Shown here: piece by piece, positions 1 to 64,000 of the stretch
Layout of the letters: every line of letters begins with the position of its first letter
How positions within the stretch are numbered: the first letter of the stretch is position 1
Origin: Cyclobacteriaceae bacterium
GTDB taxonomy: Bacteria; Bacteroidota; Bacteroidia; Cytophagales; Cyclobacteriaceae
Direction: 5' to 3'
Assembly (NCBI GenBank): GCA_026129485.1
Contig: JAHCHY010000015.1
Coordinates: forward strand, 1 to 64,000
DNA length: 64,000 nt
The notes under the pieces: model-generated
What the model was told of the DNA's origin: nothing
Seen by the model: the letters and a program-made list of their open reading frames with translations, nothing else
Database searches by the model: none
Program-made: the position numbers and the translations under genes

Positions 1-454
1 TGCTTCTGAGCTGGTTAGCCGGGGGGCCGAGCCGCATACCATCGCACAAAAAATTTACGATACCAATTCGCTGGAGCGATTACGCCTGACGGGCTATGTG
101 CTGAGCGAAAAGTTAGTGGTGCTGCCCGCATATCACACCGCTTACATGACGTTGAGCCAGGAAGAGCTGAAAAAATTTGGCGCCCAGACGGGAGATACCG
201 AAGGCCTGGTAAACTATGGGCTCTCTATAAAAAATGTGAAGATGTCGGTGCTCATGTACGACCGTAAAGAAGAGATCAAGCTTTCGTTCCGGTCGTTGGG
301 CAATTTTTCGGTAAACGAGCTGGCCCGAAAACATTTTGAAGGCGGTGGCCACCGGAATGCATCGGGCGGAACATCCAAGCTTTCGCTGGAAGAAACATTG
401 AAAAAGCTATTAAGCGTGCTGCCGGAGTATCAGCAGCAATTGAACAAAGATTAA
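1..454 (+). CDS. nrnA: DHH-family phosphoesterase, 3' end (NrnA-like)
   Basis: This is the C-terminal part of a DHH/DHHA1 phosphoesterase. The reading frame is open from the first complete codon at position 2, so the start lies outside the window, and the GTG near 98 is internal. The visible part carries the DHHA1 substrate-binding domain ending in the glycine-rich GGGHRNASGG motif about 30 residues before the stop. Family members (NrnA) degrade short oligoribonucleotides and dephosphorylate pAp in the cytosol. The downstream neighbour is an FKBP lipoprotein 26 bases away on the same strand. The family call is firm. The exact substrate is inferred because the DHH catalytic half is not visible. 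Confidence 0.85.
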   Translation, partial: ASELVSRGAEPHTIAQKIYDTNSLERLRLTGYVLSEKLVVLPAYHTAYMTLSQEELKKFGAQTGDTEGLVNYGLSIKNVKMSVLMYDRKEEIKLSFRSLGNFSVNELARKHFEGGGHRNASGGTSKLSLEETLKKLLSVLPEYQQQLNKD

Positions 455-480
455 CAAACAACTTAATTCAAGACTATAAA

Positions 481-1404
481 ATGAAAAATTCCTTTTTGCT
501 GAGCGTATGTGTGGCCGGTATGCTGATGGCCTGTTCCAATACCAAAGAAACGCCTTCGGGTTTAAAATTTACTGTATTAAAATCGGGTAGCGCGGGTGTG
601 GCTGAAAACGGCCAGATTATGATTATCGACTTCCTGTTTAAAGACAATAAAGATTCCGTGTGGACAGACAGTCGCACAAATCCGCTCCCTGCCATGTTCA
701 GGAAAGATTCCGCCATGACCATCGACCCGGTAATGCAGGTGATGCAGATGCTGGGCAAAGGCGATAGCGTTACGTTCAGGATTCCTGCAATAGAGCTTTT
801 CCAGAAAGCGTTTCAGCCGTTGCCTCCGGGTGTGGATAGTACAACAGTCTTTATATTTCAGTTGGGAGTAAGAGATGTGGTAACCGAAGAGCGTGCCCGT
901 GAGATACAGAATGAGTATATGGCCAGGCAAAATGAAGAAGCGCTAAACGCTGAGAAAGAACAATTGAGCAGAGATACCGTTGCCATTGACTTATTTCTGA
1001 AAGAAAAAGCAATTGTGGCAAAGAAAACACAGTCAGGTCTTCGTTATGTTATTGCCAGACCCGGTGCCGGAACTAACGCACAGGAAGGCGACAGGGTAAA
1101 AGTGAACTATACAGGCACATTGCTGGATGGCACTTTCTTCGATTCCAGCATTGAATCTGTGGCTAAGGCAAACAATGCGTTTAATGAGCAGCGCCCTTAC
1201 GGCCCGCTGGAATTAACATTAGGCACCGGCCAGGTAATACCCGGTTGGGAAGAAGCGTTAGGCCTGATGAACAAGGGATCAAGAATGACGGTTTACATTC
1301 CTTCCACCCTGGCTTATGGTAACAGGAGGAGAAGCGAGGTAATTGCCGAAAATTCAATCCTGGTGTTTGAGATGGAGTTGGTGGATATAGAAAAAGCAAA
1401 GTAA
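481..1404 (+). CDS. FKBP-type peptidyl-prolyl isomerase lipoprotein
   Basis: The 307-residue protein begins with a lipoprotein signal peptide whose lipobox ends L-M-A-C with the modified cysteine at residue 18. The C-terminal 120 residues are a classic FKBP domain (VKVNYTGTLLDGTFFDSS and VIPGWEEALGLMNKGSRM are recognisable). Residues about 30-130 look like a second, degenerate FKBP-like module. The intervening charged segment (about 135-180) is likely helical. Family members catalyse prolyl cis-trans isomerisation and help fold envelope proteins. The gene is 4 bases from the next FKBP lipoprotein, so the two are probably co-transcribed. Confidence 0.9.
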   Translation: MKNSFLLSVCVAGMLMACSNTKETPSGLKFTVLKSGSAGVAENGQIMIIDFLFKDNKDSVWTDSRTNPLPAMFRKDSAMTIDPVMQVMQMLGKGDSVTFRIPAIELFQKAFQPLPPGVDSTTVFIFQLGVRDVVTEERAREIQNEYMARQNEEALNAEKEQLSRDTVAIDLFLKEKAIVAKKTQSGLRYVIARPGAGTNAQEGDRVKVNYTGTLLDGTFFDSSIESVAKANNAFNEQRPYGPLELTLGTGQVIPGWEEALGLMNKGSRMTVYIPSTLAYGNRRRSEVIAENSILVFEMELVDIEKAK

Positions 1405-1408
1405 GAGA

Positions 1409-1969
1409 ATGAGATCATTAAGACTGGTGTTGGGAGTAGTGTTGGCAGGTGGGTTCCTGATAATTCAAAGCTGCAGGAAAGATAACGACCCAGCGTCATC
1501 CTGTACCAAGGAAGTGGCGGAAAGCAAATTATCAATACCGGAAGAACGTCTTGCAATTGATATTGGCCTGATAGAGCAATACCTGGCCGATCATGAGATT
1601 ACCGGCACCGAAATAAAGAACAATGTATATTATAAGGTTACCGAATTGGGAACAGGCGAAACACCACCATGCCTGGAGAGCCTGATTAAGCTGAAATACC
1701 GGGGAAGCCTTTTAAAGACAGGCTATATATTTGATCCCGACCAGGAAACGAACCCGGAAACAAACTGGCAGGAGCGCGAAGTAACCTTTGCCCTTAGTAA
1801 TCTGATTGTCGGTTGGCAAATTGTGCTTCCATCCATGCCGATGGGCTCTAAGCTTACCCTGTACATTCCTTCCGGCTACGGTTATGGAGTTTCCGGTGGA
1901 GGCGGAGGCGCTATCCCGGTTAATGCTCCTCTTATTTTTGACATTGAGCTGGTAGAGATTGTACAGTAA
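1409..1969 (+). CDS. Second FKBP-type isomerase lipoprotein
   Basis: A 186-residue protein with a signal peptide and a lipobox-like IIQSC ending at Cys22. The rest is one FKBP domain: a short beta start (LIKLKYRGSLLKTGYIFD), the core IVGWQIVLPSMPMGSKLTLYIPSGYGYG, and the terminal strand LIFDIELVEIVQ. Several aromatic active-site positions of canonical FKBPs differ, so activity may be weak. The stop codon shares bases with the ATG of rdgB (TAATG), which indicates translational coupling. It is probably an envelope chaperone partner of the preceding gene. Confidence 0.85.
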   Translation: MRSLRLVLGVVLAGGFLIIQSCRKDNDPASSCTKEVAESKLSIPEERLAIDIGLIEQYLADHEITGTEIKNNVYYKVTELGTGETPPCLESLIKLKYRGSLLKTGYIFDPDQETNPETNWQEREVTFALSNLIVGWQIVLPSMPMGSKLTLYIPSGYGYGVSGGGGGAIPVNAPLIFDIELVEIVQ

Positions 1970-2550
1970 TGACGCTTTGCTTTGCTACAAACAATGCCCA
2001 TAAAGTAAGTGAGATACAGGCCCTGCTGGGCGATTCCTTTAAGCTGGTTGGATTGGCGGATATTGGCTGCACCGAAGAGCTGGCCGAAGATCAGGATACG
2101 CTGGAAGGAAACTCGATGCAAAAGGCACAATATGTTTTTGATACCTGTAAGGTGTCTTGCTTTGCCGATGATACCGGCCTGGAGGTAGCTGCGCTTGAAG
2201 GAGCACCGGGGGTGTACTCGGCACGCTATGCAGGAGCGCAACGTAACCCGGACGATAATATGGAGCTGCTGCTGAAGAACCTGGACGGCCAGCCCGACCG
2301 CAGGGCGCAGTTTCGTACGGTAGTAACATTAATTACTCCGCAGGGAACACACCAGTTTGAGGGCGTACTGAAGGGATCGATCATCGACCATAAAAGGGGA
2401 ACACATGGTTTTGGTTATGATCCTGTTTTTCTGCCGGATGGATATACGCAAACACTTGCAGAACTTGATTTATCCGAGAAGAACAAGATCAGCCATCGTG
2501 CACGTGCAGTTGAAAATTTAGTTTTATTTTTAAAGGCACAGGCAACATGA
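1969..2550 (+). CDS. rdgB: XTP/dITP diphosphatase (HAM1/RdgB)
   Basis: The 193-residue protein has the full family signature: the N-terminal CFATNNAHKVSEI, the SFADDTG-type motif (here CFADDTGLEV), GAPGVYSARYAG, and GFGYDPVF near the C terminus. Length matches the family. The enzyme hydrolyses non-canonical purine nucleoside triphosphates (ITP, dITP, XTP) to monophosphates and keeps them out of DNA and RNA. The gene overlaps the preceding FKBP stop by one base and overlaps the uridine kinase start by four, so it sits in the middle of a tight operon. Confidence 0.95.
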   Translation: MTLCFATNNAHKVSEIQALLGDSFKLVGLADIGCTEELAEDQDTLEGNSMQKAQYVFDTCKVSCFADDTGLEVAALEGAPGVYSARYAGAQRNPDDNMELLLKNLDGQPDRRAQFRTVVTLITPQGTHQFEGVLKGSIIDHKRGTHGFGYDPVFLPDGYTQTLAELDLSEKNKISHRARAVENLVLFLKAQAT

Positions 2551-3176
2551 GTAAACCTTTTACTTTGGGAATTACAGGCGGAAGCGGCTCAGGCAAAACT
2601 TATTTTTTGCAAGGGCTCTCAGCTTGCTTTGGCAGCCATGAAATCTGTCTTATCTCGCAGGATAATTATTATAAACCCCGCGACCAGCAACCCATAGATG
2701 AAAACGGGATCAAAAATTTTGATTTACCGGTTTCCATTGATCGCGAAGCTTTTCTGCATGACCTGCTGGAGCTTAAATCGGGGCATGATGTGATTAAAAA
2801 GGAGTATACGTTCAATAACCCGCAGGCCGAAACACGCATGCTGCAGTTTAAAGCAGCGCCCATTATTGTAGTAGAGGGTTTGTTTGTTCAGTATTTTGAA
2901 GAGATCAGCAACGAGCTTGACCTGCGCGTTTTTATTGAAGCCAAAGACCATGTAAAGCTGGGCAGGCGCATCAAGCGCGACCAGGTGGAGCGGGGATATG
3001 ACATTGATGATGTGCTTTACCGGTATCAGTATCATGTAATGCCGGTGTATGAACGCCTGATTGAGCCGCTGAAGCACCACGCAGACATTGTAATTCCCAA
3101 CAACAGCAAATTTGAGCGGGCGCTGGAAGTGTTGGTAGCCTTTCTGAAATCGCGCCTCCGGGCAGTTGCAAATTAG
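2547..3176 (+). CDS. udk: Uridine kinase
   Basis: The 209-residue protein opens with the Walker A loop GGSGSGKT (residues 11-18) followed by the family's SQDNYYKP substrate motif. RRIKRDQVERGYD is typical of the uridine/cytidine kinase lid region. It phosphorylates uridine and cytidine to their monophosphates in pyrimidine salvage. Its ATG overlaps the rdgB stop (ATGA). The 3' end of the gene contains the -33 box of the promoter for the next gene. Confidence 0.93.
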   Translation: MSKPFTLGITGGSGSGKTYFLQGLSACFGSHEICLISQDNYYKPRDQQPIDENGIKNFDLPVSIDREAFLHDLLELKSGHDVIKKEYTFNNPQAETRMLQFKAAPIIVVEGLFVQYFEEISNELDLRVFIEAKDHVKLGRRIKRDQVERGYDIDDVLYRYQYHVMPVYERLIEPLKHHADIVIPNNSKFERALEVLVAFLKSRLRAVAN

Positions 3177-3195
3177 CCGGTAAACCCTACTTTTG
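3166..3195 (+). promoter_or_regulatory. Bacteroidota-type promoter (-33/-7)
   Basis: TTGC at 3166-3169 and TACTTTTG at 3188-3195 are spaced by 18 bases. This fits the -33/-7 pattern of the phylum (TAnnTTTG -7 box). The expected transcript start lies near 3202. It follows that a TTG at 3193 inside the -7 box cannot start the downstream gene. Confidence 0.65.
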
Positions 3196-3216
3196 TGGTC
3201 TTCAAAAAGAAAAGCT

Positions 3217-3558
3217 GTGCTTAAAAAACGCGTTTACAGAGGTATTTTAATGGTTGCGGGCCTTTTGGCAGCAGCAGTTATTGTGCTTTCGCACGGGTTT
3301 ACAGCGCAGGAGTCGGTGGCCGAAAAGAAGCCCACAGAACAATCCCGGGAAACTGAGCCTCAAACTGTAATCAGCGCTCCCACCGTAGCCGTAACACAAA
3401 GCTCGGCTGTACAGGTTGACGAGCAGGTTCCGCAGGCCCTGCTGGAAGTTTTGTCTGAGCCAAAGGCGCAATCCGTGGTGATCCCCGTAGCCGAGCAAAT
3501 CTTCAGCAACTTTTTAAAGACGCTTTTCCGGGTTATTATTTCCCCCAACGCTCCCTGA
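3217..3558 (+). CDS. Small single-span membrane protein, unknown function
   Basis: I do not recognise this protein. From the GTG at 3217 it has 113 residues: a basic N terminus (LKKRVYRG), one hydrophobic segment (GILMVAGLLAAAVIVLSHGF), and a Thr/Glu/Val-rich tail. The GTG is chosen because the -7 box at 3188-3195 covers the longer TTG start and because AAAAGAAAAG precedes it as a weak ribosome site. An ATG at 3250 is also possible. It lies between uridine kinase and secDF. Low complexity in the tail suggests an extracytoplasmic linker. Confidence 0.5.
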   Translation: MLKKRVYRGILMVAGLLAAAVIVLSHGFTAQESVAEKKPTEQSRETEPQTVISAPTVAVTQSSAVQVDEQVPQALLEVLSEPKAQSVVIPVAEQIFSNFLKTLFRVIISPNAP

Positions 3559-3655
3559 CAGCTCGTTACTTGTAATTCTTCAGATGCAACCTGCTTGCAA
3601 GGTGGCATACGCTTTTTTTCTCCGAATCAATTTTAAATTTTAATAATTCTATTCT

Positions 3656-6600
3656 ATGCGTAATAAAGGTTTCGTTATTGTACTGGGCATTATCATTACC
3701 CTGTTGTGCCTGTACTATTTGTCATTCACGTTTGTGTCGCAGCGTGTTGAAAAAGATGCTGTAGCCTATGCTACCGATGCCAGCGGTTCTTTGAGCCTGG
3801 GCAAAAAGCAAAGCTACTTAGACTCTGTATGGAACAAACCGGTGTACAACCTGTTTGGCGCAGAATACACCTATAAGCAAGTAAAGGAAAATGAGCTGAG
3901 CCTGGGGCTTGACCTGCGGGGTGGTATGCACGTAGTGCTCGAAATTTCTCCTATTGATATTCTTAAAGGCCTGAGCGGAAACAACCAGGATCCGGCATTT
4001 ATGGCAGCCCTGGAAAAGGCGCGCGCCCAACAAAAATCCAATGCCGATAGTTATGTGAATTTATTTTACAAGGCTTTCAAAGCCGATAACCCGGATAAAA
4101 GCCTGGCCTCGTTGTTTACTTCGGCAGCCAATAAGGATCGCGTAAAAATTACCGACTCGGATAACACGGTATTGGATTTTTTGAATAAAGAAGTAGATGG
4201 CGCTATTGATCGTTCATTTACCATTCTGAAGACCCGTATCGATCAGTTTGGAACTTCACAACCCAACATTCAACGCTTGCAGGAAAAAGGTCGTATCCAG
4301 ATCGAAATTCCCGGGGCGGATAACCCGCAGCGTGTACGTAAATTATTACAAGGTGTTGCCCGCCTGGAATTTTGGGAAGTGGTAGAGTCTTACGATCCGC
4401 AGCTCCAGCAATCGCTTAGTGCAATCAACGATCTTCTTGTAAAAGAACAGAACCTGAAAAAAGCGCAGGCTGTTGCCGCTGTGCCCGAAACAAAAACCGT
4501 TGCCGATACCACGCAGGCTAAATCTGCGCTGGAACAACAACTGTCGCAGGTGCGCGATAGCACGGTAAGCTCATTGGATTCTTTGCGTCAGGCTACGGCA
4601 TCCCCGCTGTTGGCATTAATGAACCCAAGCTATCCTTTCCTGTACCAGGTAAAAGATACATCAGCGATCAACAAGATTTTCAGGCGCAGCGAGATCCGTA
4701 ACCTGTTACCCCGTACAATTGGTTTCTTCTGGGATGTTAAGCCCGATCCGAAAATAACACCGGGTGTAGATGATATTCAGCTCAATTTCGTAAACCTGGG
4801 CCGTGCCGGTAAGCCTTTGCTAACCGGTGAGGTAATTAACGATGCCCGCCAGGATTTTGATGAGCATGGTCGCTATGCCGTTAGCATGAACATGAATACA
4901 ACCGGTGCCAAAACATGGGCCAAGGTAACGCGCGAAGCGGCCGCCAAGCAACCACAGGGTCGTATTGCCATTGTGCTGGATAACTACGTGTACACAGCGC
5001 CTACCGTGAACGGAGAAATTCCGAACGGCAACTCGCAGATTGCCGGGAGCTTTGAGCTGGAAGAAGCAAAAGACCTGGCTAATGTACTGAAAGCAGGTTC
5101 ATTGCCTGCGCCTACGCGCATTGTGGAAGAAGCTATTGTAGGCCCCAACCTGGGTAAGGTAGCGCAGGACCAGGGCTTGATTTCAATGGCTTGCGGTTTA
5201 GGCATTGTGATTTTGTTTATGATCGCCTATTACTCCAGGGGTGGTTGGGTGGCCAACATCGCATTGTTGTTTAATATTTTTTTCATTCTTGGAATTTTAG
5301 CTCAGCTTAAATCGGCCTTAACCTTACCGGGTATTGCGGGTATTGTGTTAACGATGGGTATGGCGGTAGATGCCAACGTGTTGATTTATGAGCGTATCAA
5401 AGAAGAATTAAGGCTGGGGCGCAAGCTGCGCGAGGCCATCAGCAAAGGATATAATCGTGCGTTTACAACAATTTTCGATTCCAACCTGACAACACTTATT
5501 ACCGCGGTGGCCTTGTTTGTATTGGGACAGGGGCCGTTGAAAGGTTTTGCTATCGTGTTGATGATCGGTATTGCCACATCATTCTTTTCGGCAGTTTACA
5601 TTTCGCGCGTTATTATCGAGTGGATGGCGCGTAAAGGTGATGACGCCAAAATATCATTCGATACACCGTTGGCCAGGATTGTGAAAGAGCGCAGAAACTT
5701 TGATTTTATCGGGTTTCGTAAAAAAGCTTATCTGGTTTCCGGGGCAATTATCGTAACCGGCTTTGTGCTCATTATCATCCAGGGATTGAACCTGGGTGTG
5801 GATTTTAAAGGTGGCCGTTCGTACGTGGTAACCTTCAATCAGCCGGTAATTGCTACCGATATGAAAGTGGCCCTTACCGAAAGTTTTGAAGGTACGGGTG
5901 TGGAAGTAAAAAATTATGGCAGCGATAAAGTAATGAAGGTAACCACCTCTTTTCTGGTGGAAGATGAAACCGAAGAAGCGGATGAAAAGGTAAAGAGCGC
6001 TTTGATAGAAGGTGTGGAAAAATTCAAAGGTGTGAAGTTTACAACCAACGAAGCCCAGCTGGATGCCAACCACTTTATTATTTCATCATCCTCTAAAGTA
6101 GGCGCTACTATAGCCGATGATATTAAAGGATCGGCATTTGAGGCGGCTATGGCTTCTTTGATCCTGATCTTTATTTACATCCTGATCCGCTTTAAGCGCT
6201 GGACGTATAGTGCCGGAGCCATCGTATCTACCGTACACGATACCTTGTTTGTGGTGGCCGCATTTGGTATTGCCCGCGCGTTCGGACTTTCATTTGAAGT
6301 TGACCAGGTATTTGTAGCGGCCCTGCTAACCGTTATCGGTTACTCCATCAACGATACCGTGATCATCTTCGACCGTATTCGCGAATACCTCGGCTTTGGC
6401 GCTAATCACGATAAGCCTAAGGTATTTAATGATGCCATTAACAGCACATTAAGCCGTACCATCATTACATCGGGAACTACCTTAATTGTGGTGGTAGTGC
6501 TGCTGATATTCGGTGGCGAGGTGCTGCGTGGTTTCTCGTTTGCCCTGTTTGTGGGTATTGGTATAGGTACATTCTCTTCTATATTTATTGCAGCGCCTGT

Positions 6601-6664
6601 GGTGCTGGATCTGGAAGATACTTCAGTGCAAACCAAAAAAGCCGAAGCGAAAGCTGCTGCATAA
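3656..6664 (+). CDS. secDF: Protein translocase subunit SecDF (fused)
   Basis: The 1002-residue protein is the fused SecD-SecF form common in Bacteroidota. The SecD half has an N-terminal transmembrane helix, the LGLDLRGGMHVVLEI motif (about residue 82), a large periplasmic domain, and the five-helix block with GMAVDANVLIYERIKEEL. The SecF half begins about residue 680 (GLNLGVDFKGGRSYVV) and ends with YSINDTVIIFDRIRE and the last helices. It uses the proton-motive force to pull proteins through SecYEG. The periplasmic head carries an Ala/Gln-rich insert at about 260-320. A strong terminator follows directly. Confidence 0.96.
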   Translation: MRNKGFVIVLGIIITLLCLYYLSFTFVSQRVEKDAVAYATDASGSLSLGKKQSYLDSVWNKPVYNLFGAEYTYKQVKENELSLGLDLRGGMHVVLEISPIDILKGLSGNNQDPAFMAALEKARAQQKSNADSYVNLFYKAFKADNPDKSLASLFTSAANKDRVKITDSDNTVLDFLNKEVDGAIDRSFTILKTRIDQFGTSQPNIQRLQEKGRIQIEIPGADNPQRVRKLLQGVARLEFWEVVESYDPQLQQSLSAINDLLVKEQNLKKAQAVAAVPETKTVADTTQAKSALEQQLSQVRDSTVSSLDSLRQATASPLLALMNPSYPFLYQVKDTSAINKIFRRSEIRNLLPRTIGFFWDVKPDPKITPGVDDIQLNFVNLGRAGKPLLTGEVINDARQDFDEHGRYAVSMNMNTTGAKTWAKVTREAAAKQPQGRIAIVLDNYVYTAPTVNGEIPNGNSQIAGSFELEEAKDLANVLKAGSLPAPTRIVEEAIVGPNLGKVAQDQGLISMACGLGIVILFMIAYYSRGGWVANIALLFNIFFILGILAQLKSALTLPGIAGIVLTMGMAVDANVLIYERIKEELRLGRKLREAISKGYNRAFTTIFDSNLTTLITAVALFVLGQGPLKGFAIVLMIGIATSFFSAVYISRVIIEWMARKGDDAKISFDTPLARIVKERRNFDFIGFRKKAYLVSGAIIVTGFVLIIIQGLNLGVDFKGGRSYVVTFNQPVIATDMKVALTESFEGTGVEVKNYGSDKVMKVTTSFLVEDETEEADEKVKSALIEGVEKFKGVKFTTNEAQLDANHFIISSSSKVGATIADDIKGSAFEAAMASLILIFIYILIRFKRWTYSAGAIVSTVHDTLFVVAAFGIARAFGLSFEVDQVFVAALLTVIGYSINDTVIIFDRIREYLGFGANHDKPKVFNDAINSTLSRTIITSGTTLIVVVVLLIFGGEVLRGFSFALFVGIGIGTFSSIFIAAPVVLDLEDTSVQTKKAEAKAAA

Positions 6665-6683
6665 GATTGTTGAACTATTTCTT

Positions 6684-6713
6684 AAAAAAGGCGGGCCGGA
6701 AACCCGCCTTTTT
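6684..6713 (+). terminator. Rho-independent terminator after secDF
   Basis: AAAAAGGCGGG and CCCGCCTTTTT form an 11-bp stem around a short loop, ending in a T run. It lies 20 bases after the secDF stop codon. Confidence 0.9.
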
Positions 6714-6770
6714 AATTTTTATTTGAGAGCCTTCTAACAAAATTTTAATGAAGATTGCCGGGCAAGACCT

Positions 6771-6829
6771 TAATTTTGAATGAATGAAATGAGCATAAAG
6801 GAACTATACCCAATCCCGCATCTGCGGGA
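6771..6829 (+). promoter_or_regulatory. Candidate promoter and operator-like palindrome before the OmpR-type pair
   Basis: TAATTTTG at 6771-6778 matches the -7 box pattern, but no good -33 box lies at the right distance. About 35 bases downstream, TCCCGCA (6814-6820) and TGCGGGA (6823-6829) form a 7-bp inverted repeat with a 2-base gap. It could be an operator for autoregulation or a small hairpin in the leader of the response-regulator transcript. The rest of the 6714-6880 gap shows nothing else I can name. Confidence 0.35.
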
Positions 6830-6880
6830 ATAATCTGTCCTGCATTGACGGGATGGCTATTATTAAAGAATAATTAACGC

Positions 6881-7558
6881 ATGAAGATACTGCTGATTGA
6901 AGACGAGCGTAAAACCATTCAGTACATCAAGAAGGGACTGGAGGAGAACGGCTACGAGGTAGATACAGCCGAAGATGGAAAAACAGGCCGTAACCTCGGC
7001 TTCAAAAATCATTACAACCTGATCATTACCGACATCATCATGCCCGAAATAAACGGGCGCGAATTGTGCAAAGAGCTGCGGGCAGCAAAAATTGAAACGC
7101 CAATCCTGATGCTTACGGCTTTGGCCGACACCGATGATGTAGTTGAGGGGCTGGACAGCGGGGCGGATGATTATCTTTCCAAGCCTTTTGAGTTTAAGGA
7201 ATTGCTGGCACGCATTCGTACGTTAACCAAACGCCAGCCCAAGCCGGGTAACGACAGTTACCTGCGTATTGCCGACCTGGTGCTGGATCTGAATGCCAAA
7301 AGCGTGGTGCGTGGCGGAAAGAAAATCGAGCTAACCTCTAAAGAATTTTCCCTGCTCGAATATTTTTTGCGCAATCAGGGCCGTGTGATTCCACGCGCAG
7401 AGCTGTCCAAGCATGTCTGGAATGTAGATTTTGACACCGGGACCAACATGGTAGAGGTCTATGTAAACTACCTGCGCAAAAAAATCGACCGGGATTTTGA
7501 TGTTAAGCTGATTCATACGCAATTTGGTATGGGTTATATCTTAAAAGAGCCCTCGTAA
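6881..7558 (+). CDS. OmpR/PhoB-family response regulator
   Basis: The 225-residue protein has a receiver domain with the acidic pair E7/D8, phospho-acceptor D51 (LIITDIIMPEING) and the conserved Lys in SKPFEF. The winged-helix DNA-binding domain covers about residues 130-224 (LTSKEFSLLEYFLRNQGRV, MVEVYVNYLRKKID). It should be phosphorylated by the sensor kinase encoded 4 bases downstream and then bind DNA. The target genes cannot be read from the sequence. The nearby palindrome at 6814-6829 is a candidate self-regulatory site. Confidence 0.93.
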   Translation: MKILLIEDERKTIQYIKKGLEENGYEVDTAEDGKTGRNLGFKNHYNLIITDIIMPEINGRELCKELRAAKIETPILMLTALADTDDVVEGLDSGADDYLSKPFEFKELLARIRTLTKRQPKPGNDSYLRIADLVLDLNAKSVVRGGKKIELTSKEFSLLEYFLRNQGRVIPRAELSKHVWNVDFDTGTNMVEVYVNYLRKKIDRDFDVKLIHTQFGMGYILKEPS

Positions 7559-7561
7559 TCC

Positions 7562-8935
7562 GTGCAGATCCGTACCCGGTTAACCCTTCAGTTTACGTTG
7601 CTGGTAAGCACTATTGTGCTGCTTTCATTCCTGGCTATCTATCTTTTTTCGCGGCAGTTTGCCGAGCAGGATTTTACACGCAGAATAAGGGAAAAAGCCA
7701 TTACATCGGCCTACCTGCTTATTAAGGTAGACCAGGTTGATACTACCTTGCTAAAGATCATTGATCGCGCCAAGCGCGATAATTTGTTTCGGGAGCGTAT
7801 CCGCGTGTTCGATAAGAACGATAAAGAGATTTACGCCAGTGGCGATACCATGAAGCTCCCCATAACCCACCAGGTAATTGACCGGGTTAAGCAAGAGGGC
7901 GAGCTGCGCATGGTTTACAACGAATTTACGGTGGCCGGTATTCCGTTCCAGGATCGTGGTTCGGATTATATCATTGTAGCTTCGGCCGAGGATGTGATTG
8001 GCTATAACCGTTTGGTGGATCTCAGGCGGTTATTAATGGCTTTATTCTTTATTGTAATAGGACTGGTTTTTATATCCGGCTGGATTTACTCCGGCCGCGC
8101 GCTGCGACCGATACAAAAAGTTATTGCCGATGTGCAGAGCATCTCACCGCAAAATCTTTCACAGCGACTGGAAGAAAGCCCGCACCCGGATGAAATCGGT
8201 AAGCTGATTTCGATTTTTAATGGCCTGCTAACCCGTATTGAAAACGCGTTCAAGCTCCAGAAGATGTTTGTATCCAATGTTTCGCACGAATTGAAGAACC
8301 CGCTTACCAACATTACTTCCCAACTGGAAGTAACCTTGCTGAACGAGCGCCCGCGTGAAGAATACCAGGACACTATTGAATCCGTTTTGGAAGACATCAA
8401 AAGCCTGAACTACCTTTCGGTAAGCCTGCTTGACCTGGCCCGCCTTACGCACGACTCCGATACGTTTACGATGGCCGAGGTAAGGCTGGATGAAATTCTG
8501 TGGGATGCCCGCGAGCGCGTGGCGGCTATAGATCCGGGTTATAAAATTGAAGTAACGATAAAAGACATGCCCGAAGATGAGAGCCGGCTGCTGGTTAACG
8601 GCAACCCGCATTTGCTCAAAACTGCTTTTCAGAATATTATCGAAAATGCCTGCAAGTTTTCGGAAGGTCGCGCAGAAGTAATACTGATTTGTAAAACCGG
8701 TGAGTTATTGGTGGAGGTGGTCGATAATGGACCGGGTATTGAGAAAAAAGATCTTGAAAATGTTTTTCAGCCTTTTTTCCGAACCGATGCTACTTCAAAA
8801 GTGAAAGGTTATGGTGTGGGGTTGTCGTTGAGTCAACGAATAATTTCAATTCACAAGGGTAAAATTTCAATTGAATCTGCACCCGGCCAGGGTACCCGCA
8901 TCTCGGTAATGCTGCCACCCGCACTCGGTTTCTAA
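7562..8935 (+). CDS. Sensor histidine kinase (HAMP, HisKA, HATPase)
   Basis: The 457-residue kinase uses a GTG start 3 bases after the regulator's stop. It has two transmembrane helices (about 10-32 and 160-182) around a periplasmic sensor segment of about 130 residues, then a HAMP linker. The HisKA dimerisation helix carries phospho-acceptor H242 (SNVSHELKNPLT). The ATP-binding domain has the N box (NIIENACKFS), G1 box (DNGPGI) and G2 box (GYGVGLSLSQ). The signal is unknown. The sensor segment shows no domain that I recognise. Confidence 0.93.
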   Translation: MQIRTRLTLQFTLLVSTIVLLSFLAIYLFSRQFAEQDFTRRIREKAITSAYLLIKVDQVDTTLLKIIDRAKRDNLFRERIRVFDKNDKEIYASGDTMKLPITHQVIDRVKQEGELRMVYNEFTVAGIPFQDRGSDYIIVASAEDVIGYNRLVDLRRLLMALFFIVIGLVFISGWIYSGRALRPIQKVIADVQSISPQNLSQRLEESPHPDEIGKLISIFNGLLTRIENAFKLQKMFVSNVSHELKNPLTNITSQLEVTLLNERPREEYQDTIESVLEDIKSLNYLSVSLLDLARLTHDSDTFTMAEVRLDEILWDARERVAAIDPGYKIEVTIKDMPEDESRLLVNGNPHLLKTAFQNIIENACKFSEGRAEVILICKTGELLVEVVDNGPGIEKKDLENVFQPFFRTDATSKVKGYGVGLSLSQRIISIHKGKISIESAPGQGTRISVMLPPALGF

Positions 8936-8979
8936 TTCCTTTCTAATCGACTCCCATCTAAACGGAAGGCTTCCGCGCC

Positions 8980-9128
8980 TACATTTGTTACATAGTTTTT
9001 TTCTAGGTTGTTTGAGTTTAGAACCAGTTTTACAGGTTTCGGTGGAAGAGCAATCCTAATCAAACGTAAGCCAACTAATGATTAACGCTCTTCCTGAAAT
9101 GGGGCTCCGTAAGGGCCCCGTTTTTTTT
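8980..9128 (+). ncRNA. Candidate small RNA between the kinase and gldH
   Basis: The 196-base spacer between two converging genes contains its own -7 box, TACATTTG at 8980-8987, about 45 bases after the kinase stop. No clear -33 box is present. Downstream, GGAAGAGC (9044-9051) and GCTCTTCC (9087-9094) can form an 8-bp perfect stem, followed by a terminator hairpin and T run. A transcript of about 135 bases is predicted, with no open reading frame of note. A dyad CGGAAG-G-CTTCCG (8963-8975) sits just before the -7 box and may be an operator. No known RNA family is recognised, and the hairpins could instead be a long 3' UTR. Confidence 0.4.
9101..9128 (+). terminator. Terminator after the two-component operon or small RNA
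   Basis: GGGGCTC and GGGCCCC pair around a 5-base loop (one G-T pair), followed by eight Ts. It faces the converging gldH gene, whose stop lies 3 bases beyond. Confidence 0.85.
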
Positions 9129-9131
9129 GAA

Positions 9132-9605
9132 TCAGTTTTCGGAAGCTACTTCCACACGGAGCCCAACCGCTAACACACCCGCCAGTGTGTCCTGCCGGTT
9201 TTCCTGTTGTAAAGTGAATTTGTATTTGCCGGGCTGTGCGAAATTATAATTCTGCAGAATCATAAACTGGTGATCATACACATCGCCCAGGCCACTGCGC
9301 CCAAGTGGCTTGCCGCTTTTTTCGAACAGGTAATTTGAAACTAATTTTTTTGCCAGCGTGGAGCCCGCAGAGTCGGCCAACTGGTATTGAACAAAAATGC
9401 GTTGCCACGGATAATCCAGCGAGTTGCGCACCTCATAATACAAATTGTATTGCTGTTGGGTGTTGGTAATTTCAAACTCAAAAGTTACCGGCTCCTGAAT
9501 TTTCCAGGCGCGCTCTTTAAACTCGGTGTAGTCTTCATAAACGCGACTGCTGTCGCACCCGCAAAGCAAAATGGCGGTTGCCAGGAAAAGTACTGAAAAT
9601 CTCAT
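9132..9605 (-). CDS. gldH: Gliding motility lipoprotein GldH
   Basis: The 157-residue protein has a lipoprotein signal with lipobox LLCGC (Cys17). It matches GldH in length and in the pattern YEDYTEF near the N terminus, NLYYEVRNSLDYPW, and NYLFEKSGKPLGRSGLGDVYDHQF in the second half. GldH is one of the lipoproteins needed for the Bacteroidota gliding motor and type IX secretion in flavobacteria. Its start overlaps the stop of the RicT-like gene by 4 bases. Presence of gldH alone does not prove gliding. Confidence 0.88.
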   Translation of the reverse strand: MRFSVLFLATAILLCGCDSSRVYEDYTEFKERAWKIQEPVTFEFEITNTQQQYNLYYEVRNSLDYPWQRIFVQYQLADSAGSTLAKKLVSNYLFEKSGKPLGRSGLGDVYDHQFMILQNYNFAQPGKYKFTLQQENRQDTLAGVLAVGLRVEVASEN

Positions 9606-10789
9606 CGTGGGTTGGGGCCTTTAGGATTGCGCGGCTGCGGTTTCCGGTTTTGATTTTGCTGTGCCGGGTTTCCCTTATCGCGATTGCGATTTTTGTTCCG
9701 CTTCTTTTTCTTCGCCTTGCCCTGGTATTTTTTATCGAGGTTTTCAAGATCGCTGTTAAGCTTGGTTACCGGTACTTTAGTTTCGGCTTCATTTACCTGC
9801 AGCGTGGCCGGTTTTTTACCTTCTCGGTTCAGCGCAAGAATTTCGTTTACGCGGTTGATGTCTAACGGATACCAGGTGTTTTCTTCCTTGTATCCGAACC
9901 ACATAATGCGCCTGAAAATATCGGTCTTTTGCAAGCGGGCTTCGCCTTGTTCGGTAAGCAGGGGGGCATCCACTTCCGGAATATCTTTTAACGCTTCCAT
10001 GTAGGTTTCCAGCTCGTAATTAAGGCAGCACTTTAGTCGCCCGCACTGGCCCGAAAGCTTGCTGGGGTTAAGCGACAGGTTTTGGTAACGGGCAGCGCTG
10101 GTAGTCACGTTCTTGAAATCGCTTAGCCAGGTAGAGCAACACAGCTCGCGTCCGCAAACACCAATTCCGCCCAGGCGCCCGGCTTCCTGCCGCAAGCTGA
10201 TCTGGCGCATTTCTACACGTATTTTAAACTCAGCAGCCAAAATTTTAATCAGCTCGCGAAAATCCACGCGGTCTTCGGCTGAATAAAAGAATGTTGCCTT
10301 GGTGTTATCGGCCTGGTATTCCACGTCCGAAAGCTTCATGCCCAGCTTTAGCTGGTGGATGATTTCGCGCGTACGATACAGCGTAGGCAGCTCGCGCTTC
10401 TTCACGTCTTCGTGTTTTTCCAGGTCTTTTTGCGAGGCTACCCGGTAGATTTTTTTGATCTCGTCATCATTCGCCACTTTTTTCTTTTGCATTTGCAGGC
10501 GAACCAGCTCGCCCTGCAGCGATATATGGCCCAGGTGATGCCCGGTGGATGATTCAACAATTATAGCATCGCCAGTAGTAAGCGTAAGCTTATCGGTATT
10601 GCGATAAAAATCCTTGCGACCGTTTTTAAACCGTACTTCCACTACCGGAAACCGATCCTGCACCGGCATATCCATGTTGGAAAGCCAGTCGAACACATTC
10701 ATTTTATTGCAACCGCCTGTATTACAGGCTCCGTTATTGTTACATCCGGCAACCTTCCCGCCTTTACTTGTGCCACATGCACATCCCAT
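9602..10789 (-). CDS. PSP1/RicT-like protein with Cys-rich N terminus
   Basis: The 395-residue protein has a PSP1 (RicT/YaaT-type) core at about residues 40-290, including the cysteine motif GGIGVCGRELCC and CGRLKCCLNYE. In Bacillus, RicT works with RicA and RicF, carries Fe-S clusters and affects RNA processing. The N terminus is rich in Gly, Asn and Cys (C3, C5, C16, C22, C27) and could add metal ligands. The C-terminal 60 residues are Lys/Arg/Asn/Pro-rich and probably disordered. Pairing with gldH by a 4-base overlap is typical of Bacteroidota. The role here is inferred. Confidence 0.85.
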   Translation of the reverse strand: MGCACGTSKGGKVAGCNNNGACNTGGCNKMNVFDWLSNMDMPVQDRFPVVEVRFKNGRKDFYRNTDKLTLTTGDAIIVESSTGHHLGHISLQGELVRLQMQKKKVANDDEIKKIYRVASQKDLEKHEDVKKRELPTLYRTREIIHQLKLGMKLSDVEYQADNTKATFFYSAEDRVDFRELIKILAAEFKIRVEMRQISLRQEAGRLGGIGVCGRELCCSTWLSDFKNVTTSAARYQNLSLNPSKLSGQCGRLKCCLNYELETYMEALKDIPEVDAPLLTEQGEARLQKTDIFRRIMWFGYKEENTWYPLDINRVNEILALNREGKKPATLQVNEAETKVPVTKLNSDLENLDKKYQGKAKKKKRNKNRNRDKGNPAQQNQNRKPQPRNPKGPNPR

Positions 10790-10850
10790 TGCGTTAGTTG
10801 TTTAGATTAAACCTTAAAGGTAGAAGGTTAACCGGGTATTGACAAACACG

Positions 10851-12152
10851 TTATGGATTACGGTTTAGCGCTTTTTCGATACGGGCCAGGTCCTGGCCGA
10901 TGTCTTTGCGATAATACACGTCTTTCCACGAAATCCGGGATACGGTTTCGTACGCCTGGTGAGCGGCTTTCTCAAGTGTTGAGGCATTCCCGGTAATGGC
11001 CAGCACCCGCCCACCGGCATTAACCACATGGTTATCCTTAGCAGCCGTGCCGGCATGAAACACACGTGCCGGTGTGGCCGAATCCAATCCGAAACAATAT
11101 TCTTTTTCAAATTTATCCGGGTAACCGCCTGATGCCATAATCACGGTAACAGCATAGTGCGGGTTAATGCTGATGCTTTTGTTTTTGAGCTCACCTTTTG
11201 CGCAGGCCTCCAGCAGTTCAACCAGGTCAGAATCAATCCGGGTCATTACCGCTTCTGTTTCCGGGTCGCCCATGCGGGCATTGTATTCAATCACGAAAGG
11301 TTCATCATTTACATTCATCAGCCCGATGAAGATAAAACCTTTGTATGGGATGCCGTCTTTTTTCAACCCGTTTATGGTGGGAACAATTACCTGTGCTTCT
11401 ACTTTCTGCATGAAAGCCGAGCCGGCAAAAGCCACTGGCGATACCGCGCCCATACCGCCTGTGTTAGGGCCGGTGTCATCATCACCAATACGTTTGTAAT
11501 CTTTTGCTTCAGGAAGAATCACGTAGTCTTCACCATCGGTAAGTACAAATACCGATAGCTCAATGCCATCCAGGAACTCTTCGATCAGCACTTTTGCGCT
11601 GGCCTCGCCAAACTTTTTTTCAACCAGCATTTCGTGTATGGCTTGCTTAGCCTCTTCTATAGTAGGGGAGATGATGACGCCTTTGCCAGCCGCCAGCCCG
11701 TCAGCCTTTAGTACAATGGGCGGCTTACAGGCTTCGAGGTAGGCAAGTGCCGCAGCGCTTTCATGTGCCTGAAACGTGCGTGCTTTGGCGGTAGGTACGC
11801 CATGGCGCACCATAAACTGTTTGGAGAAATCCTTGCTGCCCTCTAACAAGGCGCCTGCTTTGCCGGGCCCCACTAAAAGTATATGTGCCAGCGCTGCAGC
11901 GCTTTCAAAGTAATCGCGAATGCCCTGCACCAGCGGGGCTTCCGGGCCAACCACCACAAGTATTATCTTTTTGTCAAGGCAAAACCTGCCCAAAGCAGGA
12001 AAGTTATCGGCTGCAATAGTCACGTTTTCTCCAACTAATGCAGTGCCGGCATTACCCGGGGCAATATACAGGTTGGAGCAACGGCTGCTTTGTCTGATTT
12101 TCCAGGCGAGCGCATGTTCGCGACCTCCACTTCCGATTAAAAGAATGTTCAT
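10851..12152 (-). CDS. purD: Phosphoribosylamine-glycine ligase
   Basis: The 433-residue enzyme starts at the ATG encoding MNILLIGSGGREHALAWK, the standard PurD N terminus. A start 21 bases upstream is rejected. It has the ATP-grasp fold (VLKADGLAAGKGVII, the acidic metal motif FVIEYNARMGDPETEAV) and the usual length. It condenses phosphoribosylamine with glycine to give GAR in purine synthesis. A -7 box lies 26 bases upstream of the start codon. Confidence 0.96.
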   Translation of the reverse strand: MNILLIGSGGREHALAWKIRQSSRCSNLYIAPGNAGTALVGENVTIAADNFPALGRFCLDKKIILVVVGPEAPLVQGIRDYFESAAALAHILLVGPGKAGALLEGSKDFSKQFMVRHGVPTAKARTFQAHESAAALAYLEACKPPIVLKADGLAAGKGVIISPTIEEAKQAIHEMLVEKKFGEASAKVLIEEFLDGIELSVFVLTDGEDYVILPEAKDYKRIGDDDTGPNTGGMGAVSPVAFAGSAFMQKVEAQVIVPTINGLKKDGIPYKGFIFIGLMNVNDEPFVIEYNARMGDPETEAVMTRIDSDLVELLEACAKGELKNKSISINPHYAVTVIMASGGYPDKFEKEYCFGLDSATPARVFHAGTAAKDNHVVNAGGRVLAITGNASTLEKAAHQAYETVSRISWKDVYYRKDIGQDLARIEKALNRNP

Positions 12153-12177
12153 GATCTGTAACAATGAAAGCAAGCCG

Positions 12178-12185
12178 CAAATATA
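12178..12185 (-). promoter_or_regulatory. Candidate -7 box for purD
   Basis: The minus strand reads TATATTTG, matching TAnnTTTG, with an expected transcript start near 12171 and the purD ATG at 12152. No convincing -33 box was found. Confidence 0.45.
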
Positions 12186-12278
12186 GGAAAGTTAGGCGGG
12201 GCTTGCCGCATAAATAAAGCGTTGCCGAAGTAGGGCTTCATGATTTCCGAACGCTTCCGTTTATAGCTGGATTTTTTT

Positions 12279-12590
12279 TCAGGGTTGAATAACCGGGTCG
12301 GCAAACATAAACCCTTTGGCATCGGCACCTTCATAAAAATCAACCTGTTTCCCGATCAGGTACATGGTATGCTTCTTATCGATATGCAGCGTAATACCCT
12401 CAATGGTATAAGTAAGATCAGTTGGTTTTTCTTTATCGAAGCCAATCATCAGCGCCACGCCCCCGCAACCGCCACCGCGTATGCCCACACGAAGACCATA
12501 CCCCGCAGGTATGTTTTTGGTTTGCATAATCCTGCGCACCTCTTCAGCGGCCCGGGCCGTTAATCCAACCGGTTCAATTTTTTCAAACAT
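12279..12590 (-). CDS. IscA/HesB-family protein lacking the C-terminal cysteine pair
   Basis: The 103-residue protein is clearly of the A-type Fe-S carrier fold (GLTARAAEEVRRIM, GYGLRVGIRGGGCGGVALMIGFD, GKQVDFYEG). Classical IscA/SufA proteins bind iron or clusters with three cysteines, one in the middle and two in a C-terminal C-G-C-G motif. Here only Cys42 remains and the chain ends GFMFADPVIQP just where that motif should begin. The stop codon is clean and no frameshift is evident. It may be a lineage-specific variant with altered cluster chemistry. Cytosolic. Confidence 0.85.
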   Translation of the reverse strand: MFEKIEPVGLTARAAEEVRRIMQTKNIPAGYGLRVGIRGGGCGGVALMIGFDKEKPTDLTYTIEGITLHIDKKHTMYLIGKQVDFYEGADAKGFMFADPVIQP

Positions 12591-12619
12591 CAGGTGTTAA
12601 TATTTGGACTGCCAACGAT

Positions 12620-12627
12620 CAAAATTA
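12620..12627 (-). promoter_or_regulatory. Candidate -7 box for the IscA-like gene
   Basis: The minus strand reads TAATTTTG, matching TAnnTTTG, 30 bases upstream of the start codon in a divergent spacer. A one-mismatch box on the plus strand (CACCTTTG, 12641-12648) may serve the divergent gene. Confidence 0.4.
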
Positions 12628-12665
12628 TCTAAAAATTAAACACCTTTGAATCTCATTTAATTCCT

Positions 12666-13187
12666 ATGGAAGCATTAATTGAATTTGGTAAGATCATTAT
12701 TCCCGCTTCATTGGTACTGTATGCGGTTTACCTGACCGTGCGGAGCTTTATTATCAAGGAAATTGAGTTGAAAAAACTGGAAGTACGCACCCGCAGCATC
12801 GAAACCATTTTGCCGGCACGGTTACAGGCGTATGAGCGCATGACGTTGTTCCTCGAGCGCATTGCTCCGCAAAACTTATTGATCCGGCTGAATGGCCCCG
12901 GCTTTACAGCACGCGATTTTCAACGCGTGTTACTGGACGAAATACGAAACGAATACAATCACAACGTATCGCAACAGGTGTATATGAGCGATGAAGTGTG
13001 GAATCAAATACGCAATGCAAAAGAAGACCTGGTGATGATGGTGAATGATGCAGCTTCGGCTTTGCCTGCTGAAGCAACCGGCATGGATCTCTCAAAAAAG
13101 ATTTTTGAGATCGTGATGTCCAAGCAGGTAGACCTGATCGGGTTAGCTTTATCGGAGTTGAAAAAAGAAATTCAGCAAACCTTCTAA
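12666..13187 (+). CDS. Membrane-anchored conserved Bacteroidota protein
   Basis: The 173-residue protein has one N-terminal hydrophobic helix (IIIPASLVLYAVYLTVRSFII), then a charged helical region (IKEIELKKLEVRTRSIETILPARLQAYERMTLFLERI) and a C-terminal domain of about 90 residues. It resembles a hypothetical family frequent in this phylum (I believe DUF7935). No catalytic motif is visible and the function is unknown. It ends with a one-base stop/start overlap (TAATG) with the next gene, so the two are translationally coupled. Confidence 0.7.
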   Translation: MEALIEFGKIIIPASLVLYAVYLTVRSFIIKEIELKKLEVRTRSIETILPARLQAYERMTLFLERIAPQNLLIRLNGPGFTARDFQRVLLDEIRNEYNHNVSQQVYMSDEVWNQIRNAKEDLVMMVNDAASALPAEATGMDLSKKIFEIVMSKQVDLIGLALSELKKEIQQTF

Positions 13188-13828
13188 TGGCACGCACAGC
13201 ACTCCTGGCCGGGGCAACCGGCTTAATCGGCAAGCAATTGCTGGAATTGTTGCTGAACGATTCGCAATACGATAAAGTAATTGCATTAAGTCGCAGCGCT
13301 TTACCGGTTAATCACCACAAGCTGGAAAATGTGCTGATGCAGGCAGGCGAATGGGATAAGCTGCTTGCCCTGAAGGCACACGATGTATTTTGTTGCCTGG
13401 GCACCACCATGAAGCAGGCAGGGTCAAAAGAAGCGTTTCGCAAAGTAGATTACGAATACCCGCTTGAATTAGCCAAAGCATTGAAGGCCAACGGTGCTCA
13501 ACAGTTTTTGCTGGTGTCGGCACTGGGCGCGGATAAGCTGTCAACTGTTTTTTATAACAAAGTGAAGGGCGAAACGGAAGAAGCCATAACGGCATTGGGT
13601 TATGATGCCACATTTATTTTCAGGCCCTCATTATTGTTGGGCGACCGGAAAGAGCAGCGTCCGGGTGAAGATGCGGCTAAGGTGGTTTATAAAATATTTG
13701 GCTGGCTTATTCCAAAAAAATATAAAGGTATTGATTCGGTAAAAGTAGCGCAGGCTATGTTAACAGAAGCGAGATCCGGAAAAACGGGAAAACAGGTGTA
13801 TGAGTCGGCTGCATTGCAAGGCTATTAA
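13187..13828 (+). CDS. NAD(P)-binding Rossmann-fold protein (atypical SDR)
   Basis: The 213-residue protein opens with the dinucleotide motif GATGLIGKQLL and has CCLGTTMKQAGS and the strand FLLVSALGAD, as in the HTATIP2/oxidoreductase-like branch of atypical short-chain reductases. A YxxxK-type pair is present (Y181-N-K-V-K region by sequence order, FYNKVKG). The substrate is unknown. It is coupled to the preceding membrane protein. The 3' end overlaps the next gene by 29 bases. Confidence 0.8.
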   Translation: MARTALLAGATGLIGKQLLELLLNDSQYDKVIALSRSALPVNHHKLENVLMQAGEWDKLLALKAHDVFCCLGTTMKQAGSKEAFRKVDYEYPLELAKALKANGAQQFLLVSALGADKLSTVFYNKVKGETEEAITALGYDATFIFRPSLLLGDRKEQRPGEDAAKVVYKIFGWLIPKKYKGIDSVKVAQAMLTEARSGKTGKQVYESAALQGY

Positions 13829-15014
13829 CAAAGGATTATTTCTCTTTATCGTGATCTCCTTTTCAGCGGAGATCGCGGCAGCCCAATCCAATAAAATTTC
13901 CGGAACCATTACCGATGCAGAAACAGGCGAACCGATTCCTTTTGCCAATGTGTTTTTTGCCAACACCAGCATTGGAATAAGCAGCGATACTGAGGGCAAG
14001 TTTGTCTTGCAGAACTTCCCCAATGGGAAATATGATTTTACGGTAGCCTATGTCGGGTACGAACCTTTTCAGCAGGCATTTGAGTTTAATGAAACTGAAT
14101 TCAGGCTTACCATTAGCTTAAAAACGGAAGAAGTTAAACTTCGGGAAGTTATCGTTAAGGCCGATACCACCGGGTGGGCCCAGAATTTTGCAACGTTCAG
14201 GCGTAACTTTTTGGGCGAAACGGAAAATTCATTGAAGTGCAGGATTCTGAATCCTCGTGATATTCATCTTTACTTCGACAGGCAGGCCCGTGTGCTGGTG
14301 GCGCATGCCAGCAAACCTATTGTAGTAGAGAATCTGGCTTTGGGATTTACGCTTACTTATTATTTAAGAAAATTTGAGCTGGATTATGCTGCCGGCAGGC
14401 TTGAGGTGTTTGGCATACCATCATTTCAGCAGCTTATACCGAAAAATGACAGACAGAAAAAACAATGGAACAAAGAACGGGAACGTGCATACTATGGATC
14501 CATTCCGCATTATATGCGATCGGTACTGGCTGACACATGGCGTGAGGAAGGATTTGAAGTACGCCAGATAAGCCTGGTGCCTAATCCCGATCGTCCGCCA
14601 AAGGAATTCCTTGATAAAAAGCTGGCTGCACTAAAAGCAGATATCACATCATCGGGCGATAGCCTGGTATATTACTCGAAGCTGGCAACCAAACCTGAGC
14701 TGGTGGAAGAAATTTCAAAAGGGCTTGCCGGCACGGAATCACTGGTGGACAGAAAGACCGGCATATTAGCCAAGGGCGCCTATTCTATCCGGTATAAAAA
14801 TGAGAAGGAAGAAGCGGGGTATCCGCCTACGGTCGGCCGTACAACTCGCAAAGTTCAGGATTCCATTCTTCGGCTTTTTGATTCGATAAAAGTATATGAG
14901 AACGGATACCACGAACCTGTGCAACATGTATTTGTAGAACAATACTGGGGCTGGTCGGAAAAAATCAGTGATATGCTTCCTTTCGATTATAAACCTCAAC
15001 CCGATAAGGAATGA
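13800..15014 (+). CDS. Secreted carboxypeptidase-regulatory-like domain protein
   Basis: The 404-residue protein has a signal peptide (GLFLFIVISFSAEIAAAQ) and then a CarboxypepD_reg-like beta-sandwich at about 30-110 (ISGTITDAETGEPIPFANVFF, YVGYEPF). The remaining 290 residues resemble the uncharacterised C-terminal part of similar Bacteroidota proteins and contain no motif I know. It is not a TonB receptor, since plug and barrel are absent. The ATG at 13800 gives a good signal peptide despite the 29-base overlap with the preceding gene. Its stop overlaps the dtd start by 4 bases. Confidence 0.75.
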   Translation: MSRLHCKAINKGLFLFIVISFSAEIAAAQSNKISGTITDAETGEPIPFANVFFANTSIGISSDTEGKFVLQNFPNGKYDFTVAYVGYEPFQQAFEFNETEFRLTISLKTEEVKLREVIVKADTTGWAQNFATFRRNFLGETENSLKCRILNPRDIHLYFDRQARVLVAHASKPIVVENLALGFTLTYYLRKFELDYAAGRLEVFGIPSFQQLIPKNDRQKKQWNKERERAYYGSIPHYMRSVLADTWREEGFEVRQISLVPNPDRPPKEFLDKKLAALKADITSSGDSLVYYSKLATKPELVEEISKGLAGTESLVDRKTGILAKGAYSIRYKNEKEEAGYPPTVGRTTRKVQDSILRLFDSIKVYENGYHEPVQHVFVEQYWGWSEKISDMLPFDYKPQPDKE

Positions 15015-15463
15015 TAGCCGTAATACAACGTGTTGCACGTGCATCTGTAACTATTGATAATCAGGAAAAGGCCGCTATCGGATCGGGCCTGCTGGTATTG
15101 GTTGGCATTGAAGATGCCGATACGCAGGAAGATATTGACTGGCTTGCGGCTAAGCTGGTTAACCTGCGGATATTTAATGATGAGCAGGGCGTAATGAATG
15201 TAAGCGTAAAAGATGCAGGCGGAGATATAATAGTAGTAAGCCAGTTTACCTTACACGCCAGCATAAAAAAGGGAAACCGCCCCAGCTACATTAAAGCGGC
15301 CAAACCGGAAATAGCTATTCCGCTATATGAAAAATTTGTAGCGGCCGTGCATCTTCAATCCGGTAAACCCGTGCAGACCGGGGAGTTTGGCGCTGACATG
15401 AAGGTAGAATTGCTGAATGACGGGCCCGTAACGATAATTATTGATACGAAAAACAGGGTATAG
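15011..15463 (+). CDS. dtd: D-aminoacyl-tRNA deacylase
   Basis: The 150-residue protein matches DTD over its full length: N-terminal MIAVIQRVARASVTID, the active-site segment SQFTLHA, the GNRPSY loop, and the C-terminal NDGPVTIII. It removes D-amino acids (and glycine mischarged on tRNA-Ala) from tRNAs. The ATGA overlap couples it to the preceding gene. It is the last gene of the ordinary + strand run before the AT-rich accessory block. Confidence 0.95.
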   Translation: MIAVIQRVARASVTIDNQEKAAIGSGLLVLVGIEDADTQEDIDWLAAKLVNLRIFNDEQGVMNVSVKDAGGDIIVVSQFTLHASIKKGNRPSYIKAAKPEIAIPLYEKFVAAVHLQSGKPVQTGEFGADMKVELLNDGPVTIIIDTKNRV

Positions 15464-15491
15464 ATACTCAAACCTAAAGTTGCTTTTTGGT

Positions 15492-16031
15492 TTACTGATA
15501 CAAATTTCCTATTTGTTCTTGTTCGTTTCTGTCAATATCAAACAATCTTTTTTCAACTTGCCTCGGAGTCAAATTCATTTTTAGGGCAAGGGCTCTAATT
15601 ATCTCCAAATATTTTTCCCACTCTTTTAATCTAAAACCTTGCCCACGTTCGTTTGTGTCAACAAGCCCCGCTTTATATAATTGCTTCCATACTCGAATAT
15701 CAATTATCGGATATTTCGTTTTGTCGTAAAACATTAAAATAGCCGAAGCCGCTGGATAATTAACTCCATTCAATGCGGTTAAAATGTGTATTCGTATCCT
15801 TTCGTCCGTTGAGTTGAAAGCAATTTTAGAAATCCCTAAAAAGTCCTCTTCTGAATTTTTTTGATAATGTCTAAGTGGTCTTGGTGATTTCCACTTCAAA
15901 ATTTTAATTCCTTGTTCTTTTGTCAAATAACCTTGCTTTTTTATATCACCAATCCCTTTGAAAAGCACTTGAGTTTTTTCGTCTTCAAAGTCTGGAGTTC
16001 TTTTTATTTTCTCAATTAGTTTAGTTGCCAT
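15492..16031 (-). CDS. HhH-GPD-like protein, unknown role
   Basis: The 179-residue protein contains a segment typical of helix-hairpin-helix DNA glycosylases: LTALNGVNYPAASAIL (the hairpin) followed by YPIIDIRVWKQLY with the conserved aspartate. The catalytic lysine of bifunctional OGG/Nth enzymes is not seen in the hairpin. The N terminus (residues 1-90) is unlike known glycosylases. It abuts the upstream gene with no spacer (its ATG follows that gene's stop), so the two form a unit. The base composition is AT-rich compared with dtd, which suggests acquisition. It may be a DNA-binding or DNA-repair/defence component, which is inference. Confidence 0.6.
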   Translation of the reverse strand: MATKLIEKIKRTPDFEDEKTQVLFKGIGDIKKQGYLTKEQGIKILKWKSPRPLRHYQKNSEEDFLGISKIAFNSTDERIRIHILTALNGVNYPAASAILMFYDKTKYPIIDIRVWKQLYKAGLVDTNERGQGFRLKEWEKYLEIIRALALKMNLTPRQVEKRLFDIDRNEQEQIGNLYQ

Positions 16032-16646
16032 TTATCTCACGAAAGATACTTTTTTATTCAATGTCTGAATCAAACGCAATTTGATATTACTTAGTTTTTT
16101 GTCTTGAGGATTCAACAAAGTCATTTCGTCTAAAATTCTCAAAACGTTTTCTTTTGTCAAATAATTAAAACCCTGCATTCCAAGGTCTTTTCCTTTAGGA
16201 AGAAATTTGCCTTTATTTTCTGATGTTAATTGAACGTAATTCTCCAAGAGGTGAATATCTTTTGGGAACGCACCAACATTTACTTCTCTTGTTTTCATCT
16301 CGGGGATTCCAGATGGTAAGTTGGTATCTTTTTTAAAAATTGGAAATACATACATTCCAATGATATAGTTGTTTTTGTCTTTCCAATTAACCGCTTTAAT
16401 CAAAATAATCTCAATGTTTTTTACTTGTGGAGTTTTTGACCAAAGCTGCGGAAAGTTTCCCCAAAAATATCCGTTGTCATCGGCAGGAAAATCGTTGTGG
16501 CCAAAATTCAAAAAGGTTTGAGTTATCTTACTGTCCTGTACATATTTAAAATTAGAAGTGTCAATATCTTCTTGTGTTGGAAATTTTTTCCAACCATTTG
16601 AATTCCAATCTATCGAAGTCAAAATCCCTACGCTTGGATTTTCCAT
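16032..16646 (-). CDS. AT-rich hypothetical protein, partner of the HhH gene
   Basis: I do not recognise this 204-residue protein. It is soluble with no signal peptide and has a Trp/aromatic-rich first half (IDWNSNGWKKFP, NGYFWGNFPQLWSK) and a Lys-rich second half. The segment VKNIEIILIKAVNWKDKNNYIIGMYVFP looks like paired beta strands, as in PUA-like or EVE-like ligand-reading folds, but I cannot establish this. The 60 bases 16081-16140 contain only 17 G or C, far below the neighbouring genes. It is the first gene of a two-gene minus-strand operon with the HhH-GPD-like protein. Confidence 0.55.
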   Translation of the reverse strand: MENPSVGILTSIDWNSNGWKKFPTQEDIDTSNFKYVQDSKITQTFLNFGHNDFPADDNGYFWGNFPQLWSKTPQVKNIEIILIKAVNWKDKNNYIIGMYVFPIFKKDTNLPSGIPEMKTREVNVGAFPKDIHLLENYVQLTSENKGKFLPKGKDLGMQGFNYLTKENVLRILDEMTLLNPQDKKLSNIKLRLIQTLNKKVSFVR

Positions 16647-16718
16647 TTTTTGATTCTCTTAATTGTTAAATGATTTTTATTCTCTGTACGATGCATTGCT
16701 GCCAACTTTTTTGCCATA

Positions 16719-16761
16719 AACTACATATAGACCCCAAATTTTGTATCGGCTTTATGTAGTT
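16719..16761. repeat. Hairpin in the spacer before the HhH pair
   Basis: AACTACATA (16719-16727) and TATGTAGTT (16753-16761) form a 9-bp perfect inverted repeat. Outside it, CTGCCAACT and AGTTGCTGC are partly complementary. It lies upstream of the AT-rich HhH pair and may mark the edge of that insert. Confidence 0.45.
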
Positions 16762-16812
16762 AGTTGCTGCTATTTCAAAAATAGCGTTTTGGGCGAATTC
16801 TACAAATCGTCA

Positions 16813-16884
16813 AACGGACTTTCCTCAGTTGTGGGTTCGTGCCCCGCTAACGAACCACAACCACAAAACCCTTGTTGGCGGCAG
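16813..16884 (-). repeat. attC-like hairpin site S1 after the ankyrin gene
   Basis: On the plus strand the site runs from AACGG (16813) to CCCTTGTTGGCGGCAG (ending 16884). It contains a long hairpin: GTTGTGGGTTCGT (16828-16840) pairs with ACGAACCACAAC (16850-16861) with one bulged G. The 11-mer AAACCCTTGTT (16866-16876) is identical to one in site S3 near 41020. The site lies 12 bases after the stop of the minus-strand ankyrin gene. It resembles a recombination site with conserved ends and a variable folded centre. Confidence 0.5.
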
Positions 16885-16896
16885 GTTTCTATGCAA

Positions 16897-17640
16897 TTAA
16901 CTGTTCAAATATTTATTAGGTATGTTGGGCGGTGTATAATCAATGCCGTTAGCCGCTTTAAGTAAAATAGCCACCACTTCATAAATCATTTTTTCCGTTC
17001 TTTGAAACTGGCGAAGCAGCCCCATCATGGCATAGCTAATAGGATTGACAGACGGAATAAATGTTTCCCACTCATAGCCTTTTCCCCACACAAGCCCTTT
17101 GACTGTAAGCGTTAAGTCTGCCGATTCGGCAATAAGATAATTCATTACATCTATGCACTTATTTGCGTTTTGATTTACGGTATGAAAAATGGGCGTTTGC
17201 CCGCCAAACCCGTTTTCGTCAATTCCAGCCTTAACGTTTACATCAATGCCGTGCTTTACTAATATTTTGGCGCAGGCAAGATGATTGTATTCTGCACAAA
17301 TATGAAGTAACGATGCCTCATACAAAGGCGTGAATGTGCAGTCAAACGTATATTTATTATGTATTGCCGGCTTATTTTCACTTAATAAAGTATCTAACGA
17401 AACAGCATCATCCAAAAAAACGGCTAACAGTATCTTATCCCCGAAGTTTAAGCCATAGTCCACAAAAACTTTAAAACATTCCCTGAATTTCGGACCCCGT
17501 GAATACTCGGTAATGAGCTCATAAATGAGCGGCTTGCCCTTAAAAAAATCATTCGGGCTTACTCCATTTTCAAAGCATTCCCTTATTCCGTCCACCGAGT
17601 GAATTTCAATTTCACCTATAATTTTTTGTAAATAATCCAT
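16897..17640 (-). CDS. Ankyrin-repeat protein
   Basis: The 247-residue protein starts at the ATG encoding MDYLQKIIGEIEIHS. A longer TTG start at 17679 would lie in the flanking inverted repeat and is rejected. It has ankyrin-like units: SVDGIRECFENGVSPNDF near the N terminus, ASLLHICAEYNHLACAKILVKHGIDVNVKAG (about 115-145), and GQTPIFHTVNQNANKCIDVMNYLIAESADL (about 150-185). No signal peptide or enzymatic domain is visible. Such proteins mediate protein-protein contacts and occur as solitary accessory genes. It is bounded by GTTGGCGG on the left and CCGCCAAC on the right. Confidence 0.75.
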   Translation of the reverse strand: MDYLQKIIGEIEIHSVDGIRECFENGVSPNDFFKGKPLIYELITEYSRGPKFRECFKVFVDYGLNFGDKILLAVFLDDAVSLDTLLSENKPAIHNKYTFDCTFTPLYEASLLHICAEYNHLACAKILVKHGIDVNVKAGIDENGFGGQTPIFHTVNQNANKCIDVMNYLIAESADLTLTVKGLVWGKGYEWETFIPSVNPISYAMMGLLRQFQRTEKMIYEVVAILLKAANGIDYTPPNIPNKYLNS

Positions 17641-17671
17641 AACAGGTTGTTTTGGTTGTGTCCGAAAAATT

Positions 17672-17720
17672 ACCGCCAACGGTTCAGGACTGACGCCATA
17701 CCCGTGTTACAGGGCGTTTT
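17672..17720 (-). repeat. attC-like hairpin site S2 between two accessory genes
   Basis: Only 80 bases separate the ankyrin and DUF1801 genes, and this site fills most of them. On the plus strand it reads ACCGCCAACGG, a short centre, then CTGACGCCATACCCGTGTTA (17690-17709) and CAGGGCG. The 20-mer matches the 20-mer at 41012-41031 in 18 positions. The left edge (CCGCCAAC) is the inverse of the edge on the far side of the ankyrin gene. The right edge is repeated inversely at 18194-18208. Confidence 0.55.
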
Positions 17721-18137
17721 CTATTCGTATCGTTTTTTCATACAGGCAACAGATTTTTCAACAAGCATTTTTAGTTTGTCCGTATCAATGTCGGATAGCT
17801 TTTTCACATACAGGCAGGATGAGCCTGTTTTATACTTTCCTAATCCCTTCATTATTGCGTCATATTCCTTAAACCCTGCTGTGATATAAATGGTAAGATT
17901 TGCTTTTCTTGGCGAAAAGCCTGTCAGAAACCAGTCGCCTTCACGTCCGCTATCATATTTGTAGTGATAACTTCCAAACCCAACAATGCTTTGTCCCCAC
18001 ATTTTGGGCCTTTCATTCGTCAACTGTTCAAACAGCTCAAGAAGCTTGAAACAGTCATTTTTCCTTTCTTCATTATCAATTTCATTCAGAAATTTAATAA
18101 TGTCGTTATCGTTCTTTTTTGTTTTGAGTTCTGCCAT
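17721..18137 (-). CDS. DUF1801 domain protein
   Basis: The 138-residue protein matches the DUF1801 (YdhG-like) family: MWGQSIVGFGSYHYKYDSGREGDWFLTGFSPRKANLTIYI is the core, with KYKTGSSCLYVKKLSDID following. Function is unknown, and the fold is a small alpha/beta domain. It is cytosolic, with no signal. Its stop codon directly touches the inverted repeat GTTACAGGGCGTTTT, and the inverse copy lies about 60 bases upstream of its start, so the gene is exactly framed by the repeat pair. It is probably a mobile accessory gene. Confidence 0.85.
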   Translation of the reverse strand: MAELKTKKNDNDIIKFLNEIDNEERKNDCFKLLELFEQLTNERPKMWGQSIVGFGSYHYKYDSGREGDWFLTGFSPRKANLTIYITAGFKEYDAIMKGLGKYKTGSSCLYVKKLSDIDTDKLKMLVEKSVACMKKRYE

Positions 18138-18193
18138 AGCTTAAGAGTTTGTTGATGTCGGTTTCTGTCGTGTATTTCATTCTGCCTGTTTTT

Positions 18194-18208
18194 AAAATGC
18201 CCTATAAC
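18194..18208. repeat. Right inverted copy framing the DUF1801 gene
   Basis: AAAATGCCCTATAAC is the reverse complement of GTTATAGGGCATTTT and matches GTTACAGGGCGTTTT at 17706-17720 in 13 of 15 positions. The pair encloses the DUF1801 gene and its leader. The remaining spacer up to 18339 shows no further structure I can name. Confidence 0.5.
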
Positions 18209-18339
18209 TTCCTGCATAGCTGCATAAAATTACACAATCGAAAAAATCTCAACGATTTGCGGTTAAAAATATCACGGTTTGCGTAAGTCCGGCTGATAAG
18301 CGCTTGAGATTAGCCGGGCAAAACGTTAATCTTGTAAGC

Positions 18340-20199
18340 ATGAGGGCCATTGGTATCGTGTTGTGCTTATTCGTTTGCGCCAGTAAGGGTTACGCCCAGA
18401 AGCCGGTAGTAATAAGCGATACGGTTAAGCAGCACATATTTGCATTTAGCGAGATAGAATTTTTTGAAGACCCGGCCGGCCGGCTTACCATACACGATGT
18501 TACATCAGCGCCTGCCAACAGCCGGTTTAAGCCCAGCGTTAGCTTTAATCCTGAAAATGTAAACCGCAAATCAGCCTACTGGCATCGTATAAAAATTAAC
18601 CACCACCCAACCGAAAAAGAATGGGTGATTGAGTTTTTTGATCAAACCATAGATCGTATAGATTTTTTTGTTCCTGAACAGAACGGCACTTATAGGCACG
18701 TAACGTATGGCGATTTGTTCTCATTTCCCGCCCGCCCGCTGGAGCATAAGAATTTTGTAATTCCCATTGATAATGATGCGCCCGGTGAGAAGATCTATTA
18801 CTTCCGGATAGAATCGCAGCAGCAGGCCGAAGCTATTGTAGTGCTGCGCTCCAGCAACTACCTGTTTGAGTACGCCATTGACGAGTATTTCCTTTTCGGG
18901 ATTTTTTATGGAATGATACTCGTATTCTCTTTTTATAACCTGCTGATGTATGCAGCCGTACGCGAGAGCCACTACCTGTTTTATATCCTGTACCTGGTGA
19001 GCATCGGGTTGTACGAAATGAGCGCGGATGGCATCGGGTTCCAGTACCTGTGGCCGGATGCTATAACATGGAATCAATATGCCCCGGGCCTTACCATGTA
19101 TATGGCCTCTACCGCTTCGTTGCTGTTTGCCGTTTCGGTCTTAAACCTTCGTACCGAAGTGCGATGGCTATGGAAGCTGATCTGTGGCGCATTTATTTTC
19201 CGCACGGTATTTTTACTGGCCAGCATTTTCTTATTCCAGTCGTGGTTCAGCTTTCGGGTAATTGAGCTGGTGCCTTTTTCAGTTACTTTTTTTGCAGCTA
19301 TCTACCGGTGGCGCAAGGGGTATTCGGCTGCACGCTTTCTTGTTATCGGCTATTCCTTCCTGCTGTTTGGCGCTATCTCTAAAGTATCGTTGTATTTCGA
19401 TTTTTCGTGGATGCCCTTTGGCAAGCTTTCGCATTACGGCCTCAGCTTTTGCTTTATCATGGAAATGATATTCCTGTCATTCGCGATAAGCGATAAGATA
19501 CGGATGCTTCGTATAGAAAGGGCCGAGGCGCAGGACAGGATAATTGAGCAGTTGGAGATTAACCAGCAGCTAAAGGATAACCTGAACCGTGAGCTGGAAG
19601 AGCAGGTTAAAATAAAAACAAGAGCGTTGGTTGTAGCTAACCAGCAGCTTTCGCGGCAGGCCGATGAAATTGCGGCTATGAATGCCTTGCTCACCAAAGA
19701 CAATATCCAGTTGCAGCACGATGTGGCCGAGGTAAAAGAGGCGCGGGTTTTATCCAAGGAGGTTGACTTTGAGGAATTCAGCGCCATGTACCCGGACGAT
19801 GAAAGCTGCCTCAGGTTTTTGGCCGAAGCCAAATGGCAGCATGGGTATGTGTGCCAGCATTGCAGCCATACTACTTATAGTGCAGGCAAAGCCGCTTACA
19901 GCAGGCGGTGTTCCCGGTGCGGGTACGATGAGTCGGTAACAGCCCACACCATATTGCAAGGTACCCGGCTGCCTATCAATAAAGCTTTTTATATGATATT
20001 CCTGGTGTATTCCACACGGGGCAGGATATCTTCACACAAGCTTTCGGAAATACTGCACATCCGGCAAAGCACGTGCTGGTCGTACAGCTCAAAGATCAAA
20101 AAAGCGATCAGGGAGAAACGCAAGCACGGACATTTGCATACTGCCGAAGGCTGGAAATCCATTCTTATTGAAGAAAGAGCCCCTGAACTGCATACCTGA
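18340..20199 (+). CDS. 7TMR-DISM sensor fused to IS1595-type zinc ribbon
   Basis: The 619-residue protein starts at the ATG before MRAIGIVLCLFVCASKGYAQ, a signal peptide, and the TTG 36 bases upstream is rejected. Residues about 21-180 form an extracellular beta-rich domain of the 7TMR-DISMED2 type (AYWHRIKINHHPTEKEWVIEF). Seven transmembrane helices follow (about 190-395), then a coiled coil (about 400-480). The last 140 residues match the N-terminal region of IS1595-family transposases: MYPDDESCLRFLAEAKW, a zinc ribbon with C505, C508, C524, C527, and GTRLPINKAFYMIFLVYSTRGRISSHKLSEIL. The DDE nuclease is absent. It sits just upstream of a SusC/D locus and is likely a membrane-tethered DNA-binding regulator, which is inference. 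Confidence 0.85.
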   Translation: MRAIGIVLCLFVCASKGYAQKPVVISDTVKQHIFAFSEIEFFEDPAGRLTIHDVTSAPANSRFKPSVSFNPENVNRKSAYWHRIKINHHPTEKEWVIEFFDQTIDRIDFFVPEQNGTYRHVTYGDLFSFPARPLEHKNFVIPIDNDAPGEKIYYFRIESQQQAEAIVVLRSSNYLFEYAIDEYFLFGIFYGMILVFSFYNLLMYAAVRESHYLFYILYLVSIGLYEMSADGIGFQYLWPDAITWNQYAPGLTMYMASTASLLFAVSVLNLRTEVRWLWKLICGAFIFRTVFLLASIFLFQSWFSFRVIELVPFSVTFFAAIYRWRKGYSAARFLVIGYSFLLFGAISKVSLYFDFSWMPFGKLSHYGLSFCFIMEMIFLSFAISDKIRMLRIERAEAQDRIIEQLEINQQLKDNLNRELEEQVKIKTRALVVANQQLSRQADEIAAMNALLTKDNIQLQHDVAEVKEARVLSKEVDFEEFSAMYPDDESCLRFLAEAKWQHGYVCQHCSHTTYSAGKAAYSRRCSRCGYDESVTAHTILQGTRLPINKAFYMIFLVYSTRGRISSHKLSEILHIRQSTCWSYSSKIKKAIREKRKHGHLHTAEGWKSILIEERAPELHT

Positions 20200-20302
20200 A
20201 ACAGCCAATACCGACCATTTGTGAAAAAAATTAACTTTTTTTTCCGGAAGGGCCGGTTTGCTAATTAACTGACAATCTATTTTTTATCATTTTCCAAAGT
20301 AC

Positions 20303-20336
20303 AAACGATTGCGTTGGTAAGGCGTATCAATCGTTT
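20303..20336. promoter_or_regulatory. Inverted repeat upstream of susC, possible operator
   Basis: AAACGATTG (20303-20311) and CAATCGTTT (20328-20336) form a perfect 9-bp inverted repeat with a 16-base gap. The sequence GCGTATCA occurs within it and again near 20399. It lies in the 316-base gap between the sensor fusion and susC, about 130 bases before the candidate promoter. It could be the binding site of the upstream regulator or a hairpin. Confidence 0.4.
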
Positions 20337-20440
20337 TCTATACACCTGGCAATACCTTCCAAATGCTTCAAAAAACATGGATATGGGTTTGCGACTGAAG
20401 CGTATCATTTTTTGTAACTATCTACTTGTCAGCATGTTAT

Positions 20441-20471
20441 ATTGATATTTTTCTGCGACATTCTATATTTG
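20441..20471 (+). promoter_or_regulatory. Promoter of the SusC/D/E-GH30 operon
   Basis: ATTGA (20441-20445) and TATATTTG (20464-20471) are 18 bases apart and match the -33/-7 pattern. The predicted transcript start is near 20478, about 38 bases before the susC ATG. Confidence 0.55.
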
Positions 20472-20515
20472 GCAGTTCAATAAAAAGAGGACTTATCAAG
20501 TCAAATCAGAAGCTT

Positions 20516-23449
20516 ATGAAGAAAACACTACAACTAACATTGGTTCTGTGGTTTGCTGTGCTGGCAGGTGCCGCTGCACAGGACAGAACGGTGTCTGGAA
20601 AAACCGTTGCGCAGGGTGGCGAACCCTTGCCCGGTGTGAATGTTCTGGTGAAGGGCACCAACAACGGAACAACTACGGATGCCACAGGAAACTTTACTGT
20701 GGGCGGGCTGTCGGAAAACAGTGTGCTGGTATTCAGCTTTATCGGCTACAAGACACAAGAGGTGTTGGTAGGTAGCCGGTTGGTGCTGGAGATAACGCTG
20801 GAAGAGGATGTTACGGCTTTGGGTGAAGTAGTGGTGATAGGCTATGGAACCCAGCAAAAGAAAGACATTACCGGGGCGGTTACGGTTGTAGGCAAAGAGG
20901 CTATGGAGTCAAGGCCCAATACGCAGTTCGGTAACCTGATCCAGGGCAAAACGGCCGGTGTGCAGGTGCTGTCATCATCGGGTAAGCCTTCGGCAGGATT
21001 CAGCATGCGCATACGAGGTACCAGCTCCATATCCGGAAGCAGCGAACCGTTGTATGTGGTGGATGGTGTTATCTCGCAGGATACGCGCACCATTAACCCG
21101 GCCGACATTGAAAATATTACTGTGCTGAAAGACGCATCATCGGCCGCTATTTACGGTGCGCAGGGCGCTAATGGCGTAGTGCTGATCACCACCAAGCAGG
21201 GTTCAAGCGCCAAGCCCCGGTTTGAGTTTGGCGCTTATACGGGTTTTGCATCGGTATGGAAAACATTGCGTGTGCTGAATGCCGAACAATACCGCGACCT
21301 GATGACCGAGATGGGACAAAGCACGGACTGGAGCCAGTACACAGCTAACACCGACTGGCAAAATGAAATTTTCCAGAACGGCCGCTCTCAAAACTACCAG
21401 TTCTCCGTTTCGGGAAAGAACGATAAGACAACCTACTACCTTTCCGCAGGATGGATGCAGCAGAAAGGTGCGGTGCGCTCTTCCGAAATGGATCGTTACA
21501 ACTTCAAGGTAAACCTGAAGCAATATGTAAATGATAAGCTCGCTATCGGAACCAACCTGAATTATTCTCGCTACCATGATGTGGACGTTAGCGATAATAC
21601 AAACGTAAACAGCGGAGGTGTAATATTGGGAGCCCTTACTTCTCCGGCCAACATTGGCATTTACAACGAGGATGGAACCTTTACGCGCAACCCGTTTCAG
21701 GATTGGGAAAACCCGGTGTCTGCTACCGATGGATCGGATCGCGGCTACACCAACCAGCGTGTGCTGGGTAATGTGTATGCCGAGCTGGATGTGATTGAAG
21801 GCTTGCAGTTCAAAAGCAACCTGGGTATTGATTACATCATGGGCATTTACGATTACTTCCTCGATCCGTTCAGAACGAGCTATGGCCGTGCACGCCAGGG
21901 TATTGCCCGGAATACGACCAGCCTGACGAACTATTACATTTTTGACAATACACTTACTTACCGCAAAGTAGCGGGTGAGCACAACTTCAGCGCACTGGCC
22001 GGTACCGTAATTCAAAAAACACGGTGGGAGAACAACGCAATAGAAACCAACGGGTTTTCAGGCACATCCGTGCCTACCACCGGTGCAGGCTCTACCATCT
22101 TGTCGGCCAGCAACGATAAGGCAGAAAAATCCAATGCATCGTTCATCAGCCGGGTTACGTATGATTATGCCGGCAAGTATTTGCTTACCGCCAACTTCCG
22201 TGCGGATGGTTCTTCTGCCTTTGGTCCTAACAAGCGGTGGGGATATTTCCCGTCTGCTTCCGTAGGCTGGCGTATTTCGCAGGAGAGCTTCTTCCCTGCG
22301 GTTGATGTCATCAACGATTTAAAAATTCGTGCAGGCTGGGGTATGGTAGGAAATGATATCGGCAGCTATGCTTACCTCGGTTTGGTGGGCACGGGAGCCA
22401 ACTACCCGATAGGCAGTGAAATATTGCCCGGCAGCTATCCTTCTACTATTCAGAATAATGATTTGAAGTGGGAAGCTACCCAGCAAACCAACATAGGCAT
22501 TGATGTAACCGTGCTGAATAGCCGCATTACATTTTCAGCAGACGCCTACATCAAGAAAACATCTGACCTGCTGCTGTATGTGCCGCTGCCCAAATCAACC
22601 GGCTTCGACACCGGTTTGCAAAATGTGGGCGACATCGAAAACAAGGGTCTGGAGTTCGTAGTGTCCAGCAAGAACCTGACCGGTGCATTGCAGTGGGATA
22701 CGGATTTTAATATTTCATTCAATCGCAACAAAGTGATTAATGTAATCGGCAGCCAGATCACAGGCGGTGCTGTGGCAGGTCGTGGTGATGTGAGCTTATC
22801 GCGCGAAGGCCATCCGCTGGGTATGTTTTACGGATACATAGGCGGAGGAGTTGATCCTGCAACCGGGAATTACTACTATATCAGGAGCAATGGTGAAAGC
22901 ACATTCACACCATCTGCTGATACGGATCGTACATTTATCGGTAATCCTAATCCGAACTTTATTTTCGGGCTAACCAATAATTTCTCTTACAAGAATTTTA
23001 GCCTGAGCATATTCCTGCAAGGCTCCCAGGGCAACGATATCTTCAATGCTACCAAAGTGGAGATGGAGGGGATGAACGATGCCAAAAGCCAGGCACACTC
23101 GGTAATAAACCGTTGGCGTGCACCGGGCGATGTAACCAGCATACCTAAAGCCACTCCTAACAGTGCAGCCAATTCGCAAATATCTACGCGGTTTGTAGAA
23201 GACGGCTCGTATCTGCGGGCAAAGGCCGTTACGCTTTCATACAACGTACCTTCATCCGTTCTGCAGAAAGCTAATCTCGGTACGCTTAAGCTTTATGTTA
23301 CAGGCGAAAACCTGTTTACCATTACAAGCTATTCAGGACTTGACCCTGAAGTGAACGCATTTGGCGGCAGCAATACGGTACAAGGTGTTGACTTTGGCAC
23401 CTACCCGCAAACGCGTAACCTCATTATCGGATTGAACTTAACATTCTAA
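20516..23449 (+). CDS. SusC-like TonB-dependent outer-membrane transporter
   Basis: The 977-residue protein begins with MKKTLQLTLVLWFAVLAGAAAQ. The upstream extension is rejected because it would lack a usable signal peptide. After the signal come a CarboxypepD_reg-like domain (VSGKTVAQGGEPLPGVNVLVKG, about 25-110), a plug (ALGEVVVIGYGTQQKKDITGAV, then MRIRGTSSISGSSEPLYVVDG), and a beta-barrel to the C terminus (NLIIGLNLTF). It imports oligosaccharides bound by its SusD partner, powered by TonB. It heads an operon with susD, a susE-like gene and two GH30 genes. Confidence 0.95.
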   Translation: MKKTLQLTLVLWFAVLAGAAAQDRTVSGKTVAQGGEPLPGVNVLVKGTNNGTTTDATGNFTVGGLSENSVLVFSFIGYKTQEVLVGSRLVLEITLEEDVTALGEVVVIGYGTQQKKDITGAVTVVGKEAMESRPNTQFGNLIQGKTAGVQVLSSSGKPSAGFSMRIRGTSSISGSSEPLYVVDGVISQDTRTINPADIENITVLKDASSAAIYGAQGANGVVLITTKQGSSAKPRFEFGAYTGFASVWKTLRVLNAEQYRDLMTEMGQSTDWSQYTANTDWQNEIFQNGRSQNYQFSVSGKNDKTTYYLSAGWMQQKGAVRSSEMDRYNFKVNLKQYVNDKLAIGTNLNYSRYHDVDVSDNTNVNSGGVILGALTSPANIGIYNEDGTFTRNPFQDWENPVSATDGSDRGYTNQRVLGNVYAELDVIEGLQFKSNLGIDYIMGIYDYFLDPFRTSYGRARQGIARNTTSLTNYYIFDNTLTYRKVAGEHNFSALAGTVIQKTRWENNAIETNGFSGTSVPTTGAGSTILSASNDKAEKSNASFISRVTYDYAGKYLLTANFRADGSSAFGPNKRWGYFPSASVGWRISQESFFPAVDVINDLKIRAGWGMVGNDIGSYAYLGLVGTGANYPIGSEILPGSYPSTIQNNDLKWEATQQTNIGIDVTVLNSRITFSADAYIKKTSDLLLYVPLPKSTGFDTGLQNVGDIENKGLEFVVSSKNLTGALQWDTDFNISFNRNKVINVIGSQITGGAVAGRGDVSLSREGHPLGMFYGYIGGGVDPATGNYYYIRSNGESTFTPSADTDRTFIGNPNPNFIFGLTNNFSYKNFSLSIFLQGSQGNDIFNATKVEMEGMNDAKSQAHSVINRWRAPGDVTSIPKATPNSAANSQISTRFVEDGSYLRAKAVTLSYNVPSSVLQKANLGTLKLYVTGENLFTITSYSGLDPEVNAFGGSNTVQGVDFGTYPQTRNLIIGLNLTF

Positions 23450-23460
23450 AAGTAACAGAC

Positions 23461-24939
23461 ATGAAATCGATATTGAAAACCACATTGGCCGTATGTGCCC
23501 TTGTAACATTAGCTGCCTGTGAAGACTTTCTTGATCTGAAGCCGATATCAAGCATAACCGCAGAAAACGCCTACAATACGGCCAGCGATGCAGAAGCCGC
23601 TTTAATTGGCGCCTACGATTCTTTTTCGCAGGAATATTATATCTGGGACAACGTGCTCTTTAACGATGTGCTTTCCGATAATTATTATGCCGGTGGCGAT
23701 AACCCGGAGATTTTCCAGATCGATGACCTGAACATTACCCCGCTTAACAGCCGCCTGTTTAATAACTGGAGCCAGATTTACAACGCTATCTTAAAAGCCA
23801 ATACCGTGCTGGACAAAGTGCCGGGCATTACCGATGCCAAATTAGATGTGGATAACCGCAAGGCCCAGATTTTGGGCGAAGCATCTTTCCTGAGAGCCTA
23901 CCATTACTATCAATTAGTGAAAATGTTTGGCGGAGTGCCGTTGGTTATCCAGGCATCCAGCTCAACGGATCCTTCTGAAACGCAGAAGACGAGAGCCAGC
24001 GTGGCAGAAATATACGCGCAGGTTATAGCTGATCTTGAATTTGCCATCGCCAACCTGCCCGATACGTACGGCAGCGATGCATCCACAAACAAAGCCCGTG
24101 CTACCAAAGGCGCGGCCAACGCGCTGATGGCAAAGGTGCAGGCACAGAAGCCCAACCGGGATTACAGCAAAGTGCTTGAACATTGCAATGCCGTTATCAG
24201 CAGCAGCGCGGGTTACCAGTTGCTTACCGATTACACACATCTATGGGATGGTAACCACTACAACAATGCAGAGTCTATCCTGGAAGTGCAGTTTGTAGGA
24301 AGCACCGAAGCCAACTGGGGCCCTCAGTTGCTGTTGCCGCCTTCCATCAGTGGCGATAGCTGGCGCAAGTTTGTAACACCTTCGCATAACCTGGTAAATG
24401 CATTTGATAGTGAAGGCGATAATGTGCGTAAGAATGCCAGCGTTTTATTTGAGAGCGTAAACTGGGTGGACGAATTCTGGTCGGCCACTACCGGTGGTAA
24501 TGTGCCGTTTGCCTATAAATGGAAATCGGCCAACGGCTGGGCCAGCACCAACCGCCAGTACATCCTGCGCCTCGCTGATATTATTCTGCTTAAGGCCGAA
24601 GCATTGAATGAAACTAACCAGTTGGAATTAGCCCGTGCCGAAGTTAATCGTATTCGCAGCCGGGTAGGGTTAGACCCGACCACCGCTACCGATAAAGCAT
24701 CTATGGCGCTTGCCATTGAGAAAGAGCGAAGGCTGGAGCTTTGCCAGGAAGCACAACGGTGGGACGACCTGGTGCGCTATGGCAAAGCGGTAACCACCAT
24801 GAACAGCCTGATCGAGGTGAACCTGCTTACAGGCGATACCAAGAGCTTTAACATGACAGAGAACAAAATTCTTTTGCCCATTCCGCAATCGGAGCGCAAC
24901 CGGAATCCAAGCTTAGGTCAGAACCCCGGTTACAACTAA
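23461..24939 (+). CDS. SusD/RagB-family glycan-binding lipoprotein
   Basis: The 492-residue lipoprotein has lipobox LAAC (Cys20), then the SusD N-terminal helical repeats (EDFLDLKPISSITAENAYNTASDAEAALIGAYD), FLRAYHYYQLVKMFGGVPL, and the C-terminal RLADIILLKAEALNE...EVNRIRSRVGL and IEKERRLELCQEAQRWDDLVRYG. It forms the lid of the SusC transporter at the cell surface and captures the glycan. It lies 11 bases after susC. Confidence 0.95.
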   Translation: MKSILKTTLAVCALVTLAACEDFLDLKPISSITAENAYNTASDAEAALIGAYDSFSQEYYIWDNVLFNDVLSDNYYAGGDNPEIFQIDDLNITPLNSRLFNNWSQIYNAILKANTVLDKVPGITDAKLDVDNRKAQILGEASFLRAYHYYQLVKMFGGVPLVIQASSSTDPSETQKTRASVAEIYAQVIADLEFAIANLPDTYGSDASTNKARATKGAANALMAKVQAQKPNRDYSKVLEHCNAVISSSAGYQLLTDYTHLWDGNHYNNAESILEVQFVGSTEANWGPQLLLPPSISGDSWRKFVTPSHNLVNAFDSEGDNVRKNASVLFESVNWVDEFWSATTGGNVPFAYKWKSANGWASTNRQYILRLADIILLKAEALNETNQLELARAEVNRIRSRVGLDPTTATDKASMALAIEKERRLELCQEAQRWDDLVRYGKAVTTMNSLIEVNLLTGDTKSFNMTENKILLPIPQSERNRNPSLGQNPGYN

Positions 24940-24948
24940 TAATAAGAA

Positions 24949-26730
24949 ATGGAAAAAATTAACGTAAGAAATATGAAACACTACCATAGCTTACCGGCAT
25001 TCATGATGATCCTGATGCTGGCATGGTCTTGCGGTGAAAAAGATAACCTCGATCCGCTTGGCGAATGGAGCATGACAGCCCCCGTGCTGGCCACACCGCA
25101 AGCCGGAACCGACATTATACTGGATGAAAGTACGCCATCCGCAAAGTATAAATTTGAATGGCAGGCAGCCGTTACCAGCAACCGGTTTGTGGTGCAATAC
25201 ACGTACTTGCTGGTGCCGGCCGGCAGCACGGATTATCTTAACCCGCTGCTTTCTGTTACACCGGCCAACTCCGGGCGAAATAATTTTATAGAGATTACAG
25301 CAGACCAGGTTGATTATGCGCTGTGGGTAAAATGCTATCCGCCCGGGGCGAAGGTCAACCTCACCTGGGTGGTGATCGCCAAAGTGATTGATCGCACGGA
25401 AACCGTTACACAAAACATAGCGTTCACACGCTTTGAAACCGAGCGCATACCACCGGCCTTATACCTATATGGCACCGGCACCGAAGCAGGCGATGATCTG
25501 GCTCATGCCACCCGGTTGCGTGCCCGCAAAAATGCCGATGGCGAGCTCACCGGCATATATGATGTATATACCACTTTAACCCAGGGCGGCACTTACCAGT
25601 TCCGCGACCTGCCGAATGCAGCATCCAAACTATTTGGCGGTGAAAGCGGAACCATAGCAGGTTGCGGCCCTGCCATTATTGCTCCTGAAGCAACAGGTGT
25701 GTATCGTATAGTTGTAAACCTGGAAACAAACGAGTACGAGCTGCTGCCCATTGAAAAGTGGAGCCTGGTAGGCGATGCCGTGGAAGGCGGATGGGGTGGC
25801 GATGTGCCGTTGCCTTATAAAGGAAATGGCGTGTGGGAAGGAAAGATAAACTTTGTGAATGCCGCTAATTTCATTTTCCGCGCCAATGGCGACTGGGGTT
25901 ACATTATCAAGCGTATTCAGGGTACGGCCAATGCAGCCAATACAGGCGGCCGGGTAATTATGGAATCGGAAGCGGGTGATGCAGGCGTTACTTTCCAGGA
26001 TGTGCCCGCACCGCTTTCCGGTATGCACACAGTAACGCTTAATTTGTCGGCAGACGGTTATACTTACCTGCTGGTATCTGATGTGCCAACACCTGATCCT
26101 GTAGCGGTGATTGGCGAGTCGCCCAATCCGAATGGCGACCAGGTAGGCGGTAATTTTGACTTTGGTGAATATGACACACCCGACCAGTTGTTCCTGGTGC
26201 ACAACGGTACAGCCGTGGCGGAGCTTACCAAAAACGGAAACATATTTGAATCCGGCAAATTCCTCGCGCTGGAGGCAAGCAAAACATACATTGTGAACTC
26301 GGCCAGCGATGGTTCGGGAACCACGTACAATGAGTTGACGGATGACGGCTCCATTGCGGTAGCCCGCGACCAGGCTTACCAGATCACTGTAAACTTTGAA
26401 ACCGGGAAGCTGATCTGGAAATACCGTAACATCAAGCTTTTCCATTGGGATGATGCCGGTGGCGGATGGGATGCGCGGCAGGAAATAGTCATGACATACG
26501 AGCATCCCTATACTTTTAAAGTTGCAGGAGCATCACTTTCGGCAGGCTTTGATTCCAAATTCAATTCACCGTGGGAAGTGCAATTTGGAACAGGCGACAT
26601 GACGCTTACCGGCACCATGACAAACGGTGGCCCTAACTATAAAGGCATTGTTTCATCAGGTACCTATAATGCTACTATTGTGATAAGCGATACCTACGAA
26701 TCCTGTACCTACACATTTGTAAAACTATAA
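24949..26730 (+). CDS. SusE/SusF-like surface glycan-binding lipoprotein
   Basis: The 593-residue protein has a lipoprotein-type signal (FMMILMLAWSC) and an N-terminal SusE-like immunoglobulin fold, followed by repeated beta-sandwich modules that resemble CBM domains of SusE/SusF (EKWSLVGDAVEGGWGGDVPLPYKGNGVWEGKI at about 260, and KLFHWDDAGGGWDARQE at about 505). The family binds glycans on the outer face and has no enzymatic activity. Start codons at 24949 or 24973 are possible. The first is kept. It follows susD by 9 bases. Confidence 0.85.
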   Translation: MEKINVRNMKHYHSLPAFMMILMLAWSCGEKDNLDPLGEWSMTAPVLATPQAGTDIILDESTPSAKYKFEWQAAVTSNRFVVQYTYLLVPAGSTDYLNPLLSVTPANSGRNNFIEITADQVDYALWVKCYPPGAKVNLTWVVIAKVIDRTETVTQNIAFTRFETERIPPALYLYGTGTEAGDDLAHATRLRARKNADGELTGIYDVYTTLTQGGTYQFRDLPNAASKLFGGESGTIAGCGPAIIAPEATGVYRIVVNLETNEYELLPIEKWSLVGDAVEGGWGGDVPLPYKGNGVWEGKINFVNAANFIFRANGDWGYIIKRIQGTANAANTGGRVIMESEAGDAGVTFQDVPAPLSGMHTVTLNLSADGYTYLLVSDVPTPDPVAVIGESPNPNGDQVGGNFDFGEYDTPDQLFLVHNGTAVAELTKNGNIFESGKFLALEASKTYIVNSASDGSGTTYNELTDDGSIAVARDQAYQITVNFETGKLIWKYRNIKLFHWDDAGGGWDARQEIVMTYEHPYTFKVAGASLSAGFDSKFNSPWEVQFGTGDMTLTGTMTNGGPNYKGIVSSGTYNATIVISDTYESCTYTFVKL

Positions 26731-26744
26731 ATTCATAATATTTT

Positions 26745-26870
26745 GCCGGGGCTGACTAAAAAGTAATCACAGAATGTCAGTCTGAGCCTGTCGAAGACTA
26801 TTTCAGTATGGAAATTGGTTTCGCCAGGCTCAACCTGACATCAGAACACACTTTTTAGTCGGCCCCGGGC
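26745..26870. repeat. Composite inverted-repeat element, copy 1
   Basis: The 126-base element has near-perfect ends: CCGGGGCTGACTAAAAAGT at the left and the inverse at the right (ACTTTTTAGTCGGCCCCGG). Inside are a second inverted pair and the core TGAGCCTGTCGAAG (26783-26796) with CAGGCTCAACCTGACA (26825-26840). The core recurs at 47567-47651. It lies 14 bases after the susE-like stop and before the first GH30 gene and could attenuate or stabilise the operon transcript. Confidence 0.75.
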
Positions 26871-26892
26871 TTTTTACTGATTTTCATTGCTC

Positions 26893-28308
26893 ATGAATCG
26901 TTTTCGTAATTCCATCTGTGCGCTGTTAGCATTAAGCATGGCTGCGTGCTCCGGCTCTAAAAAAGAAACAGTTGCCACTGGAGATGTAGAGCTGTGGCTG
27001 ACTACCGGAGATCGTACCCATTTGTTTGAAAAAGTTGCCGGCCCCCTGTTTGCCGACATTGAGTTTAAAGGCCCTGTAATTGAAGTGGATACTTCGGTTA
27101 CGTATCAAACTATGGACGGGTTCGGTTACTCGCTTACAGGCGGAAGCGCCTATCATATTAATCAAAAGCTGGATTCGGCAACTCGAAGCAAGCTGTTGCA
27201 CGAGTTGTTTTCTACTGAGGGAAACAGCATCGGTATCAGCTACCTGCGTATAAGCATTGGCGCATCCGACCTGGACGATCATGTTTTTTCGTACAACGAT
27301 CTTCCGAAAGGACAGGTTGATCTGAAGTTAGAGAAGTTTACGCTGGATGAAGACCGTAAAAATCTTATTCCCGTGCTGAAACAAATTTTAGCCATCGATC
27401 CATCGATTAAAATTATGGGTTCGCCCTGGTCTCCGCCAGCCTGGATGAAAACCAATAACAGTCCGAAAGGCGGCTACCTGAAGCCTGAATACTATTCCGT
27501 GTATGCTGCTTACCTGGCAAGGTATATTCAGGAAATGGCTAAGGAAGGAATCACCATTGATGCTATTACTTTACAGAATGAGCCGGAGAACCCCAAGAAT
27601 AATCCAAGCTTGTTAATGACGGCTGAGCAGCAGGCTGAATTTATCAGGGATCATGCAGGCCCGTTGTTCAGGCAACAAGGCATTGCTGCCAGGATTGTAT
27701 TGTTCGATCATAACTGCGATCACCCGGAATACCCGATTACCGTGCTTAATGATCCGGAAGCTCGCCAATACGTGGACGGATCAGCTTTCCATTTATACCT
27801 CGGGGAAATTGAAGCGCTTACCAAAGTGCATGACGCGCATCCTGATAAAAATTTGTACTTCACAGAACAGTGGACATCGCCACAAGGAACATTTGACGGT
27901 GATTTGCGCTGGCATGTACGCAATCTTGTTGCAGGAGCGCCACGCAACTGGAGCCGTGTTGTTTTGGAATGGAATCTTGCAGCCGATGCGGACTTTCAGC
28001 CGCACACCGACCAAGGCGGTTGCACCGAATGCCTCGGTGCGCTTACCATCCAGGATTTATCGGTAACACGTAATGTGGCTTATTATATTATTGCACATGC
28101 CTCCAAATTTGTGCGGCCGGGTTCAGTGCGGGTACAATCTAATATTGTTGATGATTTATATAATGTAGCGTACTTAACGCCATCGGGTAAGCGTGTGCTG
28201 GTTGTAGTGAATGATTCTGATGAAGAAAAAAGATTTGCTATTGCATACAAGGGAAAAAAGGCGGAAACTATTTTGCCGGCTGCATCGGTTGGTACGTATG
28301 TGTGGTAG
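26893..28308 (+). CDS. GH30 glycoside hydrolase lipoprotein, copy 1
   Basis: The 471-residue protein uses the ATG at 26893 (a TTG 6 bases earlier is less likely). The signal ends SMAAC with Cys19. GH30 features are clear: QTMDGFGYSLTGGSAYHI, IMGSPWSPPAWMKTN, the acid/base in LQNEPENP (E230) and the nucleophile in LYFTEQW (E325). The C-terminal beta-sandwich ends with VVVNDSDEEKRFAIAYKGK. Family members cleave beta-1,6-glucan, glucosylceramide or xylan. Beta-1,6-glucan is the best guess with a SusC/D partner. It lies after the repeat element in the operon. Confidence 0.92.
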   Translation: MNRFRNSICALLALSMAACSGSKKETVATGDVELWLTTGDRTHLFEKVAGPLFADIEFKGPVIEVDTSVTYQTMDGFGYSLTGGSAYHINQKLDSATRSKLLHELFSTEGNSIGISYLRISIGASDLDDHVFSYNDLPKGQVDLKLEKFTLDEDRKNLIPVLKQILAIDPSIKIMGSPWSPPAWMKTNNSPKGGYLKPEYYSVYAAYLARYIQEMAKEGITIDAITLQNEPENPKNNPSLLMTAEQQAEFIRDHAGPLFRQQGIAARIVLFDHNCDHPEYPITVLNDPEARQYVDGSAFHLYLGEIEALTKVHDAHPDKNLYFTEQWTSPQGTFDGDLRWHVRNLVAGAPRNWSRVVLEWNLAADADFQPHTDQGGCTECLGALTIQDLSVTRNVAYYIIAHASKFVRPGSVRVQSNIVDDLYNVAYLTPSGKRVLVVVNDSDEEKRFAIAYKGKKAETILPAASVGTYVW

Positions 28309-28336
28309 TAGTTTTGTTTGAATAAAAACTGAAGTC

Positions 28337-29803
28337 ATGAAGCGTGTGTGGAATGGTGCAACAGGATTATTTCTTTCAGGTGCTTTACTTTTCTCTTTAG
28401 CAGGATGTAAAAAAGACGAGCCGTTTAATCCCGGCCCGCCTAAAACACCGGAAGAAATCGGGAAAGCATCGGTATATCTGACTACGGGGGATAAGAATAA
28501 ATTATTCAGTGCAGAGCCGGAGATTTCCGTTGTGGAAACTACTTCTGCTGCGGTAACATCCCTGATTACGATAGATGCCGGCCAGAAGTTCCAGCAGATC
28601 GATGGCTTTGGTGCGGCCCTCACAGGCTCATCGGCCTATCTCATTAACAAGAAAATGAGCTCTGTACAGCGCGATGCCCTGCTCAATGAGCTGTTCAACC
28701 CGGAAACGGGCATAGGTGTTTCTTACCTGCGCATGACCATCGGGGCCTCGGATTTTTCATTGTCTGACTTTACCTATAACGATATGCCAACCGGCCAGCA
28801 GGATTTAACGCTGGCCAGCTTTACGATTGATGCGGATAGGGAAGATGTGATCCCGGTTTTTAAACGGATATTAAACATAGCACCGGGTATAAAAATTATG
28901 GGCTCGCCCTGGAGCGCCTCGGCCTGGATGAAAACCAACGGAAGCCTGAAAGGCGGTGAGCTGCGCACCGAAGTTTATAATGTGTATGCGAACTATTTTG
29001 TAAAATACATCAAAGCGTACGCGGCTGAGGGCATTACCATTCATGCCGTTACACCACAGAACGAGCCTTTGCACTTTACCGCCAATTATCCGTGCATGAG
29101 CATGCCCGCATCGGCACAATTGGATTTTGTGAAGAACCATCTCGGGCCGGTGTTTGAATCTGAGAATATCAATACAGAAATTATCCTGTACGATCATAAC
29201 TGGGATAATACCGCGTATGCCATTTCGGTTTTAAATGATGCCAATGCCAAAAAATATGTAGCGGGTACAGCCTTTCATGCCTATGGCGGTTCGGTTTCGG
29301 CTATGAGCACGGTGCGCAACGCCCATCCCGACAAGGGGCTTTACTTTACCGAGATTTCCGGTGGAGGCTGGGCTACCAACTTTGGCGATAACCTGATGTG
29401 GAACATGGAGAATATTTTTATCGGCACTACCAATAACTGGTCAAGGAATGTGCTGCTCTGGAACCTGGCGCTGGATCAGAACGATGGCCCGACCAACAAC
29501 GGGTGCTCCAATTGCCGGGGTGTGGTTACCATAAATAATAATACAGGATCGGTTACCAAAAATGAAGAGTATTATTCTATAGCGCACTTTAGCAAGTTTG
29601 TAAGACCCGGGGCATCCAGAGTTTCATCCCAGGCAACGGGTGTTTCACAGTTTCACCACGTGGCTTTTATCAATACCGATGGAACAAAGGTTTTGGTGGT
29701 AGCGAATAGCAGCACCAGCTCACGCACATTCACAGTACGCGAAGGTGGTAATCAATACTCGTATGATATTCCCGCAAAGGCAGTGGCTACGATAGCCTGG
29801 TAG
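28337..29803 (+). CDS. GH30 glycoside hydrolase lipoprotein, copy 2
   Basis: The 488-residue protein has a lipoprotein signal (FSLAGC, Cys24) and the same GH30 layout as its upstream neighbour: KFQQIDGFGAALTGSSAYLI, IMGSPWSASAWMKTN, the acid/base in TPQNEP (E243) and the nucleophile in LYFTEISGGGW (E339), then a beta-sandwich (VLVVANSSTSSRTF). It is a diverged tandem duplicate, and differences around the nucleophile suggest distinct linkage or chain-length preference. It is the last gene before a bidirectional terminator. Confidence 0.92.
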   Translation: MKRVWNGATGLFLSGALLFSLAGCKKDEPFNPGPPKTPEEIGKASVYLTTGDKNKLFSAEPEISVVETTSAAVTSLITIDAGQKFQQIDGFGAALTGSSAYLINKKMSSVQRDALLNELFNPETGIGVSYLRMTIGASDFSLSDFTYNDMPTGQQDLTLASFTIDADREDVIPVFKRILNIAPGIKIMGSPWSASAWMKTNGSLKGGELRTEVYNVYANYFVKYIKAYAAEGITIHAVTPQNEPLHFTANYPCMSMPASAQLDFVKNHLGPVFESENINTEIILYDHNWDNTAYAISVLNDANAKKYVAGTAFHAYGGSVSAMSTVRNAHPDKGLYFTEISGGGWATNFGDNLMWNMENIFIGTTNNWSRNVLLWNLALDQNDGPTNNGCSNCRGVVTINNNTGSVTKNEEYYSIAHFSKFVRPGASRVSSQATGVSQFHHVAFINTDGTKVLVVANSSTSSRTFTVREGGNQYSYDIPAKAVATIAW

Positions 29804-29911
29804 TGTAAAAGTATCGTTATCTTCTTACATACGGGTATGAAGAAATTTTTCCACGCAGGGTCTGCCAGCGATCCTGCATTTAATCTCACTCATTTTATAC
29901 GGACCCTATCT

Positions 29912-29951
29912 AAAAAAGATAGGCTGCCTTACAAGGCAGCCTATCTTTTTT
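29912..29951. terminator. Bidirectional terminator between the two Sus operons
   Basis: An 18- to 19-bp stem (AAAAAAGATAGGCTGCCTT pairing with its complement across a 2-base loop) has A and T runs on both flanks, so it can stop transcription from the GH30 side and from the converging SusD side. Confidence 0.9.
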
Positions 29952-30011
29952 CAAATACAATTCTTCCTTTACTATCTCGTTAAAGATTAAAGAAAATTAT
30001 CCAACATTATA

Positions 30012-31505
30012 TTATAGTGGGTTTTGCACCGCAGCCCTATTGGCATCCAGTTCGGCACGCGGAATAAGATACTCCCACCGCACGTCCCCGGCCGGCACAT
30101 CAAACAAGCCAGCTACTACAGCCGAAATGAAGTTGGCACCGTTGCGGTTAAGCGGCAGGTTCAACCGCTTCAGGTCGAAGAACCGGAAACCCTCACCCCA
30201 TAATTCTATTCTTCTCTGAAGCAGGATCTCATCGATAAGGGCCGCACCCGTATTGGTAGACAATACATAGTTAGGGTCGCGTGCGCTTACTAATGTAAAC
30301 AACGTATTTTGTGCGGCTGCTTCCTTGGCTCCACCCTGGCGCGCCTGCGCTTCGGCTTCGATCAAATACATTTCAGAAGCTCTCATATAAACAACATCGC
30401 CCGGAAAACTGGTGGAAGGGGCTGCTGCTTCAAGCCTGAACTTTTGCACCATGTACTGAGGCTTAATACCTCCGGGAGGGGCAATTGTATTTGGATCGTT
30501 TGCTGTAGCTGCCCACATTAGCTTTCTGACATCGGTAGCCGGAATTTGATCGTACAGTGCGCTGTTAACTGTTTTGGGGGTTTGCCTATTAACCGTTGAG
30601 TTAAAATTACAGGACATGTATTGATGAAATCCCCAGAAAAATGTGGTATGAACTTCCAAATGATCAACTCCCCACATCCATTCTCCAACAGTAATGTTTG
30701 AAAAACCCCCCTGGTATTCAGCGGGAGTCATCAACGGAACACCCTGACGGGCCTCATTGGCTAATGTTTCTGCCAAAGCCCAGTTCTGCTGAACAAGGGC
30801 AACCCTCGCCTTCAAACCTTTGGCCACTTCTTTATCAGGATGTGATTTATTTACGGGTGTTGACGGCAACAGGGCAATCGCCTGATCCAGGTCAGCATTG
30901 ATTTGTAAATACACCTCTTCAACTGTTGCCCGGGGTTGTCCTTCCAGAATAGGCTCTAACACAAGCGGAACACCCAACTGGGTGTTGGTAGTGCCAGCTA
31001 CATACCGTTTACCATACATTTGCACTAAGTTAAAATAAGCCCAGCCCCTCAAGGCATGAACTTCACCCAGTAACCGATCCCTGTCTGCCTGCAGCCCTGC
31101 GGCATTAGGTATATTCAGAATAGCCATATTGGTATTGGCGATTACCCGGTAATACATCCGGTAGGGATGGGTTGTAGAAACATTATTGTCGGTTCTGTGG
31201 CCAACCCACCTGACATCCGTTAAGTTCCAGGCATTGGTGGTATTGGGTAAAACCACGTCATCGGCCATAAGATCCCATATATACAGTTGGGCCGGGTGAT
31301 TGGCATGCCCCTGGTCTCCACCGGTAACCTGGGAGTACAGCAGCCTGTATATACCATTTACGGCAGCCTCGGCATTTTTAGTTGTTAAAAATGCCGCACT
31401 GGCATCAACAAGATTAGTAGGTGCCGTGTCTAAATAGTCCTCACCACACGATAACGTGAAGAAAGAAAGCGCAACAAAGAGAATAGCTGAAATTTTATTT
31501 TTCAT
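30012..31505 (-). CDS. SusD/RagB-family lipoprotein (second system)
   Basis: The 497-residue lipoprotein starts at MKNKISAILFVALSFFTLSC (Cys20), two codons inside the longest frame. SusD features include EDYLDTAPTNLVDASAAF, EVHALRGWAYFNLVQMYG, and DVVYMRASEMYLIEAEAQARQGG with LLQRRIELWGEGFRFFDLKRL near the end. It pairs with the SusC gene 15 bases upstream. It binds an unknown ligand, since no enzyme gene accompanies this pair on its strand. Confidence 0.94.
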   Translation of the reverse strand: MKNKISAILFVALSFFTLSCGEDYLDTAPTNLVDASAAFLTTKNAEAAVNGIYRLLYSQVTGGDQGHANHPAQLYIWDLMADDVVLPNTTNAWNLTDVRWVGHRTDNNVSTTHPYRMYYRVIANTNMAILNIPNAAGLQADRDRLLGEVHALRGWAYFNLVQMYGKRYVAGTTNTQLGVPLVLEPILEGQPRATVEEVYLQINADLDQAIALLPSTPVNKSHPDKEVAKGLKARVALVQQNWALAETLANEARQGVPLMTPAEYQGGFSNITVGEWMWGVDHLEVHTTFFWGFHQYMSCNFNSTVNRQTPKTVNSALYDQIPATDVRKLMWAATANDPNTIAPPGGIKPQYMVQKFRLEAAAPSTSFPGDVVYMRASEMYLIEAEAQARQGGAKEAAAQNTLFTLVSARDPNYVLSTNTGAALIDEILLQRRIELWGEGFRFFDLKRLNLPLNRNGANFISAVVAGLFDVPAGDVRWEYLIPRAELDANRAAVQNPL

Positions 31506-31519
31506 AACCATTATAATTT

Positions 31520-34500
31520 TTATAGTGTTATAGAAGCTCCGAAAACCAAGCTCTTGGCAGGGCTATATACGTTACTGGTTGTACCGTCATAGTTCTGCTG
31601 CACATTCATACCCTTCCTCTTCGATTTAAACAAAAGGTTTTCACCGCTAATGTAGAATTGTGCCCTGCTTAAGAATATTTGATTAGCCCATTTATTGGGA
31701 AGGTCATACGAAAACGTTAAAGAACGAATGTTCAGGTAGCTCGCATCAATCAGCCACCGGTCGGATTGAGCATTATAATCGGCTGTGCGACCATCATCCA
31801 TACGGGGAACGTTGGTAACATCGCCCGGGTTACGCCACCTGTTCAGGATATCCACGTGCTTGGCGCTGCCAAATCCACCGGACCCCATCAGGCTGGCATA
31901 AGCCCCGTCATATACCTTGCCGCCAATCTGGTAAACCACTACTGCCGAAAGTGAGAAATTCTTATACCGGAATGTATTGGTAAACCCTCCTGATACCTTA
32001 GGAATGGAAGTTCCGGCATAGTGAAAGCGGCCATTGGATTGAGAGTTCGTTACGGTATCGCCCGCTTCATTTACAAACGAGTTGGCAGGATTCCATACAT
32101 CAGCACGGTAGAGCACATCTCCGTTTGCGGGGTTTATACCCATGTACTCCCTTAACCAGAAATCATACCTTGACTGGCCCTCTTTCAATTTTTTGGTACC
32201 GTCAATAATTTCTTTTGATTCTTCAGGCATCTTGGTGATTTCGTTTTTAATTTTTGTGGCATTCACATCCAATTGCCATGAGAAATCGCCCAGCTTCAGT
32301 ACTTCAGCGCCTAAGCTCACTTCGATACCACGATTCGCCATCCTGCCAATGTTTTGAGTAACAGTTGCTACACCTGACGAAAGGGGCATGGGAACAGCAA
32401 AAAGCAGGTTTGACGATGCCCGGTTAAAATATTCAACCGTTCCTGTAATGCGGTTTTTGAGCACACCAAATTCCAAGGCTACATCTGAAGCATCGCTGGA
32501 TTCCCATGATAGATCCCTGTTGCCGAGGCTGCCTTGTAAAATTCCGGGTTCAAGGGCATTATCCCAACCTAAGCCATAAACTGGTTGCCATGCGTAGTAG
32601 CTGATACTGGTACCTGCACCGCCATCATTACCCGTTTGACCATAAGATGCCCGGAGCTTTAACTGGCTGATGGCAGGAATGTTCTGGATGAAAGCTTCCT
32701 GGTCTAATCTCCACGCACCGCTTACAGACATAAATGTACCCCATTGTACATCTTTACTGAATTTACTTGACCCGTCTCTTCTGACAGAAAATGAAGCGAA
32801 GTACTTCTCGTTGAAATCATAGTTTATACGCGAAAAATATCCCTCCAAACGGTACCTGTCCAGGTAACCATTACCACTTGTTAAAGTAGCAAAGTTGGGA
32901 AGTTCAATATTCCCCTCCAGTGACTGCTGTGATTTTGATACCGTTAAAAAATTTGCGCGTCTGTCATAGTTCTCATGTCCCAACAAAACCGAAACATTGT
33001 GCACACCAAAAGACTTGGTATAATTCAACAGTTGATTCAAATTGAAGGCGGTATTGTTATCAAACCGATGCGTTGTACGACCGGCCGGTGCACCATCCCC
33101 AACTTCCGGGTTGCCGAAGGTTACGTTGTTCTGGTTGGTTATATCCAATCCAACATTCGTGGTAAACCTAAAATCCTTCAAAAAAGAGATTTCCATGTAA
33201 CCACGGGTGTTCAACGCATTTCTTCTAAAGAAATCCTCGTTTAATTCAGTTTCGGCAATGGCATGACGGCCACCATACTGGGGGCGGTTAGGCAACCCCA
33301 ATGCCGACATGTTTCCATAGTCGTAGAATTTTTCACCGTCACGCAGCAAAAACGATCCGGGATTTGCCGGGTCATGTGCATAGACGGGGAAAATAGGCCC
33401 CATACCTCTTGAGAAGAAGAAAGGGTTAACAAACGTAGTCCCTCCGTCAGCGGCAGACTGTCTTGATTCAGTGAATGTTGTTGACAGATTACCACCCGTC
33501 TTAAGCCATTTTTTAAGCTGGGTGTTATAGTTCATCCGGGCTGTGTATCGGTTATAATCTGATTTTATCTGGTAACCCTGGTCATCCAGGTAGGCCAGCG
33601 AAATAAAATAATCCGACTTATCGGTAGCACCGGAGAAGCTTAAATTCAACTCATCCCTGTTACCCCGTCTCATAATGGGAGCTTCCCAATCCAAATCGCT
33701 TTGGCTATATAAAAGTCTTGCATTAGGATTCAGCACCCCGTTTGCGTCTACTAATTGGTTAAACGGAACATCGTAAACATTATAGTGGGCATTCGCCCCT
33801 AACGTTGCCGTGGCATTGGCACCTGCCGTTGGTAAATCCTGGGCGGATGGTCCGTAAGCTAAATTATTCCGAAGCATTTCCCATATCAGCGGGTAATAAT
33901 CAGCAGGGCCTACACGATCATACTCCGGCATCCCCCGTGTACTAAAGCCTTTTGTATAACGGAGATTGATAGATCCGTTTTTATCTTTTCCCTTTTTAGT
34001 TGTGATCATCACCACCCCGTTGGCAGCACGTGCCCCGTAAAGGGAAGTCGAAGCGGCATCTTTCAATATCGTCATGGTTTCGATATCGGCCGCATTAAAG
34101 TTGGCGATGCTTTCATTATAGGGCACACCATCCACAACATATAAAGGGGCATTGGTTGCAGTAATTGAACCGAAACCACGAATCCGTACATCTGGTGCTA
34201 CCCCGGGCTGACCAGTACCTGCAGTGGTTGTAACACCAGCCGTTGAACCTGCAATGGCTGCAACAGCATTACTGAGCGGGCGTGCAGCTATATTCTCAGC
34301 ATTAATCTGTGAGAATGACCCGGTGAAAGAAGATTTTTTTACTTCACCAAAGGTAGTAACAACGACTTCGCCTAATTGTACAATATCAATATCTAATGCT
34401 ACATCTAATTGTGTACGTTGGCCTACAAGAACCTCTTGTGTTTTCATACCAATAAATGTAAATACTAATACTGCATCAGACTGTACAGATAGCGCATAGC

Positions 34501-34687
34501 TACCATTTGCATCAGTAGCCGTACCCATGCTTGTACCTTTAATCACCACGCTTACCCCGGGAAGTGGTGAACCGTCCTCGGCTGACGTTACCTTACCGGT
34601 AACCGTCCTCTCCTGTGCCCATGCTACACTCGTTATTAGCATAACGAACAGTAGCGCGAACCTTTTCGCTAAGTAAATTTGCTTCAT
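31520..34687 (-). CDS. SusC-like TonB-dependent transporter (second system)
   Basis: The 1055-residue protein has a signal peptide (LLFVMLITSVAWAQ), a CarboxypepD_reg-like domain (VTGKVTSAEDGSPLPGVSVVIKG), a plug domain (LGEVVVTTFGEVKKSSFTGSF, VRIRGFGSITATNAPLYVVDGVP) and a long barrel ending LVFGASITL. It is only distantly like the first SusC in the plug region. It heads a two-gene operon with the SusD gene, converging on the first operon. A canonical promoter lies just upstream. Confidence 0.95.
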   Translation of the reverse strand: MKQIYLAKRFALLFVMLITSVAWAQERTVTGKVTSAEDGSPLPGVSVVIKGTSMGTATDANGSYALSVQSDAVLVFTFIGMKTQEVLVGQRTQLDVALDIDIVQLGEVVVTTFGEVKKSSFTGSFSQINAENIAARPLSNAVAAIAGSTAGVTTTAGTGQPGVAPDVRIRGFGSITATNAPLYVVDGVPYNESIANFNAADIETMTILKDAASTSLYGARAANGVVMITTKKGKDKNGSINLRYTKGFSTRGMPEYDRVGPADYYPLIWEMLRNNLAYGPSAQDLPTAGANATATLGANAHYNVYDVPFNQLVDANGVLNPNARLLYSQSDLDWEAPIMRRGNRDELNLSFSGATDKSDYFISLAYLDDQGYQIKSDYNRYTARMNYNTQLKKWLKTGGNLSTTFTESRQSAADGGTTFVNPFFFSRGMGPIFPVYAHDPANPGSFLLRDGEKFYDYGNMSALGLPNRPQYGGRHAIAETELNEDFFRRNALNTRGYMEISFLKDFRFTTNVGLDITNQNNVTFGNPEVGDGAPAGRTTHRFDNNTAFNLNQLLNYTKSFGVHNVSVLLGHENYDRRANFLTVSKSQQSLEGNIELPNFATLTSGNGYLDRYRLEGYFSRINYDFNEKYFASFSVRRDGSSKFSKDVQWGTFMSVSGAWRLDQEAFIQNIPAISQLKLRASYGQTGNDGGAGTSISYYAWQPVYGLGWDNALEPGILQGSLGNRDLSWESSDASDVALEFGVLKNRITGTVEYFNRASSNLLFAVPMPLSSGVATVTQNIGRMANRGIEVSLGAEVLKLGDFSWQLDVNATKIKNEITKMPEESKEIIDGTKKLKEGQSRYDFWLREYMGINPANGDVLYRADVWNPANSFVNEAGDTVTNSQSNGRFHYAGTSIPKVSGGFTNTFRYKNFSLSAVVVYQIGGKVYDGAYASLMGSGGFGSAKHVDILNRWRNPGDVTNVPRMDDGRTADYNAQSDRWLIDASYLNIRSLTFSYDLPNKWANQIFLSRAQFYISGENLLFKSKRKGMNVQQNYDGTTSNVYSPAKSLVFGASITL

Positions 34688-34727
34688 ACTGTTTGATTTG
34701 GTTAATTAATTTTTACTAAAAAGATAT

Positions 34728-34758
34728 CAAACTTATTAACAAAATATTAATCAACAAA
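34728..34758 (-). promoter_or_regulatory. Canonical Bacteroidota promoter for the second SusC/D pair
   Basis: On the minus strand TTTG (34755-34758) is followed after exactly 19 bases by TAAGTTTG (34728-34735). This is the consensus -33/-7 arrangement. The predicted start near 34721 leaves a leader of about 34 bases before the SusC ATG. Confidence 0.75.
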
Positions 34759-34901
34759 GATTCTATACTGCAAAATATGACTCCACTCAATCACCCTTAA
34801 ACGTATTTTTTGCGCTAAAAACCATTTTTCAGCATTATTCATCGGGTTAGAGCTTTTTTCCTGCGTTTTGCAGCAGCTTTATTATGAACGGGCCCAAGCC
34901 T

Positions 34902-34923
34902 TGGTTCGTGCCGACACGAACCA
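34902..34923. repeat. Hairpin repeat in the 324-base gap before the SusC gene
   Basis: TGGTTCGTG and CACGAACCA form a perfect 9-bp stem with loop CCGA, followed by CAACC. The same segments (GGTTCGTGCC and ACGAACCACAACC) occur in site S1 at 16834-16862, so this is a dispersed hairpin. The rest of 34760-35011 contains two copies of TGAACGGGC (34885-34893 and near 34955) and no gene. Confidence 0.5.
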
Positions 34924-35011
34924 CAACCCGAATTTTGCAGTATGAACTTTACGCTGAACGGGCGTGGATCTCACCCCTTACCGCCCTGGTTTGTGTCCAC
35001 GGATCGAGGGG

Positions 35012-35965
35012 TTACAAAATAGCCAACCCTATCATGATGACATTTAAGATAGCGTAGACCCAAAGCACAATCCTGGCCCCTTTCCTGTTGACGCGCGTAG
35101 CAGCTTCTTTTTCACCATTATCGTAATACTGCAGCGCTATGGCTGAAACTACCAGTGTGCCGAATATTCCTAAGAAGGTTAAGGTATGCAAAGTATCAAC
35201 CAGTGTAAACGCAGAGGTTTCGGGCAGAATAGAATCGATAATATATTTATTACCCACAGTGGCAAACACGCCACCCACCGGTAAGCCAAAGCGGGGCTCC
35301 AATTCCTGTATCTGGATGGTGAAGCTGATAATGGAGATCAGGAAGGCGATGTACATGCCGATGAAGATTTTCAGGAACAAGCCCCACGCGTTGCGTTCAA
35401 TATCCAGCTCGATCAGGAAAGCAGAAAAGTTTTGCAGGCTTCTTTCCGGTTTCGGATCGCCAAAGCCGGTTTCATAATCGTTTACGATAGTGGATACTTT
35501 GAAGCTCGTAATGTCCCATCCGTCCAGCGCATCGGCTTTATCGTATGTGCTGCCTCTTATATCGGGCTTAAACACCAAGCTGTTATTATCAAACAAAGTG
35601 TTTTCAATCTGGACTTTCAGGTGCTGCTTATCGAACGGAAAATCGGCCACCTGCCAGCTTTCTTTCATGGTGGTTTTCATTTTCATAATGGCCCATGCCT
35701 TGTTGTCGATGCTATCTACAATAATTTCGGGAGGGTCTATCGACTTGGCATTGGGTATGTCTAACTGGGTTGAGAAATCGAAGTTAGGGTTATCATACAG
35801 GAACCACAGCCAAAAGCGCATGGTATATTCCTTATCGCGAAAATTAATATCGTGTACGCTGATTACATACGCGCCAACTTTAACCGTATCGGGCTGGGCT
35901 TGTGCCTTTGTAAGTGAAAATAAACTCACCAAAAGAAGCATGATGAGCGAAGGATAGATCTTCAT
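35012..35965 (-). CDS. Pentameric ligand-gated ion channel homologue
   Basis: The 317-residue protein has a signal peptide (LLLVSLFSLTKAQAQ), an extracellular beta-sandwich domain (about 25-190) with the family motif FPFDKQHL (109-116), and four transmembrane helices (about 196-216, 226-247, 255-278, 297-317). The segment YIIDSILPETSAFTLVDTLHTLTF resembles the M2-M3 region of GLIC/ELIC, where LP marks the loop. The Cys-loop cysteines are absent, as in prokaryotic members. It would form a channel opened by an unknown ligand. It is monocistronic. Confidence 0.85.
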   Translation of the reverse strand: MKIYPSLIMLLLVSLFSLTKAQAQPDTVKVGAYVISVHDINFRDKEYTMRFWLWFLYDNPNFDFSTQLDIPNAKSIDPPEIIVDSIDNKAWAIMKMKTTMKESWQVADFPFDKQHLKVQIENTLFDNNSLVFKPDIRGSTYDKADALDGWDITSFKVSTIVNDYETGFGDPKPERSLQNFSAFLIELDIERNAWGLFLKIFIGMYIAFLISIISFTIQIQELEPRFGLPVGGVFATVGNKYIIDSILPETSAFTLVDTLHTLTFLGIFGTLVVSAIALQYYDNGEKEAATRVNRKGARIVLWVYAILNVIMIGLAIL

Positions 35966-36040
35966 TGGATTGGAATAGATAAACGAAATTTAATGAAAAA
36001 TCTGAACTTCAAATATCTTACTTGGATGCGGTTTTAAATA

Positions 36041-36071
36041 GACAAAGCACCATTGCCAATGGTGCTTTGTC
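36041..36071 (-). terminator. Perfect palindrome after the S9 peptidase gene
   Basis: Two 15-base arms (GACAAAGCACCATTG and its complement) are separated by a single base. It lies 35 bases after the peptidase stop on the minus strand, with a weak T-rich tail, so a terminator is likely. It precedes the channel gene. Confidence 0.7.
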
Positions 36072-36106
36072 TACTGCATATTGTAAAGTAACTCCCTATT
36101 CTCAAA

Positions 36107-38533
36107 TCAATACTTCATGTTCACCTTGGTATCCTTCGGCTTTTCCTTCGGATTCTTTACATACGTTTCCAGCCAGCTATCCATCTCCCATAAAGTGTGC
36201 AGGATACTTTCCTTGGCAGCATAACCATGACTTTCGTAGGGCAGCACTACATAACGGGCTGTACCGCCATGTCCTTTAATGGCATTGTAAAAACGTTCGG
36301 TCTGGATCGGGAATGTGCCCGAGTTGTTATCGGCCTCACCATGGATAAACAGAATCGGTTCTTTCAGCTTATCGGCATACGAAAAGGGCGACATCTGGTA
36401 ATACACTTCGGGCGCCTGCCAGTAGGTTCGCTCTTCCGCCTGGAAGCCGAATGGTGTAAGCGTGCGGTTGTACGCGCCACTGCGGGCAATGCCTGCTTTA
36501 AAAATATCAGAGTGCGCCAAAAGATTGGCTGTCATGAACGCCCCGTACGAGTGGCCGCCTACACCTACACGGTTCGGATCAAGCACACCTAATGAAGCTC
36601 CGTAATCTACCACAGCTTTTGCGCTGGCAACTAATTGCTGAATGTAAGTATCGTTGGGTTCGGCATCGCCTTCACCAACAATGGGCATGGATGCATTGTC
36701 AAACACGGCATAGCCGCGCATTACCCAATATATGGGGCCGCCCCAGCTTAAGCGCGTAAAAGTATAAGGCGAACCTTTTACCTGCCCTGCCGCATCGGCC
36801 GATTTGAACTCGCGCGGATAAGCCCATACAAATCCCGGCAACGGACCATCTTCTTTTTTATACCCCGGAGGCAAATACAAATCAGCAGTAAGCTCCACAC
36901 CATCGGCACGTTTATATTTCAATACCTGCTTCTTTACATCTTTAAGCTGCGGATAAGGATGCGGAAATGAAGTAACGGGACTTAGTTTAGCTGAGCCAAT
37001 AGTGCGCGTGTAATAGTTCGGATTTTCGTTGTTCGATTCGCGCGAGGTAACAAAGGTACCTTTCTTCGCATCCAGGAAAGTGATGAAAGTTTCATAATAA
37101 GGTGCGGCACATTGCCACTGGCGGGTTTTCTTTAGCGTGTTAAGATCGAGCTTGTCCAGAAAGGGTAAATCACCGGCAGGGGAGGAGCCTGCCCCGCTTA
37201 GATAAACGGTATTGTTATTAATGAGCATTACATTACGACCGAATGCATTTGGTGCTGTGATCACATTGCCCGGATCGTTGTAAGCATCTTCGTAGTTGCG
37301 ATCGAATACGGTTTTCTTTGCCCCGGTTGTTGGATTTACCTGGTACACGCGCTCTTTCCTGTCGCTTACCCAGCGTTCATAAACCCACGCTACGTTATCA
37401 TTGCCCCATGCAATGCGCGAATGGCGTAACGGCAGGCTGATCAGTTCTTTCGCGCTTCCGCTGAAAGGATAATCCCACGTAAATACCTTATCGCGGATGT
37501 CCGCTTTTGCTTTCGGGTCGCCACCATCCTGTGCGTGCACCCATACCAATGTGGCGGGTTTATCGGCACGCCAGTTGTGTGAGCGTGGTTCGCGTTGTGT
37601 GGCGCTAAACCCGGTTGGGATATAATCCAGCAATGGAATTTTTGTAATCTCTTTTACCAGCTTTCCATTCAGATCAATTACACTAACTGTTGTTGGAAAT
37701 AACCGGGCAGGCACTAAATAGGAGTAGGGCCGTTGAATAATTTCGGAAAGGATCAGCTTTCCATCGGGCGAGGGATTAAAATCCGCATGAATGGATTTGG
37801 TACTAAGTGTCTTTTCGGTACCGTTAATATTTTTCAGGATCAGATCTGATTGCGCATAGTAATCAAACGCAGCTTCATCGTGTGGATTCTTTAACATATC
37901 CTGGTAGGTGCGTGAAGGCGCTTTCTTGCCGAGATTCTCCTCTACAATAGGCCCTGCCGGTACTCTTGATTTTTCCGAAAGCGGTTTCAGGTTTTCGGGC
38001 ACGGCTGCAAACAGGATTTGTTGCGAATCGGAAATCCACGTGTAACCTCCCATTACATTGTTGATTTTGCGCTCGGTTAGCCTGGACGCGGTAAGCGTAG
38101 CTACATCAACCAGCCAGAGCTCAATTTTATCCGGGTTGTTTTGAAGAAAAGCGATCTTCCTGCTATCGGGTGAAAATGAAATGCTGCTTGCCAAAAGCGA
38201 ATTGGGAAGATTTTTGATTTCCAGCTCCTCATTATCGCTCAGGCGCTTTAGCTTAAGCCCGATGGTATAGTTGCTGCGGCTGGGGCCGAAGTTCTGCGGA
38301 TTAATACGTAACCCGCCAATGCGCAATTCGGGTCGCGATAGCTGCTCGATGGTAGGATAATCGGATCGATCCAACAGCAACATCCATTGCTTGTCTGGCG
38401 AGAATGAAACAAAAGGTGTTAGCGGTGCTTCCAGCAGCTTGGCAATTTCTTCGGGTGGCCGTTGGTAACCTTGGTTTTCTTGTGCAAATGCACAGTACGT
38501 GGTTAAAACCAGTAGATAGAGTATTTTTTTCAT
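36107..38533 (-). CDS. S9 family serine peptidase (prolyl oligopeptidase type)
   Basis: The 808-residue protein starts at MKKILYLLVLTTYCAFAQ, and a 75-base longer frame is rejected because it lacks a signal peptide at the terminus. A beta-propeller-like N-terminal half (repeats such as PFVSFSPDKQWMLL and SISFSPDSRKIAFL) is followed by an alpha/beta hydrolase domain with Ser in GGHSYGAF, Asp in FIHGEADNNSG and His in ESHGY. It is an exported aminopeptidase or dipeptidyl/glutamyl-type peptidase that acts on peptides. Exact specificity is unknown. Confidence 0.93.
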   Translation of the reverse strand: MKKILYLLVLTTYCAFAQENQGYQRPPEEIAKLLEAPLTPFVSFSPDKQWMLLLDRSDYPTIEQLSRPELRIGGLRINPQNFGPSRSNYTIGLKLKRLSDNEELEIKNLPNSLLASSISFSPDSRKIAFLQNNPDKIELWLVDVATLTASRLTERKINNVMGGYTWISDSQQILFAAVPENLKPLSEKSRVPAGPIVEENLGKKAPSRTYQDMLKNPHDEAAFDYYAQSDLILKNINGTEKTLSTKSIHADFNPSPDGKLILSEIIQRPYSYLVPARLFPTTVSVIDLNGKLVKEITKIPLLDYIPTGFSATQREPRSHNWRADKPATLVWVHAQDGGDPKAKADIRDKVFTWDYPFSGSAKELISLPLRHSRIAWGNDNVAWVYERWVSDRKERVYQVNPTTGAKKTVFDRNYEDAYNDPGNVITAPNAFGRNVMLINNNTVYLSGAGSSPAGDLPFLDKLDLNTLKKTRQWQCAAPYYETFITFLDAKKGTFVTSRESNNENPNYYTRTIGSAKLSPVTSFPHPYPQLKDVKKQVLKYKRADGVELTADLYLPPGYKKEDGPLPGFVWAYPREFKSADAAGQVKGSPYTFTRLSWGGPIYWVMRGYAVFDNASMPIVGEGDAEPNDTYIQQLVASAKAVVDYGASLGVLDPNRVGVGGHSYGAFMTANLLAHSDIFKAGIARSGAYNRTLTPFGFQAEERTYWQAPEVYYQMSPFSYADKLKEPILFIHGEADNNSGTFPIQTERFYNAIKGHGGTARYVVLPYESHGYAAKESILHTLWEMDSWLETYVKNPKEKPKDTKVNMKY

Positions 38534-38613
38534 AATTGGAATGATTACTAATATGTAAGGGACGAAGATACCCCGGGTTTTAATCCGGCAACTTATATTT
38601 TCCGCCAAGGTGC

Positions 38614-38621
38614 TAATTTTG
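38614..38621 (+). promoter_or_regulatory. Candidate -7 box for the small membrane protein
   Basis: TAATTTTG matches TAnnTTTG, 65 bases before the next + strand start. No -33 box was found. The divergent peptidase gene starts 80 bases to the left. Confidence 0.4.
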
Positions 38622-38686
38622 GATTTAACTGGCCAGATAAGCGGAAAACTTGGTAATTTTCGGAACTAAACACATTCGTTGTTAAT

Positions 38687-39142
38687 ATGACTGATCTACT
38701 TGTACTCACCCACTCCACTTTAAGGTATTTTATCATCGTGTTTTTGCTTATCCTGTTGTACCGGTCATTCCAGGGTTGGCAGAAGAAAAACACCTTTACC
38801 GCTACAGATGATAAAGTGAGCCTGTGGTTATTTATTCTCACGCATTCGCAATTGCTGCTGGGCCTTATTCTTTATTTCGTTAGCCCGCTTGTAATATTTG
38901 ATGGAGCTTCCATGAAAAACGCTGTGGCACGCTATTGGCTGGTGGAGCACATCGGCATGATGCTGATTGCGGTGGTGTTGATTACCATGGCCCGTGTTAC
39001 CGCTAAGAAAATGACCGATGCCGTGGCTAAACACAAGCGGCTCTTCATTTTTAATTTGATAGCATTGGTTATTATCCTGGCAGCTATTGCACAAAGCGGC
39101 CGGGGCTTTTTCAGTTTTCCTGAGATATATCAGGCGCTTTAA
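38687..39142 (+). CDS. Four-helix membrane protein, cytochrome b561-like
   Basis: The 151-residue protein has four hydrophobic helices (about 12-24, 46-66, 86-104, 122-137) and histidines H9, H53 and H88 near helix ends (LVLTHSTLR, FILTHSQLLL, LVEHIGMM). This layout recalls small b-type cytochromes of Bacteroidota, where His pairs bind haem, but haem binding is inferred. It could also be a membrane protein with an unrelated role. It is probably independent of the OmpA-like gene 25 bases downstream, though an operon is possible. Confidence 0.65.
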   Translation: MTDLLVLTHSTLRYFIIVFLLILLYRSFQGWQKKNTFTATDDKVSLWLFILTHSQLLLGLILYFVSPLVIFDGASMKNAVARYWLVEHIGMMLIAVVLITMARVTAKKMTDAVAKHKRLFIFNLIALVIILAAIAQSGRGFFSFPEIYQAL

Positions 39143-39167
39143 AATAAATGACCTGGAATAGAAAATT

Positions 39168-40925
39168 ATGAAATACACATTTACCCTGGCTGTCTGGTTG
39201 TCTGGCTTTTCATTACTGGCGCAGGAGATAAGTCCGCGCTACGAGCTGGTAAAGATGAACGATAAGATCAACACACTTTACCACCAGGTTTCGCCTGTAA
39301 TTTCGATTGATGGAACCAAGCTGTATTATTTTGTGAGTAACCATCCGCAAAATACGTATGGCAAGGAAAACAGCCAGGACATCTGGGTTTCTGCGCTGGA
39401 CGATAAAGGGGAGTGGTCGGAAGGAAAGCGTGCAGGTGCACCGCTCAATCAAAACCGCTACAACCAGGTGTTTAATGTATTGCAGGATGGCTCGTTGCTG
39501 GTGCGCGGTGGTCGCGCCAAAAACGCGAAAGGATTTTCGATTGTAACTGCCGGGGGCGGTTGGACGGAGCTGAACATTCCGGGCTTTGCTGCAATGGACA
39601 AAGGTATTTTTAACGGAGGCACCATCTCGGCCGATGGCCAGCACTTAGTTATTTACATGAGCGAAAAGCAAGGCGATAAATTCAGTGATTTATACATATC
39701 GAATCAGGCCAACGGGCAATGGAGCAAGCCGGTAAAATTAAAAATCAGCTCACCGGCTGATGAGTTCAGCCCGTTCCTGGCGCCCGATCAGAAGACCTTG
39801 TATTTCTCCAGCGACCGGTATCACAAAGACAAAGTAGGCGGTACGGATATTTACAAGGCAACCCGGCTTGACGATACGTGGCAAAACTGGAGCGAACCGG
39901 TTAACCTCGGTAAGCAGGTGAACACACCGGTAGCCGATGCATACTTTTCAATTGATACGCACGGAAATATTTTTACCGCCCGTGCAGGAGCGCGCATTGA
40001 TGGAGGAAATTATGATTTGTTTGTTCTGAAACCCCGTAACTTCAGAATAGTGCTAACCGGTACAACCTACAACCAGAAAACCAATCTTACCGTGCAATCG
40101 CTGGTGGATATTAAAATGAAAGATCAGCAGCCTGTGCATTTGCGTACCACCCCGAACGGAGTTTTTGAAACGCGCGTGCCTGAAATTGATACCTATACAT
40201 TAGATGTGTCCGCAACGGGATTTATGCCGTTTACACAAGCGTATAAAGTGCCGCGCATCAACAGCGACACGACTATCCACGTAGATGTGTACCTCACACC
40301 GCTTACCAAGCAATTAGTGCTGGCTGGCGACCTGATCGATAAAAAGACCGATCAGAAAATCAATGTGGGCAAGGTTGACATTACCTATAAACCGGATCGC
40401 AGTATAAAATATAACCTGCCTGTAACTACCGGAAAATATCAGCAGAACATTGCTGGTTTGGGCTGGTACTTATTTACCGCTTCCGCAGAAGGTTACCTGA
40501 ACACAACCGACAGCGTGCAGGTGGAGAGCGAAGAGATTACACCGGTTATTAAAAATCTTTTCCTGGCGCCCATTGAGGTGGGATTAACCGTGCGTTTGAA
40601 AAATATCTATTTCGATTATGACAAAACCACGCTCAAGTCAGAGTCTTATGTGGAGTTGAACAAGGTGGTTGATTTTCTGAAGCAGAACCCGTCCGTATCT
40701 ATCGAAATAGCAGGCCATACCGATAGCCGGGGATCGGATTCCTATAACGAAAATCTCTCGCAGGGTCGTTCACAGGCTGTGGTCGATTACTTAGTTAGCC
40801 AGGGAATAGATTCGTCAAGACTGGAAGCACATGGCTATGGCGAATCCCGGCCGATTGATACCAACGATACCGAAGCGGGTATGGCTAATAACCGGAGAGT
40901 AGAGTTTACGGTGTTGAAGATTTAG
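39168..40925 (+). CDS. OmpA-family protein with WD40/PD40-like repeats
   Basis: The 585-residue protein has a signal peptide (LAVWLSGFSLLAQ), a beta-propeller of PD40 type (SPVISIDGTKLYYFVSN, GTISADGQHLVIYMSEKQGDKFSDLYI, SPFLAPDQKTLYFSSDRY; about 40-280), two carboxypeptidase-regulatory-like segments (about 285-460) and a C-terminal OmpA domain that binds peptidoglycan (IYFDYDKTTLKSESYVEL, GHTDSRGSDSYNENLS, NNRRVEF). It anchors the outer membrane to the cell wall. The same architecture occurs in type IX secretion-linked lipoproteins, but no lipobox is present here. Confidence 0.93.
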   Translation: MKYTFTLAVWLSGFSLLAQEISPRYELVKMNDKINTLYHQVSPVISIDGTKLYYFVSNHPQNTYGKENSQDIWVSALDDKGEWSEGKRAGAPLNQNRYNQVFNVLQDGSLLVRGGRAKNAKGFSIVTAGGGWTELNIPGFAAMDKGIFNGGTISADGQHLVIYMSEKQGDKFSDLYISNQANGQWSKPVKLKISSPADEFSPFLAPDQKTLYFSSDRYHKDKVGGTDIYKATRLDDTWQNWSEPVNLGKQVNTPVADAYFSIDTHGNIFTARAGARIDGGNYDLFVLKPRNFRIVLTGTTYNQKTNLTVQSLVDIKMKDQQPVHLRTTPNGVFETRVPEIDTYTLDVSATGFMPFTQAYKVPRINSDTTIHVDVYLTPLTKQLVLAGDLIDKKTDQKINVGKVDITYKPDRSIKYNLPVTTGKYQQNIAGLGWYLFTASAEGYLNTTDSVQVESEEITPVIKNLFLAPIEVGLTVRLKNIYFDYDKTTLKSESYVELNKVVDFLKQNPSVSIEIAGHTDSRGSDSYNENLSQGRSQAVVDYLVSQGIDSSRLEAHGYGESRPIDTNDTEAGMANNRRVEFTVLKI

Positions 40926-40945
40926 TAATTCAAAATTTAAGATTT

Positions 40946-41043
40946 AACGGTTCGGAGCTTGGCGTTCGGGCGGGAAATCTCCGCAGGAATTTCATGTGAA
41001 CGTCAGCCCACCTGACGCCAAACCCTTGTTAGTGGCAAGTGGC
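40946..41043 (-). repeat. attC-like hairpin site S3 after the AraC gene
   Basis: On the plus strand the site runs from AACGGTTCGGAG (40946) to GTTAGTGGCAAGTGGC (41028-41043). It contains a perfect hairpin CGTCAG-CCCAC-CTGACG (41001-41017), and TTGGCGT near 40959 is the inverse of ACGCCAA near 41016. The 20-mer CTGACGCCAAACCCTTGTTA (41012-41031) matches site S2 in 18 positions. It lies 14 bases after the AraC stop and marks one edge of the AT-rich insert. Confidence 0.6.
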
Positions 41044-41057
41044 TTTTTGTCGTCTTT

Positions 41058-41963
41058 TTAGTTAAATGACTGTCTAAACTCCAAAGGCGAAAGTTTTGTC
41101 TTTGTCTTGAAAAGTTTGCTGAATGATTGTGAATGTTCAAAGCCAAGTTCGTAAGCAATTTCGCTTACTGAAAGATTTGTCGTAGATAGTTTTTCTTTGG
41201 CTTTGTCAATAAGTTTGTCGTGAATATGTTGCTGTGTGCTTTGTCCTGTCAGCACTTTGAGTAGGCTACTTAAATATTTTGGCGATGCGTTTAGGTTGTC
41301 TGCGATGTGTTGAACTGTCGGCAAACCTTTGGTTACTAAATCTTCTTTGTCGAAATAGTTTGTAAGTAAATTTTCTAATCGGTCAAGGATTTGATGATTT
41401 GATTTTTGTCTTGTAAGAAACTGACGATTGTAAAAACGTTCGGAATAATTGAGCAATGTTTCAATATGCGAAATGATAATGTTTTGGCTAAACTTATCAA
41501 TATTGCTGTGGTATTCTTGCCGAATGTTTTGAATGATGTTATTGAGTGTTGCTTCTTCTTTATCGGAAAGCCATAATGCTTCATTTACCGAATAATCAAA
41601 AAATTCATATTGTTTGATTGTTTTCGTCAATGAAGTATTCCAAAGAAAGTCAGGGTGGATTAGGAAAATCCACCCCGAACGTTCTTGATTTATTGTGTCA
41701 TTTGGATTCTGTTCAAGTCTTAAAACCTGATTAGGTGACATAAAGTACATTACGCCCTCGTCAAAGTCGTATTGCTGTTGCCCGTAAAACATTTTTCCTA
41801 CACCTCTTTTCATTGAAATCGTGTAGAAATCGAATATCATACTTACTGAATTGCCACTTGTGAACTGTTTGAGTTTCGCATAGTCCACAATGCTAATTAG
41901 TGGATGTTCGGGCTGTGGCAAATCATTAAACCGATGATAGTCGGTAATAGTTTTAAATCTCAT
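41058..41963 (-). CDS. AraC-family transcriptional regulator
   Basis: The 301-residue protein has a cupin-like N-terminal ligand domain (about 20-150) and a C-terminal double helix-turn-helix (about 200-300, with YLSSLLKVLTGQSTQQHIHDKLIDKAKEKL and ISEIAYELGFEHSQSFSKLFKTKT-like text near the end). It is AT-rich (19 G or C in 41461-41520), unlike the OmpA gene. The SDR gene lies 33 bases upstream on the same strand, so AraC likely regulates or is co-transcribed with it. Both are framed by inverted repeats at 41028 and 42932. Confidence 0.92.
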   Translation of the reverse strand: MRFKTITDYHRFNDLPQPEHPLISIVDYAKLKQFTSGNSVSMIFDFYTISMKRGVGKMFYGQQQYDFDEGVMYFMSPNQVLRLEQNPNDTINQERSGWIFLIHPDFLWNTSLTKTIKQYEFFDYSVNEALWLSDKEEATLNNIIQNIRQEYHSNIDKFSQNIIISHIETLLNYSERFYNRQFLTRQKSNHQILDRLENLLTNYFDKEDLVTKGLPTVQHIADNLNASPKYLSSLLKVLTGQSTQQHIHDKLIDKAKEKLSTTNLSVSEIAYELGFEHSQSFSKLFKTKTKLSPLEFRQSFN

Positions 41964-41996
41964 TGGCTAATTGTCCATAAGGCACAAGTTTAATCA

Positions 41997-42761
41997 TTAA
42001 ATTGCTTGTCCGCCCGAAACTTCAATGCGTTGTGCGTTTATCCAACGTGCATCATCGGCACATAAAAACGCCACTACACCGCCAATATCGTCAGGTAAAC
42101 CAACACGACCAAGAGCCGTGATACCTGCAATGTAATCGTTCAGGTCTTTTGTATCACGAACTACACCACCGCCAAAATCGGTTTCGATTGCTCCCGGTGC
42201 AACAGAATTTGCACGGATTTTTCTTGCTCCAAGTTCTTTTGCAAGATAAAGTGTAAACACTTCGATTGCTCCTTTCATTGAAGCATAAACCGAATAATTT
42301 GGTAATGCGAAACGCACAAGTCCTGTTGAAACATTTATAATTCCGCCACCGTCATTAAGAAATGGTAATGACTTTTGTGTCAAGAAAACCACACCTTTGT
42401 AATGAATGTTTACGGTGTCGTCTAATTGTGCTTCGGTAACTTCTTGTATTGGTGCATACAGCGATGTTCCTGCGTTGTTAATCAAGAAATCAAAGTTCGG
42501 ACTTCCTGTTTTTGTCTGTAAATGCTCGGTTACTTGTTTGATGAAATTGTCAAACGAACTTACATTTCTTGTGTCTAACTGAAAAGCAACGGCTTTTCGC
42601 CCAAGCGACTGAATTTCCGAAACAACTTTTTCTGCTTCGTCTTTGCTTGAATTGTAGGTAAGAACTACGTCAATACCTCTTTTGGCAATGGCTAACGCCA
42701 TATTTTTACCAAGTCCACGGCTACCACCTGTAACCAATGCGATTTTTGCTTTTGTGCTCAT
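41997..42761 (-). CDS. SDR-family oxidoreductase
   Basis: The 254-residue protein starts at MSTKAKIALVTGGSRGLGKN. A start 36 bases upstream is rejected. Classical short-chain dehydrogenase features are present: TGGSRGLG for NAD(P), LINNAGTS, the catalytic Tyr/Lys in YSVYASMKGA, and the C-terminal IEVSGGQAI. It probably reduces or oxidises a small alcohol or ketone. With the downstream AraC gene it makes a regulator/enzyme cassette with a base composition different from its surroundings. Confidence 0.92.
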   Translation of the reverse strand: MSTKAKIALVTGGSRGLGKNMALAIAKRGIDVVLTYNSSKDEAEKVVSEIQSLGRKAVAFQLDTRNVSSFDNFIKQVTEHLQTKTGSPNFDFLINNAGTSLYAPIQEVTEAQLDDTVNIHYKGVVFLTQKSLPFLNDGGGIINVSTGLVRFALPNYSVYASMKGAIEVFTLYLAKELGARKIRANSVAPGAIETDFGGGVVRDTKDLNDYIAGITALGRVGLPDDIGGVVAFLCADDARWINAQRIEVSGGQAI

Positions 42762-42931
42762 TTTATTATACTTTTTTGTTGATACAAAGGTCAGCACAAT
42801 TCAAAAAACAGATGTAGCCAAAAGTCAGGTTGTTGTAGCCAAAAAGGAAAATGTCAAAATAATTTTGGGTGGGCTTTGGTCTTTTTTTCGTGTTGTTGTC
42901 TGGTGTTTGTCTGTCGGTTGAGTGTCGCCCT

Positions 42932-42946
42932 GCCATTGCCACTAAC
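42932..42946. repeat. Right inverted copy framing the AraC/SDR insert
   Basis: GCCATTGCCACTAAC is the inverse of GTTAGTGGCAATGGC and matches GTTAGTGGCAAGTGGC at 41028-41043 with one missing base and one mismatch. Directly beyond lies CTTGTT/AACAAG (42945-42967), a further small hairpin. The 311-base gap 42762-43072 holds this edge and T-rich sequence, and no other gene is visible. Confidence 0.55.
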
Positions 42947-43072
42947 TTGTTTATAGATGTAACAAGATTACACAAATATCTCAACGGTCTGTTGTATGGG
43001 TATGAGTTTGCCATTTACTATTTAAGTCTAATCAGCCGATGGGCAAGCCGGGCAGGAGTGAATACCGGGCGC

Positions 43073-43294
43073 TTAGTCTTTCAGAATTTCCTTAACCCGT
43101 AACAGGTCCTGTTCAAAAATGTGTAAACGAACACCGGGAAATATATCGTTACGGATAGGATAGAGAGATGTAATGTGCTCGTCCGTAAGAAAACATGGAA
43201 TACCGTAAGCATCTAATTTGGTCTTTGCCAGGTTAGCCGCCACCACGGTATCGTATGCATCAAATACAATTATTTTGTCTTCAACTTCTTCCAT
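43073..43294 (-). CDS. DUF2007 protein
   Basis: The 73-residue protein starts at the ATG of MEEVEDKIIVFDAYDTVVAANLAKTKLDAYGIPCFLTDEH. A TTG 18 bases upstream is less likely. It matches DUF2007, a small alpha/beta domain of unknown function, found in Bacteroidota as a single-domain protein. A putative signalling role has been suggested for the family but is not demonstrated. It is monocistronic between the AraC/SDR insert and the sigma factor. Confidence 0.8.
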   Translation of the reverse strand: MEEVEDKIIVFDAYDTVVAANLAKTKLDAYGIPCFLTDEHITSLYPIRNDIFPGVRLHIFEQDLLRVKEILKD

Positions 43295-43414
43295 ACCATC
43301 CAATTTAACCAATTCCCAATTCTAATCCCTAATGCCCAATACATACCTAATTCCCCAAAATTTTTTACCTACCTTGTAACATCCAGCTAACCTCCCCGTC
43401 TTGCCCCTGAAACG

Positions 43415-43927
43415 ATGATGCTCGAAGACTTTGAAAACCGGGTGCTGCCAACCAAAAACAAGCTTTTTCGCTTTGCGTTCAGGCTTTTGGGCAGCAGCGA
43501 AGAAGCCAAAGATGTAGTGCAGGAAGTGCTGATCAAGGTGTGGAATGGCCGCGAAAATCTTACCGCCATTCAGAACATAGAGGCGTGGTGTATGCGCATC
43601 ACCAAAAACCTCGCGCTGGATCGCCTTCGTTCACGGCAACGCAGGGCCACCAACCCGATAGAAGAAGGAGCGGAGATCAGGAACGAAACATTAACGCCTC
43701 ATGAGCGGGCAGAAATTCATGAGCACATGCAACGAATAACTGAAATGATAGCCGCGCTGCCGGAAAAGCAGCGCCAGGTGATACACCTCCGCGATGTGGA
43801 GGGGTATAGCTACAACGAAATTTGTGAGATCCTGGAGCTGGACATGAACCAGGTAAAAGTGAATTTGTTTCGGGCACGCAATGCCGTGCGCGAGAAGTTT
43901 GTAAAAATTAATGCGTATGGACTCTAA
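43415..43927 (+). CDS. ECF-type RNA polymerase sigma factor
   Basis: The 170-residue protein has sigma region 2 (FRFAFRLLGSSEEAKDVVQEVLIKVWNGRENL) and region 4 (IAALPEKQRQVIHLRDVEGYSYNEICEILELDMNQVKVNLFRARNAVREKF), the ECF sigma layout without region 3. It directs RNA polymerase to a regulon set by the paired anti-sigma-like gene. ATG codons at 43415 and 43418 are both possible. It overlaps the next gene by 11 bases, so the two are translationally coupled. Confidence 0.95.
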   Translation: MMLEDFENRVLPTKNKLFRFAFRLLGSSEEAKDVVQEVLIKVWNGRENLTAIQNIEAWCMRITKNLALDRLRSRQRRATNPIEEGAEIRNETLTPHERAEIHEHMQRITEMIAALPEKQRQVIHLRDVEGYSYNEICEILELDMNQVKVNLFRARNAVREKFVKINAYGL

Positions 43928-44438
43928 GCAAATAGAAAAATTGCTGGAGAAGTATTGGAACTGCGAAACTTCGCTGGAAGAAGAGCACCGGTTGCGCGAA
44001 TATTTTCGCGGGCAGGTGCCCGAAAGCCTGCACGATGTGGCCAGCCTGTTCCGCTACTTTGAAAGTCAGCAACAAAAAGAAATAGTAAGCCCGGATTTTG
44101 ATGTGCAGGTGAAGCAGAAAATCCGGCAGCACCGCCCGAAAGGCAGATTGGTAAACCTGTCGTTTGCCATGCGCATTGCGGCAGGATTGCTGGTAGTAGT
44201 GGTGGCAACCTACTTTGTGCGGCAGGAAATCCGCAAGGCGTATCCGGCCGATGTTGCAGATACCTACACCGATCCGCAGTTAGCGCTGGAAGAAACCAAG
44301 AAAGCGTTAATGATGCTCTCGAAAGGCTTTACCAAAGCCGAGAAAGAAGCCGGCAAACTGAAAGTGTTTAACGAAGCCGAACAAAAAATTCAAGGCAAGG
44401 TTTTGGATAGTGATTCGGAAACAGAAGGACAGATATAA
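43917..44438 (+). CDS. Probable anti-sigma factor, single-span membrane protein
   Basis: The 173-residue protein begins MDSKQIEKLLEKYWNCETSLEEEHRLREYF, a cytosolic domain typical of regulators encoded next to Bacteroidota ECF sigma factors. One transmembrane helix follows (AAGLLVVVVATYFV, about 82-97) and a short charged periplasmic tail. An ATG 6 bases upstream is also possible. It likely holds the sigma factor inactive at the membrane until an envelope signal arrives. This is inferred from position and topology. Confidence 0.75.
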   Translation: MDSKQIEKLLEKYWNCETSLEEEHRLREYFRGQVPESLHDVASLFRYFESQQQKEIVSPDFDVQVKQKIRQHRPKGRLVNLSFAMRIAAGLLVVVVATYFVRQEIRKAYPADVADTYTDPQLALEETKKALMMLSKGFTKAEKEAGKLKVFNEAEQKIQGKVLDSDSETEGQI

Positions 44439-44483
44439 AAATTGAACTCAAAACAGGAACAAAATATTTAAATGAATACAGGT

Positions 44484-45005
44484 ATGAAAAAAGTAATAGT
44501 TGGATTGATGGTGATGACAGCTTCATTTGCTGTGCAAGCCCAGGATGCTGTTTCTAAATTCTTCAGCAAGTACCAGAACGATGAGTCGTTCAGCCAGGTA
44601 AACATCAGCAGCAAAATGTTCAGCCTGATGGCTAACCTCGATGTTGAAAAGCCGGAAGACCAGGAAGTGGTGAACATGATCAGTAAAATAAAAGGCTTGC
44701 GCATTCTTGCCAAAGAAGGCGCCCGTAATTCCCGTGAATTATACAAGGAAGCGCTGGGCATGATACCGCAGAAAGATTTTGAAGAGCTGATGACTGTGCG
44801 CGATAAGGATAAAGACATGAAGTTCTTTATCAAGGAAGCCGGGGGCAAGATCAGCGAGCTGGTGATGGTTGCCGGGGGTAATGACGAGTTTATGGTATTG
44901 AGCTTGTTTGGCGAAATTGATTTGAAGCAGGTTTCCAAGATCAGCAAGAAGATGAACATTGAAGGATTGGAAAACCTTGAAAAAATTAAAGACAAGAAAA
45001 ATTAA
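44484..45005 (+). CDS. DUF4252 secreted protein, copy 1
   Basis: The 173-residue protein has a signal peptide (MKKVIVGLMVMTASFAVQAQ) and the DUF4252 pattern: a Phe/Ser-rich start, VNISSKMFSLMANLDVEKPE, ISKIKGLRILAKEG and a terminal VMVAGGNDEFMVLSLFGEIDLKQVSKISKKM. An ATG 12 bases upstream is possible. The function is unknown, and the family is restricted to Bacteroidota and often follows ECF sigma operons. A terminator follows. Confidence 0.85.
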   Translation: MKKVIVGLMVMTASFAVQAQDAVSKFFSKYQNDESFSQVNISSKMFSLMANLDVEKPEDQEVVNMISKIKGLRILAKEGARNSRELYKEALGMIPQKDFEELMTVRDKDKDMKFFIKEAGGKISELVMVAGGNDEFMVLSLFGEIDLKQVSKISKKMNIEGLENLEKIKDKKN

Positions 45006-45022
45006 TTTTCATATTTAAGGAG

Positions 45023-45051
45023 AAAAAGGATGCATCGCCCGCATCCTTTTT
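45023..45051 (+). terminator. Terminator after the first DUF4252 gene
   Basis: AAAAAGGATGC pairs with GCATCCTTTTT across a 7-base loop, ending in a T-rich tail. Confidence 0.88.
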
Positions 45052-45166
45052 ATTTTTATATACGTCTTAGTAAAAAGATTACGTCATCAGCTAACCTACA
45101 GGTATGAAATCAAAATATTTACTACACTTACCAACCCTGCAAGTGAGATCGCGGCCAATAAATAAG

Positions 45167-45715
45167 ATGAAAGCGGTAATTATTATTGTATTATGCGGTG
45201 TGCTGGGCAGCGCGTATGCCCAAACTAAAACCACGCAGGCATTAGACGAAAAATACGATGGGTTGTCATTATTTTTCTATCGCAATACCTTGCGCATGCT
45301 GAACCAGAAAGACGACCCGGCTTTTGACGAGCTGATTAAAGACATTGAAAAGATGCGCTTTATGATGATCAACAAGGAAGAGTCGAGCTTTACGGATAAC
45401 GACTACAAAAAGCTGCTGGAAGGATATAAAGGCGAAGCATACGAAGAGATCATGAGCGGCCGTGCGGATGGCCGCACCTTTACGGTTTACCTGCGCGAAA
45501 CCAATGGTAATGTAAAGGGAACCGTGATCCTCGCAAAGGATGCAACCTCGTTAATGGTATTGGATATACTGGGAAAAATTTCGCTCACGAAGGTGCCCGA
45601 ATTTTTTAATGCGATTGATAACAGTACCGATATAGGCGGCAAGATTAAAAGCTTTATGAGCGATAAGGACGAGAAGGCGGAAAAAGAAAAAAAGGAAGTG
45701 CGCGATAATCAATAA
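45167..45715 (+). CDS. DUF4252 secreted protein, copy 2
   Basis: The 182-residue protein starts at MKAVIIIVLCGVLGSAYAQ, a signal peptide. A frame 63 bases longer is rejected. It is diverged from the copy 1 gene but keeps the same order: DGLSLFFYRNTLRMLNQ, IEKMRFMMINKEESSF, and VILAKDATSLMVLDILGKISLTKV near the end. The Lys/Glu-rich tail is low in complexity. Function is unknown. It is followed closely by the ABC transporter genes. Confidence 0.8.
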   Translation: MKAVIIIVLCGVLGSAYAQTKTTQALDEKYDGLSLFFYRNTLRMLNQKDDPAFDELIKDIEKMRFMMINKEESSFTDNDYKKLLEGYKGEAYEEIMSGRADGRTFTVYLRETNGNVKGTVILAKDATSLMVLDILGKISLTKVPEFFNAIDNSTDIGGKIKSFMSDKDEKAEKEKKEVRDNQ

Positions 45716-45726
45716 CCTGACTGAAA

Positions 45727-46620
45727 TTGGAAACTGTTTTATCTGTTAGCAAGCTCACCAAAAATTTTGGAAAGCTTTGTGCCGTAAACCACCTCGACCT
45801 GGAAGTAAAGCGCGGCCAGGTGTTTGGTATGCTGGGCCCCAATGGAAGCGGTAAGACTACCACCTTGGGCATGCTGATGGGTGTGGTCAACCCGACTTCC
45901 GGAGATTTCAGTTGGTTTGGTGAGCCTGCCACGCACGTTACGCGCAGAAAAATTGGCGCTGTGCTGGAGCACCCGATTTTTTATCCATACCTGAGCGGCC
46001 GGAAAAACTTAGAGCTTAACGCAATGATCAAAGGCGCTGACCCCAACAACATTCCCAAAGTGCTGGATATTGTGGAGCTTACCGCACGCAAGGATGATAA
46101 GTACAGAACCTATTCGCTGGGCATGAAGCAACGGCTGGCTATTGCATCAGCCCTTGTAAGCGATCCGGTTATTTTAATACTCGATGAGCCCACGAACGGT
46201 TTGGACCCGATGGGTATTGCTGAGATCCGCGAAATCATAAAGCGCATTGCCGATGATGGCAAAACCATTATCCTGGCCAGCCACCTGCTGGATGAAGTGC
46301 AAAAAGTATGTACGCATTTTGCGGTATTAAAGCGCGGTACTCTCATGCACATAGGCCCGGTGGATGATGTAGGTAAAGGTGAGGAGATAGTGGAGGTGCA
46401 GGCATATCATGATGACCTGGGAGTTTTGTTACAGGAATTTATGGGCAGCGCTACCATCAAAAAAGAGAACGGATTATTCCAGGTGATGATGAAAGACGGC
46501 TTCCATAGCAAAGACCTGAATCGCTTTTTGTTTGATAAAGGAATTGTGGCATCGCACCTTGCTACACGCAAGAAAAGTTTGGAGAAACAGTTTCTCGAAA
46601 TTCTGGCGGATGCGAAATGA
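45727..46620 (+). CDS. ABC transporter ATP-binding protein
   Basis: The 297-residue protein has Walker A (GPNGSGKTT), the ABC signature (YSLGMKQRLAIA) and Walker B with DEPTNGLDP. It resembles exporters of the CcmA/NatA/BcrA type that act with one membrane partner. A TTG start is used because no ATG or GTG in frame lies before the conserved N-terminal strand. It provides ATP energy for the permease encoded 83 bases downstream. The substrate is unknown. Confidence 0.95.
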   Translation: METVLSVSKLTKNFGKLCAVNHLDLEVKRGQVFGMLGPNGSGKTTTLGMLMGVVNPTSGDFSWFGEPATHVTRRKIGAVLEHPIFYPYLSGRKNLELNAMIKGADPNNIPKVLDIVELTARKDDKYRTYSLGMKQRLAIASALVSDPVILILDEPTNGLDPMGIAEIREIIKRIADDGKTIILASHLLDEVQKVCTHFAVLKRGTLMHIGPVDDVGKGEEIVEVQAYHDDLGVLLQEFMGSATIKKENGLFQVMMKDGFHSKDLNRFLFDKGIVASHLATRKKSLEKQFLEILADAK

Positions 46621-46702
46621 TTTAAAATTCAATATTCCAAATTCAAAATTGGTTGAGCCTTTGAAAATTAACTCGCGCTGTATTGAAATCTTAAATTGAT
46701 TT

Positions 46703-47521
46703 ATGTTACACCTGCTTAAAATAGATTTAAAGAAAATGACTAACTACAGAACCTTCTGGGTTATCTGTGGACTGTATTTTCTGACATTAGGTTCAGTCAC
46801 CATCAGCGGAATGGAGATTCTGAAATGGCTGGCCGGCAAAGGGGCGGAGTTTGGAGCGGCTATAAATATTAATCGTATTCCGCTTTATCATTTCCCGGAC
46901 ATCTGGCAGAACCTGATCTGGATAAGCGGTTTGTTTAAGATCGTATTGGCCGTGATGGTGGTTATTTCCATTACCAACGAATACCAATACCGGACGCTCC
47001 GGCAGAATATTATTGACGGGCTAAGCCGGTGGGAATTTATGCAATCTAAAATCCTCACCAATGTATTGCTTAGCTTAATAAGCGTGGTGATGATTTTGTC
47101 CATTACCTTACTAACCGGTTTTATTTACACGCCCAAAATTGAGTGGGATTTTTTCTTTTTAGGCGCTGAGTTTTTCATTGCCTACTTTATAGAAGTGTTT
47201 GCTTTCCTTTCGTATGCCCTTATGTTAGGAGTGCTGGTGCAACGTTCGGGTTTAACCATTGTGCTGCTTATGCTATCGCACATGATAGAAGCGATCATCA
47301 AGGTTAATATTTTTCGTTCCGGTGTGGAAGCTGAAATAGGATGGTTGAAGCAATTCTTTCCGCTGGAGTCAATTACTAACTTAGTGCCATTGCCTTTTGC
47401 CCGGTATGCCTTGCAGGAAATTCAGGATTATGTTTCATTAACGGCTGTGCTGATTGCGTTGGGCTGGACGGTACTCTTCAACTATTTCGCTTACCTGAAG
47501 CTGAAGAAGTCGGACATCTGA
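46703..47521 (+). CDS. ABC transporter permease (ABC-2 type)
   Basis: The 272-residue protein has about six hydrophobic helices, with TFWVICGLYFLTLGSVTIS near the N terminus and ITNEYQYRTLRQNIIDGLSRWEFMQSK, the conserved cytosolic ABC-2 loop. It pairs with the ATP-binding protein before it to export an unknown lipid or peptide. A composite inverted-repeat element begins 7 bases after its stop. Confidence 0.88.
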   Translation: MLHLLKIDLKKMTNYRTFWVICGLYFLTLGSVTISGMEILKWLAGKGAEFGAAININRIPLYHFPDIWQNLIWISGLFKIVLAVMVVISITNEYQYRTLRQNIIDGLSRWEFMQSKILTNVLLSLISVVMILSITLLTGFIYTPKIEWDFFFLGAEFFIAYFIEVFAFLSYALMLGVLVQRSGLTIVLLMLSHMIEAIIKVNIFRSGVEAEIGWLKQFFPLESITNLVPLPFARYALQEIQDYVSLTAVLIALGWTVLFNYFAYLKLKKSDI

Positions 47522-47527
47522 TCTTAC

Positions 47528-47673
47528 TTAAAGGCATCTCTAAAAACCCATCTTCGAGTGTCGGGCTGAGCTTGTCGAAGCCGATTTGGAGTTGATTTTT
47601 AATATTTATGTTTCGACATGCTGTCTGCCGACAGGCAGGCTCAACATGACAAGGTTTTTAGAGATGCCTTTAA
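47528..47673. repeat. Composite inverted-repeat element, copy 2
   Basis: The 146-base element has perfect ends: TTAAAGGCATCTCTAAAAACC (left, 21 bases shown in part: TTAAAGGCATCTC then TAAAAACC) and the inverse at the right. The core TGAGCTTGTCGAAG (47567-47580) and CAGGCTCAACATGACA (47636-47651) match copy 1 with one difference each. The outer ends differ completely from copy 1. The right end supplies the TAA stop codon of the acetyltransferase gene on the minus strand. It fills the gap between two converging genes. Confidence 0.75.
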
Positions 47674-48098
47674 TTTAATCGTTTTACAAAGTGTAAGCTG
47701 GTTTGCGTGTAACCACGCTGTTGGTAGAACACGTGTGTTTCTGTTCGCCTGTTGTTACAGTTAAGCTCAACCTTTACACATTTCTGTCCGGCTAAGTATG
47801 CTTCGGCATGATAGAGCAGTTGCGTACCCACACCCTGTCCGCGAACGGTTTCATCCACACAAAAAGTCATGATCCGGCCAGTTAACCCGGCAGCGTGCAG
47901 GTAAGTATAGGTGTGCGCTACAATAACACCTACAACCTGTCGGTTAACTTCTGCCACAAAAGTTTTATACCCGGGGCGCTGGTTCTCTTCAATTCGCTGG
48001 GCTATGGCCTGAACATCATCCGGGTAACCCATTTGAAATAACAGCCGGGCTATGGGTTCCGCGTGTCTGGTTGTGGCTTCAAAGATTTGAACGCTCAT
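47670..48098 (-). CDS. GNAT-family N-acetyltransferase
   Basis: The 142-residue protein has the GNAT fold with the acetyl-CoA loop RGQGVGTQLL and the C-terminal strand FYQQRGY. The N terminus (IFEATTRHAEPIARLLFQMGYP) is typical. The substrate is unknown. Its stop codon lies within the terminal repeat of the composite element, so the original C terminus may have been altered by that insertion. Confidence 0.88.
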   Translation of the reverse strand: MSVQIFEATTRHAEPIARLLFQMGYPDDVQAIAQRIEENQRPGYKTFVAEVNRQVVGVIVAHTYTYLHAAGLTGRIMTFCVDETVRGQGVGTQLLYHAEAYLAGQKCVKVELNCNNRRTETHVFYQQRGYTQTSLHFVKRLN

Positions 48099-48101
48099 AG
48101 A

Positions 48102-48131
48102 TTGCTAAGGTAAGCAAGAGTTGTACTTTTG
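48102..48131 (+). promoter_or_regulatory. Promoter of the SemiSWEET gene
   Basis: TTGC (48102-48105) and TACTTTTG (48124-48131) are 18 bases apart, the same arrangement as at 3166-3195. The expected transcript start near 48138 excludes the TTG at 48121 as start codon and favours the GTG at 48148. Confidence 0.65.
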
Positions 48132-48147
48132 TGAAAAACAATTTCGT

Positions 48148-48405
48148 GTGGATGCCGCTAAAATTTTAGGACTGGTAGCCGGGTTTCTCACCACGGTGGC
48201 CTTTGTTCCGCAGGTAGTCAAAACATGGCGCAGCAAGTCCGCACGCGATCTTTCGCTGGTCATGTTCTTGCTTTTTTGCACGGGTATTTTTTTGTGGATG
48301 ATCTACGGCTTTATGATCAATGAATTACCGGTAATTCTCTGGAACATCATTACATTAGTATTGGCATTGATAATCCTCTTTTTCAAGCTGCGGTTTAAAG
48401 ATTAG
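48148..48405 (+). CDS. SemiSWEET/PQ-loop sugar transporter-like protein
   Basis: The 85-residue protein has three transmembrane helices and the PQ-loop signature FVPQVVKTWRSKSARDLSL after the first helix. This is the SemiSWEET architecture, which dimerises to transport sugars by facilitated diffusion. The GTG at 48148 gives the expected start (V-D-A-A-K-I-L-G-L-V-A-G) and agrees with the promoter. The substrate is not determined. Confidence 0.88.
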   Translation: MDAAKILGLVAGFLTTVAFVPQVVKTWRSKSARDLSLVMFLLFCTGIFLWMIYGFMINELPVILWNIITLVLALIILFFKLRFKD

Positions 48406-48458
48406 CGTAATGCTCAGCTCCATTAAATCAATAATCGCAAATCACTAATCACCAATCA

Positions 48459-49208
48459 TTAAAGCCCTTTCACGCTAAAGCCACCGTCAACGGCAATGTT
48501 CTGCCCGGTAATGTAGCTGCTTTTATCCATAGCCAAATAAGCGGCCAGGCTTGCTACTTCTTCCGGTTTGCCTACGCGGCCCATCGGTGTGCGGCTGATA
48601 ATTTTTTCCAAACGATCTTGTTGTGAAAGCACGGGCTGGGCTAATGGTGTTTCGATATACCACGGTGAGATAGCATTTACGCGGATATGATCGGCACTCC
48701 ACTCAGCAGCGAGATGCTTGGTTAATTGAATGATGGCTGCCTTCGTCATCCCGTAAGGCGGCCCGCTTTGCACATCTACCATGCCGGCTACCGATGCAAT
48801 GTTAATCACACTTGCATGACCGGATTTTTTAAGGAGCGTGTGGCACAGGTGTGTAAGCTGCACCATGCTGAACAGGTTGGTTTCAAAAAGCTGCCGGATT
48901 TCGGCATCGGTATAATCCGTAAATTTTTTACGCAGGTTAGTGCCCACATTATTTACGAGTATATCCAGCCGGCCCCAGTTTTCATATATCTTTTGGGTTA
49001 ACCGGTTACGAAAATCCGGGTTGCTTAAATCGCCTTCGTGGGTAAACAGGTTGGCCGAGTTTTTTACTTTGCCCTGAATGGTTTTGGTGTTGCGGGCCAC
49101 TACCAATACTTCAGCGCCTGATTCTAAAAACTCGCGGGCGATGGCCAGGCCAATACCTTTAGTGCCTCCGGTTATCAATGCTTTTTTTCCTTGCAGGGTC
49201 CAGCTCAT
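48459..49208 (-). CDS. SDR-family oxidoreductase (tropinone reductase-like)
   Basis: The 249-residue protein shows the NAD(P) motif [18 protein letters not shown], catalytic Ser-Tyr-Lys (IASVAG..., YGMTKAA) and the C-terminal [13 protein letters not shown]. It resembles plant and bacterial tropinone-reductase-like SDRs. The substrate is unknown. It overlaps the zinc-ribbon gene upstream by 4 bases. Confidence 0.9.
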
Positions 49209-49588
49209 TGGGGTTGTGATTTGGGTGATTCTCCTTTTACTACCAAAAGGTACCAGTTATTCTCTAATGGCAAATAGCCTTGCTCGTAGCAGAAATTATA
49301 CACGGCACCGTCTTTGGTTTTATACTGGCTGGTAAAGTAAGTAAAGTCGAAGCCTTTTTCGTTCAGCTTGTCGCGGTTCACTTTGGTTTTGCCGCCTTTG
49401 TTCAGCTCAAGCAGTATCCTGCGGTTCTTGCGCAAAATGTTGGTTACGTTGTTCATGTAAGCCGTTTCATCGCGGTTCAGCTTGTTGTTGTACGAAACCC
49501 GGCATTGGTCCGAGCAGAATTTTTTATCGGCCCGGCCGGTAATCTTGGCGCCACACTCTAAGCACACCTTTTCTTCTTTTTTTGCCAT
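49205..49588 (-). CDS. Zinc-ribbon protein, conserved in Bacteroidota
   Basis: The 127-residue protein opens with a zinc ribbon, [23 protein letters not shown] (CxxC...CxxxC at residues about 9-29), then a basic helical region ([25 protein letters not shown]) and a C-terminal beta part ([29 protein letters not shown]). No known enzymatic motif. It may bind nucleic acid or another protein. It is coupled by a 4-base overlap to the downstream SDR gene. Confidence 0.75.
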
Positions 49589-49770
49589 GATTTAAGGGTT
49601 TCGTGTGATTTTGATAGCCGTTTTTAAACGTTTATAAACGAATATAACCGAAACTAATTGATTAAAAAACGACTAACCGGATGGCGCTGCCTCACCTTTG
49701 CATCATCAACCGGCACAAAACCCGGTTGCGGTTCCGGAAAATAAATGTTTAACAATTAAATACTACAATT

Positions 49771-50109
49771 ATGAAAAGCGTAAGAAACAGCGTACAGTTA
49801 ATCGGGCGGTTGGGTAAAGACCCGGAAGTGAGAACGTTTGGCAACAACCAAAAGGCTTTTTTCTCTATCGCCACTACCGACAGCTACAAGAATGCGAAAG
49901 GCGAGAAGGTGGAAGACACGCAATGGCACAACGTGGTGATGTGGGGCAAGCTGGCGGAGATTGCCGGCCAGTACTTAAAGAAAGGTGCGGAAGTAGCCGT
50001 GGAAGGCAAGCTGGTGCACCGCGTATATGAAACCGACAAAGGCGAGAAGCGCTACATTACCGAGATCAATGTGAATGACCTGGCCATGCTGGGCGCTAAG
50101 CAGAAGTAA
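49771..50109 (+). CDS. ssb: Single-stranded DNA-binding protein
   Basis: The 112-residue protein is one OB-fold: VRNSVQLIGRLGKDPEVR at the N terminus, FFSIATTDSYKNAKGEK, WHNVVMWGKLAEIAGQYLKKGAEVAVEGKL. It lacks the acidic C-terminal tail of main replicative SSBs, so it may be a second, accessory SSB common in Bacteroidota. It binds ssDNA. A terminator follows. Confidence 0.93.
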   Translation: MKSVRNSVQLIGRLGKDPEVRTFGNNQKAFFSIATTDSYKNAKGEKVEDTQWHNVVMWGKLAEIAGQYLKKGAEVAVEGKLVHRVYETDKGEKRYITEINVNDLAMLGAKQK

Positions 50110-50130
50110 ATCTTTTGATTTGGAATTTTG

Positions 50131-50158
50131 AAAAGGCCCCGGTAATGACGGGGCTTTT
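50131..50158 (+). terminator. Terminator after ssb
   Basis: AAAAG-G-CCCCG pairs with CGGGGCTTTT (one bulged G) around a 7-base loop, with a short T tail. Confidence 0.8.
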
Positions 50159-50180
50159 GTTAAATTTGGAATATAGATAA

Positions 50181-50238
50181 GTCATTGTTGTGTATAGCCG
50201 AAGGTTGTGGCCAATTGGTCGACTCCGTGGACAATGAC
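50181..50238. repeat. Inverted repeat in the leader of the NYN gene
   Basis: GTCATTGT (50181-50188) and ACAATGAC (50231-50238) form a perfect 8-bp stem enclosing 42 bases that include the palindrome CCAATTGG. It ends 6 bases before the NYN start codon and would hold the ribosome site next to a hairpin. It could be a target of the NYN nuclease itself or a cassette edge. Confidence 0.45.
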
Positions 50239-50244
50239 GACTAA

Positions 50245-50886
50245 ATGATTTTAAACCAGATGAAAATGGAAGGTAATTTAAGAATTGGAGTTTTTTATGA
50301 TGGCTCACACTTTAATTACGCACAAAACTATTTTTGGGGTAAGAAGTTAGGGTGGCTTTCATTTCAACCGACACATAACCTATTTGAGGACTTTGTACGG
50401 AGACACTACCAGGGGTTTCTAGACTACAAAGTAGTTTACGCTGCTTGGTATCAAGGACTTTATCCAACGACAAACGCAACGGAGAAAAATTTAAAATTGG
50501 ACAGAAACCGACACCAAGACTTATTGCATGCTGGTATTGAAACAAAGTTTCACCCAATGTCACAGAGTCAAGGAGAAAAAGGAATTGATGTTGCAATGGC
50601 AATTGACATTTTGCAAATCGGACTTGAAAATACTATTGATGTTGCAATCTTAGTAACGGGTGATGGGGACTTCGTTCCATTAGTTCGGGCATTAATGAAA
50701 CGAGGTATGGGAGTTATTGTTGCATACTTCGAGTATGAGGACGAAGGTCGTAAGAGTTTTGCCAATCTAAGACTAAAAGATGCCTGCAATTTTGCACTAA
50801 ATATTAACGCACTCGAAAAAGATAAGGATTATAAAAACATATTCAAGTCATTGTTTAAGCAAACGGACTCTAATTCTAATTCTTAG
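50245..50886 (+). CDS. NYN-domain ribonuclease-like protein
   Basis: The 213-residue protein matches the NYN/PIN-like fold of the LabA/DUF88 group: D19 in VFYDGSHFNY, D115 in GIDVAMAIDIL, and D140/D142 in VTGDGDFVPLV, an acidic set that binds metal in PIN-like RNases. It should be cytosolic. It is AT-richer than ssb and the downstream cation exporter, and no partner gene is adjacent. ATG codons at 50245, 50260 and 50266 are possible. It may act on RNA, and a defence or regulatory role is conjecture. Confidence 0.85.
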   Translation: MILNQMKMEGNLRIGVFYDGSHFNYAQNYFWGKKLGWLSFQPTHNLFEDFVRRHYQGFLDYKVVYAAWYQGLYPTTNATEKNLKLDRNRHQDLLHAGIETKFHPMSQSQGEKGIDVAMAIDILQIGLENTIDVAILVTGDGDFVPLVRALMKRGMGVIVAYFEYEDEGRKSFANLRLKDACNFALNINALEKDKDYKNIFKSLFKQTDSNSNS

Positions 50887-50975
50887 CGAGGTCTTCGCCT
50901 TTTAGCTTAGAACTTAGTTTTAATAGCGCGAGATACGAAGCGAAACCCTGTGAGAAATAACACATACTAAAATTC

Positions 50976-50983
50976 TACCTTTG
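50976..50983 (+). promoter_or_regulatory. Candidate -7 box for the CDF transporter
   Basis: TACCTTTG matches TAnnTTTG, 20 bases before the ATG at 51004. No -33 box was found. Confidence 0.45.
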
Positions 50984-51003
50984 TAAGCACTGGGTTACAA
51001 TAC

Positions 51004-51897
51004 ATGGTCGATACCACCCAAACCAACCAGCAGACAGCCGTTAAAGCAACTTACTTTAGTATTGTTGGTAATTCGTTGCTGGCAGTAATAAAATGGCTTA
51101 CCGGTTATTTCGGGAACTCGTATGCCCTGATTGCCGATGCCATTGAATCCACAACCGATATTTTTTCGTCATTGCTGGTGCTGTTCGGGCTCCGGTATGC
51201 CAACAGGCCCGCAGACAAGAACCATCCTTACGGCCACGGCCGGTTAGAGCCTTTGATCACATTTATAATCGTGGCGTTTCTTGTTGTATCGGCTGTAATT
51301 ATTGCCCGCGATAGCATTATCAACATCCGCACACCACATGAGCTACCCGAAACATTTACGCTGTTTGTGCTGGCGCCCATCATTATCTGGAAAGAAGCTT
51401 CGTACCAGTTGGTAATGCGCAAGGCGCGGCAAACCAACAGCTCATCGCTTAAGGCAGATGCCTGGCACCATCGCAGCGATGCCATTACTTCCGTAGCGGC
51501 TTTTATCGGAATATCCATTGCATTGATTTTGGGTAAAGGCTACGAATCGGCCGATGACTGGGCTGCACTGTTTGCTTCCGGGTTTATCCTGTATAACAGC
51601 TATAAAATATTTCGTCCGGCATTAGGCGAGATCATGGACGAGAACGTGTACGATGACCTGGTGGCCGAGATAAAAAGAATATCCTTAACCGTAAACGGAG
51701 TGATCGCTACCGAAAAATGTTTTATCCGCAAAGCCGGCATGATCTATCATGTCGATCTGCATGCCACCGTGAATGCCACCATATCCGTAAAGGCCGGGCA
51801 TGATATTGCGCATCGGTTAAAAGACACGCTCAGGAGCGAAATTCCGCAGCTCGGTAACGTACTTATCCATATCGAACCCCACCCGCAAGATCAGTAA
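51004..51897 (+). CDS. Cation diffusion facilitator transporter
   Basis: The 297-residue protein has six transmembrane helices, the metal-site motif in helix 2 (ALIADAIESTTDIFSS), the HHRSD motif in helix 5 (AWHHRSDAITS), and a C-terminal cytosolic ferredoxin-like domain (MIYHVDLHATVNATISVKAGHDIAHRLKD). It exports divalent metals such as Zn2+ in exchange for protons. Specificity is not clear, since helix 2 has D...D rather than H...D. Confidence 0.93.
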   Translation: MVDTTQTNQQTAVKATYFSIVGNSLLAVIKWLTGYFGNSYALIADAIESTTDIFSSLLVLFGLRYANRPADKNHPYGHGRLEPLITFIIVAFLVVSAVIIARDSIINIRTPHELPETFTLFVLAPIIIWKEASYQLVMRKARQTNSSSLKADAWHHRSDAITSVAAFIGISIALILGKGYESADDWAALFASGFILYNSYKIFRPALGEIMDENVYDDLVAEIKRISLTVNGVIATEKCFIRKAGMIYHVDLHATVNATISVKAGHDIAHRLKDTLRSEIPQLGNVLIHIEPHPQDQ

Positions 51898-51977
51898 CAG
51901 ATACCGCTGGTGTATTGGGTACAACAGGAAACATACAGGTGCGTTAATAACCCAACCGATTCGTTATTTTTACACTG

Positions 51978-53951
51978 ATGAGTTTTAACTATCCGCAGTT
52001 TCTCTGGGCGCTTGCTGCACTGGCCATACCCATCATCATTCACCTGTTTAATTTCAGACGTACCACGCGTATTTTTTTTTCCAATACCCGGTTTCTGAAA
52101 CAGGTAAAGCAGGAAACCACGCAAAAAAGAAAACTGAAGCGCTACCTGGTGCTGGCATCGCGGCTGTTGTTTTTGCTTTTCTTAGTGCTGGCCTTTGCCC
52201 AACCCTTTCTGCCGGCTCGTGAGCAGCTTACCGCGCAGCGTAATCTTGTTATCTACCTCGATAACTCGTACAGCATGTCGGCACCCGTACAGGAAAAAAT
52301 GCGCGGCCTCGATGCAGGCATTTCGTATGTACGCGAAATAGCAGAATTGTTTCCGGCCGAAACCCGCTTTAAGCTGCTCACGAACGACTTCGCACCGTTC
52401 TCCAATTCATTCAAATCAAAATCAGAAATTATCGACCAGCTTTCGCAGGTGCGGTTTTCGTCTGCCGCGCGTTCCGCCACCGAAATCTTAAAGCGCATTG
52501 GCGATACAAACAGTACTGTGTTCTGGATTTCAGATTTTCAACAATCAACTTTTGGCGAACCCCTTGCGCTTGACTCTGCCTGGCATATCCGGCTGGCGCC
52601 CGTATCTTTTTCTGCCGTATCGAATGTTTATGTCGATTCGGTTTACCTCACCAACCCGTTTATCATCGGTGGTGAAAAAAATTCCATCCGGGTGCGGCTG
52701 CGCAACAATGGCCCTAAAGCAATTGAGGGACTGGTATCGCGGCTAACCATTAACGGGGTACAGGCGGCTACCTCATCGGTAACCATTCAGCCTAACAGTT
52801 CGGCTGAAACTGCTTTCGATCTTTCCGGTGGGTTACAGGGCAACAACAAGGCCGTTTTCAGCTTCAGCGATTTCCCGGTAAGTTTTGATAACGAGTTTTA
52901 CTTCACGCTCAACTATGCGGGGCGGTTGCGCGTGGTCGAGATCAAAGCACAGCCTGCTGTTTCGTACGTAGAGCAGGTGTATGGCAATAAGCAGTTGTTC
53001 GATTTTAAAAGCTACACCACGGCCAATGTAGATTACAGCGCTTTCGCGGATGTAAACCTGCTGGTGCTTAACGGGCTTAACCACATCGACCAGGCTTTGG
53101 CAACGGCTTTGCAGCAATACCTTACCCACCAGGGCATGATGTTGGTTTTTCCGGGTACCGAACCGGATGTAAAGTCATATCAAAACTTGTTAGGTTTACC
53201 TGCGCTTGTGCGGATGCAGCATACAGCCCGAATGCCATTGGATAAGCCCGATTTCAGAAACCCGTTCTTCGAAAATGTGTTTGAAGAAAGAACGGCTGCC
53301 GTAGCGATGCCTGCCGCGCAAAGTGTATGGGGCTGGGGCGCGGATCGTTCGGCTATACTTAGCTTTCAGGACGGGCAACCGTTCTTGTCAAAAATTAATA
53401 ACGTGTACCTTGCGGCCAGCGCGTTGAATACCGAAGCAACCGACTTTGCCACCCATGCCTTGTTTGTGCCTGTTATGTATCGCATAGCAGCCACCGGCAA
53501 CCGGCAGGACAGCAAGCCCTATCATTATCTTTCCAGCGGGCTGGTTTCCGTTGCAGCCGATAGCCTGGCGGGCGAGGAGCCTGTACGCATGGTGGGCGAG
53601 CGCGAGCTGGTACCGGCACAACGCAAAACGGGCAACCGGGTGTTGCTGGAATTGCCCCGTTACGAGGTGAGCCCCGGCTTTTATTATGTAACCCACCAGC
53701 GCGATACGCTGGACCTGGTGGCATTTAACCTGGAGAAACGCGAGTCGGAGCTAACCACATTTACCGATACCGAACTGCTGGCTGCTTTTGGCGGAAGCCA
53801 GGTAGCCGTATTTGATGCAGATAGCCCGCAGGCTTTCAGTAACGAAATAAAAGCAAGATATTTGGGCACGCCTTTATGGAAGTATGCGCTGGCGCTGGCG
53901 CTGGTATTTCTGCTGGCGGAAGTTCTGTTAATCCGTTTTTTGAAAGGGTAA
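51978..53951 (+). CDS. BatA-domain membrane protein with degenerate vWA domain
   Basis: The 657-residue protein begins with the BatA N-terminal double-helix domain (YPQFLWALAALAIPIIIHLFNFRRTTRIFFSNTRFL), a second helix (about 55-75), and a vWA-like domain opening with NLVIYLDNSYSMS (DxSxS form of the metal site). A long beta-rich periplasmic region follows, with a final helix at about 635-655 (ALALALVFLLAEVLLI). It belongs to the Bat/aerotolerance-type cluster of Bacteroidota. Function is unclear. It precedes the dihydroorotase-like gene. Confidence 0.85.
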   Translation: MSFNYPQFLWALAALAIPIIIHLFNFRRTTRIFFSNTRFLKQVKQETTQKRKLKRYLVLASRLLFLLFLVLAFAQPFLPAREQLTAQRNLVIYLDNSYSMSAPVQEKMRGLDAGISYVREIAELFPAETRFKLLTNDFAPFSNSFKSKSEIIDQLSQVRFSSAARSATEILKRIGDTNSTVFWISDFQQSTFGEPLALDSAWHIRLAPVSFSAVSNVYVDSVYLTNPFIIGGEKNSIRVRLRNNGPKAIEGLVSRLTINGVQAATSSVTIQPNSSAETAFDLSGGLQGNNKAVFSFSDFPVSFDNEFYFTLNYAGRLRVVEIKAQPAVSYVEQVYGNKQLFDFKSYTTANVDYSAFADVNLLVLNGLNHIDQALATALQQYLTHQGMMLVFPGTEPDVKSYQNLLGLPALVRMQHTARMPLDKPDFRNPFFENVFEERTAAVAMPAAQSVWGWGADRSAILSFQDGQPFLSKINNVYLAASALNTEATDFATHALFVPVMYRIAATGNRQDSKPYHYLSSGLVSVAADSLAGEEPVRMVGERELVPAQRKTGNRVLLELPRYEVSPGFYYVTHQRDTLDLVAFNLEKRESELTTFTDTELLAAFGGSQVAVFDADSPQAFSNEIKARYLGTPLWKYALALALVFLLAEVLLIRFLKG

Positions 53952-54051
53952 TTGTAAGAAACTATAGATCTCAATATACGAGGGCACGTGAATTACGATG
54001 AAACAGAAAGTAATCAATAAATCATTAAAAGAAGCTGGCGAAATTTAGACC

Positions 54052-55314
54052 ATGAAAATCCTCATTCAATCTGCCAGAATAGTTTCCAAAGGCTCACCCT
54101 TCCATCTTAAAACCCGTAATGTGCTGCTCAACAATGGGCGCATTGCCGAAATAGGAGATAAGAATTATGCAGCCGATAAGGTGATCAATGCAGAAGGAAT
54201 GATACTCTCACCGGGTTGGGTGGATGTAGGGGCAAGCGTGGGCGATCCGGGGCATGAGCAAAAAGAAGATTTGCAGTCGCTGTCAAAAGCAGCCGCTGCC
54301 GGGGGCTTTACCGAAGTAGCGGTTTTACCCAATACCCATCCGGCCGTGCAAACCAAAAACGAGATCAGCTACCTAACCGCCAATAACAATAACCGCTTAG
54401 TGCAGGTACATGCGCTGGCTGCTGTAACCAAAAATTGCAAAGGCGAAGAGCTTACCGAGATGATCGACTTGCATCATGCCGGTGCGGTTGCCTTTACCGA
54501 TGGCTTGAAGCCGGTGTGGCATACCGATATTTTTCTCAAGTCGCTGCAATACCTGCAAAAGTTTGATGGCGTGCTGATCGACCACCCGGAAGACAACTGG
54601 CTGAATATGTTCGGTCAGATGCACGAAGGGCCGCAAAGCACCATGCTGGGCTTAAAAGGTATGCCGCGCATTGCCGAAGAAGTAGCCATCAGCAAAAATC
54701 TTGAGCTGTTGGCCTATGCCGGGGGCCGTTTGCATTTCAGCAAGCTCTCTACGGCTAAATCAATTGAGTTGGTTAGGACTGCCAAAAAGAAAGGGTTGCA
54801 GGTTACATGCGATGTGGCAGCCTACCAGCCTTTGCTTAACGATGTGGTGCTGCTTGATTTCGATACGAATTACAAAGTAAACCCGCCCCTGCGCGAAAAG
54901 GCCGATCAGGATGCGTTGCTGAAAGGATTGAAAGACGGCACCATCGATGTGCTGGTAAGCAACCATGTGCCGCAGGATGATGAAAGTAAATTCCTGGAGT
55001 TTGATCAGGCCGAGTTTGGGTTGATCAACCTGCAAACATTCGCTTCACAGCTAACCGCTTTGGCGAATGAAATAGAGCTGAGCGACTTGGTGGAAAAAAT
55101 TACAGATGCCCCGCGCAGGTTATTGAAGCTTGAGCCGGTGGTTATTGACGTAGATACACGGGCCAACCTCACCTTATTCGATCCGGCTTGCGAGTGGACG
55201 TTTACCCCGACATTAAATCTTTCCAGGTCTAAGAATTCGCCCTGGCTTGGTCAGAAATTAAAGGGCAGAGCCGTGGCGGTATTCAACAATACAAAGCAGA
55301 GCATAGATGTTTGA
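54052..55314 (+). CDS. Dihydroorotase-like protein lacking catalytic residues
   Basis: The 420-residue protein is a class I dihydroorotase by its overall sequence (ILIQSARIVSKG, LPNTHPAVQTKNEI, VLIDHPED, LHFSKLSTAKSIELV). In active enzymes the metal-binding motif after the GWVD strand is D-x-H-x-H. Here it is D58-V-G-A-S, so both histidines are replaced. The catalytic Asp of the TDHAP motif is also replaced (SNHVP, S303-N-H). It therefore looks like a non-catalytic pDHO, as seen as an ATCase partner in other bacteria. A true pyrC should exist elsewhere. It overlaps the next gene by 8 bases. Confidence 0.85.
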   Translation: MKILIQSARIVSKGSPFHLKTRNVLLNNGRIAEIGDKNYAADKVINAEGMILSPGWVDVGASVGDPGHEQKEDLQSLSKAAAAGGFTEVAVLPNTHPAVQTKNEISYLTANNNNRLVQVHALAAVTKNCKGEELTEMIDLHHAGAVAFTDGLKPVWHTDIFLKSLQYLQKFDGVLIDHPEDNWLNMFGQMHEGPQSTMLGLKGMPRIAEEVAISKNLELLAYAGGRLHFSKLSTAKSIELVRTAKKKGLQVTCDVAAYQPLLNDVVLLDFDTNYKVNPPLREKADQDALLKGLKDGTIDVLVSNHVPQDDESKFLEFDQAEFGLINLQTFASQLTALANEIELSDLVEKITDAPRRLLKLEPVVIDVDTRANLTLFDPACEWTFTPTLNLSRSKNSPWLGQKLKGRAVAVFNNTKQSIDV

Positions 55315-55840
55315 GCGTATTCCGCGGTTGGTGTTTATTGCCGTGCGCAATGGTCTGTTGGCGGCAGCATTGGGTATCGTGTTTTTGCTGGTGTTGTACT
55401 ATGTGGGCCGCCACCCGTTTTTGTTTCCCATTTATTTTGATTTCAGGATCATCATGCTGAGTGTGTTTGTAGTCATGAGCCTGAAGGAACTGCGCGATGG
55501 CCACCAGCAGGGCCTCCTGTCGTTTGGGCAGGCTATGATTTGCGCGTTTTTGTTTACCCTGGTCTTTGCCGTGCTGGTGATGAGCTTTGTCTGGGTATTT
55601 TCCCGGGTACAGCCGGCATTTGTAACCGATTATATTAACCTGATGACCACGCAGCTCCAGGCGCTGGACCCTGCCATTATCGGACAGATCGGAAAAGAAT
55701 CGTTTGAGCGTAATTTATCGGCACTTCCTGCCACTAATGGCGGTACATTGGCCTTTGACTATTTTATCAAAAGCCTGATGATAAGCTTTTTTGTAAGCCT
55801 GATAATATCTGTAATTTTAAGACGTCAACCCAAAAACTAA
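55307..55840 (+). CDS. DUF4199 membrane protein, copy 1
   Basis: The 177-residue protein has four transmembrane helices (about 9-31, 45-60, 75-97, 150-170) and the pattern ELRDGHQQGLLSFGQAMICAFLFTL typical of DUF4199. Function is unknown. It starts 8 bases inside the dihydroorotase-like gene and is followed 5 bases later by a second family member. Confidence 0.85.
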   Translation: MFERIPRLVFIAVRNGLLAAALGIVFLLVLYYVGRHPFLFPIYFDFRIIMLSVFVVMSLKELRDGHQQGLLSFGQAMICAFLFTLVFAVLVMSFVWVFSRVQPAFVTDYINLMTTQLQALDPAIIGQIGKESFERNLSALPATNGGTLAFDYFIKSLMISFFVSLIISVILRRQPKN

Positions 55841-55845
55841 AATGT

Positions 55846-56397
55846 ATGGAACAGAATGCCGAACCCGTAGCACTTAAAAACCACGTTATAAAATGGGGTT
55901 TAATTGTTGGAGGAGTAAGTATAACACTTACTGTATTGCTCTATGTTATAGATTACACGCTGATGGTGCAATTGAAGACACTGTTTGTGATGTTATTGAT
56001 CTACCTGGGTATTACAATCTATGCCGGTATTGATTACAGAAATAATATTGGCGGCTTTTTACCTTACGGGAAAGCATTTGTACATGGATTTTTAGTGTTA
56101 GCCGTTTCTGCTTTGGTGGCTACGCTGTTTTCAATGGTTCTTTATAATGTGATTGATCCTGACTTGCCCCAGAATTTAACCGATGCTTCGCTGGAAAACA
56201 CGCGGGAGATGATGGAAAAATTCGGAGCTCCTGAAGAAGCCATTGATCAGGCTATAGAAGATGCTAAGGGAAGAACGGCAAATCAGTTTACCATTACCGG
56301 GCAATTGATTGGTTATGCTTCAATTTTATTCTTTTCAGCAATAATGGCGCTTATTTCTGCTATTTTTGTAAAGAAAAATCCGCCAGTTGAATTATAA
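55846..56397 (+). CDS. DUF4199 membrane protein, copy 2
   Basis: The 183-residue protein has four transmembrane helices with the DUF4199 pattern DYRNNIGGFLPYGKAFVHGFLVLAVSALVATLFS, and a soluble loop rich in Glu/Asp (about 105-145). It is a tandem paralogue of the preceding gene. Its stop codon is directly followed by the ATG of the glycosyltransferase, so the genes form one operon. Function is unknown, and a role as partner of the glycosyltransferase is conceivable. Confidence 0.85.
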   Translation: MEQNAEPVALKNHVIKWGLIVGGVSITLTVLLYVIDYTLMVQLKTLFVMLLIYLGITIYAGIDYRNNIGGFLPYGKAFVHGFLVLAVSALVATLFSMVLYNVIDPDLPQNLTDASLENTREMMEKFGAPEEAIDQAIEDAKGRTANQFTITGQLIGYASILFFSAIMALISAIFVKKNPPVEL

Positions 56398-57405
56398 ATG
56401 AACATCTCAATAGTCATTCCTGCCAAAGACGAGCAGGAGTCTATACCAGAATTAAGCGAATGGATTAGCCGTGTGATGCAAGCACACGGCTTTTCTTATG
56501 AAGTTATTTTTATTGACGATGGCAGCACCGATGGCACATGGAGCGAGATTCAAAAAGTAAATGCCGCCAACCCGGCTTTTAAAGGCATTAAGTTCAATCG
56601 CAATTTTGGTAAATCAGCGGCCTTGCATACCGGCTTTAAGCTTGCCGAAGGTGAAGTGGTAATTACTATGGATGCCGACCTGCAGGACAGTCCGGATGAG
56701 ATACCGGAGCTTTATAAAATGATTAAGCAGGGTGGCTTTCACTTGGTAAGCGGCTGGAAGAAAAAACGCCACGATCCCATCAGCAAAACCATTCCGTCCA
56801 AATTCTTTAACTACTTAACCCGAAAAATATCAGGCATACACCTGCACGATTTCAACTGCGGGTTAAAAGCCTATAACCAGGCTGTCGTAAAAAACATTTC
56901 GGTATATGGCGAAATGCATCGCTACATCCCAGTGATTGCCAAGTGGGCGGGCTTTACAAAAATCACCGAAAAAGTAGTAGAGCATCGCGAACGTAAATAT
57001 GGCCACAGCAAATTTGGTTGGACACGCATTCGCGGCCTCCTCGATTTACTTTCCATCACTTTTATCGGAAGGTTTGCGCAAAGGCCTATGCACTTTTTCG
57101 GCTCGTGGGGTATTGTTTCTTTTTTATTGGGATTCGGGTTTACCGTTAAAATCCTGTACGATAAAATTGATTCCGTTTTTATTTCTAAGATTCCGCTAAA
57201 GCGCGATGTAACCGACCAGCCTATTTTTTACCTCGCGTTGGTTGCGCTGGTTATAGGCGTGCAGCTTTTCCTTACGGGATTTTTAGCCGAGCTGCTGGCG
57301 CGACAGGGCATATCAAAGAAAAAATACCTGGTTATCGACCGGGTGGGAGTAGAAGAAGCTGAAAGCGACAGGGTCAAAAGTTATGAAGCTCAAAGTTTAA
57401 AGTGA
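56398..57405 (+). CDS. Family 2 glycosyltransferase, DPM/ArnC type
   Basis: The 335-residue protein has an N-terminal GT2 domain (ISIVIPAKDEQESIPEL, IDDGSTDGTWSEI, the DxD in TMDADLQDSPDEIP) and two C-terminal membrane helices (about 235-255 and 275-300). It should transfer a sugar from a nucleotide donor to a polyprenyl phosphate at the inner membrane. It is the last gene of the run. Beyond its stop is a repeat-rich AT spacer. Confidence 0.93.
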   Translation: MNISIVIPAKDEQESIPELSEWISRVMQAHGFSYEVIFIDDGSTDGTWSEIQKVNAANPAFKGIKFNRNFGKSAALHTGFKLAEGEVVITMDADLQDSPDEIPELYKMIKQGGFHLVSGWKKKRHDPISKTIPSKFFNYLTRKISGIHLHDFNCGLKAYNQAVVKNISVYGEMHRYIPVIAKWAGFTKITEKVVEHRERKYGHSKFGWTRIRGLLDLLSITFIGRFAQRPMHFFGSWGIVSFLLGFGFTVKILYDKIDSVFISKIPLKRDVTDQPIFYLALVALVIGVQLFLTGFLAELLARQGISKKKYLVIDRVGVEEAESDRVKSYEAQSLK

Positions 57406-57473
57406 AAATTTAGATATATGTCTTTCACTTTAAACTTTTCACTTTATAACTTTAAACTTAGGACTTTCAATTT

Positions 57474-57962
57474 TTACTCTTCTTCGCCCTCATCATCTTT
57501 AAATACCACATTATGCTTGGCACAGGCCGCATCTAGGTCGGCACGCCACATTTTTAACAGGGCACGACCTTCAGCCAGGTCTTCGTTGGCCCGGGTTATT
57601 ATCTGGGCATCTTGTTTTTCGATGGCTTCAATAATGAGCTTGAAAGCCTGGAGCTGGTCGGCAGCAGCATGAACGTATTCTTTATGTAACGCAGCAACTT
57701 CTTCGGTAGCCGGCTTTATGGATTCCAGCAAGGAGTAGAACTCCTGGTATTTGGGAATAACCGTTTCGGTAATGGTAACATACATAATCGAATCATCCTC
57801 GTAGTTTTCACCGCTTACGCTGCCGTATGCCGTTATGGCATCAGACTCCAGCGTGGCTACTTTGGGCATCTCTACGTTAATGTAATTCAGCAAATCCTGC
57901 TGCACCGGGTTTTGACTGCATTGAAAAAGGGCGAGTAATGCAAGGAGCACGAATTTTTTCAT
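57474..57962 (-). CDS. Hypothetical lipoprotein
   Basis: The 162-residue protein has a signal peptide with a lipobox-like LFQC (Cys15) and a mature part that is almost entirely helical (LLNYINVEMPKVATLESDAI, EVAALHKEYVHAAADQLQAFKLIIEAIEKQDAQII). The acidic C-terminal tail ends DDEGEEE. I do not recognise a function. It is monocistronic next to the tmRNA locus. Confidence 0.7.
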   Translation of the reverse strand: MKKFVLLALLALFQCSQNPVQQDLLNYINVEMPKVATLESDAITAYGSVSGENYEDDSIMYVTITETVIPKYQEFYSLLESIKPATEEVAALHKEYVHAAADQLQAFKLIIEAIEKQDAQIITRANEDLAEGRALLKMWRADLDAACAKHNVVFKDDEGEEE

Positions 57963-58028
57963 GGAATTTTGAGGTTAGGTTTAGCTAAAGGTATTAAAAT
58001 AGCTCCTCAGGTAGAACTATTTTTCAAT

Positions 58029-58036
58029 TACATTTG
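58029..58036 (+). promoter_or_regulatory. Candidate -7 box for the tmRNA transcript
   Basis: TACATTTG matches TAnnTTTG. The tmRNA mature end lies 174 bases downstream, so a long leader would be transcribed first, which includes the structured element below. No -33 box was found. Confidence 0.45.
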
Positions 58037-58067
58037 TAACCCGTTTGCGTTCTTTGATAGTGATTTT

Positions 58068-58159
58068 GCGGCAGGGATAGAAGCGAAAAGCCCGAGCGCG
58101 CTGGTTTAAGGCGTGGCCGGATCCCGAAACTATCGGGACGGGGTAGCCCGTTAAGCCGC
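58068..58159 (+). ncRNA. Candidate structured RNA upstream of tmRNA
   Basis: The 92-base segment between the promoter and the tmRNA is closed by GCGGC (58068-58072) and GCCGC (58155-58159). Inside are the hairpin TCCCGA-AACTA-TCGGGA (58122-58138), GAAGCGAAAAGCCCG and GGGGTAGCCCG. It has no open reading frame of note and is GC-rich compared with its flanks. Such text is what conserved RNA looks like, and I have the impression of similar elements in other Bacteroidota near RNA genes, which I cannot verify here. Confidence 0.4.
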
Positions 58160-58209
58160 CCAATACAACCAATTCAAAATTCCGAGTTTTAAATTCGGAA
58201 TTAATTACC

Positions 58210-58603
58210 GGGGCTGACCGGTTTTGACAGGATGTGTGGGGGTGTATGCCAGCATGCAGGCTCGTGGGATGAGAGCCTTGAAAGATAGTCCTGACCAATT
58301 TAAGTGGCGAGAATAACTACGCCATGGCTGCTTAATCTGACAGTATGTTAGGTTAGCTTATCCGCTGATAAGATCGGTGGAGGCCATCATCGCCCGGTGC
58401 CCTGTTTTGCGGTGCCGGACCCGCGGTGTCGATAGCATAAACTGGATTATGTTATGGTTACGTAACATAATTAAGACAACAGTAACTAAGGAATTATTTG
58501 GCCGTTGCCTGCCTTGTAATTCCCGACAATCAAAGCGCAACTAAGCATGTAGAACGTACACGTTCATCTTCTCTGGACCAGGGTTCGATTCCCTGCAGCT
58601 CCA
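58210..58603 (+). ncRNA. ssrA: tmRNA (ssrA)
   Basis: The 5' end GGGGCTGACCGGTTTTGACAG and the 3' end (ACCAGGGTTCGATTCCCTGCAGCTCCA) form the tRNA-like part, with GGGGCTG pairing to CAGCTCC. The tag frame at 58306-58335 encodes GENNYAMAA followed by TAA, the GENNYA-type tag of this phylum. The CCA end is not encoded. tmRNA rescues stalled ribosomes together with SmpB. Open frames on either strand within this gene are artefacts. Confidence 0.97.
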
Positions 58604-58720
58604 CTCCTTCGGAGTTTCGGCAGGCAAGGCTGCATTCTTCTCCGGGCGGTATTCAAACGGTAGTTTACTGCTACTATAAAAGCTAAAGAATCAGTTTTCG
58701 AAATGTCGTAAAATCACAAA

Positions 58721-58790
58721 TTTTAAACACATAGACACATAGTTCACATAAGGGCATATCAAAAAAATCTATGTTTCTATGTGTTTAAAA
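58721..58790. repeat. Inverted repeat between tmRNA and tRNA-Arg
   Basis: Two 22-base arms pair in 21 positions around a 26-base loop. The left arm begins TTTTAAACACATAGACACAT and the right arm ends TCTATGTGTTTAAAA. The motif CACATAGA is repeated within each arm. No gene lies in the gap 58604-58877. Confidence 0.65.
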
Positions 58791-58849
58791 ATAAGATGCG
58801 TCAGCTCTGAGCTCCAAAGGCCTGCATTTTAAAGAACCGGTGTTTCTGT

Positions 58850-58857
58850 TACCTTTG
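58850..58857 (+). promoter_or_regulatory. Candidate -7 box for tRNA-Arg
   Basis: TACCTTTG matches TAnnTTTG and lies 20 bases before the tRNA, the expected distance for direct transcription. Confidence 0.55.
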
Positions 58858-58877
58858 CAGCCGGTAATTCTATTTCC

Positions 58878-58949
58878 GGCTCCGTAGTACAATGGATAGT
58901 ATTTCAGATTCCGATTCTGAAGATGCAGGTTCGATTCCTGCCGGAGCTA
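58878..58949 (+). tRNA. tRNA-Arg (CCG)
   Basis: The acceptor GGCTCCG pairs with CGGAGCT (G-T at the first position). The anticodon stem is TCAGA/TCTGA with loop TTCCGAT, so the anticodon is CCG, which reads CGG. The T arm is GCAGG-TTCGATT-CCTGC. The length is 72 bases. CCA is not encoded. Confidence 0.93.
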
Positions 58950-59054
58950 CATGATGATAAAACCGATGAGCCCGGACGTACTTTAGCGGTTTTTGTCTTA
59001 TATCCTCCTTTCTCTGCCAGATTGTGCTTGTGCTACCTTGACATGCCTTGACTT

Positions 59055-59252
59055 ATGCGAGCTTTCACCTTGTGCCTTCTTGTGCTGGCCGGATGCACTG
59101 CCAAAGAGCGGTACTCCCTCATTTTACTCAACGGAATAATTTATGATGACAGCGGTAATCCTCCCTTTCGGAGCGATACCATTGCGGCCATAGGTGAATT
59201 ACATGCTGTAAGTGAAAAGGAGATTGATGTGAACAATTTACAAATAGATTAG
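59055..59252 (+). pseudogene. Remnant of a D-aminoacylase-like lipoprotein gene
   Basis: The 65-residue frame begins with a lipoprotein signal (LLVLAGCTAK) followed by YSLILLNGIIYDDSGNPPFRSDTIAAIGEL. The same order occurs at the start of the complete gene at 60602 (FDTIIRGGTVYDGSGKPGMVTD and DTIAFIGDL). After about 55 residues the similarity stops and a stop codon follows, so the rest of the amidohydrolase is missing. It also lacks a few residues between PP and SDTIA. It is likely a decayed paralogue. Confidence 0.65.
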
Positions 59253-59342
59253 TTAGCCGCCCGGCCAATTAAGTTTCGGATTTATCCGCAGGAATACCTA
59301 CTTTCCTGTATTGGAATCTGAACCACTAATTCATTCTATCTC

Positions 59343-60512
59343 ATGAAAAACAAGATTAATCGTAAACAATTCCTGGAGCGCAGCAGCAAATTGATGGTGG
59401 CCGGTATGCTGGCGCCTTTCATCAGCAAGGCCGGTGAGCTTTTTCAGACCAAAAAAATTAAAATCGGCCTTATCGGTTGTGGCAGTGTATCGGGCATGTA
59501 CCTGCCGCACCTCTCCAAATCGCCTTATGTAGAATTGGTAAGCGTGTGCGACATCATCCCCGAAAGGGCAAAAGCAGCGGCTGAGAAATATAACGTGCCG
59601 AATCATTACGCGCACATCGACCAGCAACTGGCGGGCGCTCTGTTCGATCTGCTGGTAAACCTTACCGATATGCAGGAGCACGGTCGCCTCAACAAACAGG
59701 CTTTGCTTAAAAAGAAACATGTGTGGAGCGAAAAGCCTATGGCTAACACCTATGCCGAAGGGAAAGCATTGCTTGATTTATCGAAGCAGCAGGGTGTGCG
59801 CATCTGGGGGGCACCAGCTGTGGTAAACAGTCCGCAGTTTGCCTACATGGCACAGATGATCCGGCAGGGGAAAATTGGTAAAGTTTCATCTGCACACGCA
59901 CATTACGGGCATCTTGGCCCTACGTGGTCGGCCTTTTTTTATGAACAGGGTGGTGGCAGCTTACCGGATTTAGGCGTGTATAACCTCGCAACCCTTACCG
60001 GATTGCTGGGGCCGGCCCGGTCGGTAATGGCCATGACCAGCATTGTTACGCCAGAGCGCACGGTGGACAACAAAGGAAAAATTAAAGTGGTGGCAGAAGA
60101 TAATGCGATGGTGCTGATGGATCATGGCAATGGAATTCTTTCGCACGTGCAGTGTGGGTTTAATTATTTCGATCCGTATGGACATGAAGGCGAAGGCCAG
60201 GATAAGCCTACCATTTCAATTTGGGGTACGCATGGCAACCTGCAATTGATCGGGTACGACTGGGCGCCTTTTGGTGTAGATGTGGCCACGCATGATAATG
60301 AGAAGACGAGGCGCGAAGCTACCGACACGGGCACGTATGTTTGGGAGCAGGGCGCATCGGTTATTTCTGAAAGTCTTGCTACCGGCAACGAGCCGTTGAT
60401 TGCTGCGGAACATGCGTTGCATGTGCTGGAAGTAATTGAAGCGGCCCGTGCCTCGCAGGAAACCGGCAAGCGAATTACTTTAAGATCGGCTTTTAAGTAC
60501 CCTGTGGTGTAG
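59343..60512 (+). CDS. Gfo/Idh/MocA-family oxidoreductase
   Basis: The 389-residue protein has an N-terminal signal-like segment (NRKQFLERSSKLMVAGMLAPFISKAG) that resembles a Tat leader but lacks twin arginines. Then comes a Rossmann domain (IKIGLIGCGSVSGMYLPHLSKS), the conserved EKP motif (HVWSEKPMANTYAEG) and the C-terminal alpha/beta domain. The family oxidises or reduces sugars and cyclitols with NAD(P). It may work in the periplasm with the amidohydrolase-like lipoprotein that follows 89 bases downstream. Confidence 0.92.
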   Translation: MKNKINRKQFLERSSKLMVAGMLAPFISKAGELFQTKKIKIGLIGCGSVSGMYLPHLSKSPYVELVSVCDIIPERAKAAAEKYNVPNHYAHIDQQLAGALFDLLVNLTDMQEHGRLNKQALLKKKHVWSEKPMANTYAEGKALLDLSKQQGVRIWGAPAVVNSPQFAYMAQMIRQGKIGKVSSAHAHYGHLGPTWSAFFYEQGGGSLPDLGVYNLATLTGLLGPARSVMAMTSIVTPERTVDNKGKIKVVAEDNAMVLMDHGNGILSHVQCGFNYFDPYGHEGEGQDKPTISIWGTHGNLQLIGYDWAPFGVDVATHDNEKTRREATDTGTYVWEQGASVISESLATGNEPLIAAEHALHVLEVIEAARASQETGKRITLRSAFKYPVV

Positions 60513-60513
60513 T

Positions 60514-60600
60514 TGTTGGTTGCTTGTTGCTGGCTTCTGGTTACTTGTTACTGGTTAAATTCTAACTTCTAAAATACTAACTCCTAACTCCTCCCTCTGC
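60514..60600. repeat. Degenerate short-period spacer repeat
   Basis: The spacer reads as imperfect words of about 7-9 bases: GTTGGTTGCTTGTTGCTGG, then TTACTTGTTACTGG, then TAACTTCTAA and ACTAACTCCTAACTCC. Similar word-like spacers appear at 43306-43360 and 48426-48459. There is no coding potential. Confidence 0.4.
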
Positions 60601-60601
60601 C

Positions 60602-62281
60602 ATGAAAAACCTGCTCCCCGCCTTCATCCTGCTTCTTCTTTTCGCATCGTGTCAAAAACAAAAATTCGATACTATCATTCGCGGAGGCACCGTGTACGAT
60701 GGCTCCGGTAAACCCGGGATGGTAACCGATGTGGGCATCAATGCCGATACGATTGCTTTTATAGGGGATCTTTCCAAAGCCGAAGGCAAAACTGAAATCA
60801 ATGCAACGGGTCTGGCTGTGGCTCCAGGCTTTATTAACATGCTGAGCTGGGCAACGGAAACGCTGATCATCGATGGAAAATCGCAGGCTGACATCCGGCA
60901 GGGCGTAACACTCGAAGTGTTTGGCGAAGGCTGGAGCATGGGGCCTTTAAACGATGCCATGAAGGCCGACATGCGGGCTGACATGCAGCGCAACCCCGAT
61001 TGGAAATTTGAAGTGGATTGGACGAGCTTAGGCGAATATTTAGAGTCCTTGGAGCGGAGAGGCATTTCACCCAATGTAGCTTCGTTTGTTGGCGCTACTA
61101 CCGTGCGCATTCACGAGCTGGGCTATGCCAACCGTTTGCCTAATGCTTTTGAGCTTGCGCGTATGAAAGCGCTGGTGATGCAGGCTATGGAAGAAGGTGC
61201 GCTGGGTGTGGGCTCATCGCTTATTTATGCGCCCGCCAATTATTCTTCAACCGAAGAGCTGATTGAATTAAATAAAGTAGCCGGAGAATACGGGGGCATG
61301 TACATTACCCACATGCGCAGCGAAGGCGATAATATTTTTGCGGCCGTGGATGAAACGATTCGAATTGCACGTGAAGCAAAGCTGCCTGCCGAAATCTATC
61401 ACCTGAAAATGGCCGGACAAAAAAACTGGAACAAGCTCGATTCGGTTCTGGCGATGATCGATCAGGCCAATCGATCCGGGATAAAAATTACAACCGATAT
61501 GTATAATTACATTGCGGGGGCCACTGGCCTGGATGCTTCTATGCCGCCCTGGGTGCAGGAGGGAGGAATAAAGGAATGGATAAAAAGATTACAGGATCCG
61601 AAAATACGCAAGCGGGTATTAGACGAAATGCGCAAGCCTGCTGATAAATGGGAGAACCTGTTACTGATGGCTGGCGGGCCTGACCAGGTGTTGCTGTTAG
61701 ACTTTGCCAATGATTCACTCAAGCAGTTTATTGGTAAAACGTTGGCCGAGGTTTCAAAAATTTATGGTAAGAGCCCGGAAGAAACGGCCATGGACCTGGT
61801 GATTGCCGACAGCACCCGTGTGGGTACGGCTTACTTTATGATGAGTGAAGAAAATGTAAAACGACAAATCGCGTTGCCCTACATGAGCTTTGGCTCGGAT
61901 GCCGGCTCACCCGCTACCGAAGGCGTATTCCTCAAGTCCAGCAACCACCCGCGCGCCTATGGTAACTTTGTACGTTTGTTGGGTAAGTATGTACGCGATG
62001 AAAAAGTAATTCCGATGGAAGAAGCTATTCGCAAGCTTACCTCGCTGCCGGCTTCCAATCTAAAGATACAAAAACGAGGTTCGTTAACGCCCGGCTATTA
62101 TGCCGATGTGGTGGTATTCGATCCGCAGACCATACAGGATCATGCTACATTTGAGCAGCCGCACCAATACAGCACCGGTATGCGACATGTGCTTGTAAAT
62201 GGCACGCTGGTTTTGAAAGAAGGCGAGCACACCGGGGCAAAACCGGGGAGAGTAGTAAGAGGGCCGGGGTGGAGGAAATAA
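60602..62281 (+). CDS. D-aminoacylase-like amidohydrolase lipoprotein
   Basis: The 559-residue lipoprotein (lipobox FASC, Cys17) belongs to the N-acyl-D-amino-acid deacylase family: FDTIIRGGTVYDGSGKPG, GVTLEVFGEGWSMGPL, ITHMRSEGDNIF, EIYHLKMAG, and the C-terminal ADVVVFDP. The usual HxH pair after PGFI is replaced (APGFINMLSWATETL), so metal binding must differ from canonical enzymes. The GSDAGSP motif with the catalytic aspartate is present. It may hydrolyse N-acyl-D-amino acids or cyclic amides in the periplasm. Confidence 0.88.
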   Translation: MKNLLPAFILLLLFASCQKQKFDTIIRGGTVYDGSGKPGMVTDVGINADTIAFIGDLSKAEGKTEINATGLAVAPGFINMLSWATETLIIDGKSQADIRQGVTLEVFGEGWSMGPLNDAMKADMRADMQRNPDWKFEVDWTSLGEYLESLERRGISPNVASFVGATTVRIHELGYANRLPNAFELARMKALVMQAMEEGALGVGSSLIYAPANYSSTEELIELNKVAGEYGGMYITHMRSEGDNIFAAVDETIRIAREAKLPAEIYHLKMAGQKNWNKLDSVLAMIDQANRSGIKITTDMYNYIAGATGLDASMPPWVQEGGIKEWIKRLQDPKIRKRVLDEMRKPADKWENLLLMAGGPDQVLLLDFANDSLKQFIGKTLAEVSKIYGKSPEETAMDLVIADSTRVGTAYFMMSEENVKRQIALPYMSFGSDAGSPATEGVFLKSSNHPRAYGNFVRLLGKYVRDEKVIPMEEAIRKLTSLPASNLKIQKRGSLTPGYYADVVVFDPQTIQDHATFEQPHQYSTGMRHVLVNGTLVLKEGEHTGAKPGRVVRGPGWRK

Positions 62282-62399
62282 GTGCCGGGAATAGGGGAGG
62301 CTTTATAGCTCTCCTTCACAGCAGACCTTGTGAAAGATGTGTAAGAAATAACGCAGGGTGATGTTTCCTGCTTTAAACGGGTTTTTTGAATTGAGGAAA

Positions 62400-62804
62400 C
62401 TAAGCCGCAACAGGTGTGCGCAACCCTAACGATTCAAGCCCCGGGCTGGTATTATACCGCGAAGGTGCGCAACCGGCAAATTTTTTAAAGTCGTTGATCA
62501 GGTGAGCCTGGTCGTGGTAGCCCAGCTCAACTACAATATCCATCATGTCGCAATTGTTCTTTAACATGGTTACGGTTCGGTTAAACCGTAGCCGTTGCAT
62601 GTATTTTTTAGGAGATACACCGGTTGCAGTCTGAAATCTTTTTTCGAGGTAGCGTTCGCTTATGCCAAGCTGCTGAGCTAACTGGCCAATGCGCACATCA
62701 CTTTCTTCATGCATTTTTTGCAGGGCCTGCTGTATAATTAAATTGGCTTTGGATGATTTGGCAGGGTCGGGGTTTACCGCGTAAATCGACTGGTGGCTTA
62801 ACAT
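62400..62804 (-). CDS. Short AraC-type HTH protein
   Basis: The 134-residue protein is little more than an AraC DNA-binding domain (SDVRIGQLAQQLGISERYLEKRFQTATGVSPKKYMQRLRFNRTVTML and IVVELGYHDQAHLINDFKKFAGCAPSRY). Full AraC-type regulators have a ligand domain of 150 or more residues before it, but here only about 25 residues precede the helix-turn-helix. No in-frame upstream sequence suggests a lost domain. It may be a truncated gene or a genuine small regulator. A solo end of the composite repeat lies upstream. Confidence 0.75.
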   Translation of the reverse strand: MLSHQSIYAVNPDPAKSSKANLIIQQALQKMHEESDVRIGQLAQQLGISERYLEKRFQTATGVSPKKYMQRLRFNRTVTMLKNNCDMMDIVVELGYHDQAHLINDFKKFAGCAPSRYNTSPGLESLGLRTPVAA

Positions 62805-62918
62805 GCTTCAAAGGTTTACCAGCAGCATCCGGTTGCTGCTGCACACCAAATTGAAGATTCAAACCATGCTTGGGGACACCGTTGCGTAAGTGTGGCAGAT
62901 GGCTTAGCAAGTGTACGC

Positions 62919-62938
62919 TTTTTTAGAGATGCCCTTAA
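62919..62938. repeat. Solo terminal repeat of the composite element
   Basis: TTTTTTAGAGATGCCCTTAA matches the right end of copy 2 (47654-47673) in 18 of 19 positions over TTTTTAGAGATGCC(T/C)TTAA. No second end or core is nearby. It lies directly after the stop codon of the LytTR gene. Confidence 0.6.
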
Positions 62939-62939
62939 C

Positions 62940-63710
62940 CTAAAGCGGGAGGCGGGCTACCAGGCCGGCCTTTTTCCGTGCGGAGACTTCTATCTCTGTG
63001 CCATCGTGCATTACCACCACACCGCCCTGGCCTTTCCGGTATTCCCTTATGTGCGCGAGGTTAACCATGTGCCCGTGATGCACCCGCACAAAAGTTTCGG
63101 CTGCCAGAAGCGCTTCGTATTCTTTCAGGGTTTTGGAAACCAGGATGGGCGGCTCATCTTCTATGTGAAAGCGCGTGTAATTGCTGTCGGATTCGAGCCG
63201 GGTAATTTTACCAAGCTCAACAAGCCGGTATCCCGTTAAGGTAGGCAAGGCCAGCTTTTCCACCTGTTGCTGGCTGCCGCGAACCTGCCTGAGCAGGATT
63301 TCGATTTGCTGCAGCGAAGTTCTGATATGCGCCTGTTCGCGGAAGCGGTTTATCGAATCCACCAGGTCGGCCACGCCAACGGGTTTAAGCAGATAGTTCA
63401 GCGCGTTAAACTGGAAAGCGCGCAACGCATACTTATCGTATGCTGTGGTAAAGATCACTTCAAAGTTAAAGTCGCGGCAACGCTGCAATACCGAAAACCC
63501 GTCTTCACCGGGCATGTTTACATCGAGGAAGACTAATTGGGGTTGGTGTGTATGAATAGCGTTTACACCCGCAGCAGCCGAATGACAGGTTTCAATAATA
63601 TCAACATCGGGGCAATGGTCGTTCAGCTTGGCCCGTAGCGAGTCGATGCACGGTGGCTCATCATCTATAATTACAGAGCGGATAAGGCGGGTTGAAGCAG
63701 GCACAACCAA
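62940..63710 (-). CDS. LytTR-family response regulator
   Basis: The 256-residue protein has a receiver domain (VIIDDEPPCIDSL, phospho-acceptor D63 in LVFLDVNMPGEDG, KPV near 110) and a C-terminal LytTR DNA-binding domain (LVELGKITRLESDSNYTRFHIEDE, FVRVHHGHMVNLAHI). A TTG start at 63710 or GTG at 63704 is needed, because an in-frame stop lies just upstream. It starts 12 bases after the stop of the sensor-kinase gene and is probably its partner. Targets are unknown. Confidence 0.9.
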   Translation of the reverse strand: MVVPASTRLIRSVIIDDEPPCIDSLRAKLNDHCPDVDIIETCHSAAAGVNAIHTHQPQLVFLDVNMPGEDGFSVLQRCRDFNFEVIFTTAYDKYALRAFQFNALNYLLKPVGVADLVDSINRFREQAHIRTSLQQIEILLRQVRGSQQQVEKLALPTLTGYRLVELGKITRLESDSNYTRFHIEDEPPILVSKTLKEYEALLAAETFVRVHHGHMVNLAHIREYRKGQGGVVVMHDGTEIEVSARKKAGLVARLPL

Positions 63711-63722
63711 AGATAATCATTA

Positions 63723-64000
63723 TCAGGCGGTAGCGGCAATAGTTTTTTGAAGGTGTACGATAACTTCCGTGCCGGCCGCTTCGCCCTGCGCATCGGTAAG
63801 ATCGTTTACTTCAACTTTTGCCGACACATGATGGGATGTGGACAGCAGGCTAAGGCGTTCGGCTGTAATGCGTGTACCCATCGACTGGTGGCTTTGCGGG
63901 TTGATAAGCTTATGCTGTGCGGCTGCCTTACGGCCTATCCCGTTATCGCGGATGGTTACTACAATGTTACCGGGCTTTCCGGTTACGTCAATTGTAATTT
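63723..64000 (-). CDS. LytS-type sensor histidine kinase, 3' end
   Basis: On the minus strand the frame is open to the window edge and ends with a TGA at 63723-63725. The visible 92 residues are the C-terminal ATPase part: VVTIRDNGIGRKAAAQH (G1-type box) and HQSMGTRITAERL, the family's G2-type box. LytS/YehU-type kinases of this kind pair with LytTR regulators, and the partner is encoded 12 bases downstream. The start and sensor domain lie outside the window. Confidence 0.85.
   Translation of the reverse strand, partial: ITIDVTGKPGNIVVTIRDNGIGRKAAAQHKLINPQSHQSMGTRITAERLSLLSTSHHVSAKVEVNDLTDAQGEAAGTEVIVHLQKTIAATA

What the first reader, a model, noticed from the sequence alone, without database searches (positions are those of the whole stretch)
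18340..20199. 7TMR-DISM receptor fused to an IS1595-type transposase zinc ribbon, next to a Sus locus
One 619-residue protein joins a signal peptide, an extracellular DISM-type domain, seven helices, a coiled coil and, at its C terminus, the N-terminal DNA-recognition region of IS1595 transposases (C505, C508, C524, C527 and the GTRLPINKAFY segment). The DDE nuclease is absent, so the transposase part appears domesticated as a reader. The position directly upstream of a SusC/D/E-GH30 operon suggests a one-protein, membrane-tethered regulator that differs from the usual hybrid two-component or ECF control. Sequence directly shows the domains. The regulatory role is inferred.
Basis: partly seen in the sequence, partly recalled or inferred. 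Interest (0 to 1): 0.8.

Follow-up and report, generated by a model that had tools for sequence, protein, structure and literature searches.

The report
Membrane sugar sensor with transposase DNA-reader
A bacterium carries a membrane sensor protein whose gene-reading end was taken from a jumping-gene enzyme; close relatives in other bacteria sit beside genes for digesting beta-glucans such as those of fungal cell walls, often next to a repeated DNA signal that is its likely binding site.

Summary
Confirmed, and broader than claimed. The 619-residue protein is DISMED2 + 7TM + coiled coil + an IS1595-type zinc ribbon (over Pfam's cut-off); the transposase helix-turn-helix is kept too, the DDE nuclease is missing. 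It is a family: 80 relatives fetched, nearly all full length; 129 of 291 genomes of the order match the C-terminal domain. Among 81 loci, GH30-cluster genes (endo-beta-1,6-glucanase-like) occur in 75 and SusC is the next gene in 41 (7 of 1141 other genes). In a tree, 45 regulators form one clade (99/90) beside IS1595 transposases; the domain is also joined to a propeller sensor. What is conserved is a direct repeat of GCGTATCA, usually 78-92 bp apart: with one mismatch allowed in 40 of 41 REG-susC gaps (exact in 17; resampled sequences 1 of 4100). The exact pair occurs once in the own genome, here; in relatives pairs also precede unlinked GH30 and GH5 genes. Best reading: a one-component membrane-tethered regulator of beta-glucan loci, made from a transposase. 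Binding, ligand and sign of regulation are untested; 22 of 81 loci show no pair, and paralogue groups gave no significant tandem motif.

The parts
18340..20199 (+). regulator gene, 619 aa: signal peptide, DISMED2, 7TM, coiled coil, IS1595 zinc ribbon + HTH
18340..18396 (+). signal-peptide-like N terminus (residues 1-19)
   Evidence: hydropathy window 1-19; no signal-peptide program was run
18451..18846 (+). 7TMR-DISMED2 domain (38-169); modelled fold matches the RetS periplasmic domain
   Evidence: model pLDDT 91.2; Foldseek 3jyb E 1.9e-7, TM 0.74/0.81, and 2xbz E 1.6e-7
18883..19497 (+). 7TMR-DISM_7TM membrane domain (182-386)
19498..19764 (+). long helical, coiled-coil-like linker (387-475)
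   Evidence: sequence pattern; no coiled-coil program was run
19792..19926 (+). zinc ribbon PF12760, ligands C505 C508 C524 C527 (485-529)
19975..20124 (+). helix-turn-helix (modelled helices 546-558, 565-572, 576-595)
   Evidence: AlphaFold model pLDDT 89.8; profile matches transposase N termini; partial NCBIfam IS1595 match 542-597
20321..20329 (+). candidate operator copy 1, GGCGTATCA
20399..20407 (+). candidate operator copy 2, AGCGTATCA, 78 bp from copy 1
   Evidence: exact pair found once in the own genome
20464..20471 (+). TATATTTG, fits the Bacteroidota -7 promoter consensus TAnnTTTG (consensus recalled), 64 bp after copy 2
20516..23449 (+). SusC-like TonB-dependent transporter
   Evidence: Plug and CarbopepD_reg_2 over cut-off; frame
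23461..24939 (+). SusD-like protein
24949..26730 (+). SusE-position surface protein
   Evidence: position and a 6-member cluster; Pfam SusF_SusE only E 0.6
26887..28308 (+). GH30, endo-1,6-beta-glucanase-like
   Evidence: NCBIfam BT3312 model 384 bits over its length, below its cut-off of 700
28337..29803 (+). GH30, best solved relative 5ngk
   Evidence: E 1.9e-96; 5NGK is BT3312 (PMC5481569, passage)

Best explanation
A one-component, membrane-tethered transcription regulator of a beta-glucan (probably fungal beta-1,6-glucan) utilisation locus. The RetS-like DISMED2 domain senses an oligosaccharide in the periplasm (inferred). The signal passes through seven helices and a coiled coil that pairs the cytoplasmic ends (inferred). 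Each end is the DNA-recognition half (zinc ribbon + helix-turn-helix) of an IS1595 transposase, captured once (tree). It binds the tandem GCGTATCA operator upstream of the susC promoter (in relatives also of GH30, GH3 or GH5 genes) and most likely activates it (binding and sign inferred; operator and its gene associations shown).
For: Architecture. Profile match to transposase N termini over ribbon and HTH, six of seven candidate frames, 52-121 bits, and one regulator clade of 45 rows, 99/90. Confident ribbon + HTH model; 21 of 57 invariant columns of the full protein lie in residues 485-605. Linkage: SusC next on the same strand in 41 of 81 nearest relatives vs 7 of 1141 other genes, GH30 cluster in 75 of 81 loci (Fisher 2e-46); in a second set 17 of 43 regulator-like genes (41 with the domain) vs 1 of 364 (1.5e-17). 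Operator: 40 of 41 gaps with one mismatch allowed (17 of 41 exact) vs 1 of 4100 Markov-resampled sequences; over whole loci 59 of 81, before SusC in 37, GH30 in 19, another first gene in 3; once in the own genome; in 20 relatives' genomes 12 strict pairs, 9 between regulator and SusC or GH30 and 1 before an unlinked GH5; in one genome whose regulator stretch holds no GH30, 2 of 4 pairs lie before GH30 genes elsewhere.
Against: No binding, ligand or expression data. 22 of 81 loci show no pair in the fetched stretch, and of 10 genomes searched among those 7 have no exact pair. The strict pattern was absent from 10 of 20 genomes and its reversed control hit 3 times against 12; the exact pair hit 18 times in 295 genomes against 3 for its reversed control, 17 of the 18 away from any regulator. 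Paralogue groups show no tandem motif beyond chance: hym 3 of 17 (null mean 4.7), own2 4 of 5 (null up to 5), flam 4 of 6 (null up to 5). Related intergenic regions are not independent. A histidine kinase with a probable response regulator lies directly upstream in 18 of 80 relatives, and a related pair lies 13-14 predicted genes upstream in the window. 18 of 40 distant-member stretches hold no SusC. Foldseek found no significant solved relative of the DNA-binding model (best E 0.79).
Confidence: 0.76

Rival explanations
1. The operator is bound by another factor (a response regulator, ECF sigma factor or global regulator); the 7TM protein works through protein contacts and its zinc ribbon-HTH is a non-DNA protein-binding remnant.
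For: Nothing measured links protein and motif. A histidine kinase (profiled) with a probable response regulator (not profiled) lies directly upstream in 18 of 80 relatives, and a related pair lies further upstream in the window. [quoted passage not shown]
Against: That pair is not in the fetched stretches L003-L012, of which L003-L012 all hold the operator. Ribbon and HTH hold 21 of the 57 invariant columns. None of the 17 other exact pairs in the class lies beside the SusC or GH30 profiles.
Confidence: 0.14
2. It is a repressor: the tethered domain holds the promoter silent until glycan binding releases it.
For: Nothing here decides the sign; DNA-binding regions can repress by occupancy (general knowledge).
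Against: Copy 2 lies some 64-91 bp upstream of the likely -7 element where one is seen, a position more usual for activators (general knowledge).
Confidence: 0.2
3. A chance or recent read-through fusion, or assembly chimera, of a receptor gene with a broken insertion sequence.
For: The C terminus is transposase-like.
Against: 80 relatives in other genomes, nearly all full length, a second intact copy in the same genome, invariant zinc ligands.
Confidence: 0.01

Closest known systems
7TMR-DISM receptors (RetS, LadS, RgsP)
   Same: DISMED2 and 7TM domains over Pfam cut-offs; DISMED2 model matches RetS
   Different: known outputs are kinases, cyclases, GGDEF and the like (recalled; RgsP and SagS papers seen as listing only; PMC1592074 passages name 7TMR-DISM without a zinc ribbon); here the output is a transposase DNA-binding region
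IS1595 / ISXO2 transposases
   Same: zinc ribbon and HTH; L155 matches the domain profile with 121 bits
   Different: no DDE nuclease; fused to a membrane sensor and linked to a locus
SusR-type PUL regulators, e.g. BT3309 of the B. thetaiotaomicron 1,6-beta-glucan locus
   Same: same place, regulator before susC-susD-GH30 (PMC5481569, passages); membrane one-component logic (recalled)
   Different: the paper calls BT3309 SusR-type; its sequence was not compared here
Hybrid two-component systems (HTCS)
   Same: L131 and L142 carry the HTCS-type sensor (Reg_prop, Y_Y_Y) with this output domain
   Different: no HisKA, HATPase, receiver or AraC domain in either (E up to 0.01) nor in the window protein
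ECF sigma / anti-sigma control of glycan loci
   Same: serves a Chitinophaga pinensis fungal cell-wall locus (PMC10449523, passages)
   Different: no sigma or anti-sigma domain in the window protein
ChiS, membrane-bound DNA-binding regulator (PMC8092284, listing only)
   Same: membrane-held protein that reads DNA for glycan use (recalled)
   Different: different DNA-binding domain and sensor (recalled)

Membership tests
7TMR-DISM receptor | 7TMR-DISM_7TM domain | tested here: met
   3.3e-41
7TMR-DISM receptor | DISMED1 or DISMED2 extracellular domain | tested here: met
   DISMED2 1e-32; RetS fold
7TMR-DISM receptor | a known intracellular signalling module (kinase, cyclase, phosphatase) | tested here: not met
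   none in Pfam to E 1
IS1595 transposase | zinc ribbon PF12760 | tested here: met
   27.4 bits, cut-off 25.4
IS1595 transposase | DDE nuclease PF12762 | tested here: not met
   no match; NCBIfam IS1595 only positions 2-58 of 215
IS1595 transposase | terminal inverted repeats round the gene | not tested
   no search for them was made at the window gene
Hybrid two-component system | HisKA, HATPase, receiver and AraC domains | tested here: not met
ECF sigma / anti-sigma PUL control | sigma-70 or FecR/anti-sigma domain in the protein | tested here: not met
   the upstream neighbours were not profile-scanned
SusR-type regulator | sequence relation to SusR | not tested
   no SusR or BT3309 sequence was fetched
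Sequence-specific transcription factor | binding to the candidate operator | not testable with these tools
   needs EMSA or ChIP

The most novel reading that the evidence does not exclude
One capture of the DNA-recognition half of an IS1595 transposase founded a widespread, modular class of transmembrane one-component regulators in Bacteroidota. It was attached to 7TMR-DISM and also to propeller sensors, spread over beta-glucan loci, where it stands in the place of SusR, and reads a tandem operator that may itself descend from transposon ends (one related element's end begins AGGCGTTTA, operator copy 1 AGGCGTATCA).
Probability: 0.55. Interest if true: 0.87.

Novelty: new variant of a known kind. 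Interest (0 to 1): 0.79.

Why it matters
Control of polysaccharide loci in Bacteroidota is usually ascribed to SusR-type, hybrid two-component or sigma/anti-sigma systems (general knowledge). This would be a further class, with a candidate operator that makes its regulon searchable and testable at once. It would also be a clear bacterial case of a transposase's DNA-binding half turned into the output of a membrane receptor, and it predicts controllers of beta-glucan (fungal cell-wall) digestion in Pedobacter, Mucilaginibacter, Chitinophaga and Chryseolinea relatives.

Tried and rejected
Inverted repeat 20303-20336 as operator: not conserved. Tandem motifs in paralogue groups: seen by eye in the flam group, not above chance when tested, so not claimed. 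Transposon ends as source of the operator: one element only (L155); L160, L166, L199 and L205 have other ends, so left as speculation. First tree (93 rows) gave no regulator clade (7 changes for the DISM rows); six regulator rows there had under half of the columns filled because I had taken the first, not the best, matched stretch. The second tree (75 rows) took the best stretch; I also dropped seven transposase rows (L194 and L197 as duplicates; L202, L205, L212, L213, L214), four SHORT rows, near-duplicate regulators (L126, L127, L128, L140, L147, L152) and L187 (the window copy). Of its 28 rows labelled transposase, 11 are the G759 copies. Its root is midpoint only, and it has few columns. 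First own-genome operator pattern asked for a spacer one base too long and found nothing; replaced. A note in the notebook gives 5 reversed-control hits and 18 loci without a pair; recounted these are 3 and 22. Foldseek for the DNA-binding model gave nothing significant; sequence search of solved structures with the domain gave E 0.27 or worse. Literature searches (listings, partly cut to the best 10-40) showed no paper on this architecture in the held open-licence library; subscription papers are not in it.

Full report
OBSERVATION. The window gene 18340-20199 (+) encodes 619 residues. Pfam places 7TMR-DISMED2 at 38-169, 7TMR-DISM_7TM at 182-386 and Zn_ribbon_IS1595 at 485-529, each over its curated cut-off. 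The four cysteines are C505, C508, C524 and C527. NCBIfam's IS1595 transposase model aligns below its cut-off and only over positions 2-58 of 215, at residues 542-597: the helix-turn-helix after the ribbon is retained and the DDE nuclease is absent. Downstream lie SusC, SusD, a SusE-position protein without a significant profile, and two GH30.

IT IS A FAMILY. A second gene of the same architecture lies elsewhere in the genome. A scan of species genomes found 110 relatives of the full protein; the best 80 were kept and are nearly all full length, L012 and L071 being cut by contig ends. In 129 of 291 genomes of the order the C-terminal domain has a match at E up to 0.001, often in several copies; some of these may be true transposases. 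In 296 genomes drawn over the phylum 43 match, many of them in transposase-length frames. In 20 full-length proteins the zinc ligands and the segment KAFY are invariant, and 21 of the 57 invariant columns lie in residues 485-605; in 32 domain rows the four cysteines are invariant.

ORIGIN OF THE OUTPUT DOMAIN. The domain profile was run on seven candidate frames of 250-420 aa from the IS1595-transposase loci; six matched, with 52 to 121 bits (E 2.3e-17 to 1.5e-38 for a set of seven), over ribbon plus HTH. L155 and L227 carry PF12762, the DDE domain. In a tree of 75 rows the 45 regulator rows are one side of a branch, support 99/90, with transposase rows (L155, L227 and the G759 copies) as neighbours under a midpoint root. 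An earlier tree with mis-cut rows did not show this (see Tried and rejected). L131 (1068 aa) and L142 (997 aa) join Reg_prop and Y_Y_Y, the sensor of hybrid two-component systems, to the same ribbon. They fall in different places of the tree, though forks there are open, so the output domain has been used with a second kind of sensor. L131 is followed by SusC and SusD.

STRUCTURE. The AlphaFold model of the domain (pLDDT 89.8) has short strands at the ribbon and three helices after it. Foldseek found no significant solved relative (best E 0.79); the weak matches include zinc-ribbon ribosomal proteins and HTH regulators. The DISMED2 model (pLDDT 91.2) matches the RetS periplasmic domain (3jyb, E 1.9e-7, TM 0.74/0.81); a carbohydrate-binding module, CBM28, follows at E 6.5e-4 with a low TM of 0.30, level with a phage tailspike.

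LINKAGE TO BETA-GLUCAN LOCI. In 81 loci (80 relatives plus the window) SusC is the next gene on the same strand in 41, against 7 of 1141 other genes; the GH30 cluster occurs in 75 and within five genes in 74; L010 and L055, both on short stretches, show neither GH30 nor SusC nor SusD (Fisher p 2e-46). Further neighbours profiled include GH16, GH3, GH5 and GH97. In 40 stretches round more distant members, chosen by me from the list for contig length and spread, 17 of 43 regulator-like genes are followed by SusC, against 1 of 364 other genes (p 1.5e-17); two of the 43 (in L130 and L136) lack the domain. 18 of the 40 stretches hold no SusC at all. SusC, SusD and the like were called there with profiles built from the loci themselves. 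The window GH30s resemble the B. thetaiotaomicron endo-1,6-beta-glucanase BT3312: 5ngk, E 1.9e-96; NCBIfam BT3312 model 384 bits, below its cut-off of 700. In that species the locus is led by a SusR-type regulator, BT3309, and is induced by pustulan (PMC5481569, passages).

CANDIDATE OPERATOR. In the 41 regulator-SusC gaps the commonest 8-mer is GCGTATCA, in 37. Two exact copies 70-100 bp apart occur in 17 of 41; with one mismatch allowed, in 40 of 41, against 1 of 4100 Markov-resampled sequences. Spacing is 78-81 in the window and L003-L009 and 88-92 in the other loci, but for L040, scored at 100 with an alternative of 90; L082 is the exception. Over whole loci, with AGCGTATCA and one mismatch, 59 of 81 show a pair: before SusC in 37, GH30 in 19 and another first gene in 3. 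L018 and L032 have a further pair before GH3 and L034 before another SusC; L044 and L064 have three further pairs without a known target; 22 loci show none. The exact pair occurs once in the own genome, at this place. Of 18 exact pairs in 295 genomes of the class (3 for the reversed control) it is the only one beside a regulator and SusC; 16 of the other 17 lie under frames of 200 codons or more. A strict pattern in 20 relatives' genomes gave 12 pairs in 10 genomes (3 for the reversed control): 9 lie between regulator and SusC (5) or GH30 (4), 1 before an unlinked GH5 gene, 1 inside a SusC gene and 1 without a known neighbour. Of 10 genomes whose loci had no pair, 3 had exact pairs, 7 in all, with no control hits. 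In G889, whose regulator stretch (L046) holds no GH30 and only a distant, opposite SusC, 2 of 4 pairs precede GH30 genes elsewhere and the other 2 overlap open frames. In G890 pairs flank a further regulator copy on both sides, an exact one before an alginate-lyase-family gene and one with mismatch before SusC. The two pairs of G892 were not examined. A TAnnTTT element follows copy 2 at 64-66 bp in 7 of 40 gaps and at 89-91 bp in 27 (L017 in both); L006-L008 show none, and the fuller TAnnTTTG is present in 9 of 40.

MECHANISM. Shown: architecture, transposase kinship, linkage, the tandem motif and its association with the target genes. Inferred: export of the N terminus, binding of a beta-gluco-oligosaccharide by DISMED2, pairing through the coiled coil, binding of the tandem sites, and activation. 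The position upstream of the promoter element favours activation.

NOVELTY. Membrane one-component regulators, DISM receptors and IS1595 transposases are known; their combination, its spread and the candidate operator were not seen in the searches, which cover an open-licence library only and were read as listings. I file it as a new variant of a known kind: a further class of one-component regulator of polysaccharide loci.

Noticed in passing
L216-L226 (G759; 11 of at least 13 copies fetched): One genome of the class holds at least 13 (the search scored only 13 candidates) diverse 306-339-aa frames with this DNA-binding domain and an IS1595-like second half in which, by eye, the VDEFFVGG start seen in L155 and L227 is lost. 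L216 still passes the Pfam DDE and NCBIfam IS1595 cut-offs, but the Pfam match starts at position 25 of 153. L225 has a 25-nt inverted repeat round it; the others gave no convincing one. Possibly amplified, nuclease-dead transposases; in ten neighbourhoods no SusC was directly next to the gene, and no systematic partner search was made.
   Followed up: partly
L196 (G757) and L198 (G795): Near stand-alone copies of the DNA-binding domain (151- and 189-aa frames) without sensor; L196 branches next to the regulators.
   Followed up: partly
L250 (G890:C9:570000-580000): A regulator copy flanked on both sides by operator-like pairs, one before SusC and one before an alginate-lyase-family gene, so the same motif may serve a different glycan.
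   Followed up: partly
L113 (own genome, C5:82000-101000): The second regulator of this genome leads SusC, SusD, a laminin-G-like protein and a PF10091 glycoamylase-family gene, so a different glucan locus is likely.
   Followed up: partly
regulator-SusC gaps, some 20-45 bp after operator copy 2: A further conserved stretch with TATCAG, and TTATCAG-like elements between the two copies in several loci; seen by eye, role unknown.
   Followed up: no
window 30012-34687 (-): A second SusC/SusD-cluster pair on the opposite strand, convergent with the GH30 operon.
   Followed up: no
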